This document shows, piece after piece, positions 1 to 43,944 of a stretch of 43,944 nucleotides of DNA (position 1 is the first letter of the stretch; every line of letters starts with the position of its first letter). Source of the stretch: a virus; the IMG/VR virus record IMGVR_UViG_3300010368_000026, positions 1 to 43,944 of that record, one strand, 5' to 3'. The notes below the pieces were generated by a model. The model saw only the letters and a list, made by a program, of their open reading frames with translations, did not search any database and was not told the origin of the DNA. The position numbers and the translations under genes were made by a program.

Positions 1-137
1 ATGATAAAATTGGAGCAGCTTTTCAAGAGTACAAATTTTTAGTTGGTTTCAATAATAAATTTTACATATACTGGTATAATGATCGTATAGACGCGCTTAT
101 GTTCGATAAGCTGGAGGAAAAACACTTTGTTAAGTAA
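1..137 (+). CDS. C-terminal end of an upstream tail-module gene (partial)
   Basis: An open frame enters the window at its left edge and stops with TAA at 135-137, giving the last 44 or so residues of a protein rich in Tyr, Phe and Lys. Its 5' end lies outside the window, so the family cannot be recognised. It directly precedes the lambda I-like gene and overlaps that gene's TTG start by 11 bases, so it very probably belongs to the same tail operon. In lambda-type tails this position is often the K (NlpC/P60) gene, but nothing in the fragment confirms this. Confidence 0.55.
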   Translation, partial: DKIGAAFQEYKFLVGFNNKFYIYWYNDRIDALMFDKLEEKHFVK

Positions 138-873
138 GATTATTGTTCATTCTGCTTATAGCAAGCTTTTTACACAAAAGGTTTATGAAGTTGATGTAGT
201 AAGATATGCTGATGTGTTAGTGTACCTAACTTCTATGCACACAAAATTTCGTAACTATGTAAAAAGTGTTGATAATGGTTTGATTGATGAAACTTATTGT
301 CTACTTAATAAAGATAAAGAAATTATTACTCAAGACGACTTATTCATTAGACGAGTAAAAGAAGATGACTGTTTTTACGTTGTACCTAATTTTATGGGTG
401 GTGGCGGAAAAAACGGTAAATATCTCATGATGGCCGCTATGATAGCTGCTGCGATTTACACAGGAGGTGCTAGTACTGCTGCAGGAGTTGGTAGTTCCGC
501 TGCAGGAAGTGCAGGTGCAATGGCCTCAGGTTCAGGAGTTGTCCCTCATGTTGCGGGAGAGATTGGTGCGGCTCAACTTGGTGCGTCAGGCTTTAGTTTA
601 GGCTCTATGGGTACTACTTTAGCTGTTAATGCAGGACTCGCTCTCGTAACTTCAATGTTTACTAAGAAACCTTCTGACATTAAGCGTACAGACCAAAACT
701 CAAGACAAAATAATATGTTTGGTTCTCTCAAAAATACAATAGATAGTGGTACTCCTATAATGCTAAATTACGGACTATTCAGAGTAGCAGGTCACTTTGT
801 TAGTGGATATCTAGATACCACAGATCACGACGCAAGCGCGTCAATCACCGTACAAGAAAAGTTTGATACATGA
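127..873 (+). CDS. Tail assembly protein, lambda gpI-like
   Basis: This 248-residue protein resembles lambda tail assembly protein I in length and organisation. It has an N-terminal small globular region (about 1-88), a glycine run GGGGK at about 92-96, an Ala/Gly-rich hydrophobic middle (100-175), and a conserved C-terminal block around 187-230 with a QNNMFGSLKNTIDSGTPI-type segment. That block matches the TDNGKQNTYFSSLDN region remembered from gpI. The start is TTG at 127, chosen because GGAGGA at 113-118 sits 8 bases upstream and no ATG is well placed. Its TGA stop overlaps the ATG of the J-like gene, so translation is probably coupled. In lambda, gpI acts with K, L and J in tail-tip assembly; the same role is inferred here. 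Confidence 0.85.
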   Translation: MLSKIIVHSAYSKLFTQKVYEVDVVRYADVLVYLTSMHTKFRNYVKSVDNGLIDETYCLLNKDKEIITQDDLFIRRVKEDDCFYVVPNFMGGGGKNGKYLMMAAMIAAAIYTGGASTAAGVGSSAAGSAGAMASGSGVVPHVAGEIGAAQLGASGFSLGSMGTTLAVNAGLALVTSMFTKKPSDIKRTDQNSRQNNMFGSLKNTIDSGTPIMLNYGLFRVAGHFVSGYLDTTDHDASASITVQEKFDT

Positions 874-3800
874 AAAGAAACTTTGTTAATATTAATGAAC
901 AACAAGTTCCAATTATTCGAGGAGCTGGCGGTGGCGGCGGTGGCAATGCAGGAGGCTATAATGAAGAGCCTAACTCCCTATTCGCAACAGATATTCTATT
1001 TGCAACAGTAGCTTTAGGAGAAGGACCTGTTTATAGAATTAACCCTAATGGGCCTCAAGATATTGAAGTAAGTGATTCTTCTATTGACGACCTTATCAAC
1101 TTAGATGGTGATGGTAGCGAAAAAACAAGCGATTTTAAAACACTCAGTAATCCCGGCACAACCACTCAAGCTCCTCTTAAAAAATTTGGTGACGAGTCTA
1201 TAACTCCTCAAAATTTTGCTTCTCCTGTTAATCTTAAAAAAGGAAATATCGATGGAGTTCCTGAAAGTAAAGTAATTCTTCAGGATACTAGTGCGTTTGC
1301 ATGGGATGCTATTAGGTTTTTATTTGTATGTAATTCTTTATTTGAGCAAGATGATCAGGGTAATGTTAAAGGACACTCTTTAACTGTTCAGGTGCAGATG
1401 TTTGATAGAGCAGGTCAACCTTTAGTATATCCCGCAGGTCATTCAAAGGCTGGAGAGTTAATTTTAATTAAAAAAACAATCTCTGGTAAGACTAATGTTC
1501 CCTATAAGTTTGATGTCACTGTGGAAATTCCAGATTCACTACAAAGTACTGATGGTTATAAATTTACAATAGAAAAAAGCTCAGATGAGAGCGGTGATTC
1601 GAGAATTACTTCTAACGTTCAAATCATCGGCTGGGCAGAAATAGAAAGAGCTCCGCAGTCTTATCCAAGAACTGCACATATTGGATATGCTCTCAAGGCT
1701 ATTAACGAGCATGTAGGACAAATCCCTACTTTTACCTCAATGGTAAAAGGTCTAATTGTCAAAGTGCCTTCAAATTACAATCAACCTATTTTAGAAAGTG
1801 GAGAAATTGATTGGAGAGAAGTAGAAGTTCAAGGACTACCTTCTCAGGATTTTTATATAGGCACTTATGGTTATAGATTACAAAAAAGTGGTAGCACCCC
1901 ACTTAGTGACCCTAATCCTCAAATATATGTAGGAACTTGGGACGGTTCATTTGTATATTCTTGGACGCAGAATCCCGTCTGGATTATTTACGATATTTTA
2001 ACTAATAAAAGTTATGGATTAGGTATTGACGAAGATAATATAGATAAATATAAGTTTTATCAAGTAGCACAGTATTGTGATGCATGTGACGAGATTACTG
2101 GCAATTTCATTGGAGTAGACGGTTTAGCTGATGGCAGTTACCGTAATAAACCAAGGACATATCTTGAAGGAATTGTTAGACGAGTTTTAACAGGTTTACC
2201 TAACGGTACACCCATCAAAGAACGTAGATTTATCTGTGATATGCAAATTTCAGATGTACAGCCTACTATGGATATTTTAAATACGATTGCCGCCTCTTTT
2301 AGAGGTACTATTGTATATTCGTTCGGTAAACTCTCGCTCGCCGTAGATCAACCTAATCGATATCCAACAATGATTTTTAATGAAACTAATATTAAAGATG
2401 GTTCCTTCTCTATCAGTGGCGGCAGAGAAAGTGACATGATTACTGGGGTTGAAGTTAGTTATGTTGATCCTAGAAATCACTATAAAAGAGAAACCGTAAG
2501 AATTGATACTGACGATAAAAACGATGGTTCAGATCGTTCTACAATTGAAAATGTAATTAGTCTCGATCTGCAAGGAGTTACTAGAAGAAGTCAAGCGCTT
2601 AGATATGCCCAGTACCATATCGCGGCTACAAAGTATCTCAGAAGAACTATTTCATTTACTACTAGCCTAGAAGCTTTAGCCTTAGCTCCTGGAGATGTTA
2701 TATCTGTGTCTCAGAACATGACAGGAATAAATTATGGCTTTGGCGGAAAAGTAGCTAATAATTCTGCTGTAGGCGCAGCTAATCCTAATGTAACTCTAGA
2801 GCATTTTACTTTTCCTGCATTAACAGATGCTGTATTTACCAACAATACTTATCCTGTAGCACTACGTATTATCAAACAAAAAAATGATAGAATGGATCTA
2901 TACATCGTTAGTAATAACGCTCCTGATTATCAATTTATTGGCACAGATAATGTATCAGTAGGTGCTGATTTAATCATGCTTACTGTGAGGGATAGATTTA
3001 ACCCAATTACTGGCGCCTTAGTAAATATTGAACTCGACGGTTGGTTAGCTAATGATGCTCCTGAAAAAGGAGATCTATGGAGCTTGGGAGAGTGGGTATC
3101 TCCTGGAGATTTAGGCACTAATAAGGCAGGTAAACTATTTACAGTGGCCGAAATAGAAAGAGAAACTGAAACAGAAGAAATATCTATTGTAGCAAAAGAA
3201 TATGTTTCTAATGTGTATGTTGATTCTGATACTTTCATAGATTACACTCCTACTGCTTACACAGATATTGATAGTGCTTTTTCAGCACCACCACCTCCAG
3301 TATTTTCTTTTAGAGCTTCCCCCCGCAGACTACAAGACGGTTCTGTAGTTGTAGATGGTATAATCGATAATAAAACAGAAAGAACTGGGTATTCTCAGAA
3401 TTTTTCAACTGAATACTTTTTAGCTACACCAGCAGGTTCTACCCCTGTCACTAATGCTCATCAAAGTGTGTTAAATATTGTAGTAGACAATTCAGCTGTC
3501 CTAACCGGTGAACTAGGGCAAAGTATTCTGGTAGGTAAAAATGGATTTACAAGCACTGTTGGAGAGGTTAGATTACTTTGTAATAATATTACTAGCGTCG
3601 ATGCTGGGGCAAACCTAGAACTCAAAGTCGAGGGATTGAATGTAGCTTTTGAGAAAAATATATTTAAGCACCTGCTAGAAGTCAATGACGGAACATTTCA
3701 AGGGTTAAAAGGTCAAGATTTTGTAAGTATTCCCTTAAGAGAGAAAACAAGTAAGAATAGCCTAAAGAATTTTATCGCCTTTGCTGATGATACTGTCGCC

Positions 3801-6800
3801 ACTTCAGCAAATATAGTAGCTTTTGATAAAACAATTGATACAATTAAGATTAATGATGTTCAAACAGGCGCACAAAAATTATCTGCTAGATTACCTGATT
3901 TACCTTTTTATGTCAGTATTAATCAAATGTTAGATGCTAGATTTTTTGCAAATAACTCATTTTATGTAACTGGTAGTAGAAAGCAATTTCAAGTAACTAA
4001 TACTATATCAGCAGCTTCTGGCTCGGATTTACACATTGAATTACCCGTAAGACCTAGGGACAAAATATTTACTAGTTTGTTCGTAGACGGTATTCAACGG
4101 AGTGCTGGACAATTTACATTTAATAATAATGAGAATGTTGCAGGTAAAAAAGCTAATATTGTATACCCTGTGCAAACTGGAGATACTGAATTTAGGGTTG
4201 ATATAGATCATTATACTGTACCAGCTATAGAAATTGGAGATAACGTACAAACTTCTGTAAATGATGTATTTCCAGTTATAGCTACTAGTTATGACCCACT
4301 AAGTGCTAATTATAATGCAGCGCTAACTTCTAATGCAATTTTTAGAATTGATTTGGGAAAACGACCAGAATCAAATTTATCTGGCTTTAGTTTTACGAAT
4401 ATATCTCCTAACCCTGTTGGTACTGTGGCTAACATATCTGCAAATACTTGTACCCTCGATTACAGTGAAGTAGAATATCCAGGGTTATTTAGATTAGCTA
4501 ATAATGGTATCTATGATTTACATTTATCAACTGATTACACTCAGTTATTTTTAACAGATGATCTTGTCATTCCTAACCTACCTCTAGGGATAACATCTAT
4601 AAAGGCTAGAAATATTAATCAGTTCTCTCGTAAAAGTCCTTTTTCTGAAAAATCTATAAGAGTTAGTAATTTACCTATACAAAAAGTAGACCCTGTTGAA
4701 ATCACTGAGTCTTTGTATAGAGACGCAACTGCTGGTGTAGCTGTTCGAATTACTGTCTCATTTACTCATATTCTTGGACAAGAAGTAACCGACTATGAAA
4801 TTTCATACAAACTTGATCAAGTTGAAGATATCAATGAAGATGGTGGCGCCAGTAATCTAACATCTTTTAATACTGTTAAAATTCCTGCCACTGGTGTTGA
4901 TGTGGATGGTAAAATTAGACACACCATCAATTTTACTAATAGAGGAACTACTAGCGGTGTTAATGTTGTTACTGTTCGTATTGTACCATTAAATAAAAGT
5001 ATTAGAGGTGTCTCTACTACTGCTACTAAAACTATACTCGGTAAAACAGCAAAACCACAAAATATTTTCAATTTTACAGGTGGTCAACAGACTGATCAGA
5101 TTACACTTTTTTGGCAGTATGCTAGAGTAGATGATGAGTTAGCAGACCTAGATTTGAAAGAAGTGGTCATCCGACGCCTTCAAGGTTCGCATTCAGCTAC
5201 TTTGTCTAACTTCATTGCAGGTAATCCTTTTGTACAAGTAGCTGCTGGAGTTAACAGAAAGTCAATTCCAATTGACACTTTTGGTACGTTTACCTATCTT
5301 GCTCGAACTCGTGACACATCTGGTAACTTAAGTGAGAGCGTGGTTGCAACTATAATTACCACTTCTAGACCTAATAGAAACCAAGTTGTAGCTGCTTATA
5401 ATGAAGATAGTCCGAGTGTGTCTTTTGCAGGCATTACAAATACAAATGACGGACAAGATAATTTTCCTTCTCTCGCAAGTACCTTATTCGGAGGAGTTGT
5501 ACGTTTTGCCGAAGACACAACTGCCCCTGGTTCAGGTAATCCTTCTACTCTTGTAGATAACGCAAATGCTTCTAGTTCAGGATTTAGCACGATAGCAGGA
5601 TCTCCTACAGATATATTAGCAGATGGGGATGCTACTTATCTCACAGAAATACGAGACTTTGGTTCTACAATTACAGCAGCAGTGTTTATTGAATCTGAAG
5701 GTACTCAGTCCATTCAATCTACTTTCAATGATCAGTTTAATACACTTATTGAAAGCTCTACTGAGGCAACCTCTGCAGGGCAACTTAAAGATACAAGCTT
5801 TGGCGGGATCGGTAGTATTTTAGGGCACGGTAATACTACCTTTACGGGTGCTAGTGCAATTAGATTTGATTCGAATAACCAAACCTTAATGAGCACAACA
5901 TCATCAGGAAATGTCTATGCTATCACTACTCGTGGTGATTATACGGGAAATTCAATACCTATAGCAGGTATTACTAAAGCCTCCCCAGCCGTAGTAACTA
6001 CCAGCGGCAGCGAGCATGGACTTGTAAATGGTGATAGAATTATCGTCCATGACGTATTGGGAATGGATGAAATTAATAATAAAGAACTTTATGTAAACAG
6101 AGTCAGCGCCACACAAGTTCAGCTGTATACCGATTCTGGAAGAACTTCTGCTCTTGATTCTTCTGGTTTCACCACTTACACTTCTTCAGGTGTACTAGAT
6201 CAAGGAGACTACGCAAATGCTAATGTTGTGGCCTTTATTGCCGGAACTATAGACGCTAGTACTATTAAGCTTGGCAAGACATTCTTTGCAAATGGAACAC
6301 CTACTGGAGGAAATAATTATGCAAATCTTTCTGTAGCAGGTACTAATTACTTACTGGTTGATTTAAAGCAATTTAATGATTTTGGCTCTGCTGAGACATT
6401 TGAAGGAGATTTAGGAGCTGTATCTACTCAAGTATTTATTAGAACCACCACGGCAGCAAATGCTGATTTATACGATTCTGTTGCAGCGGGTGGCTTTGCG
6501 ACTGGTAACTTGACTCTTGATTCTGATGGGAATCCTAATTTTGATCAAGCTGATAATGGTGATGGCGGTTTTGTACCCTACGAGGCAGGAACTAGAACCT
6601 TGCGACAGTTCCAATTAAAATTTGTAGTAAACAACAAAGAGCCTGATCAGTTTGACTTTACATTTGATAAACTTCGGTATACATTAGAAAAAGAAGTTAC
6701 AATTTTTACAACAGACGTATCATTTAGTTCTAGTCCTGCAACTGTGGACTATTCTTCTGCAGGATTTTTGAATAGGCCTGTGCTTAATTTTACACCAATC

Positions 6801-6944
6801 GGAACAGTTACAGCTCAGACAGCATTAGTTACTTCCGCTAGTTCTACTCAAGCACAGTTTACCTTGTATGATATAGAGAATAGTGCGTCAGCTGGTCTAG
6901 GCGATGGACCAATCACCGTACAAGTAACGGCAACAGGAGTATAA
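870..6944 (+). CDS. Tail tip / host-specificity protein J-like, 2024 aa
   Basis: This is the largest gene, nearly twice the length of lambda J (1132 aa). The J hallmark blocks are present: a glycine run at about 20-25; KVPSNYNQP near residues 297-306; YVGTWDGSF near 353-361; and the helical stretch ending in VAQYCD near 405. After the J core (to about 800) come several hundred residues of beta-rich, probably fibronectin-type or immunoglobulin-like modules. A segment near residues 1705-1765 (HGLVNGDRI...) resembles the FCCH-type small beta domain common in phage tail proteins. The C-terminal 250 residues are Thr/Ala/Ser-rich and probably form the distal fibre that touches the host. The ATG overlaps the upstream stop (ATGA). 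It is expected at the tail tip as the receptor-binding hub. Confidence 0.92.
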   Translation: MKRNFVNINEQQVPIIRGAGGGGGGNAGGYNEEPNSLFATDILFATVALGEGPVYRINPNGPQDIEVSDSSIDDLINLDGDGSEKTSDFKTLSNPGTTTQAPLKKFGDESITPQNFASPVNLKKGNIDGVPESKVILQDTSAFAWDAIRFLFVCNSLFEQDDQGNVKGHSLTVQVQMFDRAGQPLVYPAGHSKAGELILIKKTISGKTNVPYKFDVTVEIPDSLQSTDGYKFTIEKSSDESGDSRITSNVQIIGWAEIERAPQSYPRTAHIGYALKAINEHVGQIPTFTSMVKGLIVKVPSNYNQPILESGEIDWREVEVQGLPSQDFYIGTYGYRLQKSGSTPLSDPNPQIYVGTWDGSFVYSWTQNPVWIIYDILTNKSYGLGIDEDNIDKYKFYQVAQYCDACDEITGNFIGVDGLADGSYRNKPRTYLEGIVRRVLTGLPNGTPIKERRFICDMQISDVQPTMDILNTIAASFRGTIVYSFGKLSLAVDQPNRYPTMIFNETNIKDGSFSISGGRESDMITGVEVSYVDPRNHYKRETVRIDTDDKNDGSDRSTIENVISLDLQGVTRRSQALRYAQYHIAATKYLRRTISFTTSLEALALAPGDVISVSQNMTGINYGFGGKVANNSAVGAANPNVTLEHFTFPALTDAVFTNNTYPVALRIIKQKNDRMDLYIVSNNAPDYQFIGTDNVSVGADLIMLTVRDRFNPITGALVNIELDGWLANDAPEKGDLWSLGEWVSPGDLGTNKAGKLFTVAEIERETETEEISIVAKEYVSNVYVDSDTFIDYTPTAYTDIDSAFSAPPPPVFSFRASPRRLQDGSVVVDGIIDNKTERTGYSQNFSTEYFLATPAGSTPVTNAHQSVLNIVVDNSAVLTGELGQSILVGKNGFTSTVGEVRLLCNNITSVDAGANLELKVEGLNVAFEKNIFKHLLEVNDGTFQGLKGQDFVSIPLREKTSKNSLKNFIAFADDTVATSANIVAFDKTIDTIKINDVQTGAQKLSARLPDLPFYVSINQMLDARFFANNSFYVTGSRKQFQVTNTISAASGSDLHIELPVRPRDKIFTSLFVDGIQRSAGQFTFNNNENVAGKKANIVYPVQTGDTEFRVDIDHYTVPAIEIGDNVQTSVNDVFPVIATSYDPLSANYNAALTSNAIFRIDLGKRPESNLSGFSFTNISPNPVGTVANISANTCTLDYSEVEYPGLFRLANNGIYDLHLSTDYTQLFLTDDLVIPNLPLGITSIKARNINQFSRKSPFSEKSIRVSNLPIQKVDPVEITESLYRDATAGVAVRITVSFTHILGQEVTDYEISYKLDQVEDINEDGGASNLTSFNTVKIPATGVDVDGKIRHTINFTNRGTTSGVNVVTVRIVPLNKSIRGVSTTATKTILGKTAKPQNIFNFTGGQQTDQITLFWQYARVDDELADLDLKEVVIRRLQGSHSATLSNFIAGNPFVQVAAGVNRKSIPIDTFGTFTYLARTRDTSGNLSESVVATIITTSRPNRNQVVAAYNEDSPSVSFAGITNTNDGQDNFPSLASTLFGGVVRFAEDTTAPGSGNPSTLVDNANASSSGFSTIAGSPTDILADGDATYLTEIRDFGSTITAAVFIESEGTQSIQSTFNDQFNTLIESSTEATSAGQLKDTSFGGIGSILGHGNTTFTGASAIRFDSNNQTLMSTTSSGNVYAITTRGDYTGNSIPIAGITKASPAVVTTSGSEHGLVNGDRIIVHDVLGMDEINNKELYVNRVSATQVQLYTDSGRTSALDSSGFTTYTSSGVLDQGDYANANVVAFIAGTIDASTIKLGKTFFANGTPTGGNNYANLSVAGTNYLLVDLKQFNDFGSAETFEGDLGAVSTQVFIRTTTAANADLYDSVAAGGFATGNLTLDSDGNPNFDQADNGDGGFVPYEAGTRTLRQFQLKFVVNNKEPDQFDFTFDKLRYTLEKEVTIFTTDVSFSSSPATVDYSSAGFLNRPVLNFTPIGTVTAQTALVTSASSTQAQFTLYDIENSASAGLGDGPITVQVTATGV

Positions 6945-6947
6945 TAT

Positions 6948-8171
6948 ATGTCATTAGTAGATTCCAATACCTTTATTGAGCCGACAGCGGGAACCTCACT
7001 TAACTCTGCGCGTTCTCAATATAATAATGCTCTTAGATCTCTTTTAACTAATTTTAAGTCAGAGGCTATCCCTACTGCTACCAATATTGTGGCTTCTGGA
7101 GCAGGTTTAGGTGAGCAGGATGGAATGCTCTTTAGAAGTGCACTTACCAATGCTTTATACATATCAGATTCAGTGCATTTTAAATCATCTCCTGTGGGAG
7201 GAAATTTTACACGTGTAGGTGTAGGTAACAGAGTTGAAAACGGAATCGAGGCTTTAGCTGCTAATATTGCTTCATACGAGGTAGGAGAACTAGTTGCTAC
7301 TCCTTCAGCTTCTGGTGCTTTGTCAGGTAATGCCCGTCTCTATCTAAAATCAGGCAATGCTTCTAATATGACAGATCTCGTTGATGTTGGTATACCCCCT
7401 ACTAACGGGTCTGTCACAAATGTGATGTTACAACTTACGTCAATTACAGCAGACAGAATTAAAGATGGTAATGTTCTTCTAGCAAAAGCTGACTTTACAA
7501 CAGGCGCAGGAGACGGTGGGGCAGGCGCTGCTGCAACTCTTAAAATTTCATCTGCCGCTACTCAGGATACTTCTATTGGATTTAGTACTCGCGCTACTGC
7601 CAATGTCGCCTTAATCCATGTACACGGCTCTACTGGGGTTACTGCTGGTCTTAACCTCAAAGATCAGAGCGGTGCTTATGCACCTATGGCTTCTAACTTA
7701 GCTCTGCAATCAGCCATTCAAGGCGGAACAACAGCACCTGTTCCTTTAGTCCCTGCCGGTACAATGATGGTTTGGGCAGGTGCTAATGGCTCTCCACCAA
7801 CAGGCTGGTTGAACTGTCAAGGTGCTGCTGTAAGTAGGACAACATACGCAGCACTATACGCAGCTATTGGTGTAGTTTTTGGTGGGGGAGACGGCGTTAA
7901 TACATTTAATCTTCCCGACACTTCTGGTAGAGCGTTGTTTGGGACAAGCCCTTCTATTGCCGTAGGAGCAATGTCTGGAGGAATAACTGGAGCTGGAAAA
8001 GTTACTACCACTTCAGGTAATGCTAACCCAAACACCCCTACAACAGCTAACTTCTCGACAGGCGCAAAAGATGCAGGCACTGCTCCTGCTATTACTAGTA
8101 TATCGTTTGCTGGACATACGCACGATGTTACATTACCACACTGCGTGGTAAATTGGATAATTAAAACATAG
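6948..8171 (+). CDS. Tail fibre protein with phage collar domain
   Basis: The protein is 407 residues long. The N-terminal two thirds are low-complexity Ala/Asn/Thr/Ser, typical of a fibre shaft. Near residue 264 a phage tail-collar domain begins (PAGTMMVWAG, then PPTGWLNCQGAAVSRTTYAA, then NTFNLPDTSGRALFG). The C-terminus has the AGHTHD motif and ends VVNWIIKT, as in many short-tail-fibre and collar proteins, where H-x-H motifs can bind metal in the trimer tip. AGGAG at about 6934-6938 precedes the ATG, and only 3 bases separate it from the J-like stop. It probably trimerises and contributes to receptor binding. Confidence 0.88.
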   Translation: MSLVDSNTFIEPTAGTSLNSARSQYNNALRSLLTNFKSEAIPTATNIVASGAGLGEQDGMLFRSALTNALYISDSVHFKSSPVGGNFTRVGVGNRVENGIEALAANIASYEVGELVATPSASGALSGNARLYLKSGNASNMTDLVDVGIPPTNGSVTNVMLQLTSITADRIKDGNVLLAKADFTTGAGDGGAGAAATLKISSAATQDTSIGFSTRATANVALIHVHGSTGVTAGLNLKDQSGAYAPMASNLALQSAIQGGTTAPVPLVPAGTMMVWAGANGSPPTGWLNCQGAAVSRTTYAALYAAIGVVFGGGDGVNTFNLPDTSGRALFGTSPSIAVGAMSGGITGAGKVTTTSGNANPNTPTTANFSTGAKDAGTAPAITSISFAGHTHDVTLPHCVVNWIIKT

Positions 8172-8180
8172 GAAACAAAT

Positions 8181-8792
8181 ATGGAATATATACTTTTTCA
8201 AATAGACGAAATGAAACAACAGATGGTATTTTGCCATTATAGAGACTTTTCCAAAGGAAAAGCAGCAAGTGAATTAAAACAGAGAGCTTTTCCTCTTACT
8301 TTAATTAGCGAACATGAGCCTAAAATTACTGAACTAGTAGAAGGGGAAATTGTAGGAATTTTTTATGAAAAACGTGGCGATAATGTAGTTTCTGAGGTAC
8401 AATATTTAAGTGGTACTGAAGAGATTAAAAATCAAGAAGATATAGATTGGATTGAGACTTTCGTAAAAAGATGCTGCATAGACATGGCGCACGATGAGCT
8501 TCTTAAGCCGCCGTCAGTAGACGAGCAAGTTGAAGATTTTATCAAAGAATTTTTTGAAAACGAAGAATCAGAAGCTTTAGAGCAGAAAGATTTCTTAGCA
8601 GACTTTTTTGATGAAGTCACTGAATCTGATGATGAAAATTCCTCTGAGAATAATACTAAAAAACAAGAAACAACTGAAAAAGATGTTGTAGCTGATCATT
8701 TTGACAATTCTGAGGAAGAAGCTTTAGAAGAAAAAGATTTTTTATCTGAGTTTTTTGCGGAATTAGAATCAGAAGATAAGAAAAATAATTAA
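8181..8792 (+). CDS. Acidic protein with internal EALExKDFL repeats
   Basis: A 203-residue protein not recognised as any known family. Residues 1-110 look globular and contain two nearby cysteines (RCCID). The rest is strongly acidic and repetitive: EALEQKDFLADFF at about 132-144 and EALEEKDFLSEFFAEL near the C-terminus are near copies, and a related DFIKEFFE unit precedes them. An acidic tail with repeated Phe-Phe amphipathic motifs suggests short linear motifs that dock on a repeated partner. It lies between two fibre genes, so an assembly chaperone or fibre-attachment factor is plausible but only inferred from position and composition. Confidence 0.75.
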   Translation: MEYILFQIDEMKQQMVFCHYRDFSKGKAASELKQRAFPLTLISEHEPKITELVEGEIVGIFYEKRGDNVVSEVQYLSGTEEIKNQEDIDWIETFVKRCCIDMAHDELLKPPSVDEQVEDFIKEFFENEESEALEQKDFLADFFDEVTESDDENSSENNTKKQETTEKDVVADHFDNSEEEALEEKDFLSEFFAELESEDKKNN

Positions 8793-8801
8793 GGAGCTAG
8801 T

Positions 8802-9929
8802 ATGGCTTTAACTCGTGTAACAGGGACTGTAATATCAGCTAACGCATTAAGTGCTACTTTGTTAGCAAACGGCGCTATTGAATCGCGACACCTAGGCCCT
8901 GGAGTTGTCGGATTGATTTCTCTAACGTCTGCTGCGAATGCTGCTGCAGTGCATGTTGATCTTACCTCTAATATTAATTCTCTTCAGTCAAATATTAACA
9001 CTGTTAAGAATAATGTCGATATAGTATCTTTTAATGCAGCTGCTAATAGTGTTCAAGCTACTGCTAATATCGGTATCGTGAGTGATAATGCACTATCTGC
9101 CATCTCTAATACTGTTCAACTTTTAGCTAACCTTAACCAAACTTCCACAAATGTGGCTAGTATAATTGATGGTACGACGCCATTTACTGGCCAAGTAACT
9201 ATGCAAGATGATCTAGTGATTACTGGAAATCTTACAGTGAATGGTGATCAAACTATAGTCGATTCTACAAGTTTGACTGTAGAAGACCGTATGATAATGT
9301 TGAATGAGGGAGGGACAGGCTCTCCTTCTGCTGATGTTGGAATACTATTTAATAGAGGTAATCAAGGAAATGCGGCATTCTTTTATGATGAGTCTGCTTT
9401 AGCATTTACTGTAGCAGACACTTTTGATCCTCCGTCTAACACAACTTTATCCGCAGTAACTTTAAGTAATATCACTGTAGGTCTTTTAGCTGCTTCAAAT
9501 GTGACATATACAGGAACTGATGTTCATGTTTCTATGACAGACAATGTGGCTGCATTACAAGCTAGAATTGATGCCAATAGCACTTTTGCTACGGCTGTGG
9601 AGTCAAGACGCGTAACTAATGTAGCGGTTGCAGCTTCGAATGATTTTATTACGTTCACTAGGCTTAACGCTAACATAAACGTTGTACAAGATAATATTGT
9701 AGCTTCAACAGGTTTGGTTCCATTTGTAAATGTAATTACAACAGCAGGATCAAACGCAGTTGGAATAGGGGTTGATACTACAACAGATGCAAACGTAGTC
9801 ACCGTAACTCTCGACGGTGTTGTACAGCCGAATACTGAATTTGTCATGGATCATACCACTAATGTTTTACAATTTAAAGACGTATCTATCCCGTCTGGAA
9901 CAGTAGTAACAATATTTAGTTTAGCATAA
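8802..9929 (+). CDS. Tail fibre-like structural protein
   Basis: The protein is 375 residues long. The N-terminus (ALTRVTGTVISANALSATLL) and the block near residue 139 (ITGNLTVNGDQTIVDST, then LTVEDRMIMLNEGG) are of the type seen in fibre proteins of many marine phages. The middle is low-complexity Asn/Ala/Val with heptad-like spacing (about 45-115), consistent with a trimeric coiled coil. The C-terminal 60 residues form a compact Val/Thr-rich beta region that may cap the fibre. AAGGAG at 8792-8797 precedes the ATG. Its stop overlaps the start of the radical SAM gene by one base (TAATG). Confidence 0.82.
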   Translation: MALTRVTGTVISANALSATLLANGAIESRHLGPGVVGLISLTSAANAAAVHVDLTSNINSLQSNINTVKNNVDIVSFNAAANSVQATANIGIVSDNALSAISNTVQLLANLNQTSTNVASIIDGTTPFTGQVTMQDDLVITGNLTVNGDQTIVDSTSLTVEDRMIMLNEGGTGSPSADVGILFNRGNQGNAAFFYDESALAFTVADTFDPPSNTTLSAVTLSNITVGLLAASNVTYTGTDVHVSMTDNVAALQARIDANSTFATAVESRRVTNVAVAASNDFITFTRLNANINVVQDNIVASTGLVPFVNVITTAGSNAVGIGVDTTTDANVVTVTLDGVVQPNTEFVMDHTTNVLQFKDVSIPSGTVVTIFSLA

Positions 9930-10927
9930 TGAGAAAATACCGACAATTAACAACAGAGCTTACATTTAGGTGTAATGCTAGATGCCCAGCGTGCCATCGT
10001 TGGAAACCTCTCCGAGTAAACTTAAACGATAAACAACATACAATCACTTATGATAATTTTCAAAAATTATTTTATCCTGAACTCCTACAAAATGTAGAGT
10101 GGTTACTGTTAAACGGTAATTTTGGGGACTCTATAATGAATAAAGATTTCAGAGAAATAATTTCTTATGTAAAGTCACAAGGCACTAAGATTAAAATACA
10201 CACAAATGGCGGCATACATGGTCATGATTATTGGACCGAAGTGGGAAATATTTTAACGGATAAAGACATTATAAACTTTGATTTGGACGGTTTAGAAGAT
10301 ACTCATTCAAAATATCGTATTAATACCAAGTTTGAAAATGTGTTAGCAAATGCAAAATCAGTTATAGCTACTCAAAGGCCTCAAGTACATTGGAAGTATA
10401 TTGTTTTTGAGCATAATAAACATCAGGTAGATACAGCTAAACAAATTGCTGTAGATTGTGGATTTACTACATTTTCCACTGTAAAAACTTCTCGTGACGT
10501 ATTCGCTCCTAAATCTGGAAAATTTGTTCATACTAAAAAAACTGATGCAATCAAGACAGCAGAGAAAATAATTCGTTGTGTGTGGGATGATTGGGGTAAG
10601 TGGTATATCTCTCCAGAGGGTTTAGTTTTTAGGTGTTGTTGGACAGGAGGTCATTATTATGACGAAACATCTGGAGATCGTTTTTATTATCCTCCTAAGT
10701 TTGAACAGATGTTTAACGGTTTTCATGTTCCCATGGAAAAGATTTTAAGTTATGATTATTGGAATAAACTTCAAGATTATTTAAAAGGTTATGAGAGGTC
10801 ATTTAAATTGTGTAAATCACAGTGTGGTAAACTTATATCTTCAATAGAAAAGGAAGAGCAAAATTTGAAGACAGGAGAGAAAACTGTTTTTGATGCTTAT
10901 GCTCAAAATACAACATATGAAACCTAA
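9929..10927 (+). CDS. Radical SAM enzyme with C-terminal cysteine-rich region
   Basis: The protein is 332 residues long. The radical SAM cluster motif CNARCPAC (Cys15, Cys19, Cys22) is canonical CX3CX2C, followed by a core with an LLNGNFGDS segment where the SAM-binding glycine motif would lie. The C-terminal third carries more cysteines (RCVW near 216, RCCW near 234, LCKSQC near 293-298), a SPASM/twitch-like pattern suggesting at least one auxiliary Fe-S cluster. SPASM enzymes often modify peptides, but no obvious peptide substrate is adjacent. It is placed inside the late tail operon and coupled to the fibre gene by a TAATG overlap, with no clear Shine-Dalgarno of its own. The substrate is unknown; modification of a virion protein is one inference. 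Confidence 0.85.
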   Translation: MRKYRQLTTELTFRCNARCPACHRWKPLRVNLNDKQHTITYDNFQKLFYPELLQNVEWLLLNGNFGDSIMNKDFREIISYVKSQGTKIKIHTNGGIHGHDYWTEVGNILTDKDIINFDLDGLEDTHSKYRINTKFENVLANAKSVIATQRPQVHWKYIVFEHNKHQVDTAKQIAVDCGFTTFSTVKTSRDVFAPKSGKFVHTKKTDAIKTAEKIIRCVWDDWGKWYISPEGLVFRCCWTGGHYYDETSGDRFYYPPKFEQMFNGFHVPMEKILSYDYWNKLQDYLKGYERSFKLCKSQCGKLISSIEKEEQNLKTGEKTVFDAYAQNTTYET

Positions 10928-11126
10928 AGTATTACGCAAAGTTGGAAAATTTAAGTTTTTAAGATTCCCAAACCAAGGTATACGCCGTAATGAACGAATT
11001 AGAAAACTTGCCACCAGTGGAAAATTGGGTTATTCTACACTTGAGAAATTTATCAATAATGAACGTTCGCTTGGGTATCCAATTAAATATTCCAAGCCAA
11101 TAGGATTTAAAAGGAAACGTAAATGA
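10917..11126 (+). CDS. Small, very basic protein of unknown function
   Basis: The protein is about 69 residues if translation begins at the ATG at 10917 (MKPKVLRK...). An upstream in-frame ATG at 10890 lies deep inside the radical SAM gene and is less likely. The protein is Lys/Arg-rich throughout, with a KFKFLRFPNQGIRRNERIRK stretch and an FKRKRK end, which suggests nucleic acid or acidic-protein binding. Its TGA overlaps the next ATG (ATGA). No family is recognised. Confidence 0.6.
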   Translation: MKPKVLRKVGKFKFLRFPNQGIRRNERIRKLATSGKLGYSTLEKFINNERSLGYPIKYSKPIGFKRKRK

Positions 11127-11752
11127 AAAAAGATGGACATACTGATGTAGCTTCTTCACGTAGAATGTGTAAAATGATCATAGAAGATGCTAATGATATT
11201 ATTGACGCTTTACCTCGTGATATGGAGGCGTCTCTTCCGACTTGGTGGACTAATAAATTAGCTAAATGTTCTGCATACATTAATGGGGCCCGCGATTATT
11301 TAGTTTATTCAGAGTCTCCGATGGAAGAACCTCGTGAAGAGGTGGAAGAAGAAAAAGATGAAGTAGAAACAATTGATGACCAGATTTCTGTAGGTGATTA
11401 TACTACTCGTCATTTTGATATCTGTCCTACTGCACAAGAACTATATAAAGATATTATGTCTAAAACCGATATGGTTCATCTTGTAGTAGAATCAATGATG
11501 TTACAAGATATGCTGTTTAAGCTTGAAAAACAAGCCATAGCGATGGATAATGCAGACGAAGACATGGTTCGTAAGGCACAACATTATGCTGATATGATCA
11601 TGGAATTAGCAGATGAAATGGGCTTGGTAGACGAACACGCTTATGTGGAAGATACTCACATGGCGAAAATTAAAGAATTAGCAAATACGGAACAAGAAGA
11701 AGAGGATAATGATATGATTCCTCCGTCTGTGAGAATGATGAATGCCTCTTAA
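11123..11752 (+). CDS. Conserved-looking phage protein, acidic, helical
   Basis: The protein is 209 residues long. The N-terminal block (VASSRRMCKMIIEDANDII, then LPTWWTNKLAKCSAYINGAR) recalls uncharacterised structural-module proteins of marine phages. Two Trp in TWWTNK and the following helix are the most distinctive part. The middle is a Glu-rich linker (about 66-88), and the C-terminal half is helical and acidic. AAGGA precedes the ATG, which overlaps the upstream stop. Its location at the end of the tail operon suggests a virion-associated role; no biochemical function can be given. Confidence 0.72.
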   Translation: MKKDGHTDVASSRRMCKMIIEDANDIIDALPRDMEASLPTWWTNKLAKCSAYINGARDYLVYSESPMEEPREEVEEEKDEVETIDDQISVGDYTTRHFDICPTAQELYKDIMSKTDMVHLVVESMMLQDMLFKLEKQAIAMDNADEDMVRKAQHYADMIMELADEMGLVDEHAYVEDTHMAKIKELANTEQEEEDNDMIPPSVRMMNAS

Positions 11753-11945
11753 ACGTGGTAAATCGCAAAAAACAGTTTCTGCAAATATTAAGGAGCTAAT
11801 GAAAAAACCTTCAAAAGCTCGTGCTAAGGGTGTCCGGACTTTAGCCAAACGTATGGGTATTACTCCAAAAGAGGCACAACGTCGTCAAGCGGTAGCTATA
11901 GCTCTCCGTGCGGCCGGTAAACCTCTTAGGAAAAAGAATAAATAA
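11742..11945 (+). CDS. Small basic PLKRGKSQKTVSANI-type phage protein
   Basis: The protein is 67 residues long with a strongly basic sequence. Its start (MPLKRGKSQKTVSANIKEL) and end (RRQAVAIALRAAGKP) match a short phage protein type I remember as a domain of unknown function (DUF6496-like). The family has no established function. It overlaps the acidic gene before it by 11 bases, pairing a very acidic and a very basic product, which could interact. The sigma70-like promoter for the next gene lies just after its stop. Confidence 0.7.
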   Translation: MPLKRGKSQKTVSANIKELMKKPSKARAKGVRTLAKRMGITPKEAQRRQAVAIALRAAGKPLRKKNK

Positions 11946-11948
11946 ATT

Positions 11949-11977
11949 TTGACATATACACAGATATTTGTGACAAT
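11949..11977 (+). promoter_or_regulatory. Sigma70-like promoter with extended -10
   Basis: TTGACA at 11949-11954 matches the -35 consensus exactly. After a 17-base spacer comes GACAAT at 11972-11977 (4 of 6 matches to TATAAT), preceded by TGT, an extended -10 TGn. Transcription would start near 11984, about 30 bases before the ATG at 12013, with an AAGGAG ribosome site in the leader. It sits in the only sizeable intergenic gap of the + strand module. Confidence 0.6.
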
Positions 11978-12012
11978 CAATCATAAATAATCTTTTCTTA
12001 AGGAGAAAAACT

Positions 12013-12627
12013 ATGGCTGTATTTGATAAACGCGGTATTGATGGATTCGCAGCTTCAATCACCGATATTGCTTCTGCTGATTTAACACAGGGCAACAACG
12101 GTGTATTAATGTATCCAGGTACTTACACAGCTCCAACCGCACTTAGCGCATCTGACTATGCTTTTGTTGGTGTTGGAGATCCAGATGAGATCATCATTAA
12201 TGGTGATATGACAATTGCTAACACTTCAAGTGGTGTTATCTCATTTAAAAATATTACATTCCAAGGTTCTGACGCAAGTGTGACTTCAAACACATTTAAC
12301 GTTACTAAAACTGGAATTGGTTCTTGCACACTGTTGTTTGAGAACTGTAAATTTACAAACGCTGAATCAGCTGTTAACCACTTTGGTACACTGGCTCAAA
12401 TGACCACAACAAAAGCTGTTGAAATGAGCTTCTGTGATGGCACAGGTGTTAACTCAGGTATTGCGTGTAACGCAAACGTTGAAATTAACTACTGTCGTAT
12501 GGGTGCAGGTGAGCACACACGTGTCGTTGGTGCGGGTAGCCCTGACATCACAGCTACTGTTGTAGCTTCAACAGGTGGTGCTAATGTCGGTAACATGACT
12601 GAAACAGTAACGGCTTTAATTAGCTAA
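12013..12627 (+). CDS. Probable abundant beta-structured virion protein
   Basis: A 204-residue protein of unrecognised family. It is rich in Thr, Ser, Asn, Gly and Val, with short repeating beta-strand patterns (VISFKNITFQGS, TLLFENCKFTNAES, VEINYCRMGAGE) typical of right-handed beta-helix or beta-sandwich proteins. It has its own promoter and a strong AAGGAG site. Codon choice looks more biased (many GGT, AAC, CGT and TTC codons) than in neighbouring genes. Together these suggest a highly expressed decoration, fibre or head-fibre protein. This is inference; virion proteomics would settle it. Confidence 0.75.
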   Translation: MAVFDKRGIDGFAASITDIASADLTQGNNGVLMYPGTYTAPTALSASDYAFVGVGDPDEIIINGDMTIANTSSGVISFKNITFQGSDASVTSNTFNVTKTGIGSCTLLFENCKFTNAESAVNHFGTLAQMTTTKAVEMSFCDGTGVNSGIACNANVEINYCRMGAGEHTRVVGAGSPDITATVVASTGGANVGNMTETVTALIS

Positions 12628-12648
12628 TTTTAGAGAAGGAGAATGAAA

Positions 12649-12927
12649 ATGGGTATGATTGGAAAATCTGCTAAACAACCAAATGAAGGTATCGCTTCTG
12701 CGGCAGCTCCTTCACGCGCTGCTGATGGTTCTAACGGAGCAAACGTCGGTCCTGGCATGAAAAAAGGCATGGGGTATATGGACGAAGGCGCACCTAAAGT
12801 TGGTGGTAACTATCGCACTGGTGATAATACACCAGGTGCTCGTGGCCCAATTACAAAGGGTGCTCGTGTAGCATCTGAGTCTGTAACTGGTGGCATGGGT
12901 GGAAGAGTCATTAAGGATATGAAGTAA
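12649..12927 (+). CDS. Gly/Ala/Lys-rich low-complexity small protein
   Basis: The protein is 92 residues long. The start is placed at the ATG at 12649 because AAGGAG at 12636-12641 is 7 bases upstream; the in-frame ATG at 12643 would leave only one base of spacing. The product (MGMIGKSAKQPNEG...) is flexible, basic and glycine-rich with no predicted globular core. It follows the probable abundant virion protein and shares its TAATG-coupled neighbour, so co-expression is likely. Function unknown. Confidence 0.65.
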   Translation: MGMIGKSAKQPNEGIASAAAPSRAADGSNGANVGPGMKKGMGYMDEGAPKVGGNYRTGDNTPGARGPITKGARVASESVTGGMGGRVIKDMK

Positions 12928-13121
12928 TGGCTAAGTCTATTTCAGGTGTCGAAATGCGAGAAGGAAAAGCTATAACGATTGGTGACAATCGTTATGGTCT
13001 CCGTGAAGAATATGACCCTACAAAAAAACGTGAAACTCTAGAATATTATCGTACTGGGCATAATTTAACTGTTAAAGAGATTAAAAATCCTAACTCTCAA
13101 TCAGTTAAAACAGTAAAGTGA
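12927..13121 (+). CDS. Small hypothetical protein
   Basis: The protein is 64 residues long and polar (MAKSISGVEMREGKAITIGD...), with an EEYDPTKKRETLEYYR segment. The ATG overlaps the preceding stop by one base, and its own TGA overlaps the start of the next small gene, so three tiny genes are translationally chained at the end of the late operon. No family is recognised. Confidence 0.6.
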   Translation: MAKSISGVEMREGKAITIGDNRYGLREEYDPTKKRETLEYYRTGHNLTVKEIKNPNSQSVKTVK

Positions 13122-13252
13122 TGATAGTACCTGAAGTCTTTCAGCGTTCGATGCCTAAAGTAAAAAAGAACAAACAAAAGCCTTTAAAAAAAAGGGCAAT
13201 TATAAAGTTAAAAGATTTGTATGGAAAACAAAAAATTAATTATTCGAAGTAA
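13121..13252 (+). CDS. Very small Lys-rich protein, last gene of the + operon
   Basis: A 43-codon frame starts at the ATG overlapping the previous TGA (TGATG) and stops with TAA at 13250-13252. The product begins MIVPEVFQRS and is dominated by lysine (VKKNKQKPLKKRAIIKLK). The stop/start overlap matches the pattern of the preceding genes, which is the main support. It overlaps the 3' end of the convergent - strand methyltransferase-like gene by 13 bases. Unknown function; possibly a nucleic-acid-binding peptide. Confidence 0.5.
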   Translation: MIVPEVFQRSMPKVKKNKQKPLKKRAIIKLKDLYGKQKINYSK

Positions 13253-13854
13253 AATAAAGGTGATCCATCACCTGGAATTTGAATATTAAGTTTTCCTATC
13301 TCTGATTCTAACCACTTCTTATCGTAAGGCGCACAGATAAAAATGTGCGCTTTACTTTTTTGCATAATTCTTTTGAACATTTCAGTACTATCTACATCGC
13401 AAGATATAAATATTAAATCATCAAAACCTAATTTAGAATAGTCAAATAAAAGACCATCACAATTGATTATTTTGATATTATCTTTCAAAGGCCCATACTT
13501 TATCAATTCATTTGCGATGGTAGCTCTTTGTTTGATTATTTCAAGACCAAGCTGTTTTAAATGAGGATATTTTCTTTGAATATCAATCATAGAATAAGGA
13601 AACATACCTGCACCAATTAAAACAAGACGAGAACAACTATTAAATAATTTTAACTTCTTTTTTTCAGCAAGGGTCTTATATATCCAAGAATTAGCTTCAG
13701 TTTTTTCAAAAACAAGCTGTGACCTGACTTTTTTAAAGGTATTTTCGTCGGATAACTCCATAGCTAGTTCATTAAATTCTTTTAGTTTGGATAACTCAGA
13801 CCTAACAATTAAGTCTTTCCAATCTTTTTCTAATTCTCTAATTCTTTTTGTCAT
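13240..13854 (-). CDS. Nicotianamine-synthase-like SAM-binding protein (copy 1)
   Basis: The protein is 204 residues long. Residues 80-88 read IGAGMFPYS, in the place and style of the VGSGPLPLTS motif of nicotianamine synthases. It is followed by a Rossmann-type order: an acidic strand end (LGLEII), NCDGLLFD, and LIFISCDVD. The family joins or transfers aminobutyryl or methyl groups from SAM. Here the substrate is unknown. A helical N-terminal region (1-70) is like that of its tandem paralogue, which it overlaps by 17 bases. It is the last gene of the - strand block. Assignment to a SAM-dependent fold is fairly sure; the nicotianamine-synthase link is a judgement from the motif. Confidence 0.65.
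   Translation of the reverse strand: MTKRIRELEKDWKDLIVRSELSKLKEFNELAMELSDENTFKKVRSQLVFEKTEANSWIYKTLAEKKKLKLFNSCSRLVLIGAGMFPYSMIDIQRKYPHLKQLGLEIIKQRATIANELIKYGPLKDNIKIINCDGLLFDYSKLGFDDLIFISCDVDSTEMFKRIMQKSKAHIFICAPYDKKWLESEIGKLNIQIPGDGSPLFYFE
13258..13273 (-). terminator. Possible weak intrinsic terminator at the convergent gene ends
   Basis: AGGTGA-TGGA-TCACCT forms a 6-bp stem with a 4-base loop. On the - strand it is followed by TTTATTTTAC. It lies inside the last codons of the - strand gene ending at 13240. The T-tract is interrupted and the stem is short, so termination efficiency is uncertain. Confidence 0.3.
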
Positions 13855-14467
13855 TTAAAAACTCCCCTAACCACTCTTTATTATAAGACATTGAACATTT
13901 AAAAAACTTTACCAAAGATTGGGAAATAATTCTGTTAGTAATATTCTTATGATCTATTTCAGGAGCTATAAAAACTAAATCATTATCATTTAAAGTTTTA
14001 AAATCAAAATTTATACCATCACAGTGTTTAATTTTTAAGCTGTCTTTAGCAGGAGAGTTTTTAACTAACTGAGAAGAACTTAGAAAAGCTTTTTTATCTC
14101 GTTCAACCCCTACAAGCTCTAAGTGTTTGTATTTTTTATGTAAATTGAATAGAGAGAATGGATAATAGCCACTTCCAATATAAATAATTTTATTACACTC
14201 TTTAAATAAACTTAATATTTTCTTTTCTTTCATCGTAAGATAGATTACCCCATCTGATGGAGAATGTCTATAAGCAAGAAGACTAAAATTTCTTATTACC
14301 TCTCTTTGATATAATTTATTAGCTTTTTTAGTAAATTTGTTAGGATCATCTTTACTTTCTAAGTATTTTTTCATAGCCTTTTCTGCAAGCACTGTCGCTT
14401 CTATATAATGAGAGGCTAAATAATGTTTTTCGATTAAATCTAATAATTTATCTTTGGTGTACCGCAC
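13838..14467 (-). CDS. Nicotianamine-synthase-like SAM-binding protein (copy 2)
   Basis: The protein is 209 residues long and is a diverged paralogue of the next gene downstream. IGSGYYPFS at residues 97-105 aligns with that gene's IGAGMFPYS. VGVERD (the probable SAM ribose-binding acid), KHCDGINFD and LVFIAPEID follow at the same spacing. It overlaps copy 1 by 17 bases and the glycosyltransferase upstream by 20 bases, so the three are one transcriptional and translational unit. Two tandem copies may form a heterodimer or carry out successive transfers; this is inference. Confidence 0.62.
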   Translation of the reverse strand: MRYTKDKLLDLIEKHYLASHYIEATVLAEKAMKKYLESKDDPNKFTKKANKLYQREVIRNFSLLAYRHSPSDGVIYLTMKEKKILSLFKECNKIIYIGSGYYPFSLFNLHKKYKHLELVGVERDKKAFLSSSQLVKNSPAKDSLKIKHCDGINFDFKTLNDNDLVFIAPEIDHKNITNRIISQSLVKFFKCSMSYNKEWLGEFLNDKKN

Positions 14468-15566
14468 ATATTATCTTAGCAGAGTTGCTAGCCCCTTTTA
14501 AATTGAATTTGAACTTTGCAGGAGTGTATCCATTTAGTACTGTCTCTAGAATTTTATCTGCCCTTGTAATTTCAGAAAAATTCATTACTTTATAATAATC
14601 ATAAGGTTCAAAAGCATATGCCCTGATAAATTGTTCTAATTTTTGACCTGATTGACGAGGAATCACTATAGAGGGAATCCTACCCTTTAAAATTTCAGTA
14701 GTAGCATTATATCCGCCATAAGTAATATACGCAGAGCAGTCAGTTAGTTTATTGCGTAATTCAGGAACATACTCCACAAGAAATATATTTTTATTCTTTC
14801 TGCCTCCAATATTCTTATATTTATTAGCAATAGGCATAATAAAATTATACTCTGGAAAGGCATTGGCTATATCAGCGATGCGTTTAAATATCATAACAGA
14901 TTCGTCTTTGTTTAGTCCTGTGCTGACAAAAATATTATTGTTCTTACGAGAGTGTAAAGGCTGATCTTCATCACACACGTAACCTGTGTAAATAATCTTA
15001 TCTTCTATATCATCAATTATACTTTTAGAATTAGCATGCCTAGTCCTATCACTGATAAGGGGTAAAATCTCTTTATCCCCGTGTACTAATAGTGCATCAG
15101 CATAATATTTAATTACTATATTTTGTGTGTATAATACCCAGTCTTGTAAAGAGGTGTTATGGGGTTCGTCCCAGGGAAAGTCTCTTACAGAAATTATAAT
15201 CTTGATATTTCTTTTTTTACACTCTTCAAAGTACCTAAAGTATTCGTGGGCAAACTGTTGTCTACAGAACGGAAAACCCTCACACACTAAAGTTTTAACA
15301 TCATATTTTTCTAAAGTATCAATAAATCTTTTAATTCTAAAGTATATTAAAGGCTCTTGCATGATGAACTTAAACATTTCATCCATACTCGGTACTGTGA
15401 AGTTTTTTAAAAAAGATATGTGAGGCACACTTAACTTAATAGGCGGCTCAAACAATTGATCCATAACAACTACTTTTTCGTGTTTAGCTGTTTGCTCTGC
15501 TATGAACTTTATTCGCTGAGAATGCCCTAGTCCTCTATAGTACTGTGTTAAAAATCCTATTGTCAT
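14448..15566 (-). CDS. GT-B glycosyltransferase (GT28/MurG-like)
   Basis: The protein is 372 residues long. The N-terminus has the GLGHSQR motif (12-18) characteristic of MurG and macrolide-type GT-B enzymes. The C-terminal half has the donor-binding pattern (YITYGGYNATTEIL near 280-293, then PSIVIPR, QKLEQ). These enzymes transfer a sugar from a nucleotide donor. The acceptor cannot be read from the sequence; it could be DNA, a virion protein, or a metabolite made by neighbouring enzymes. The ATG overlaps the ThyX stop. Most codons are AT-rich like its neighbours, so recent acquisition is not obvious. Confidence 0.75.
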   Translation of the reverse strand: MTIGFLTQYYRGLGHSQRIKFIAEQTAKHEKVVVMDQLFEPPIKLSVPHISFLKNFTVPSMDEMFKFIMQEPLIYFRIKRFIDTLEKYDVKTLVCEGFPFCRQQFAHEYFRYFEECKKRNIKIIISVRDFPWDEPHNTSLQDWVLYTQNIVIKYYADALLVHGDKEILPLISDRTRHANSKSIIDDIEDKIIYTGYVCDEDQPLHSRKNNNIFVSTGLNKDESVMIFKRIADIANAFPEYNFIMPIANKYKNIGGRKNKNIFLVEYVPELRNKLTDCSAYITYGGYNATTEILKGRIPSIVIPRQSGQKLEQFIRAYAFEPYDYYKVMNFSEITRADKILETVLNGYTPAKFKFNLKGASNSAKIICAVHQR

Positions 15567-16243
15567 TTTTTGGGAGGAGCTAAATAAGTATTTCCCATTG
15601 GGAATATTTTAGTTATCACATCAGCACAAGCTCTTGCAATTTCCATGTGTTCTTTCTGCGTGCCGTTTTTTTCTCTTAAATCAATATAGTGTAGCCAAGA
15701 TCTAAGTGTACCATTTACATAAACTCTAGATTCTATTAATCCCTCTGGCAGAACTGCTCTTGCTTGTTCTTTAGCAATTCCTCGGTCGATAGCCCAAGTA
15801 TACGCTTTTACTGCTGCTAACCACACTAAGTCTTGTTGACTATTCCAAGACTGTTGCAACGCGTTATCGTCTGTATCAATTGAGTTTTGTCTATTCTTCA
15901 TATCTTGTAATCTTGCTTCTCTTCTCACAGACTTTAAATCATCCAAAGGATTAGCATAGCGTTGACTAAATTCTTGAAAAGAAAAAGAACGATGTCTTAG
16001 AATCTGTCTAGCAATGTCACGTGTAGTAGTAATTTCTAAACAAACGTTAACCATTTCAAAAGGTGACCAGTGTTTTTCTCTAATTAAGTACTTTAACAAT
16101 TTTTCATTAGTCTCTGTATTATCTTGATTAGAAGGGTTTGATACTCTAGCACAATAAGCAACAATATCTTCAATGTTTTTAACGTCTGTTTCTTTAAAAA
16201 CTTCTTCATTTATTTGAGAGTAAGAAATTAATTTAACTTCCAT
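15563..16243 (-). CDS. thyX: Flavin-dependent thymidylate synthase ThyX
   Basis: The protein is 226 residues long, the usual length for ThyX. The family signature RHRxxSxNExSxRY is present as RHRSFSFQEFSQRY (83-96), with Asn replaced by Gln. The second conserved block ARAVLPEGLIESRVYVNG, and LRSWLHYIDLRE, are near residues 162-190. ThyX makes dTMP from dUMP using methylene-tetrahydrofolate, NADPH and FAD. The start overlaps the dUTPase-like gene by 11 bases, which fits shared pyrimidine supply. Expected in the cytoplasm as a tetramer. Confidence 0.95.
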   Translation of the reverse strand: MEVKLISYSQINEEVFKETDVKNIEDIVAYCARVSNPSNQDNTETNEKLLKYLIREKHWSPFEMVNVCLEITTTRDIARQILRHRSFSFQEFSQRYANPLDDLKSVRREARLQDMKNRQNSIDTDDNALQQSWNSQQDLVWLAAVKAYTWAIDRGIAKEQARAVLPEGLIESRVYVNGTLRSWLHYIDLREKNGTQKEHMEIARACADVITKIFPMGNTYLAPPKK

Positions 16244-16913
16244 TACTATCTCCTTTATCTATGTTTTTAGACCATATAGAGGCTTTTCCACCCTTTTTAC
16301 GTATTGTAGAGGTTCTAACTCCTCCATCAATATATTTTTTTATCTGATCTCTATCGTACCCTACATTAAACTGTCTTTGTTTCTTAACATCGTGAATGTC
16401 GGGTAACATTTTTTTCTTAATTTTTTGTATAAAATTTTTAGCTGAACGATTTTTCCATTTAATTTCTTCTATCCAATCAACATATTCTATTACCATTCTT
16501 GGCTTATAGTTTACAGAGAAAAGTGCTATTTTTTGAGTAGGTTGTATGGTTTGTGCTTCTTTAAATTTATTTTCTAATAAAAGCCATATTTCATTTCTAA
16601 ACGTAAAATCAAAAGTAGAAATACCGTCTGCCAAACATATACCTTGCTCATACACTAAATCAGTGAAAGAATTACACTCTATTCTGAAATTTGGATTAGG
16701 TAGTTGAGGATATATACCCGTAGGAATTGGCAATATTTGTCCAGGCTTGATTGTTATTGGACTACGAACACACGCTCTGAGATGAAAAAAAGAATCAAGT
16801 GGGGTATCTTGGTTAAACCCCCACTCAATACTATACTCTTTTTCAAGCTGTTTAGCTATGGTGCTCTTTTCAATTTTGATATTACAAATTTGAAAGTCTT
16901 GCAAGAGGCTCAT
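16233..16913 (-). CDS. dUTPase-fold protein, apparently degenerate
   Basis: About 226 residues. The segment LRACVRSPITIKPGQILPIP followed by TGIYPQLP, and then STFDFTFRNEIWLLL, follows the trimeric dUTPase layout (PGxxxxxPTGI; motif 3 of type IDxDYRGE). However, the second Asp and the Tyr of motif 3 are altered (DFTFRNE), and the SNP-rich P-loop at the C-terminus is replaced by a basic 90-residue extension (KKKGGK near the end). It may be a non-catalytic or changed-specificity dUTPase. Start choice is uncertain: ATG at 16913 is used here; an upstream GTG at 16931 lacks a ribosome site; and a TTG at 16904 has the better GGAG spacing. It overlaps the FEN gene. Confidence 0.55.
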   Translation of the reverse strand: MSLLQDFQICNIKIEKSTIAKQLEKEYSIEWGFNQDTPLDSFFHLRACVRSPITIKPGQILPIPTGIYPQLPNPNFRIECNSFTDLVYEQGICLADGISTFDFTFRNEIWLLLENKFKEAQTIQPTQKIALFSVNYKPRMVIEYVDWIEEIKWKNRSAKNFIQKIKKKMLPDIHDVKKQRQFNVGYDRDQIKKYIDGGVRTSTIRKKGGKASIWSKNIDKGDSNGS

Positions 16914-17724
16914 CTCCTTCTTTACCTGCACATATAGCGTCTACACAATATGCTTTTAAATTAATTAGTTTTTCGTTTCTAATTAGTTGTTCTTTACCTG
17001 CATTTAAGTTTTGAATATATTTTGACCTACCCTTAATAGGTAGAGCATCAATTAAGTTATCTAAGGTGTTGTACTCTTTAGCAAGAGCCTGTGCTCTCTT
17101 TGGCCCTATTCCTTCGATACCTAAAATATTATCAGACTTATCTCCTTCAATGATTCGTGATAACATATACAAGTCAGGAGTAATTTCAAAATCATCCACT
17201 AAGGTTTGAAGTGTGATTTCTTTTCTACTGAAAATATTAAATACTGATACGTTATTGTCAATCAATTGATATAAGTCACGATCTGAAGAAACAATCCATG
17301 TATGGTCATATCTATCAGAAATATTCTGGGTAATCCAAGCAAGAATATCGTCGGCCTCAACCCCTCTAAATTTGAGAACTTCTTCATCTAGTTCTTCTGG
17401 TAACGAGTTAAGAACTGCAAAGAAACTTTCATATTTTTTAATTTCTTCTTCATCTTGAGGCTTTTTACGCGTACCTTTGTATTCTTCATGCATATCCATA
17501 CGATAGTAAGACTTACCAAAGTCAAAACAGACGATAGTACGTGTGGCTTCATATGATTTTGCTAGTGATTGGATAGTGCGTACAAAGTCGTCCCCAAAAG
17601 AATCAAAGTTAGGACGTTGTAACCACCTATAAGAAAGGTTATTAGCATCAATAATTAGTAGATTATTGTAAGTTGAGTAGTCTGGCTCTTGCAAGTCTGC
17701 AAGGTCATTCCAAGATTTAGTCAT
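16882..17724 (-). CDS. 5'-3' exonuclease / flap endonuclease (FEN)
   Basis: The protein is 280 residues long and matches the stand-alone PolI N-terminal exonuclease and T5/T4 RNase H type. Metal-binding acids appear in order: IIDANN (Asp26), VEADD (Glu123, Asp125, Asp126), SSDRD (Asp148, Asp150), GDKSDN (194-199). A helix-hairpin-helix IEGIGPKRAQAL follows (203-214). It removes RNA primers and flaps and complements the family A polymerase, which lacks this domain. An AGGAG site precedes the ATG, within a 16-base leader shared with the gene ending the - strand block at 43347. Confidence 0.92.
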   Translation of the reverse strand: MTKSWNDLADLQEPDYSTYNNLLIIDANNLSYRWLQRPNFDSFGDDFVRTIQSLAKSYEATRTIVCFDFGKSYYRMDMHEEYKGTRKKPQDEEEIKKYESFFAVLNSLPEELDEEVLKFRGVEADDILAWITQNISDRYDHTWIVSSDRDLYQLIDNNVSVFNIFSRKEITLQTLVDDFEITPDLYMLSRIIEGDKSDNILGIEGIGPKRAQALAKEYNTLDNLIDALPIKGRSKYIQNLNAGKEQLIRNEKLINLKAYCVDAICAGKEGDEPLARLSNL

Positions 17725-17726
17725 TG

Positions 17727-17742
17727 ATATCTCCTGTTATTT
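17727..17742 (-). repeat. 16-base leader motif shared with 43350-43365
   Basis: Read on the - strand, AAATAACAGGAGATAT occurs here and again, identical over all 16 bases, just before the gene starting at 43347. Each copy contains the AGGAG ribosome site followed by GATAT and the start codon. An AT-rich TATATA box lies just upstream of both. A shared promoter-plus-leader cassette is the simplest reading. Confidence 0.6.
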
Positions 17743-17767
17743 ATATATAAATATATCAAATATTTGA
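17738..17767 (-). promoter_or_regulatory. AT-rich palindromic promoter region upstream of FEN
   Basis: This 67-base intergenic gap holds two perfect palindromes: a 16-base TATTTATATATAAATA (17738-17753) and a 12-base TCAAATATTTGA (17756-17767). The first includes TATATA boxes at a position suitable for a -10 of the FEN/ThyX transcript on the - strand. No convincing -35 is seen, so a promoter needing an activator, or a regulator site, is inferred. Confidence 0.35.
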
Positions 17768-17792
17768 CTTAGGAGCAATGATATTATGTAAT

Positions 17793-18257
17793 TCAGGAGC
17801 CTTTATTGATGAATCGATCTTCATTCTTGACTACCTGTATCCAGTCATCAAGTTTTGTTATCTTAAAGTGGCAGCCAAAAGAGTTTACTTCAATATAAAA
17901 TGGAACTATGGTATCATCATCAAATGCAACAAAGTCTTTTGAACGATTCCATCTAAAGATAAGAAGAGGTTTCTTATTCATCACTTCTGCTTCTCTAACT
18001 GTTTGTTTCCAAAATTGAAGCATATCTGTAGTTTTAGAAGTTAATAAGTTATTCCACTCAATATTTTTGTAGTGTTTACATTCGATAGCGTAAGGCCACC
18101 ATGCAGTGTCATGAGGCATCCAAATATCACCTTTTAGATAATCAATTGCCCCTGATAAAGGCACTCTCCTAAATTCTTTGTTGAACTCACTTGAAAGTCT
18201 TGTAGCTATTTTTTGTTCATAAGCTGAACCTTTAGCTTTACTTTTATTATGTGCCAT
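17793..18257 (-). CDS. Hjc-like Holliday junction resolvase (PD-(D/E)XK nuclease)
   Basis: The protein is 154 residues long. The archaeal-type resolvase pattern is seen: KGSAYEQKIA (Glu14), RRVPLSGAIDYLKGDIWM (Asp44) and AIECKHYKN (Glu59, Lys61), which are the catalytic acid triad and lysine of the restriction-endonuclease fold. It would cut branched DNA to resolve recombination or replication intermediates before packaging. It overlaps the SGNH-like gene by 11 bases. A 67-base gap separates it from the FEN gene downstream. Confidence 0.82.
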   Translation of the reverse strand: MAHNKSKAKGSAYEQKIATRLSSEFNKEFRRVPLSGAIDYLKGDIWMPHDTAWWPYAIECKHYKNIEWNNLLTSKTTDMLQFWKQTVREAEVMNKKPLLIFRWNRSKDFVAFDDDTIVPFYIEVNSFGCHFKITKLDDWIQVVKNEDRFINKGS

Positions 18258-18933
18258 ACATATCTTTCAATACTCTCTCAGCAAAAAGTTTGTTTTCTTC
18301 ATCAGAGAGATGATTTGTTGTTTTTACGTGTTCTTTTTCATAGTCATATGGACCAGAATTTATTATGTATGATTCTAATCCAAAATAGTGTTCATTGGAA
18401 TAATTATTTATATCTTGATGGAATCGAGGATAAATATTTCTATAAAGCAGATATTCACAAGGTAAACAATTTAATAAATGTTGTAATGCCCAAGCTTGAT
18501 ATTGAGCATTTAATCTGTATGAACCACTTATCAAGTATTTTTTCATCTGTTCTATTTGATAGTTTCTTAATTGAGAAGAAAGATTACCAGACGTGATGGT
18601 AGGAGTTTTCGTAAAAAAACTCTGTTCTATTTCATCTATGTTTTGTCTAAAATCCTCTAATGTGGCAGGGTAGTTTAAATCGTCGTCATCGATTTCAAAA
18701 CGTTCAGCAGCAGTTAAGGATATGATAACTAAATCATCCTCCTTTAGGAATTTCATTGCGTGTTGCAATTGAAAACAGATAGCATAGTTACTACAACCTA
18801 CAATGGCTAAATTAATTAATTCTGAATCATAAAAATCTGCTACAATCCGAGGCCAATGAGTACTTTCAGTTCCGTAACTAAAACTTTCTCCACAAACAAC
18901 TAAGTTATTCTTTTTAGATCCAATGTCACGCAA
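18247..18933 (-). CDS. SGNH/GDSL-like hydrolase-fold protein
   Basis: The protein is 228 residues long. GESFSYGT (15-22) is a block I GxSxSxG motif with Ser17 as nucleophile; NLAIVGCSNYA provides the block II glycine; and NHLSDEENKLFAERVL near 207-222 is the typical terminal block with His208. The Asp usually three residues before that His is not evident. The start is a TTG at 18933, supported by GGAGG six bases upstream; this site is embedded in the GGFHC catalytic codons of the overlapping amidinotransferase gene (34-base overlap). SGNH proteins commonly acyl-transfer or deacylate sugars; this one likely acts in the cassette at 18247-22459. Substrate unknown. Confidence 0.7.
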   Translation of the reverse strand: MRDIGSKKNNLVVCGESFSYGTESTHWPRIVADFYDSELINLAIVGCSNYAICFQLQHAMKFLKEDDLVIISLTAAERFEIDDDDLNYPATLEDFRQNIDEIEQSFFTKTPTITSGNLSSQLRNYQIEQMKKYLISGSYRLNAQYQAWALQHLLNCLPCEYLLYRNIYPRFHQDINNYSNEHYFGLESYIINSGPYDYEKEHVKTTNHLSDEENKLFAERVLKDMYGT

Positions 18934-19922
18934 TGGAAACCTCCACTAATAATTCTATCATGCCTTAGTTCTAAAGGGATTGTTTCAATACCATGAGCGT
19001 TCAACTTCTCATGTATTTGAGTTTGTTTTTTGTCTACAATTGCCAGATGCTCACTCACACTTAATAGATTCATACCAATCCATTCACTTGCACCCCAGGG
19101 TAAGTTGAGAGGTGGTTCGTCTGGTCCTACACACTCATCAATCCATATCTTATCCCAAGACTTAAATAATTCTGGTTCATTGTCAGGAGTCACACGAGAA
19201 GCGTTGTACAATACTAAACCCTCGCGCAGTGGTACGATGGTGCTATCTAAATGTGCGTATGAATATAAATTTTTAGTTACATGTACCTTATACTCATTAC
19301 CTAGTACTCTCTGTAACCACTCTGCACCGCGCTCATTTCCCGTATTTGAGACTTGATAAAGAATATCTTCATTCACTCTTACACAGTTAGCAGCTTCAAA
19401 AAGAATCTCTCGATTGTTTAGTGCTGGAACACCTTTTGTGTCTTCCTTATAATTTTCATCATACAATACAGGAATGGGTGCTTTTATCCAATTGTAACCT
19501 TCTCTAAAAAGTTGATAAAACACATCTCTATACGCCCATGTTTCATATTGACGATTCCAAATTGGGGATGGAGTTTCGATAATGTTATTACCTACGATCA
19601 AAGTTAAATCGCGAGGACAATGGTAGTGCCAGTTTTTACCTCTCCAGTGAGGGGACACTGTTTCTACCTCTGCGTATTTTGTATCAGGTCTATGAACTAT
19701 TACTCCTAAATCTTCTAATGTTTCTGATAATGTATTTAGATCTTCATTTTGTTCATCAATAATCTGTTGAGGGTAGTAGCCTGTAAATTGTTTTACATAT
19801 GCCTCTTCATATTCTGGAAACTGGCACTTCATCGTACTTATGTTAGGGATAGGTATTGTAGCATAGTCAGCTGTGCCAACTATTATTTCTTGTAACTCGT
19901 CCCAGTCATTAAAGCAAGTCAT
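18900..19922 (-). CDS. Amidinotransferase (AGAT/StrB/cyanotoxin type)
   Basis: The protein is 340 residues long and very like arginine:glycine amidinotransferase throughout. It has PRDLTLIVGNNIIE (103-116), EILFEAANCVRV (172-183), the catalytic His in YAHLDSTIVPLREGLV (His224), ASEWIGMNLLSV, and the nucleophile in GGFHCVTLD (Cys331). The order and spacing of His and Cys match the active family. The FEAAN and SNTGN segments recall inosamine-phosphate and cyanotoxin amidinotransferases more than vertebrate AGAT, from memory. It should move the amidino group of arginine to a primary amine, giving a guanidino product and ornithine. The aminotransferase next to it could supply the amine. Confidence 0.88.
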   Translation of the reverse strand: MTCFNDWDELQEIIVGTADYATIPIPNISTMKCQFPEYEEAYVKQFTGYYPQQIIDEQNEDLNTLSETLEDLGVIVHRPDTKYAEVETVSPHWRGKNWHYHCPRDLTLIVGNNIIETPSPIWNRQYETWAYRDVFYQLFREGYNWIKAPIPVLYDENYKEDTKGVPALNNREILFEAANCVRVNEDILYQVSNTGNERGAEWLQRVLGNEYKVHVTKNLYSYAHLDSTIVPLREGLVLYNASRVTPDNEPELFKSWDKIWIDECVGPDEPPLNLPWGASEWIGMNLLSVSEHLAIVDKKQTQIHEKLNAHGIETIPLELRHDRIISGGFHCVTLDLKRIT

Positions 19923-20832
19923 AATTCATCCTTCCATCCCATATTCTTGAAAAACATAACCTATTTGTGTCTCTACCTCTACTATATTCTGGATACTGGT
20001 TATTATGATCAATTCCAAAATACACACATCTTGCTGGTTCTAAATTTAATTTCTTACAGTAGATCTGTTGTTCATTTACGTACTTATTGTAGATATAATC
20101 AGGCTCAAAGTATTCCATCATCCCAAGACCAATATATACACTACACATGTTAATATAATTATAATTAGGTTCATTTATGACATAAAGTGGGTCTTCAAAC
20201 ATTTCTTTTTGAAGTCTAATTCCAATTCTATAATTTTCGACAGGGAACACTTTTGACAAAGAGGATACAACATACTCAATACAAGGATGTGATAAGTTAA
20301 TTTCAATATCTTTTGCTATATTTATATACGCTAAATCTAAAAGAACTGGTATTTCTTTTTCGTCACATTCACAAAGTATTTGCTCTAAGTTAGGGTATAG
20401 GTCACAAGTGTCAGCGAAAGGAGCACTGATTATTAAAACATCCCCACTTCTTAACTCATCATCTTCTAACCAATCAAATCTCATTGAGTAATACATACTT
20501 TTGATCATTTGATGATAAAAATACTCTCCATGTGCAAGTCTTAATCTATTTTTGTTTCGATAACGAATGTAGAAATGTGAGAAAGATTCTGTTGTGCCTT
20601 GTGTGAAACAAGCGTATTTATATAACGCTATTCCATTTAGATTGTGAGGAGAAGATAGAAATGATTTATATCGTTCAAAATATTCTTGTTTAAGTGTTTC
20701 AAAATTATGTGTATTAACCGCATATTTTTGTACTAAATAATCACGCATGTACACTGTTTCAGGGTCATACACACTATAAGCACCACCAAAAGGTTTATCT
20801 TTATTGTCAGGAAGATTTGTGTATCTAACCAT
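19909..20832 (-). CDS. PLP-dependent aminotransferase, fold type I
   Basis: The protein is 307 residues long, shorter than the usual 350-420 of class I/II aminotransferases. Key features are FTQGTTESFSHF (76-87, cofactor phosphate region), LLDLAY (Asp166, Tyr169, pyridine-nitrogen and ring contacts), and SSLSKVFPVENYRIG (190-204) with the Schiff-base Lys194 and phosphate-binding Arg202. The C-terminal small domain looks abbreviated. It overlaps the amidinotransferase by 14 bases and the oxygenase by 8, so they are co-translated. It is inferred to place an amine on a keto compound for later amidination. Substrate unknown. Confidence 0.8.
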   Translation of the reverse strand: MVRYTNLPDNKDKPFGGAYSVYDPETVYMRDYLVQKYAVNTHNFETLKQEYFERYKSFLSSPHNLNGIALYKYACFTQGTTESFSHFYIRYRNKNRLRLAHGEYFYHQMIKSMYYSMRFDWLEDDELRSGDVLIISAPFADTCDLYPNLEQILCECDEKEIPVLLDLAYINIAKDIEINLSHPCIEYVVSSLSKVFPVENYRIGIRLQKEMFEDPLYVINEPNYNYINMCSVYIGLGMMEYFEPDYIYNKYVNEQQIYCKKLNLEPARCVYFGIDHNNQYPEYSRGRDTNRLCFSRIWDGRMNYDLL

Positions 20833-21352
20833 TTAAAAAGCCAGAAATCTGAAGAGAGTAACGATCTTCTAGTCCAGCATTTGCTGCTAAATGTAGAACG
20901 TCACAGTCCCACATATATCCAGTGTTTGCCTTCCAATGAGTTACTACAATGTCATTGAATTGTAAAAAGTGTCCTGCTTTCCAATCTAATAGTTGAATAT
21001 TAGCTCTAACTTTTGTTCTTGTGTCGTTTGGAAATTTTTTATTGATTTGATAAAAGGTATCACGATGCATGGGATTTACCATACCAGGAGGTTGTTTAAT
21101 CATTGAGATGGAAACAGCCTCAACACCCACTTGATTGCCAAGATCATTAAAATCAATTTCATCACGTTCAAAAAATTTTTGATAAAACATTGTATTATGA
21201 TGAGTTAATGAGGAAGGGAAACCACCAACTTTATCATGAATATCTTTAAGCTCTACCTGTTGATGACCTAAACAATCGTGTTCATATTGTTCCCAGTCTA
21301 TATCGTATATCCAGCTTGAATCAAATTTTATCTCAACCTGTTTATAAAACAT
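20825..21352 (-). CDS. 2-oxoglutarate/Fe(II)-type oxygenase
   Basis: The protein is 175 residues long. The double-stranded beta-helix pattern shows an HxD pair in NPMHRDTFY (His96, Asp98), a distal His in DCDVLHLAAN (His154) and a 2OG-binding Arg in LEDRYSLQISG (Arg164), all at suitable spacing. The TKVRANIQLLDW strand separates them. Such enzymes hydroxylate, desaturate or otherwise oxidise small molecules, amino acids or nucleobases. It abuts the two-domain gene upstream with no gap (TAG then ATG). Confidence 0.78.
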   Translation of the reverse strand: MFYKQVEIKFDSSWIYDIDWEQYEHDCLGHQQVELKDIHDKVGGFPSSLTHHNTMFYQKFFERDEIDFNDLGNQVGVEAVSISMIKQPPGMVNPMHRDTFYQINKKFPNDTRTKVRANIQLLDWKAGHFLQFNDIVVTHWKANTGYMWDCDVLHLAANAGLEDRYSLQISGFLNG

Positions 21353-22459
21353 CTAAGTCTCCCACGAGTGCCATCCTCGTTGTTTGTATCCAAATTCTAA
21401 ATAAGTAATTATTTTATTAATACTATCTTTTGATAATTTTAACATCTCATTGACGAATATTATATCAACATTATTATCAAGTGCCAAGTCTAAATAATAC
21501 TTACGCAATCCATCGTGGTTAGGAAGAGAGTGAATACTCAGCATAATTATATTCTGTTTTTCTTGTATAAGGTCTTCAAATATTGGTAAATGTTCAAGAT
21601 GTTCATTCTCAAATGTGTAACCAGAATACTCTATGTTATTTTCTTTACAATAATCTACAATATAATTACGTTGTATATGAAGAGGAATATGCTTATCAAA
21701 AGAACTATTGTTAGAGAGATAAATTGTAGCATTTGTAGTTTTTACTTTTTCCTGCTTATAGTCTCCTGGTAGTCTAAAGAAACCGCCTGGATATCTACCA
21801 CCAAACTCTTCGCCTTCAATTAAGACATGCCAATCTATTGCCATACGAGTAATATTGGTTTCATTGTTTATATTACCGTGTATATGCTCTTGATGAAATA
21901 AATGAGCCTGTCCTGGCTTCAGAGTTACTGGAAAAGCTTTGTTTATACTCATCTTCTCAAATCGTTTTTGAGATAAATTGCTTTTAACAGTTTTACGAGT
22001 GATGAGCTTAGAATCTTCATAACCTACAATCCACATAGAATTAGAGTCATAACACTCAGTTAGAGGCATCCAAATTGTTCCTTGCCCTCTACCATTGTTA
22101 TAAAATATTCCTTGATGGAAATGTAGTCTACGTCCAAGTTTTTGTTGATTAGGCACTACAAGATTGAGGGTTGGAAATCTTTTTACTAAATACCGTTTAT
22201 TATCGATTAATGGCTTAACATATTCTTCAGCAAAATCGTCAATCATTTTACCAAATGATTCACTAGAGAATGAACGTTGTACTTTATCTGTTATTTTAAC
22301 TAAGTCTGTTAAGGGTACAAAGTTATGAATCGTTGATAGATCAGACACATTTGGGTAGTCTTGTCGAATCACATTTAATACCCAACTTGAAAAGTCATAC
22401 CTATTCAAATCGTATTCTAAGGTTTTATTATCCCAATTATCTTTATATGAGTTATGCAT
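21353..22459 (-). CDS. Two-domain protein: StrG/PhyH-like oxygenase fold plus SpoCho LIC12192-like domain
   Basis: The protein is 368 residues long. Residues 90-215 look like the phytanoyl-CoA/StrG-type oxygenase fold: RRLHFHQGIFYNN, then TIWMPLTE, then HGNINNETNITRMAIDW with His194 and Arg205. The expected HxD reads His115-Gln-Gly117. Residues 245-360 (IYLSNN, HIQRNYIVDYCKENNIEYSG, IIMLSIHSLPN, VDIIFVNEML) resemble, from memory, the LIC12192 'sporadic carbohydrate cluster' family. That family is normally a separate protein encoded beside a 2OG oxygenase. A fusion of the two is therefore inferred. Its ATG overlaps the PhoH stop by 8 bases. Exact reaction unknown. Confidence 0.65.
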   Translation of the reverse strand: MHNSYKDNWDNKTLEYDLNRYDFSSWVLNVIRQDYPNVSDLSTIHNFVPLTDLVKITDKVQRSFSSESFGKMIDDFAEEYVKPLIDNKRYLVKRFPTLNLVVPNQQKLGRRLHFHQGIFYNNGRGQGTIWMPLTECYDSNSMWIVGYEDSKLITRKTVKSNLSQKRFEKMSINKAFPVTLKPGQAHLFHQEHIHGNINNETNITRMAIDWHVLIEGEEFGGRYPGGFFRLPGDYKQEKVKTTNATIYLSNNSSFDKHIPLHIQRNYIVDYCKENNIEYSGYTFENEHLEHLPIFEDLIQEKQNIIMLSIHSLPNHDGLRKYYLDLALDNNVDIIFVNEMLKLSKDSINKIITYLEFGYKQRGWHSWET

Positions 22460-23153
22460 ATCCTAATTCATATTTTGCAATGATATATGACTTTAAAAAA
22501 TCACTTCTAACTATGTCGTCTACTCCAAACTCAACTGTACTAAATTCCTCTAATGAACTAAGAATGTTCATAAAATTAAGTATCCCACGTTTATCATTTT
22601 CTCTGGTTAAATCTGTCTGAGTATAGTCACCACAAAAAATTATCTTTGAGTTTTTACCTATTCTTGTAATAATACTATCCAATTCATGGAAGTTTAAATT
22701 TTGACACTCATCTACTATAACAACTGCATTGTTAATAGTGATTCCTCTTATAAATGAGGTACTCATAAATTTTACATTACCTTGTTGTTTAAGAGCATCA
22801 TATGACTCTTTATAATTAAATAATTCACTACATATAGATCGATAAGGGGCTTCGTACAAAGATACTTTATCTTGCTCATCACCAGGTAAAAATCCGATGT
22901 CCCTAGTAGAAACAACTGAACGAACAATAAATACGTCGTCATATACAGTAGAAGGATCTAACACCTCTTCTAAGGCTAGATAAAGAGAAAGAAACGTTTT
23001 ACCCGTACCTGCTATTCCATGAAGAAGTAGATGTTTATCTTTTTTATAAGACTCATAAGTAATTGTTTGATTATCAGTTATAGGTGAGAAAGTTAAGAGA
23101 TCGTCAATTCTGACTTTTTTAAGAGGCTTTTGATGCCCGTTTCCGTTAGCCAA
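22452..23153 (-). CDS. phoH: PhoH-like P-loop ATPase
   Basis: The protein is 233 residues long. Walker A GIAGTGKT (46-53), the PhoH-typical VRSVVSTRDIGFLPGD segment (83 onward), the TSFIRGITINNAVVIVDECQN Walker B region, and FCGDYTQTDL are all seen. The family is common in marine phages and may act as an RNA helicase; its phage role is unsettled. The start is TTG, preceded by GGAG at 9 bases. Confidence 0.92.
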   Translation of the reverse strand: MANGNGHQKPLKKVRIDDLLTFSPITDNQTITYESYKKDKHLLLHGIAGTGKTFLSLYLALEEVLDPSTVYDDVFIVRSVVSTRDIGFLPGDEQDKVSLYEAPYRSICSELFNYKESYDALKQQGNVKFMSTSFIRGITINNAVVIVDECQNLNFHELDSIITRIGKNSKIIFCGDYTQTDLTRENDKRGILNFMNILSSLEEFSTVEFGVDDIVRSDFLKSYIIAKYELGYA

Positions 23154-23169
23154 TAGCTAATTCTCCTTG

Positions 23170-23406
23170 TTATTGTGAATCGAGAATGTTCGATTTCATT
23201 AATTCAGTATAGCCTCCAATCAATTGTCCATCAATAAAAATTTGTGGAACTGACCTTGCATTGGGGGCAACACTTAATAAATCTTCTTTGGTTAAGCCAT
23301 TAAATCCAATTAATTTTTCATCATAGGCAATCCCGCGCTTATCACACTCGTGTTTAGCCCTCACACAAAATGGGCAGTCTGGTTTACTCCAAATTACTAT
23401 TTTCAT
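23170..23406 (-). CDS. Glutaredoxin
   Basis: The protein is 78 residues long. A CPFC active site (12-15) lies in a thioredoxin fold with the cis-proline region RSVPQIFIDG and the following GGYTEL, both glutathione-binding elements. It probably supplies electrons to the phage ribonucleotide reductase encoded next to it. The ATG overlaps the MazG-like stop (TAATG). Confidence 0.95.
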   Translation of the reverse strand: MKIVIWSKPDCPFCVRAKHECDKRGIAYDEKLIGFNGLTKEDLLSVAPNARSVPQIFIDGQLIGGYTELMKSNILDSQ

Positions 23407-23804
23407 TATAGGTCGCCTTCTTGACGATTTTCTGAGTAATGAACATCAAATTCTCCATGAGGGTATCTAGACTCAAGTTTTTTAACATTTTCTGCTACAA
23501 CATCATTAGGGTCTAAATCTAGTGCTCTACAAGCATTTACCCAGTACCATATAATATCTCCTAGCTCACGCTTCATATGAAAAATTGTATCATCATCTAA
23601 AGGCTTACCTTGAAATACGCATTTTTTTACAATCTCGTTAAACTCACCACCTTCTGACGCTAGACCAATACCTCCTGTCATTAATAGTGATATATTAATT
23701 GTTCTATCAAGTTCGTGTAGTTTATCAGTTAGTTTTCTTACATTATTACTTTCTTGACTTGTAACAGCACTAACAAACTCTTTATATTTATTTAGATCAA
23801 TCAT
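23406..23804 (-). CDS. MazG-like nucleotide pyrophosphohydrolase
   Basis: The protein is 132 residues long. The all-alpha NTP-PPase metal motif is seen as EGGEFNE followed by KRELGDIIWYWVNACRALD, with a preceding helix that carries the first acidic pair. Phage MazG enzymes cleave non-canonical or signalling nucleotides such as dUTP, dCTP or ppGpp. Given the weak dUTPase-like gene elsewhere, it may be the real dNTP-cleansing enzyme. It overlaps the NrdB stop by 4 bases. Confidence 0.85.
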   Translation of the reverse strand: MIDLNKYKEFVSAVTSQESNNVRKLTDKLHELDRTINISLLMTGGIGLASEGGEFNEIVKKCVFQGKPLDDDTIFHMKRELGDIIWYWVNACRALDLDPNDVVAENVKKLESRYPHGEFDVHYSENRQEGDL

Positions 23805-24976
23805 AAAGAAAATCCTTTAAATGTATCTTTTGATACGTCTTGTTTGGTTCCTCCAATTACATAACTGGAAATTTCTGTTTCTTGAGGAGCTACTTGAACT
23901 TCAGCGCCTGAAATCCATTTTTGTGTCCAAGGTAATGGGTTAGCGCGCGGTACTGAATAAGGACACTTTACTCCAATAGCAGTCATTCGTTTGTGTGCAA
24001 TCCATTCTATGTAGTCTGACAATAGTTGTGTATTGAGACCAATCATTGAGCCATCTTTGAATAGATAGTTAGCCCATTCTTTTTCTTGGTCAACTGCTTC
24101 AACAAACATATCAATGACTTCTTGCTCACACTCTTTTGCAATTTTAGCAAAATCAGGATCATCTTGTGGTAAAAGTTTTAGAATCTGCTGAGTAGAACCA
24201 AGATGTACATTTTCATCACGAGCAATGAGTTTAATAATTTTAGCATTACCTTCCATCTTTTTAAGTTCGGCAAATGCCCAAGAACAGGCAAATGATACGT
24301 AGAAACGTACACCTTCTAAGATGTTAACACTCGCTATACAAAGATATAGTTTCTTTTTTAAATCATACAAAGAGATAGATTTATTTGTATTTCTTTGAAC
24401 AACACCAAGTTTCATTCCATCTACAGGGTCACAGTCTTCTTGACTAACTACTTTATGTTCCCCTTCTCCAAATAGTTGATACCATTTAGTCATTTCGATT
24501 AAATCATCATAGTGTTCAGAAATTGAATCTGCACAATCTACAATTTCTTGAATGTCCATCATTTCATCAAATACCTTAGAAGGGTTAGGGTAGATGTTAC
24601 GTATGATGTGTGTGTAAGAACGAGAATGGATAGTTTCGCTAAATGTCCAAGTAATAATCCAATTCTCAAGTTCTGGTAAAGACACAATAGACCCGAAACT
24701 TTCTGCTGGAGCACGACCTTGTACACTATCTAATACAATCTGTCTTTTGAGATTGGACGTAAAAATATGCTGTTCATGCTCTGTAAGATTTTTAAAATCT
24801 GCTGCATCTCTTAAAATATCTACTTCTTCTGGTCTCCAAAAGAATCCAAGTTGTTTATCTGTTAGTTTATCAAATGCTCTATATTTTAAGGTATCAAATC
24901 TTTGCATCCCTAGAGATTTATCAAAAAACATTTTTGACGCAGTGTGATCGTATGAGGTTGTATTTAGTACTGTCAT
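23801..24976 (-). CDS. nrdB: Ribonucleotide reductase class Ia, beta subunit NrdB
   Basis: About 391 residues. The start is set at the ATG at 24976, which has AAGGAAA upstream and begins just after the NrdA stop; a longer in-frame start at 25000 would run into nrdA. The iron-ligand segments are ELENWIITWTFSETIHSRSY and IARDENVHLG. The radical Tyr is in the SRSYTHI motif. It forms the diferric-tyrosyl cofactor and partners NrdA. Glutaredoxin lies two genes downstream. Confidence 0.95.
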   Translation of the reverse strand: MTVLNTTSYDHTASKMFFDKSLGMQRFDTLKYRAFDKLTDKQLGFFWRPEEVDILRDAADFKNLTEHEQHIFTSNLKRQIVLDSVQGRAPAESFGSIVSLPELENWIITWTFSETIHSRSYTHIIRNIYPNPSKVFDEMMDIQEIVDCADSISEHYDDLIEMTKWYQLFGEGEHKVVSQEDCDPVDGMKLGVVQRNTNKSISLYDLKKKLYLCIASVNILEGVRFYVSFACSWAFAELKKMEGNAKIIKLIARDENVHLGSTQQILKLLPQDDPDFAKIAKECEQEVIDMFVEAVDQEKEWANYLFKDGSMIGLNTQLLSDYIEWIAHKRMTAIGVKCPYSVPRANPLPWTQKWISGAEVQVAPQETEISSYVIGGTKQDVSKDTFKGFSL

Positions 24977-24987
24977 TGTTTTTTTCC

Positions 24988-27270
24988 TTATAGTACGCAA
25001 CTGTCACAGTCAGCGTCATCGATTTCTTCTGTTGGTAGATCATCAAGTTTGCTAATATCTATTTCGCCTTGACCGTCAAAAGTATTAAAATAATACAGTT
25101 GTTTACCACCATATTTATAGAACATCAGTAAGTCTTGTATCATAGTGCTCATTGGTATTTTTTCATCTTCAAAAAATATAGGATTGTAACTAGTGTTTAC
25201 GCTAATTCCTTGATCAATATATTTTTGAAGAACAGCCATAATTTTTAAATATCCTTGTGGAGAACGTTGATCCCACAATAGGTCGTATTTGTTTCTTAGT
25301 TTGTGTATACCAGGAACTACCTGTTTTAATACTCCGTCTTTTGACTGTTTAATAGACACGAATGAGCGAGGAGGTTCAACACCATTAGTAGCATTAGATA
25401 TTTGTGCAGATGTTTCAGAAGGCATAAGAGCCATGAGAGTTGAATTACGAATACCATGAATCTGCATTTGTTGACGTAATTTTTCCCATTCCATCATATA
25501 AATAGGAGCAACCAGTTCATCTACATCTTTTTTATACGTATCAATAGGCAGTTTTCCATTAGCATATTTGGTTTCATTACTTTTTAAGCACGCTCCTTGC
25601 TCTTGTGCTAAGTCAGCACTGGCTTTGATTAAATAGTAGCTCCATGCTTCTGCATATCTATTGACTAATTCCAGATCTGGATCTTGGTAATTAGTTCCGT
25701 TTTTAGCCAACCAATACGCTAGGTTGATGATTCCAATACCAAGAGGTCTACGATTCATTGTCGCATTGTGAGCAGCTTTCACAGGGTAGTCCTGGTAGTC
25801 TAAAAGTGCATCCAACCCACGCACAGCTAATTCACAAGGTTTTGCGAAGTCTTCTGGTTTTTTGATCTTACCCCAGTTAATTGCAGAAAGAGTACATAAT
25901 GCAATTTCTCCTTCTTCGTCATTGAAATCATTTAAAGGTTTAGTAGGTAAATCAATTTCACAGCAAAGATTAGATTGGTGAACAGGGGCTATAGATTCTT
26001 CAAATGATGAGTGAGTGTTTGCATGGTCTACATTCATTAAGTAGATACGTCCTGTATTTTTACGTTCTTCCATAAAAGATGAAAACAGTTCAATTGCAGA
26101 GATAGTCTTCTTACGAATACTAGGATGCACTTCAGCTTTTTCGTATAAATACTTAAACTGTTCTTGATCATTAAAAAACGCCTCATACAAACCAGGAACA
26201 TCACTTGGAGAAAATAGTGTGATATCTCCACCAGAAAGCAATCTTTCATACATCAATTTATTAAACTGAACTCCGTAGTCCATGTGACGAACCCTATTAT
26301 CTTCAGTGCCTTTATTATTTTTCAACACCAAAAGATCTTCAACTTCCAGATGCCAGATTGGATAATACAAGGTGGCGGCACCATTTCGCACACCGCCTTG
26401 AGAGCAGGATCGTGTCGCACTTTGAAACATTTTATAGAATGGAATAACTCCTGTATGGTAAGCATCCCCACTTCGGATTGGGCTTCCAAGGGCTCTAATT
26501 CTACCAGCTCCGATGCCGATGCCTGCTTTTTGGCTGACATATTTAACAATAGAGCTAGTGCTAGCATTAATACTATCTAGCGAATCATCTGTTTCGATAA
26601 GAACGCAGGAAGAGAATTGTCTTTGTGGTGTACGTACTCCTGCCATAACAGGAGTGGGTAAGGATAAATCAAATGTAGATATTGCATCGTAATAATCTTT
26701 CACCCACTTAATTCTTGTATCTTTAGGATAACTTTGAAAAAGTGTCATGGCAATAAGCATATAAGCCATTTGTGGGGTTTCAAATATTTGTTTAGTAACA
26801 CGATTTTGAACTAGATACTTTCCTCTAAACTGTTCCATAGCTGCATAAGTTAAAGTGTTATCTCTTTGATGTTTTATATAGCTATTCAGTTTATTAAATT
26901 CTGCTTTAGTATAAGAAATAAGAATGTCTTTGTCATAGAATCCATTTTCTACGTTTTTTGTAACTAATGTATACAAATCCCAAGGGTCAAACTGCCCATA
27001 AACCATTTTACGTAAATGATAATTAATTAAACGTCCTGCAACCCATTGATAATTAGGAGTTTCTTCAGAGATCAAATCAGCGGCAGATTTAATTAACGTT
27101 TCTTGTACATCTTCAGTTTTTATACCGTCAAAGAATTGAATCTGAGAATGAATCTCTACCTCACTTGCACTGACACCCGCAATCTCTTCACAAGCAAAAG
27201 TAACTACTTTGTGTAGTTTTTCAATATTTAAAGATTCACGTGTGCCATCACGTTTAATAACTTCGGTCAT
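24988..27270 (-). CDS. nrdA: Ribonucleotide reductase class Ia, alpha subunit NrdA
   Basis: The protein is 760 residues long. It has an N-terminal ATP-cone-like segment (VIKRDGTRESLNIEKLHKVV). Catalytic features are FSSCVL (redox Cys), SNLCCEIDLP (thiyl Cys plus Asn and Glu), LCTLSAINWG (second redox Cys), QLYYFNT (paired Tyr of the radical path) and a terminal CDSC (re-reduced by glutaredoxin). It converts ribonucleoside to deoxyribonucleoside diphosphates with NrdB. AAGGAA precedes the ATG. Confidence 0.97.
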   Translation of the reverse strand: MTEVIKRDGTRESLNIEKLHKVVTFACEEIAGVSASEVEIHSQIQFFDGIKTEDVQETLIKSAADLISEETPNYQWVAGRLINYHLRKMVYGQFDPWDLYTLVTKNVENGFYDKDILISYTKAEFNKLNSYIKHQRDNTLTYAAMEQFRGKYLVQNRVTKQIFETPQMAYMLIAMTLFQSYPKDTRIKWVKDYYDAISTFDLSLPTPVMAGVRTPQRQFSSCVLIETDDSLDSINASTSSIVKYVSQKAGIGIGAGRIRALGSPIRSGDAYHTGVIPFYKMFQSATRSCSQGGVRNGAATLYYPIWHLEVEDLLVLKNNKGTEDNRVRHMDYGVQFNKLMYERLLSGGDITLFSPSDVPGLYEAFFNDQEQFKYLYEKAEVHPSIRKKTISAIELFSSFMEERKNTGRIYLMNVDHANTHSSFEESIAPVHQSNLCCEIDLPTKPLNDFNDEEGEIALCTLSAINWGKIKKPEDFAKPCELAVRGLDALLDYQDYPVKAAHNATMNRRPLGIGIINLAYWLAKNGTNYQDPDLELVNRYAEAWSYYLIKASADLAQEQGACLKSNETKYANGKLPIDTYKKDVDELVAPIYMMEWEKLRQQMQIHGIRNSTLMALMPSETSAQISNATNGVEPPRSFVSIKQSKDGVLKQVVPGIHKLRNKYDLLWDQRSPQGYLKIMAVLQKYIDQGISVNTSYNPIFFEDEKIPMSTMIQDLLMFYKYGGKQLYYFNTFDGQGEIDISKLDDLPTEEIDDADCDSCVL

Positions 27271-27279
27271 TCGATTTCC

Positions 27280-29106
27280 TTACTGTATAGAACTTATATT
27301 ATCGTTTTTAACGATAGAAACTTTATCAATTAATGGGTGGGTAAAGTCGTGAGAAATAAGAAAAACATTAAGATTATCTTCTTTTTGAAGAACTTCTACG
27401 AGCTTGTCTTTGCCTTCGTCATCAAGGACACCAGTAATTTCATCAAGAAATAATAGATTAACACTACTACCTCCAAGTTTAGATAGTAGACTTCTTATCG
27501 CTAAAAGAATAGAGGTTTGAATTCGTGAGAATTCACCTCCTGATACAGTTTCTATAGGTGTTGCGATTCCGTTGTTGATGACGGAGATATTTAGTTTCTC
27601 TTTATCAAGTTTGAACTCTACTTGAAATTGACCATCACTTAGTATTGATAAATAATAATTTATTGAAACTTCTAGTTCTTTAGTTAAATTCTCAAGCTTA
27701 AATGCTACGATACCAGACGTGCTGAACGCTTTTTTAAGAATATTTAAAGAATTTATCTGATTTGATTTAGATAGAGTATCATCTTTTACACTTTGTTGTC
27801 TAACTGTAAAATCATTTTTTTGGTCAATTAGGGCATCTACCCTCGCATTATGTATACTAACTTGTTTATTATGTTCTTGAGCGTCTTTTGAGTCATTTGC
27901 TTGAATATTGTATTTGCTCTGTAACTCATTGATTTTACTTTTAATATTTCCTACATCTGGATAATCTTTTGCAAGATTATTATCAATTAGCTGGGTTAAG
28001 TGCTCAAAACGTTCAATCTTTCTTTTATTTTCCGTATACTCTTTCTTTTTATTATCTATTTGCTTAATTTCGTTACTCCATTTAGTAGCTTTTTCCATGG
28101 CTTCCTGATAGAATGTAGTTTTCTCATTAAGTGCGTCTTTAAGATCTTCTTTTAATTTGATAAGATGAGAAGTATCAACTCTTTGACCACAAGAAGGACA
28201 AGTATCATTAACCCGTACTTTTGTAATATCATTTTCAAGAGTAGTAATTTCACTTCTAAGAACAACTATATTATTCTTAATTTCTTGATAGTCATCGTGG
28301 AATAAAAACTCCTCTGGTACGGTCATGCCAGAGTTGAACTCTAATGTATCGCGCTCGTCTAGATACATATTGTTTTTGTCTATTTTTTTGCAAGTAGCTT
28401 CATAGTTATGAAGCTCTTGCTGAAGCACTCCTATCTCTCTTTGTAAGGCCTCGTCAATATTAGGTACGTCTTTTTCTGTTTGTTTCGCGGGAATAGATGT
28501 GATAGCTAGAAAGTCCTCTATGGTTTTCAACTCTCCTATTAATCTATTATATTCTCTATCAGCTTCAGTTGATTTATTTTTAACTCGTTCACCGATTGAT
28601 ATATATTTTTCAAGATTAAATAGATTGATAAGAAACTTTTTACGATTAGCGTCCGTAGCTTTTAGAAACTCAAGTAAGTCTGTAGAAGATTGATATGTTA
28701 GTTGAGAAAACACCTCAAAGTCTGTACCCACAATATCAGCTATCTTTTTGTATGTATCTAATACTTTGTGATCAGAAATATCGGTTCCATCTTCAATAAG
28801 TTTTACTTTAGTTTGCGCCCCTGATCGTATAACGTCAACTTGATAATTTATATCGTCTTTAGTAAAAGTTATAGAAGCAGACCAAGACTTTTCTTTAGAC
28901 CAGCGATTAAGAATGTCAGTTTTTTTAATTCCTTTAATATTCTTATTGAAAAGAGTTTCTTGAATAATCATTGCAATAGATGACTTACCACTACCGTTTG
29001 GGGCAGTAAGTTGAGTGATTCTATTGTTAGCTAAATCAATTACATTGTTTTTACCATAACTGAACATATTTGAAAAAGTTAGTTTATTAAGAACTATTTT
29101 ACTCAT
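27280..29106 (-). CDS. SbcC/Rad50/gp46-like recombination ATPase
   Basis: The protein is 608 residues long. Walker A APNGSGKSS (35-43), two coiled-coil arms, a zinc hook NDTCPSCGQ near residue 300, the ABC signature VSGGEFSR near 520, and Walker B LLFLDEITGVLDD near 552 followed by a LISHD H-loop. It pairs with the SbcD/gp47-like nuclease encoded two genes upstream to process DNA ends, supporting recombination-dependent replication and possibly host DNA breakdown. It overlaps the ATP-PPase gene by 8 bases. Confidence 0.93.
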   Translation of the reverse strand: MSKIVLNKLTFSNMFSYGKNNVIDLANNRITQLTAPNGSGKSSIAMIIQETLFNKNIKGIKKTDILNRWSKEKSWSASITFTKDDINYQVDVIRSGAQTKVKLIEDGTDISDHKVLDTYKKIADIVGTDFEVFSQLTYQSSTDLLEFLKATDANRKKFLINLFNLEKYISIGERVKNKSTEADREYNRLIGELKTIEDFLAITSIPAKQTEKDVPNIDEALQREIGVLQQELHNYEATCKKIDKNNMYLDERDTLEFNSGMTVPEEFLFHDDYQEIKNNIVVLRSEITTLENDITKVRVNDTCPSCGQRVDTSHLIKLKEDLKDALNEKTTFYQEAMEKATKWSNEIKQIDNKKKEYTENKRKIERFEHLTQLIDNNLAKDYPDVGNIKSKINELQSKYNIQANDSKDAQEHNKQVSIHNARVDALIDQKNDFTVRQQSVKDDTLSKSNQINSLNILKKAFSTSGIVAFKLENLTKELEVSINYYLSILSDGQFQVEFKLDKEKLNISVINNGIATPIETVSGGEFSRIQTSILLAIRSLLSKLGGSSVNLLFLDEITGVLDDEGKDKLVEVLQKEDNLNVFLISHDFTHPLIDKVSIVKNDNISSIQ

Positions 29107-30016
29107 TTTGACTTCTTTCTATTCCGCGTTCGATAAAGATTTTTCTCATATAATTAAGAGTAAATCTTTCCCATGTAATAAATGTCTGCATTCTAAAAGC
29201 GCAGTATTTTCTAATTTCATCTTCTAAGCCACCTACTAGTTTAATAGATTTTTCCCAACCTGTCATCTTAACTCTTCTTGTGAGATGTGGGAATGCCTCG
29301 TACAAAAAGTCATTATTCTTCTCTCCTGGCTGATCGCCGTCAAAGTTCGAGGCATAGTGACAGAATATAGGCTCAAGCGATGTAAAGGTAAAAAATCGCT
29401 TGTCTTTAGCTATAGCGTATTTGATAATGTTCGGAGAATCTTCCCACCACCCAACACCGATTTGGCGATGAAAATCAGGATTATGCCCAGAAAAAATAAT
29501 AATCTCATCATCTTCTATATAGTTGAATAAATTACACAAGGCAATTTGAGAATATGAGTGTGTGAACTGACCATATTTTACCGCATCTGGTATCGTATGT
29601 TTCATCATTTTGTCTAGCGGAAGATTAATAACTTTATGAGGAATTTTACGGTCTTGACAGTATTTAGCGGCATAGATGATATCATAATCATTTGCTCCTT
29701 CAAATAATCTTTGTGAAATAGCTCTAAAAGTAATGCCTTGTTCATAAAATGTTTCGGCAGTAACTTCTGAATCTATCCCACCACTCAGAGCTAATACATA
29801 TTTATAGTCTTTATACTTTTCACCAAATGCTATTGCTAATTTGGTTAGGTCACGTTTAAACGATTTAGAACGACGACTATACTCTGGAACACTAACTCTT
29901 ACACCAATTGACGGTATCAAATTAGAACACAAATAGTTTTTCTCTGGTCTTAGATACGAGTTATTCTGAACATACTCCCAATAAACTCTATTAAGACGTA
30001 ATAAATCAGACGACAT
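29099..30016 (-). CDS. PP-loop ATP-pyrophosphatase (Asn-synthetase-like)
   Basis: The protein is 305 residues long. ALSGGIDSEVTAE (76-88) is the PP-loop of N-type ATP pyrophosphatases. GANDYDIIYAA and HSYSQIALCNLF follow, then IIFSGHNPDFHRQ. Such domains adenylate a carbonyl or carboxyl group before amide, amidine or thio transfer. It lacks the zinc cysteines of QueC and any visible glutaminase domain. It sits between sbcC- and sbcD-like genes, overlapping both by 8-11 bases, an unusual place. It could act on a nucleotide or on the small molecule of the accessory cassettes. Confidence 0.75.
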   Translation of the reverse strand: MSSDLLRLNRVYWEYVQNNSYLRPEKNYLCSNLIPSIGVRVSVPEYSRRSKSFKRDLTKLAIAFGEKYKDYKYVLALSGGIDSEVTAETFYEQGITFRAISQRLFEGANDYDIIYAAKYCQDRKIPHKVINLPLDKMMKHTIPDAVKYGQFTHSYSQIALCNLFNYIEDDEIIIFSGHNPDFHRQIGVGWWEDSPNIIKYAIAKDKRFFTFTSLEPIFCHYASNFDGDQPGEKNNDFLYEAFPHLTRRVKMTGWEKSIKLVGGLEDEIRKYCAFRMQTFITWERFTLNYMRKIFIERGIERSQNE

Positions 30017-30968
30017 TCAGAGATTTAAACTCCGTCAGTACTCGTTCTGTATCAGCTACTTTGATATGTTTAAGATAAATTTCTAGTTCTTCATAGATTG
30101 TTTTATTTTTCAAATCAAGAGTAGATTCTTCTGCTGGCTTTTCTACCATTTTTTTATCTAACAGCTCAGAGTTTTCCATCTTGGCGAGTTGATCTAATGA
30201 TCCTGTAACTTCATATACTACATGATGAAATGAGTCTGGACGCATCTCTTCACCAACAGCAATCTTACGTCGTATAAGTTTAGGTAGTTTTAAGTCATAA
30301 AACTCACGCGTGTAGTTGCGTGAATCTACTATATCAAAAATATCTACTCCATATTCACGATGTTCATCACGGTCAAACGTAGTGTTTAATGGAGAACCAG
30401 GGTAGTAACAGTTAGTGTCACCATAACGATGATTAAAGTGTAAATCGCCAAGTAGACATAAGCCCCAAGGAGAGAGACGGGAGAAATCATATTCTGGCGT
30501 AATATGCGGAGGCACTTCTCCACGAATATGCGTGACCAATATATCATCGTTGACATATGTTGGTAAATTGTCGAGCTGCATTTCTCCATACGGGTAGAAT
30601 TGAAATGACGTTTTGCCCACAGTCGCACGTCCGTTTCTAGTAAATAAATGGACGTTCTCATTTTTGATGGCATTATCTTCATTAAAATGTTCAAAGAACG
30701 ATTCTCCTTTTCTAGTTGCTTCATGGTTTCCTGGAATGATGTAGGTTGGAATTGAGACTGAATTGATATAACTTAGAAACAAACAGATTTCATCTGGTTC
30801 TGGTTTTTTATCAAAGATGTCTCCTGCAATAATATGTACATCACAGCTCTGCTCTAGTGCTATTAATTTACGAAACATTGCCTTGAATCTACCAACTTGC
30901 CAGTCATAGGGTACTTTTTTCTTGTGTAGATTGATGTGCCAATCTGCAGAACAGATAATTTTAGTCAT
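30006..30968 (-). CDS. SbcD/Mre11/gp47-like nuclease
   Basis: The protein is 320 residues long. Calcineurin-type metallophosphoesterase motifs appear in order: ADWHIN (Asp9, His11), GDIFD (about 48-52), GNHEA (about 81-85), VTHIRGE and LGDLHFNH. It should be the nuclease partner of the SbcC-like ATPase. The 183-base structured region and a sigma70-like promoter lie just upstream. It overlaps the ATP-PPase gene by 11 bases. Confidence 0.93.
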   Translation of the reverse strand: MTKIICSADWHINLHKKKVPYDWQVGRFKAMFRKLIALEQSCDVHIIAGDIFDKKPEPDEICLFLSYINSVSIPTYIIPGNHEATRKGESFFEHFNEDNAIKNENVHLFTRNGRATVGKTSFQFYPYGEMQLDNLPTYVNDDILVTHIRGEVPPHITPEYDFSRLSPWGLCLLGDLHFNHRYGDTNCYYPGSPLNTTFDRDEHREYGVDIFDIVDSRNYTREFYDLKLPKLIRRKIAVGEEMRPDSFHHVVYEVTGSLDQLAKMENSELLDKKMVEKPAEESTLDLKNKTIYEELEIYLKHIKVADTERVLTEFKSLNVV

Positions 30969-30993
30969 TTAAGATTGCCTTTCCTCAGAATGT

Positions 30994-31022
30994 ATGCTAA
31001 TTTATGTTTACTAGCTTGTGAA
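30994..31022 (-). promoter_or_regulatory. Sigma70-like promoter upstream of the SbcD-like gene
   Basis: On the - strand, TTCACA (31022-31017; 5 of 6 to TTGACA), a 17-base spacer, then TAGCAT (30999-30994; 4 of 6 to TATAAT). The -35 overlaps one arm of the stem-loop at 31021-31052, and CTGAGGAAAGG lies in the short leader before the ATG at 30968. Confidence 0.45.
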
Positions 31023-31052
31023 CAGCGCTACACCGCCAGGTGAAAAGCTGTT
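31021..31052. other. Stem-loop with symmetric internal loop
   Basis: AACAGC (31021-31026) pairs with GCTGTT (31047-31052), and inside it CACC (31031-31034) pairs with GGTG (31039-31042) around a 4-base loop. A 4x4 internal loop (GCTA/AAAA) separates the stems. It would fold on either strand. There is no T-tract, so it is not an intrinsic terminator. Confidence 0.55.
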
Positions 31053-31081
31053 GAACATGGCCTCCCTATATGGGTTAGCGT

Positions 31082-31096
31082 CGGCACGTAGTGCCG
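31082..31096. promoter_or_regulatory. Palindrome 1 (operator-like): CGGCACGTAGTGCCG
   Basis: A perfect 6-bp inverted repeat around the central GTA. It is centred at 31089, exactly 20 bp (two helical turns) from palindrome 2, and differs from it by a compensating C-G to A-T change in the arms. It could be a dimer-binding operator or an RNA hairpin with a 3-base loop. Confidence 0.5.
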
Positions 31097-31102
31097 CAGC
31101 AA

Positions 31103-31115
31103 GGAACGTAGTTCC
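31103..31115. promoter_or_regulatory. Palindrome 2 (operator-like): GGAACGTAGTTCC
   Basis: A perfect 5-bp inverted repeat around GTA, centred at 31109. Its half ACGTAGTTC (31106-31114) recurs inverted as GAACTACGT at 31136-31144, giving either a third half-site or a 9-bp competing RNA stem. Confidence 0.5.
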
Positions 31116-31151
31116 GCATAGCCTTAGCCACGTCAGAACTACGTCTTAATT

Positions 31152-31979
31152 TTACTCTTGTTTATTGATAATCTTTCCAACGTCACCTTCAAAAGTATAA
31201 CTTCCAACATGATTCAGCTTCGTATTTGGATCTAACCAAATCTCTCCACCAATCTTTTGCCATCTACGGCAGAAAGTATAATCTTCAGAAAGATACCGAT
31301 TATCGTCAGGATCTAACCAAGTATCAAATAATGCATAACAATATTTATTGAATCTTTCATCAATATTAGAATCATTACGATAATGAAGTTCAGGATATGC
31401 TTGACACATCTTTTCTACAGTTTCTCTTTTTATCAAAAAGAAACCAGTTGAAGCATCTAACACCTCTACTGCACCATTTTCAACTCTAATCTGACGATTT
31501 TCTTGATTAACAAACTTAAAGTTAATTGCATATTGAATTGGTAAAGCTTTTTTAGGGTATGCTGCTGCCATAATAGGCTTATCATACGCTAAAGCACGAA
31601 GTACTGACTCTACGTCAAACTCAATATCTGAATCAATAAACATCAAATGAGTACAATCTGACTCAAGAAACATAGCTGTTAGAATATTTCTAGCACGAGT
31701 AATCAAAGATTCATTACGAAGAGTAGTGATTCTAAAATTAATTCCGTGTTGCATAAATGCTTGACTTACACGAAACATTGACAAGAAATATTGATCAGTT
31801 AGCATCCCCCCATAACAAGGAGTAGCAAAGAAAATATTATGCTGTCTCAATCGTGTTAAATCAATGGTTGCTTGATTACCATCAACTTGTTTGAAAGCAC
31901 CAAAACTTTTCTTAGTAGGTTGCCCTTCTTCCGAAGTTACAACCTCTTTAGGCTTCATATCTGATAATGATTTTTTCAT
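31152..31979 (-). CDS. GT-A fold glycosyltransferase
   Basis: The protein is 275 residues long. The nucleotide-sugar/metal motif DSD is in MFIDSDIEFD (116-118). FFATPCYGG near 50-58, ITTLRNESLITRARN, and the acceptor-side LSEDYTFCRRWQKIGGEIWL block near 229-248 are typical of phage and family-2-like GT-A enzymes. It is encoded directly after the ssDNA-binding protein (adjacent ATG/stop) inside the replication block, so DNA-base glycosylation is a reasonable but unproven idea. The N-terminal 40 residues are polar and may be flexible. Confidence 0.8.
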   Translation of the reverse strand: MKKSLSDMKPKEVVTSEEGQPTKKSFGAFKQVDGNQATIDLTRLRQHNIFFATPCYGGMLTDQYFLSMFRVSQAFMQHGINFRITTLRNESLITRARNILTAMFLESDCTHLMFIDSDIEFDVESVLRALAYDKPIMAAAYPKKALPIQYAINFKFVNQENRQIRVENGAVEVLDASTGFFLIKRETVEKMCQAYPELHYRNDSNIDERFNKYCYALFDTWLDPDDNRYLSEDYTFCRRWQKIGGEIWLDPNTKLNHVGSYTFEGDVGKIINKQE

Positions 31980-32635
31980 TAAGCTAGGTCATCCACATCT
32001 TCTGCTGGTTTAAATTCGTCAGATACATCACCTGCGAAATAAGAGGTGTTATTTAACAACCACTCTTTTTGCTCATCATATGTTTGACGTTTATAAATTT
32101 TTGATAAGTCATAAAGCTCAAGAGCTTTTTCTGCATCTGTAAGAGCAGAGTTATTACGAGCAGGCAGGCAGGAGTATTTCACATTTTGTGGAAGAGGACC
32201 TGTCTTTTCTTTTTTAATGGTAATATCATAACCACCTTCGCTATCTGCTGGATTTCCATAATCAGGATTAGTAGCATAGTCTACAATCTGAGAATATATA
32301 GTTGAACGCAGATCGAACAATTTAATCTGTCCATCAGCGCGATCAATTACATTACATACATATGAAAATTGCGGTTTATCTGAGTAGATAGCGTCATCGA
32401 TCTCTTTGAAAGGATCTTGAGCAGAGTTGTCAAAAGATTCAGTTTCACGACTGAACTGTAGACATTCTACTGGCATTTTTTTACCTTCTTTAGTAACTAC
32501 CCAATAGCAGTAGCGAGGCATCACGTCCCCTAAAAGACGTACTTTGGTATCTCCGATACCGAGTGTGAGTCGTTGAATTTCACGACGTTCGTTGCTTGAG
32601 GTTTGCTTTCCTTTAGCTTTATCCCATGCGACCAT
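31979..32635 (-). CDS. gp32-like single-stranded DNA-binding protein
   Basis: The protein is 218 residues long. An OB-like region (RLLGDVMPRYCYWVVTKEGK), the segment CNVIDRADGQIKLFDLRSTI, and the YDITIKKEKTGPLPQNVKYS strand follow the layout of phage gp32-type proteins. The C-terminus is acidic (DVSDEFKPAEDVDDLA), the usual protein-interaction tail of phage SSBs. It would coat ssDNA at forks and during recombination. An AAGGAG site precedes the ATG; the stop touches the glycosyltransferase start. Confidence 0.72.
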   Translation of the reverse strand: MVAWDKAKGKQTSSNERREIQRLTLGIGDTKVRLLGDVMPRYCYWVVTKEGKKMPVECLQFSRETESFDNSAQDPFKEIDDAIYSDKPQFSYVCNVIDRADGQIKLFDLRSTIYSQIVDYATNPDYGNPADSEGGYDITIKKEKTGPLPQNVKYSCLPARNNSALTDAEKALELYDLSKIYKRQTYDEQKEWLLNNTSYFAGDVSDEFKPAEDVDDLA

Positions 32636-32665
32636 AGTAGTTTCTCCTTTGTTGTTCGTTAGAAC

Positions 32666-33133
32666 TTAAGTGTAGGATTTCCTCGAAACCGAGGACTCTT
32701 GTGTAAAATATATTTTATCGCCTTTTATATTTACGAAAGGGTTATCAATATCTTTTCTAATATAATTTTTAGCGATGTAGTCTTGGTCCTCACTTACTCT
32801 TCTCATAGAGAGGAGTTGTAAGTATTCTGTCTTTTGTATTACAGAAACATTTTGTGTTAAAAACCATGGGTTCTTAAAATAACTCATAGGCTCTTCTGTT
32901 TGATAGTTACAAACAAGTTTTTCTTTTTTCTGTTCTAAAAGACCTGTAGTGAATAAGTGCATTGGTATATGATTTATCTTTAATGCCCCCATCAATCCTT
33001 TAGTTGTTCTTGCATTATACAACTTAGTTTGCGCAAATGCCAAGATTAATATTGCTGTCTGATCTTTTCTTGCCTTTGATAGTAATTCATACCAATTAAA
33101 GTATATAATATCCACGCTGTTTATACCATTCAA
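32666..33133 (-). CDS. Hypothetical protein between helicase and SSB genes
   Basis: The protein is 155 residues long and not recognised. It contains IIYFNWYELLSKARKDQTAI near the N-terminus and basic, aromatic stretches; the C-terminus ends in Ser/Arg/Lys. It overlaps the helicase gene by 38 bases, and the start has no good ribosome site, so a later start is possible. Position between an SF2 helicase and an SSB gene suggests a replication or recombination mediator, for example a helicase loader; this is guilt by association only. Confidence 0.62.
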   Translation of the reverse strand: MNGINSVDIIYFNWYELLSKARKDQTAILILAFAQTKLYNARTTKGLMGALKINHIPMHLFTTGLLEQKKEKLVCNYQTEEPMSYFKNPWFLTQNVSVIQKTEYLQLLSMRRVSEDQDYIAKNYIRKDIDNPFVNIKGDKIYFTQESSVSRKSYT

Positions 33134-34382
33134 GTCTTTTTGTTTGTTGACGCGCCACTATCCCTCCAGACAACCAAAAATCTACAATCATAGGTATTTG
33201 TTTCTCTGGATGTTCACGTATAATTCTTCCTACTCTCTGTTCCAATTTTATGGGATTGTTACTAGGACAAGTAAGATACAAAGTATCAAGCCTATGACAC
33301 GAAATACCTTCGTCAAAAAGTTTGGTCGATAGGACACATTTGTATTTACCTCCAACATTTTGAAGAACATCACTTCTAGTTGATTCATCCGATTCTCCTA
33401 TTAAACATACACTTTCAGGAATCAGTTCCTGTAAATCTTTTAACATCTGTACACGCTCACCAAGTATCAATGGACAACGACCTGTGACTATTTGACTTTT
33501 GGCAAAATTAGCGATAGCTTTCAAGTAATCTTTGTTAGAGCAAAGTTTGTTCAGCTGGCGCGACCAATCTCGTTTTGGGTCTATAACGGGGAATCGGAAG
33601 TCGGTACGTTTAACTTGAACTACTGGATCTTGGAGTTGCCTTGGATCACGGGCTTCAACCATAAAAGGAGAAAAATAATCGGATAGAAATACATGTTTTC
33701 CATCTTTTCTTCTTGGTGTTGCGCTAATACCTATTTTAACTTTAGCATTCAATGAGTTTAATGCAGTAGAAAACATTTCAGCTGGACAAAGATGTGCTTC
33801 ATCAACTAATATCATCGAAAACGAATTCTCTAATTCATCACGACGATTATATATAGACTTGTAAATTCCGACAGTGATATCTTGAATATCGAATAATCCA
33901 TCCCCAACTCGTCCTATTTTTACGGTTGGAATCTGTCTTTCTAATTCTTCTATCCATTGCCTAAATAATAGTTTCGTATGCACTAATACAAGAGTCTTTG
34001 TTTTATTACTCGAAATAATTTCACAACCAGTAAAAGTCTTACCCCAACCACAAGGAGCTTGTAATATACCAGATCGTGCTCTGCCTCTGCTAAAAAACTT
34101 ATCTACAACCTCTTGTTGTTCCCAGCGCAACTTCCCAATAAATGTAAGATCAGCATCTGTTTGTTCAAAGTTACGATTATCCTCAATCTCATCCCATTCA
34201 AGCTTGTGATAAGAGTTTGACGGTACTATATAGTGATATTCATCCTCTGATATGGTAGATAGAAATTCATCTCCATTATCATAAGTATATAAACCTAAAA
34301 GATGATCTGCGTCTTCTACATCTTCTTTAGCGATGTATATTTTTTCTGCGAGAACTATCTTTTTTACTTTTGCTTTTTTCAT
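33096..34382 (-). CDS. SF2 DNA helicase, UvsW-like
   Basis: The protein is 428 residues long. Motifs in order: APCGWGKT (Walker A, 109-116), VLVHTKLL (Ia), LVDEAHLC (II, DEAH), GISATPRR (III), and QRVGRIIREHPEK (VI). The N-terminal 85 residues form an accessory domain. UvsW-type enzymes branch-migrate recombination junctions and unwind R-loops, consistent with the SbcCD- and Hjc-like genes. The start overlaps the cupin gene by 4 bases. Confidence 0.9.
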   Translation of the reverse strand: MKKAKVKKIVLAEKIYIAKEDVEDADHLLGLYTYDNGDEFLSTISEDEYHYIVPSNSYHKLEWDEIEDNRNFEQTDADLTFIGKLRWEQQEVVDKFFSRGRARSGILQAPCGWGKTFTGCEIISSNKTKTLVLVHTKLLFRQWIEELERQIPTVKIGRVGDGLFDIQDITVGIYKSIYNRRDELENSFSMILVDEAHLCPAEMFSTALNSLNAKVKIGISATPRRKDGKHVFLSDYFSPFMVEARDPRQLQDPVVQVKRTDFRFPVIDPKRDWSRQLNKLCSNKDYLKAIANFAKSQIVTGRCPLILGERVQMLKDLQELIPESVCLIGESDESTRSDVLQNVGGKYKCVLSTKLFDEGISCHRLDTLYLTCPSNNPIKLEQRVGRIIREHPEKQIPMIVDFWLSGGIVARQQTKRLEWYKQRGYYIL

Positions 34383-34702
34383 ATTCTTACCTTATCACAC
34401 CCACCAGCAGGTATTTTGACTCCCACTACTGTAAATTTTTTACTAATTACTAATAGATCATTTACCTCACCTTTATCAATAACTACAATATCGCCTTTTT
34501 TAATCTTTTTTCCGCCCAAAACAGCCTTACCTCTTGTAACTAATAATATTTCTGTACATTTTGTGTGATAGTGAGGATCTGTGTACCCTTTTTTAGTAGT
34601 TTGATAACAAACTTCAATATCTTTTGACTTGAATACAGCTGATTCAAAATCTCCTATATACCACCCATTATCACCTGCTTTGTCGAGAGAACTAAAAATC
34701 AT
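34379..34702 (-). CDS. Small cupin protein
   Basis: The protein is 107 residues long. DPHYHTKCTEILLVTRGKA (His44, His46, Glu51 metal-binding pattern) is followed by the second cupin strand KKGDIVVIDKGE. Single-domain cupins include sugar epimerases and isomerases and small dioxygenases. Here it overlaps the methyltransferase and helicase genes by 4 bases on each side, marking the start of an accessory group (34379-36189). Substrate unknown. Confidence 0.78.
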   Translation of the reverse strand: MIFSSLDKAGDNGWYIGDFESAVFKSKDIEVCYQTTKKGYTDPHYHTKCTEILLVTRGKAVLGGKKIKKGDIVVIDKGEVNDLLVISKKFTVVGVKIPAGGCDKVRI

Positions 34703-35400
34703 ACTTTTTTAACATACCAAGTGCCAAAATTTTTAAATACTCCTGAATCTAGACTATCATAGTTTTTAAATGAATCTAAAACTGCTTTTGCGACGTCAGT
34801 TTGATCAAAGTCATCACCAGCTAGATATCCACCAATTCTTAGTTTAGACCACCAGTGATTAATATCATCAACTACATCTTCATACTTATGCGAAGCATCA
34901 AGAAATACCATGTCTAAACTATAGTCATCATATAGTTTTGAGACATCTAAAGAGGTTCCTTTATATGCTTTATTTATATATTTTGACAATCCTGCCATAT
35001 TTAGATTAACGCCAAAAGTCTTAAACATATCACCCCCAAAAGTATTTATGTAAGCTTCATGTTCGTGGTCACTAAAGTCCGATATCTCAAATAAATCCAC
35101 ACAATCAAACGTAATTTCTTTACCACTTTTTTCTATCAAATAAGCCATTACAGCTGAAGATTGTCCCATGAAACTACCTACCTCAACAAAGTGTGCTTCT
35201 TTTTGTGCTGCCATTTGCACCAGTTTATCATAAAAATTATAATAACGACAGTATCCGAAAATTGGATGTCCTTTTATGTTTATGAATCTACTACCGTCTT
35301 GAAAAATGTGTCCTATTTCATAGTTATCATTTTTAGCTTTTTCTAATATTTCATCAATTTTATTAGCTGTATAAGGATTTGTTTCTGATTGCTGTTCCAC
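34699..35400 (-). CDS. Class I SAM-dependent methyltransferase
   Basis: The protein is 233 residues long. HFVEVGSFMGQSS (70-82) is the SAM-binding glycine loop; FDCVDLFE gives the ribose-binding acid; VFLDASHKYEDVVDDINHWW and LRIGGYLAGDDF are characteristic of the methyltransferase-24 and sugar O-methyltransferase type families, with metal-binding Asp residues. It fits methylation of a small or sugar substrate. It overlaps the NadM-like gene by 38 bases; the start could be slightly downstream. Confidence 0.8.
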   Translation of the reverse strand: MEQQSETNPYTANKIDEILEKAKNDNYEIGHIFQDGSRFINIKGHPIFGYCRYYNFYDKLVQMAAQKEAHFVEVGSFMGQSSAVMAYLIEKSGKEITFDCVDLFEISDFSDHEHEAYINTFGGDMFKTFGVNLNMAGLSKYINKAYKGTSLDVSKLYDDYSLDMVFLDASHKYEDVVDDINHWWSKLRIGGYLAGDDFDQTDVAKAVLDSFKNYDSLDSGVFKNFGTWYVKKV

Positions 35401-35722
35401 TTATTTCCTCTATTTCTTTATCAAAAGATTCTTGTTCTATTTCATAACCTACATCACGTCCATAGGTAATGTTTGTAATATTTGGAACTGGAATTATACA
35501 AAAATCTTTACTTGTAAAACCTTCTTGATTAAGAGCTAATTTAATCCAAGCCTCTCTTTGAGCGTAACTAAAAGGATTATCAACACTATCATCCGATTTT
35601 CTCATTAGAATAGCTACTTGACCTGTTTTAGCATGAGCACGCTTAAATAATTCTGTGTGTCCTTTATGCCAGGGTTGCCATCTTCCTAATAATTGTACTG
35701 TAGGTTTGCTCCAATCAAACAT
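35363..35722 (-). CDS. NadM-like HxGH adenylyltransferase
   Basis: The protein is 119 residues long. GRWQPWHKGH (13-22) holds the HxGH motif; NPFSYAQREAWIKLAL resembles the NPF-type helix of archaeal NadM; and ISGTAIR near 107-113 is the second nucleotide-binding motif. NadM converts NMN to NAD. The protein is shorter than most (about 165-180 residues), missing part of the middle, so specificity is unsure. It shares an ATG/stop junction with the kinase gene. Confidence 0.75.
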   Translation of the reverse strand: MFDWSKPTVQLLGRWQPWHKGHTELFKRAHAKTGQVAILMRKSDDSVDNPFSYAQREAWIKLALNQEGFTSKDFCIIPVPNITNITYGRDVGYEIEQESFDKEIEEISGTAIRNKSLYS

Positions 35723-36189
35723 TATAATCTCTCCGTAGTTGCACCAGCAATGCGACCATTTTTGATATCATCCTGATTCTTCATGTAATTCTGCACAACC
35801 TTTACTAGCTGCGCATGCGTATCTTCAAACCATTCTGATACGTGGTAGTTACAATGTAGTGGATTTTCAAACATAGCATTTGTATCTTCAAAGCGGCCTT
35901 CTTTAATGGTATCCATCCACACTGTGTAGTCTGGTGCAAACTCTGCTCTTGCGGCTTCTGTAGGACACACAAAATCTGCTACTGCTATACGACCAGCCAT
36001 GAGAACACCGTCTGCAAGATGCTTCATACGTTGTGCTTGACGCATACGGCCTTCTTTGGTAAAATCCCAGTCATTATAGCTAGTTCGAATTACGTCTGCA
36101 TTAATGTGGATTCCGTTAAGAAGTTTAGCCAAAGGTTTAGCTAAAGTAGTCTTTCCTGAGCCTGGTAACCCAAATATTAAAATTTTCAT
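35722..36189 (-). CDS. APS-kinase-like P-loop kinase
   Basis: The protein is 155 residues long. GLPGSGKTT (7-15) is the Walker A motif. NADVIRTSYNDWDF, RMKHLADGVLMAGRIAVADF (100 region) and the Asp/Arg-rich WMDTIKEGRFEDTNAMFE pattern follow the adenylylsulfate kinase (CysC) plan. APS kinases make PAPS, a sulfate donor. The substrate cannot be confirmed, because no ATP sulfurylase is seen here, and it may phosphorylate another small molecule. Its ATG overlaps the stop of the tiny zinc-ribbon gene. Confidence 0.75.
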   Translation of the reverse strand: MKILIFGLPGSGKTTLAKPLAKLLNGIHINADVIRTSYNDWDFTKEGRMRQAQRMKHLADGVLMAGRIAVADFVCPTEAARAEFAPDYTVWMDTIKEGRFEDTNAMFENPLHCNYHVSEWFEDTHAQLVKVVQNYMKNQDDIKNGRIAGATTERL

Positions 36190-36332
36190 TCTTGTTCCTC
36201 ATATTTATACTGCCTACAGTCATTGTTTGGCAGTATATAAATGCTTTTATGACAACCAGAACAAATAGCTGTCCAGACAATTTCTGGTAGTTCAGTAATT
36301 ATTTCTCTACTACACTTATTGCAAGTTTTCAC
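36186..36332 (-). CDS. Tiny zinc-ribbon protein (48 aa)
   Basis: A short frame with GTG start (36332-36330) and TGA stop (36188-36186). Cysteines lie as C4-x2-C7 and C24-x2-C27 (TCNKCSRE, then ICSGCHKS), a two-knuckle zinc ribbon. Both ends overlap neighbours in the phage's usual way: GTGA with the glycine-zipper gene's stop upstream, ATGA with the kinase gene downstream. That arrangement and the cysteine spacing support a real gene despite its size. It may bind nucleic acid or another protein. Confidence 0.65.
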   Translation of the reverse strand: MKTCNKCSREIITELPEIVWTAICSGCHKSIYILPNNDCRQYKYEEQE

Positions 36333-36766
36333 TTATTAAATCTCAAACTATATTGTTTACCGTTAGAAAAGAAAGTGATGACAGAGTGAGAATAAACTTG
36401 TGTAGATGATTCATTATATCTGGTTTCCATTTTACAAACTCGTTTTGTTCCTGCTGTAGCATCGGAGTTTTGATGCGCCAACATTCCTCCCAGTAAAGCA
36501 CCAACGGCTCCTCCATTATCAACATTTTTTGTAACGTTATTACCAATAGCACCCCCAATAATTGCTCCCATCAAAGTATCCCCAGTTTTATCTCCTGATA
36601 CTGTTACGTTCTCACAAACCTCTACGTTGTATGGAGTTTTATTAATTACGGTCTTATAGTGATCTGTAACATCCCCTTTAATAGAGTCTGCAAAAGCTAT
36701 TGAAGAGAAAAATCCTATGGAAGTACTTAATATAAGTGCGTGTAGTGTTTTTTCTAAATATTTCAT
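36329..36766 (-). CDS. Secreted glycine-zipper protein (17-kDa antigen-like)
   Basis: The protein is 145 residues long. The N-terminus is a signal peptide (basic MKYLEK, hydrophobic core ALILSTSIGFFSSIAFA, probable cut after AFA). The centre carries a glycine-zipper pair GDTLMGAIIGGAIGN and GGAVGALLGGMLA, as in Rickettsia 17-kDa-type outer-membrane proteins. There is no lipobox Cys. It is likely exported to the periplasm or outer membrane of the infected cell. It might alter the envelope or block superinfection; this is inference. Two Cys (51 and 111) could form a disulfide. Confidence 0.75.
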   Translation of the reverse strand: MKYLEKTLHALILSTSIGFFSSIAFADSIKGDVTDHYKTVINKTPYNVEVCENVTVSGDKTGDTLMGAIIGGAIGNNVTKNVDNGGAVGALLGGMLAHQNSDATAGTKRVCKMETRYNESSTQVYSHSVITFFSNGKQYSLRFNK

Positions 36767-36768
36767 TT

Positions 36769-37257
36769 TTATATCCTTATTTTTCTATTAATTTGTTCCT
36801 CATCAAGAGTGAATTGCTTGATAAACCATTCATTGTTTATACTGACTAACGTGCCATGCATCTCTTCATCAAAATCTAATTTTTGACCTGTGGGTATTGT
36901 AAACGGGTATGATATAGATTTAAACCAAATAAGATTGTCATGCACTTTAACAATTTTTCTTTTGATCGCTCTACAATATATTGGGGTCGATAAATCGTGG
37001 GATTTTGCCCAAGCATCCATTCCCCACATAGGTCTCTCATAAATTAGCTGTTGAATATCTTTACAAGTATAATCAAAATCTAACCTAACATCCATCTGAG
37101 CCAGTCTAGCAAAATAATCACCTTGTAAATTTTTATCATCTACAGTTTCTTTATGACTTCCTTCTGTTCTAACAACAAAAATCTTATCCAACGTAAATTC
37201 TACTGAATATGGTTTTTTCTTTAATCCAAAAAAAGGAAACTTTATATGCTCGAACAT
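36769..37257 (-). CDS. Hypothetical protein
   Basis: About 162 residues from the ATG at 37257 (MFEHIKFPFFG...). A longer in-frame start at 37383 would run through two tiny genes that show their own start/stop overlaps, so the shorter form is preferred. The weak AGAGAAG site supports this. The protein is rich in aromatic residues and Lys (WGMDAWAKSHDL, IKRKIVKVHDNL). No family is recognised. It closely precedes the glycine-zipper gene. Confidence 0.62.
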   Translation of the reverse strand: MFEHIKFPFFGLKKKPYSVEFTLDKIFVVRTEGSHKETVDDKNLQGDYFARLAQMDVRLDFDYTCKDIQQLIYERPMWGMDAWAKSHDLSTPIYCRAIKRKIVKVHDNLIWFKSISYPFTIPTGQKLDFDEEMHGTLVSINNEWFIKQFTLDEEQINRKIRI

Positions 37258-37337
37258 TGTTCTTTTGCTTCTCTGAGCATTTGTACATGTCCAGCATGTA
37301 GCAAATCGAATGTTGAACAAGTAAACCCTACTATCAT
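37242..37337 (-). pseudogene. Truncated HxGH cytidylyltransferase remnant (31 codons)
   Basis: A frame with ATG at 37337 encodes MIVGFTCSTFDLLHAGHV and then QMLREAKEQC, which is the N-terminal active-site block of cytidylyltransferases (HAGH, His14-Gly16-His17). It then stops at TAA (37242-37244), about 100 residues short of a working enzyme, and no other frame continues the family. Its ATG overlaps the stop of the preceding tiny frame (ATGA), and it overlaps the next gene's start by 16 bases. It is best read as a remnant left by deletion. Confidence 0.6.
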
Positions 37338-37450
37338 TTGTAAGTTCCATCAATATTGTAGTGTTTTGCGTTATAATGAACACACATTATAGCTTGCCAA
37401 AATCCATACTGTTTATATATCTTTTTAAACCAAGCTATATAGTGTCTCAT
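37334..37450 (-). CDS. Tiny protein (38 aa) after the DNA polymerase gene
   Basis: The ATG at 37450 overlaps the polymerase TGA (ATGA), and its TGA at 37334-37336 overlaps the following ATG. The product (MRHYIAWFKKIYKQYGFWQ...) is aromatic and basic with two His-Tyr motifs near its end. No family is recognised. Support comes mainly from the chained start/stop overlaps typical of this genome. It fills what would otherwise be a gap after the polymerase gene. Confidence 0.5.
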   Translation of the reverse strand: MRHYIAWFKKIYKQYGFWQAIMCVHYNAKHYNIDGTYK

Positions 37451-39702
37451 AGTTCTGTCAACTCACCCCAACTCGGACCAACTTCAAAATCAACCTTAAT
37501 AGGACATCCTGGAATTGTAAGACCTCTGTCGCGTTGAATACATTCTTTAGCATTCTTAATGTATTCATCAACTAAGTCTTCTCTAACCTCTGAGACAATA
37601 GAGTCATGAACAACTGTAAATGGTTTGATATCTTCTAAATAGTCGTTGTCTTCAATCCACTTAACTAGGTCTATGACACCCATGATATTAATATCAGATG
37701 CTACAGATTGTACTAAAAAGTTAACTCCCGAACGAATTGCATGCTGTGCTACCCCACGATTCGGAGATTTTGCTTCTGGAAGTCTGCGCTTGCGGCCAAA
37801 GAAAGAGTATATGTAAGCAGAATTTTCAATCTGCTTATTAGAAGAATCAATAAAGCGTTTTAGGGCTTTTGCTTCGTTGAAATACTTTTGAATAAATTGC
37901 TTAGACTGATTCGATGTAATTTCTTCACCTGGTTTTGCATCTTTATTTACTGTTTCAGCAATCTTTGCAGGGCCAGCTTGATACATAATACCAAAAGTGA
38001 TAGCTTTAGCATATTGACGTTGTGCTGGGTATTGTTTCTTAACCTCATTTACTTCGACAGGTAAGTTAAACATTTGTTTCGCAACGTACGAGTGAAAGTC
38101 AAGTTTATCAACAAAAGCTTTCTGTAAAAATTGATCGCCACTAAGCATAGCTGCGTAATAAACCTCGGCAGTTCCTAGGTCACATTGAATTATCTTGTAT
38201 CCTGGTCGTGCTTTGAACAATTTTTTGATGTCTTTGTTATCACGTGGAATATTCTGATAGTTAAGGTTTCCACTGCTAGAAAGACGCCCAGAAGTAGTAC
38301 CATGAATATTAAAGCCAGAACGAAGCCTACCATCTTTATCTACTCCTTTTCTAATGTTATTAATATAAGTACCTGCCATTTTAGATTTTTCTCGTAACTC
38401 CAAAATTGCTTCAGACAGAGGATGTCCTAGATTAGATAATACTTCTTTATCTACAGAATATGCACCTGTGTCTGTTTTCTTAGATGGTTTTAATTTGAGA
38501 ATGTTAAAGAATAAATCACGAAGTTGCATAGTAGAGTTTGGATTGAATGTTTTTTCATATACACGCTCAAATCGTTGCACTGCTTCGTGTTGAGATATTT
38601 CTGCTAAACATTCTTCAACATCAATTTGATATTGTTCTGCTAACCAAGTAACTTGCTCAATGTTAATAGGGCCACCATTCTTTTCAAGGCGCTTCATGGC
38701 ATGTGTCGCAGGTTTTAGTATGTTTTCGTATAGTTTTGTAAATTCTTCACTGTTCTCGACTAAAGGTTTGAACTTACCATAAAGTTGAAAAGTAGCGTCA
38801 GCATCTTTACACGCATAAGGTGCAAGAATATCACTCGGTAGCATACCATAGTTAAAGTTTTCTAGCTTAACTTTATTTTTTCTTGCCCATGACTTTTTAT
38901 AATCATCGAGTTCGCGCTCATAATCACCTAAGTCAGTAAAACGTAGGGCCAAAGGTTTGAGACCGTGAGTCCCAACAGCTTCTTCTAAACAATAATGAAG
39001 TAACATAGTATCTTCATAATCAGGAAATTCAAAATTAAGTTCAGTTTCCATATAATTGGTATCAAACTTTGAATTGTGAAAAATACATTTACGAGTCTTA
39101 AATAAATCGTGGAACCATTGTTTGTGTTTTTCTACTATATCGATAGATACGTACAAACCTTGGTGAGGTCGTGTTGAAATAGCGATACCAAGAATTGTTC
39201 CTGTGTGCGGAGATACAGAAGTAGTTTCGATATCGACAACAAGTGTATTAGCGTCAGACAACTGATCTTTATACTGTAAAAATTGTTCTTCTGTTTCAAT
39301 AAAACAATAGTCTTTCTCGGCTTGCTCTCCAACACCCTCACCGCTTAAGAGTTTAGGAATCTGATTAAATGCTCTTACAATATCATCCTCAAGTTGTGGT
39401 TTAAAAATAGCCATATTTGGATTCATAATTGGTAAGTATTTCTTTTCAATAAATACTCCATTATATTTTTGGATACCCGTCATACCCGCAACATACTTAA
39501 GAGGGTCTGCGCCTATTAGAGAAAGTATTTTATACTCTTTCAGTTCTTCTAAATTAAGATCAATATCTTTCTTTAGAATTTTTTCTTTCTTACCTGAGTG
39601 TAGAAACTTTACATCATAATCTATACCTTTAAGATACTTATTAATTAGTTTTTCTGGGTCTTTTTCTGTCGCGCTTGCGAACACAAAACATACATCATTC
39701 AT
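37447..39702 (-). CDS. DNA polymerase I, family A
   Basis: The protein is 751 residues long. The N-terminal 115 residues (LSLIGADPLKYVAGMTG, YLPIMNPNMAIFKPQ) resemble a degenerate uracil-DNA-glycosylase-like fold seen on some phage polymerases. The 3'-5' exonuclease has VVDIETTS, HNSKFD and YACKDAD. Polymerase motif A is DLGTAEVY (Asp and the steric-gate Glu kept), motif B RQYAKAITFGIMYQ (the position equal to E. coli Phe762 is Phe), and motif C VVHDSI. The 5'-3' exonuclease is a separate gene (FEN). It is the replicative polymerase. It overlaps the primase gene by 4 bases. Confidence 0.96.
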   Translation of the reverse strand: MNDVCFVFASATEKDPEKLINKYLKGIDYDVKFLHSGKKEKILKKDIDLNLEELKEYKILSLIGADPLKYVAGMTGIQKYNGVFIEKKYLPIMNPNMAIFKPQLEDDIVRAFNQIPKLLSGEGVGEQAEKDYCFIETEEQFLQYKDQLSDANTLVVDIETTSVSPHTGTILGIAISTRPHQGLYVSIDIVEKHKQWFHDLFKTRKCIFHNSKFDTNYMETELNFEFPDYEDTMLLHYCLEEAVGTHGLKPLALRFTDLGDYERELDDYKKSWARKNKVKLENFNYGMLPSDILAPYACKDADATFQLYGKFKPLVENSEEFTKLYENILKPATHAMKRLEKNGGPINIEQVTWLAEQYQIDVEECLAEISQHEAVQRFERVYEKTFNPNSTMQLRDLFFNILKLKPSKKTDTGAYSVDKEVLSNLGHPLSEAILELREKSKMAGTYINNIRKGVDKDGRLRSGFNIHGTTSGRLSSSGNLNYQNIPRDNKDIKKLFKARPGYKIIQCDLGTAEVYYAAMLSGDQFLQKAFVDKLDFHSYVAKQMFNLPVEVNEVKKQYPAQRQYAKAITFGIMYQAGPAKIAETVNKDAKPGEEITSNQSKQFIQKYFNEAKALKRFIDSSNKQIENSAYIYSFFGRKRRLPEAKSPNRGVAQHAIRSGVNFLVQSVASDINIMGVIDLVKWIEDNDYLEDIKPFTVVHDSIVSEVREDLVDEYIKNAKECIQRDRGLTIPGCPIKVDFEVGPSWGELTEL

Positions 39703-40556
39703 ATTAAATATTTCTCCGCTTGTCTTTTGTTTAAATCGCCGGGGTCTGTGCCTACTGGTAGTTTAATATTCCTAGAGAAAATGTTTTTAGAGTCAAGTGC
39801 GTCAGCTATCTTACCTGCCGCCATTTGCCCTGGAGCATCGGGATCCATTAGTATATCTACTCTTGTAACACCTATTCTGTCTAATATCTCTAATTTCTTA
39901 CGGCCAAAATTAGTAGCACCAAATATACAAAGAGTGTTATGATATCCAAGTTGCCACATATTAAGCATATCAAATATACCTTCTACTAAGATTACGTAAT
40001 TAGTGTTTTTAACTTTATCTAAAGGAAATAAACAATCTGCAACAGCAGCAGCTTGTGGGCGACGATAATACTTAGGTTTACCGCTAATATCTTTTGCTAA
40101 TCTTCCTTCTATGAACTTAAGTTTACCAAATTGATAGACCGGAAAGCAAATGTAATCTGTCATTCCCATCTGATCTGTTGTAAAAGCTTGAAATTCTTTT
40201 AAGGTTTTACCATCAATTTGTTTAAATTCTCCTGCAAAGATCTTGCGTTCAGTTGGTAAGTGTATATCATCAATTTCTATAATCTTTCTTAATTTATCTT
40301 TAAGTTTTTTAATTTTATACGGTTGTTTACTATCTACGTCGAGTACAATAGTTTCTCCAATAGAAGCCATAAACTTAGTTAGACCTCCGCTGAAATTACA
40401 ACTCCAACAGTGAAACATGTTCTTATCTAAATTATACGATAAACTAGGAGATTTATCTATATGTTCTCCACTAGTACATGATATTAGAATTTCTGAAGGA
40501 TTATTTGTTTTTCTATATTCTATACCTCTATGATTTAATAATTCTATAAGTTCCAA
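39699..40556 (-). CDS. DnaG-type primase, zinc finger plus TOPRIM
   Basis: The protein is 285 residues long, compact for a primase. A zinc finger with C27, H32, C50 and C53 (FHCWSC) is followed by the RNA polymerase core with the TOPRIM strands VILVEGIFDML (Glu acid) and ILMDPDAPGQMAAG. It lacks a helicase-binding C-terminal domain. The DnaB-like helicase is encoded three genes upstream. It probably primes lagging-strand synthesis for Pol A. Confidence 0.9.
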   Translation of the reverse strand: MELIELLNHRGIEYRKTNNPSEILISCTSGEHIDKSPSLSYNLDKNMFHCWSCNFSGGLTKFMASIGETIVLDVDSKQPYKIKKLKDKLRKIIEIDDIHLPTERKIFAGEFKQIDGKTLKEFQAFTTDQMGMTDYICFPVYQFGKLKFIEGRLAKDISGKPKYYRRPQAAAVADCLFPLDKVKNTNYVILVEGIFDMLNMWQLGYHNTLCIFGATNFGRKKLEILDRIGVTRVDILMDPDAPGQMAAGKIADALDSKNIFSRNIKLPVGTDPGDLNKRQAEKYLI

Positions 40557-40771
40557 GAACGTCTCTCCAAAACTGCAACTTTAGCGACTTCTACATAATC
40601 TTTATCCTCATCACCCATTGCTCCCCAAAATCTTTGTAACTTAAGTATTAGATCCCAAACTTCTTGATTACCTGACTCATTTTTCATGTGATGGTTTGCT
40701 TCCATAAAAGCTTGTAGTTGATCCATTCTATCGATTAGTATATTCTTTCGTATTTCAGCTGCTGCTGTCAT
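40544..40771 (-). CDS. Small hypothetical replication-block protein
   Basis: The protein is 75 residues long and predicted mostly helical (IRKNILIDRMDQLQAFMEAN, EVWDLILKLQRFWGAMGDED). It overlaps the primase and the nucleotidyltransferase genes on either side (13 and 17 bases). No family is recognised. It may be a small partner of the primase or helicase, judged from position only. Confidence 0.65.
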   Translation of the reverse strand: MTAAAEIRKNILIDRMDQLQAFMEANHHMKNESGNQEVWDLILKLQRFWGAMGDEDKDYVEVAKVAVLERRSWNL

Positions 40772-41198
40772 TATCCCACTCCCTTAGTATTTTACTTGAT
40801 GAATTTTTCTTATCTTCTCCACCTACTCCGAATACAAATTCTATGTTAGGCGTGTGTCTAAAATCATACTGTTCTGGTGTGTTAGTATTACCTCTATCAC
40901 CGCCATTAGCAAATATAATGTGCTCTGCTCCTAAAGAATAGGCTTTGTGTATTGCACCACTCGCACTATCATCGCTATCATCGAAGTTTGTAATAACACG
41001 ATCAATCATACGTAGATTTTTTATAATAATAGCTCGCTCACGTAAGTGCATAAAATACTTACCTTTTTTACGAATAAGCCATTCATTGCTATTTATCCCC
41101 ACCCATAATTCATCACCTAGTTCTTGCGCCGCCTTAAAATAAGCAATATGACCAGAATGTATAGGATCAAATCCTCCAGTTACCAAAACTACCTTCAT
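40755..41198 (-). CDS. HxGH nucleotidyltransferase, heptose/glycerol-phosphate type
   Basis: The protein is 147 residues long. VTGGFDPIHSGHIAYFKAAQ (6-25) contains the HSGH active site. LRERAIIIKNLRMIDRVI, FANGGDRGNTNTPE and the terminal SSSKILREW match the plan of the HldE C-terminal domain and glycerol-3-phosphate cytidylyltransferases, which activate a sugar or polyol phosphate with a nucleotide. It sits between the DnaB helicase and primase genes yet is more like sugar metabolism. It could feed either glycosyltransferase in the window. Confidence 0.83.
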   Translation of the reverse strand: MKVVLVTGGFDPIHSGHIAYFKAAQELGDELWVGINSNEWLIRKKGKYFMHLRERAIIIKNLRMIDRVITNFDDSDDSASGAIHKAYSLGAEHIIFANGGDRGNTNTPEQYDFRHTPNIEFVFGVGGEDKKNSSSKILREWDNDSSS

Positions 41199-42583
41199 AA
41201 ATCTTTAGCACCTTCTTGTTTATCAGTTCCGAACTTTACGGCATTATGTGGTTTTTCACTAATTAATTCAGAAGAATTTGGATTAATCTTAACACAACTC
41301 CAATCCATAAGAACATCAAAACTCATATGCTTACCATTTCTCATTTTAGTAGTATGAATTGATATTTTACTTTCTAATTCTCTATCTGCATCTTCTGGTG
41401 GAGGAAAGAAGTTAAAGCTACGATCTGCTGCATCAAGAATACCTTTTGCAAATCTAGCCTCTCCAGAAGCATCAATCTGATAAGGTGATATCATAGTTAG
41501 GTCATATTTTCTTGATAAAGATTTCAGATTATCTGCAATAGTAATTTGTGTTTTCCAATCTTTTTGGTCGTCATGTTTAATGATATTTACATAATCGACT
41601 ACTGCCATATTATAGTTTGGATACTTAGATGAAAACATATTACAATAGTGATCAATACGATTAAGAGTAAGAGATTCATCGTCAATCATAAATAACCTAT
41701 TATCTTTAAGTTCTGGTCTTTCAATTTTAACTCTTTTCTCAAAGTTCTTAAAATCTTTCGTATATCCTAACTCATTAATCATTTCAGTTATTTTATCTGA
41801 TGGTTTGTAGAAATTTTCAAATTTAGATTTAGCCATTTGAATCTTCTGAGCATCTGTCAGTTGATTTCTAAAAATATCAAGAAAAGGTACACCAGATATA
41901 ATAGACAATACTCTGTCATAAACTTCTTTATAACGCATCTCAATAGTAAAAAAGGCTACTGTATTTCCTTGTAAGAACCTATTTAGAGCAAGATTTAAAG
42001 ATATAATAGACTTACCAGAACCACGTCTACCTCCTAGCATTACTAATTCTTGAGTTGCAAACCCCCCATTTACTGAGTCGAATTCGTTAGACAACCCTGA
42101 AGGATATATTTTAAAGTCATCTTCACTAGGAAAAAACTCAAGTTCTGCGACATCATAAAGTTCATCATCATGTGGGATAGCTTGGTTTAGATGTAGAAGA
42201 TGATTTTGAAATTTGTCTACTACTTCAACTTTTTCCATATTATCCATCTGATCAATAAACTTATCCATAAAATGAATAGTTTCATCACGTATATAGTAGT
42301 CCTGAAGTTGCGCTACTAGAAATTCATCCGCAATTTGATCGTTACAATTATCTTCTGCGCATATTTGATTCTCAATATATTCTTGAAGACCTGCATCTTT
42401 ACGTAACGTCAATATCTCGTCTGTAGAAGGCAGACGAGTATTAGCTTTATAAAATGATTTGATTTTATCGTATAGAACCGAATTAATACCTGTGAAATAC
42501 TGATTCAGTAATTTAGAGTATAGATCGTTACTCTGCGTATCTAATAATCTACGCAGAGTCAGTTTTTGTAAATCAATTGCCAT
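41195..42583 (-). CDS. DnaB-like replicative helicase
   Basis: The protein is 462 residues long. The RecA-type core begins with Walker A GGRRGSGKS (184-192). TVAFFTIEMRYKEV, the Walker B region MAVVDYVNII, the arginine-rich MISPYQIDASG and the terminal SKISIHTTKMRNGKH follow the DnaB C-terminal domain. The N-terminal 150 residues form a helical domain that may bind primase. It unwinds DNA at the fork. The start overlaps the upstream HTH gene (TAATG). Confidence 0.9.
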   Translation of the reverse strand: MAIDLQKLTLRRLLDTQSNDLYSKLLNQYFTGINSVLYDKIKSFYKANTRLPSTDEILTLRKDAGLQEYIENQICAEDNCNDQIADEFLVAQLQDYYIRDETIHFMDKFIDQMDNMEKVEVVDKFQNHLLHLNQAIPHDDELYDVAELEFFPSEDDFKIYPSGLSNEFDSVNGGFATQELVMLGGRRGSGKSIISLNLALNRFLQGNTVAFFTIEMRYKEVYDRVLSIISGVPFLDIFRNQLTDAQKIQMAKSKFENFYKPSDKITEMINELGYTKDFKNFEKRVKIERPELKDNRLFMIDDESLTLNRIDHYCNMFSSKYPNYNMAVVDYVNIIKHDDQKDWKTQITIADNLKSLSRKYDLTMISPYQIDASGEARFAKGILDAADRSFNFFPPPEDADRELESKISIHTTKMRNGKHMSFDVLMDWSCVKINPNSSELISEKPHNAVKFGTDKQEGAKDL

Positions 42584-43347
42584 TAATTAGCCTTGACTGG
42601 AAATAGTTTATCACGAGTAACGCTCATATATCCTCCATAATCATCTTTACGATATACTAAATAGGATTCTCTACCCGTTTCTTCAATTATTTTACTTACT
42701 TTTTCACGCTGACGCAAGAAGGCATCTAGTTTACGTGTAGGTAAAACTTCACCTTCCAGCATCCAGTATATTTCATAATGAATGCCTTGCGCTGGTTCTG
42801 AATATCTACCTGCTTTACCTGTACGTCCTGGTTTAAAAGGGTATGTTTCTACGTATTTTTGAAACCCATTTTCATGTGTGTCTAACCAATCTTCGTCGTA
42901 TACTTCACGAATTTCCGCAAAGCAATTCTTTTCAGCAAGAAATACGCGCTCACCTTTGTTAAAACGTACTTCAAGATCTTGAACAATATGATCTACTTTT
43001 GCTTCTTTATTTTTTCCACGCGCACGAATAGGTACGTTCATTTCCATTAAGAACTTTTTAACACGTGCAGGTGTAATGTAGTATTGTTTTGCAATTGCAG
43101 ACTGAGTTTCGCCTTCTAGATAGTGATCAGCGATAGCTTGTTTCTCAACTTTTGTGAAAATCTTTTTAGATGCTTTTTTACGTAAATCTTTTTCGCGCTC
43201 TTCTTTTGCGAAAAATTCTGCAATAATTTGATCTAAACGTTTTGTATTATAAGCAATACCTAGATGCTCACAAATAGACTTTTTAGTCTTTTTTGCTTTG
43301 ATCATCCAGACTGCTTGGCGAATTTTTGCTTCTGTGATTTCGGCCAT
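42583..43347 (-). CDS. HTH-containing DNA-binding protein
   Basis: The protein is 254 residues long. Residues about 66-98 (IADHYLEGETQSAIAKQYYITPARVKKFL) form a helix-turn-helix resembling homeodomain-like or sigma-type recognition units. A first similar unit lies at about 10-42 (AVWMIKAKKTKKSICEHLGI). The C-terminal half is unrecognised and basic/aromatic. It may be a transcription or replication-initiator regulator, and it has the best promoter in the - strand block just upstream. The shared 16-base leader (43350-43365) links it to the FEN gene. Confidence 0.65.
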   Translation of the reverse strand: MAEITEAKIRQAVWMIKAKKTKKSICEHLGIAYNTKRLDQIIAEFFAKEEREKDLRKKASKKIFTKVEKQAIADHYLEGETQSAIAKQYYITPARVKKFLMEMNVPIRARGKNKEAKVDHIVQDLEVRFNKGERVFLAEKNCFAEIREVYDEDWLDTHENGFQKYVETYPFKPGRTGKAGRYSEPAQGIHYEIYWMLEGEVLPTRKLDAFLRQREKVSKIIEETGRESYLVYRKDDYGGYMSVTRDKLFPVKAN

Positions 43348-43349
43348 AC

Positions 43350-43365
43350 ATATCTCCTGTTATTT
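43350..43365 (-). repeat. 16-base leader motif, second copy
   Basis: Identical to the - strand sequence at 17727-17742 (AAATAACAGGAGATAT). It contains the AGGAG ribosome site for the HTH gene, and lies between that gene's -10 and ATG. Confidence 0.65.
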
Positions 43366-43370
43366 TGTAT

Positions 43371-43399
43371 ATAATAACAAAAAACAGAGAAGAGTGCAA
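43371..43399 (-). promoter_or_regulatory. Sigma70-like promoter for the HTH-DnaB transcript
   Basis: On the - strand TTGCAC (43399-43394; 5 of 6), a 17-base spacer and TATTAT (43376-43371; 5 of 6). It sits in the 67-base gap before the HTH gene. It is the clearest promoter in the window on the - strand. Confidence 0.65.
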
Positions 43400-43414
43400 A
43401 TTGATTGTTGTTTA

Positions 43415-43726
43415 TTAGTGGGTGATTAAGTCGTCATCGGTAAAATAAATATCAGCGATGATGTTTCTAATAAGTCCACTTTGCGTATAAACTGGAGTAA
43501 ACTTCTCATTAAAGAATCGATTAGTTCTATACAGTTTTTCAATATAAAATGAACTAATAAAGGTTTCTACAAGGTCTTTGAATTGATCTGAATCTTTATT
43601 TATTTTTGGGTATTGGTTAGCTGCTAATTTTGAAAAGTACTTATCCTTGGCCTCTGGAGGGAGAGACAGTATAGCATCTAAGGCTTCATCAGGTAAGGAT
43701 TCAAGTATAAAAGTTTTTTCTGTCAT
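43415..43726 (-). CDS. Hypothetical protein
   Basis: The protein is 103 residues long. The N-terminus is acidic (TEKTFILESLPDEALDAI), with ILSLPPEAKDKYFSKLAANQ resembling a small helical domain; the C-terminus ends FTDDDLITH. No family is recognised. It lies 15 bases or so after a strong hairpin and upstream of the promoter-led HTH gene. Probably an early gene expressed by read-through. Confidence 0.65.
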   Translation of the reverse strand: MTEKTFILESLPDEALDAILSLPPEAKDKYFSKLAANQYPKINKDSDQFKDLVETFISSFYIEKLYRTNRFFNEKFTPVYTQSGLIRNIIADIYFTDDDLITH

Positions 43727-43735
43727 AAAAGATGA

Positions 43736-43757
43736 GGGATGACGTTACCGCCATCCC
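43736..43757 (-). terminator. Stem-loop with GTAA tetraloop, possible terminator
   Basis: On the - strand, GGGATGGCG-GTAA-CGTCATCCC pairs over 9 bp including one G-U, with a GNRA-type loop. It follows the stop of the right-hand partial gene by about 30 bases and is followed by TCATCTTTTATG. The short T-run overlaps the next ATG, so it may terminate only partly, or stabilise the upstream transcript. Confidence 0.5.
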
Positions 43758-43787
43758 CCTATTAATATTCACAATTGTGATTACTAA

Positions 43788-43944
43788 TTACTCGCCAGCA
43801 GCTTTCGGAGTATAGTCTGCACAGCTTAGTCCACGGCGTGTAAGAACAGTCTTTACACCGCGTACTGTTTTGTCGAATGATTCTGCAATCTCTTCAACAG
43901 TTTGGTCGAGCATATCTTCGATACCCTCGTATGGGTCAGACTTA
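43788..43944 (-). CDS. C-terminal part of an HTH-like small protein (partial)
   Basis: An open frame enters from the right edge and ends with TAA at 43788-43790; at least 50 residues are visible. IEDMLDQTVEEIAESFDKTV and then RGVKTVLTRRGL resemble a sigma-region-4/HTH type unit (EEIAESF...VKTVLTRRGL). The N-terminus is outside the window. It ends in AAGE. Codons are less AT-rich than its neighbours', and the strong hairpin after it suggests an abundant early transcript. Confidence 0.6.
   Translation of the reverse strand, partial: KSDPYEGIEDMLDQTVEEIAESFDKTVRGVKTVLTRRGLSCADYTPKAAGE

Follow-up and report, generated by a model that had tools for sequence, protein, structure and literature searches.

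The sponge RNAs CsrB and RsmZ have several hairpins, variable in copy number and in their stems but with a fixed loop motif. In phage N4, the virion RNA polymerase (vRNAP) recognises a template-strand hairpin that contains a sheared G-A pair, and recognition requires a purine in the loop centre and a +1 C about 11 nt downstream, after an A spacer (PMC4496689). Furthermore, d(C-GNA-G) and GNNA DNA mini-hairpins are extraordinarily stable (PMC4686876, PMC5815330).

The element that we compare with these systems is a gap of 183 bp (30969-31151) flanked by a glycosyltransferase-like gene and SbcD. It lies in the window, i.e. the whole 44-kb IMG/VR virus record IMGVR_UViG_3300010368_000026 (43,944 nt) of an uncultured marine phage. 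The tail genes of the window form a rightward block, with a radical SAM domain protein amid them (9929-10927), and the replication cassette forms a leftward block. The order of the cassette equals that of the T5-like phage Thalassa: D5-like HTH protein, DnaB, primase, PolA, SF2 helicase, gp32-like SSB, SbcD and SbcC. Within the gap are two exact palindromes, GGCACGTAGTGCC (31083-31095) and GGAACGTAGTTCC (31103-31115), with centres at 31089 and 31109 and thus 20 bp apart, which differ by a compensating change (C-G versus A-T pair). These palindromes were pointed out in the initial annotation together with a GC-rich core (55.6% over 31020-31145 versus 32-35% in the flanks), and we could confirm both. 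In 200 dinucleotide shuffles of the window, a pair of such hairpins no more than 40 bp apart never arose. There is no conserved ORF, as the 30-codon frame of the window is lost in relatives.

Relatives were collected via SbcD and the repeat-block pattern (Table 1); the approximately 100 IMG/VR contigs obtained in this way yielded 79 different versions of homologous elements. Judged by this comparison, the observation is confirmed as genuine and the element predates this genome. In the long contigs that were searched, it has a single copy, all 79 versions keep the same orientation relative to the operon, and hairpins H1, H2 and H3 are all present in almost all of them. Rfam covariance models gave no match at gathering score (up to E 10, chance matches only), a DNA similarity search against 50,697 phage records gave chance matches only, and the repeat-block pattern was found in none of 84,980 bacterial and archaeal species genomes. 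Thalassa has neither the gap nor the paired hairpins, and some distant relatives (L253-L259) have no element near SbcD. The 72-kb relative G001 encodes a permuted tmRNA (L082 2109-2602, + strand) that was missed by ARAGORN and matches Rfam alpha_tmRNA (RF01849; 111 bits, E 2.3e-29) and tmRNA_permuted (105 bits), which suggests an alphaproteobacterial host. A second intergenic region, in G001 (22019-22161), G002 (7015-7163) and the reverse of G003 (about 12453-12587), is also conserved and carries, before a gene, a short inverted repeat and a stretch that resembles a promoter, TTGCTT...TAATAT.

Table 1. Features of the element on the window, in order of position.
Feature	Position	Strand	Remarks
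-35 hexamer TTGCCT	30975..30980	+	Putative promoter reading into the element
Extended -10, TGC-TAATTT (TGCTAATTT)	30995..31003	+	T, G, T and A invariant in 78 of 78 elements (block partly fixed by the search anchor)
Predicted small RNA	31010..31155	+	Predicted start 7 nt past the -10; predicted end at the T-rich tract CTTAATTTTAC
Repeat copy R3, GCTTGTGAA (TTCACAAGC on the - strand)	31014..31022	+	One of three copies of TTCA[AC][CT][AT]GC (- strand)
Hairpin H3, CACC-GCCA-GGTG	31031..31042	+	Loop GNNA in the window but mostly GNA in relatives; double change of CACC/GGTG to CAAC/GTTG
Repeat copy R2, GCCAGGTGAA	31035..31044	+	Overlaps H3; position 5 changes from C to A jointly with R3 (columns 147 and 169)
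Repeat copy R1, GCTGTTGAA	31047..31055	+	Third copy of the TTCA[AC][CT][AT]GC (- strand) repeat
Hairpin H2, CGGCAC-GTA-GTGCCG	31082..31096	+	Eight stem types; compensatory changes in pairs 2-5
Hairpin H1, GGAAC-GTA-GTTCC	31103..31115	+	Several stem types; compensatory changes in pairs 2-5
Alternative 9-bp hairpin	31106..31144 (31106-31114 with 31136-31144)	+	-11.5 kcal/mol; before the T-rich TTAATTTT

Loop and closing pair of the hairpins are fixed, as C-TNC-G on the operon strand, which is C-GNA-G on the + strand of the window. Among the triloops on stems of at least five pairs in the element regions, C-G-closed GTA was counted 81 times, GGA 63 times and GAA 7 times versus 4 others, and most of the apparent 5-nt loops in this count are these hairpins again, read with the closing pair as part of the loop. 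The commonest triloop classes across all 80 loci were C-TCC-G and C-TAC-G. The loop of H3 is GCA (41) or GTA (30) in 71 of the 79 elements and GNNA in six of the remaining eight (GGCA in five, GCCA in one); AGCA occurs once. A reading of the loops as UNCG tetraloops was dropped, because that register breaks the stems.

The stems, on the other hand, are free to change as long as they pair. The check for covariation on homologues that the initial annotation called for revealed matched double substitutions in the stems of H1-H3, and the column pairs that covary most strongly in the alignment as a whole belong to the H1 and H2 stems. Pair 4 of H1, for example, is GC in 43, CG in 33 and AT in 3 elements and pair 2 of H2 is AT in 40, TA in 35 and GC in 3; these counts were preselected for the loop pattern, and the triloop count given above is the check made without that selection. 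Since compensatory changes occur at every variable inner stem position, the suggestion that symmetry itself is selected is borne out. Whole-stem changes on the SbcD tree number 8 for H1 and 12 for H2, numbers that recombination may inflate: the stem types of H1 and H2 switch jointly between related phages and some of the changes therefore probably arose by recombination. The five inner pairs of the H1 and H2 stems are never G-U. The distant relative L251 has five C-TTC-G hairpins, three of them as tandem 32-bp units CTAAACTTCGTTTAG (about 4329-4393 and 4501), a fourth found by scoring and a fifth, AACTTCGTT, seen by eye in the sequence; two more have TCT loops.

The distance of two helical turns between the palindromes turned out to be a feature of some elements only. 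H1 and H2 are 20, 21, 22, 29, 40 or 41 bp apart in relatives and the distance from H2 to the repeat block is 35, 36, 37, 38, 43 or 60, so that helical phasing is not kept. Of the proposed third half-site, the 9-bp pairing itself exists, but it is limited to the clade of the window and a few others. In the window clade, this hairpin and the T-rich tract at 31145-31155 may form a terminator.

The conserved right end of the element, TAGCATA and GGCAA on the operon strand, reads TTGCC...TATGC-TAATTT on the other strand. The -10 block was partly fixed by the search anchor TA[GAC]CA[TC]A, of which the -35 is not a part; of the 78 elements, 75 have TTG at a distance of exactly 17 nt from the -10 and two have it at 18 nt. 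This TTG-17-TGnTA spacing holds despite unrelated intervening DNA and downstream genes. A distant group with SbcD near 60% identity (L242-L250, L258) has TTGGAC-18-TGC-TATTAT or TAATAT. We infer that the strand opposite to the operon carries an extended -10 promoter of the sigma70 type, which is directed away from SbcD into the hairpins and is predicted to be active. A promoter for SbcD, TTCACA-17-TAGCAT, had been assigned to the - strand; its spacer, read by eye, is 15-17 in relatives and the same DNA is the promoter of fixed spacing on the other strand, so this candidate was dropped because of its variable spacing. In six relatives of this distant group, H1 is directly followed, on the same strand as the promoter, by a GGCGGG...CCCGCC stem and then a T-rich tract, which together form a strong predicted intrinsic terminator, and terminators of -6 kcal/mol or better were found in 27 of the 79 elements. 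The conserved block coincides with the interval from promoter to end, and promoter, hairpins and terminator on one strand give the layout of a small-RNA gene.

The genes around the element are not constant. Its upstream neighbour belongs to eight unrelated protein clusters and its downstream neighbour to nine, and in the 62.5-kb relative G009 it is located about 5 kb beyond SbcD, past SbcC, with its orientation unchanged. Accessory genes are swapped on either side of the element between close phages (L002-L177).

Hairpins, compensatory evolution, loop rule, repeats, the opposite-strand promoter pattern, the terminators of distant relatives and the independence from neighbours are all seen by sequence comparison. 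We propose, with somewhat more confidence than doubt, that the element constitutes a stand-alone gene for a small non-coding RNA, encoded on the + strand of the window and opposite to the replication operon. That its promoter is active, that an RNA ending near 31155 is produced and that this RNA binds a protein we infer. TTGCCT and TGCTAATTT would start the RNA near 31010, after which it would cross the three short repeats (GC..KTGAA) and the row of C-GNA-G hairpins and stop near 31155. With the same fixed loop on interchangeable stems it may act as a multi-site binder: a host or phage protein that recognises the C-GNA-G loop, the UGAA repeats or both could be captured or scaffolded by it. The varying number of hairpin copies, from two to at least five, and the movement of the element and its survival of neighbour swaps support the RNA gene. 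The lack of G-U pairs in the inner stems of H1 and H2 counts against it, because this is unusual for RNA and expected of DNA palindromes, as does the lack of a clear terminator in many close relatives. The whole RNA does not fold clearly better than shuffled sequence (mean z -0.67 antisense, -1.16 sense) and no strand is preferred; neither folding nor G-U wobble picks the strand.

Like stand-alone small-RNA genes of bacteria and phages, the element has a sigma70-type promoter of its own, a structured body, a terminator in distant relatives and unrelated flanking genes. Unlike these, it matches no Rfam family, its RNA is predicted, and it forms an array of hairpins under one loop rule. A sponge-like mechanism, as that of CsrB on CsrA, is a tentative and rather doubtful addition: fixed loop motif, variable stems and variable copy number are shared with CsrB/RsmZ, but the element has a C-GNA-G triloop instead of ANGGA and no Rfam match to CsrB/RsmZ. 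The GGA that CsrA binds in the hairpin loops of CsrB-type RNAs was found only in some of its loops, which are GTA, GGA, GAA or GCA.

Other explanations have to be weighed against the RNA gene. The element could be the 5' leader of the - strand mRNA of SbcD, or of whichever gene lies downstream, acting as operator array or riboswitch, in line with the initial annotation. Orientation to the operon is indeed constant in 79 of 79 elements and the window folds best on the sense strand (z -4.39). Yet the association with one downstream gene that is expected of an SbcD mRNA leader was not found across relatives, where both neighbours change and, in G009, the element is separated from SbcD altogether. 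Moreover, the promoter faces away from SbcD, its spacing is conserved on the antisense and not on the sense strand, the alternative pairing is confined to the window clade and a few others, and the palindrome spacing expected of an operator array is not kept. This explanation is largely refuted and we consider it very improbable. The exchange of genes on both sides, together with the joint switching of H1 and H2 types, would also fit a spreading palindromic repeat (REP-like or a mobile stem-loop) or a recombination hub without regulatory role. However, there is one copy per genome, and promoter and repeats are conserved beyond the needs of recombination, which makes such an origin of the pattern highly implausible.

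The element also resembles N4 early (vRNAP) promoters: these are C-GNA-G hairpins with covarying stems of 5-7 bp and a 3-nt loop on the template strand relative to the downstream genes, and the element agrees with them in loop rule and orientation. The same scan on N4 finds three hairpins of the C-TNC-G type on the sense strand, located immediately before gp1, gp2 and gp15/RNAP1. The hairpins of the element could be promoters from which an N4-like virion RNA polymerase transcribes toward SbcD. However, a search with the N4 mini-vRNAP found no relative in nine related contigs, which may be incomplete, while the N4 positive control matched, and the idea was abandoned on this ground; a PF00940 search was uninformative, as its control was silent. 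The loop centre is T, G, A or C (T in the window) instead of purine only, the +1 C and its spacing are not found, 60-130 bp separate the hairpins and the downstream gene, and the element has repeats and an opposite-facing promoter in addition. It can therefore hardly be a set of N4-type promoters, an explanation that is largely refuted. A replication origin or replication-control site is an unlikely, though more serious, alternative. The + strand promoter would give rise to a transcript that serves as primer or forms an R-loop, the displaced + strand would fold into SSB-resistant C-GNA-G mini-hairpins that load primase or helicase, and the three TTCA repeats would bind an initiator, e.g. the T5 D5-like HTH protein encoded upstream of DnaB. 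With iteron-type origins the element shares short direct repeats, here with coevolving positions, an AT-rich stretch, inverted repeats and a single copy in a T5-like replication cassette. The C-G-closed GNA loops on one strand, GNNA exceptions included, follow the rule for very stable DNA mini-hairpins, and together with the inner stems free of G-U pairs they make it somewhat plausible that the hairpins act as DNA, e.g. at an origin; the stability is an oligonucleotide finding, and the energy model used here does not separate the strands. Unlike at iteron-type origins, spacing is irregular and out of helical phase, and four-fold-site skew showed no strand-composition switch at the element in seven genomes, a weak test with few sites, so that the origin suggested earlier gained no support from it. 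Thalassa and the distant relatives without the element likewise speak against an origin, and the opposite-strand promoter demotes a DNA-only role. In a combined form, which seems improbable, the promoter would drive strand separation at an origin or entry site, the expandable C-GNA-G array would act as displaced-strand DNA and a phage protein would read its hairpins. If true, SSB-resistant hairpins, which N4 employs at promoters, would in such a hairpin-marked origin serve replication as well.

As a small-RNA gene, the element would be a predicted conserved non-coding gene, missed by library searches, in widespread uncultured phages, many of them from marine samples. Its loop rule, with C-GNA-G fixed, stems free and copies ranging from two to at least five, leads one to expect a protein that binds these hairpins specifically, and offers a testable link that may connect N4-type hairpin recognition with GNA mini-hairpins and the small RNAs of phages.
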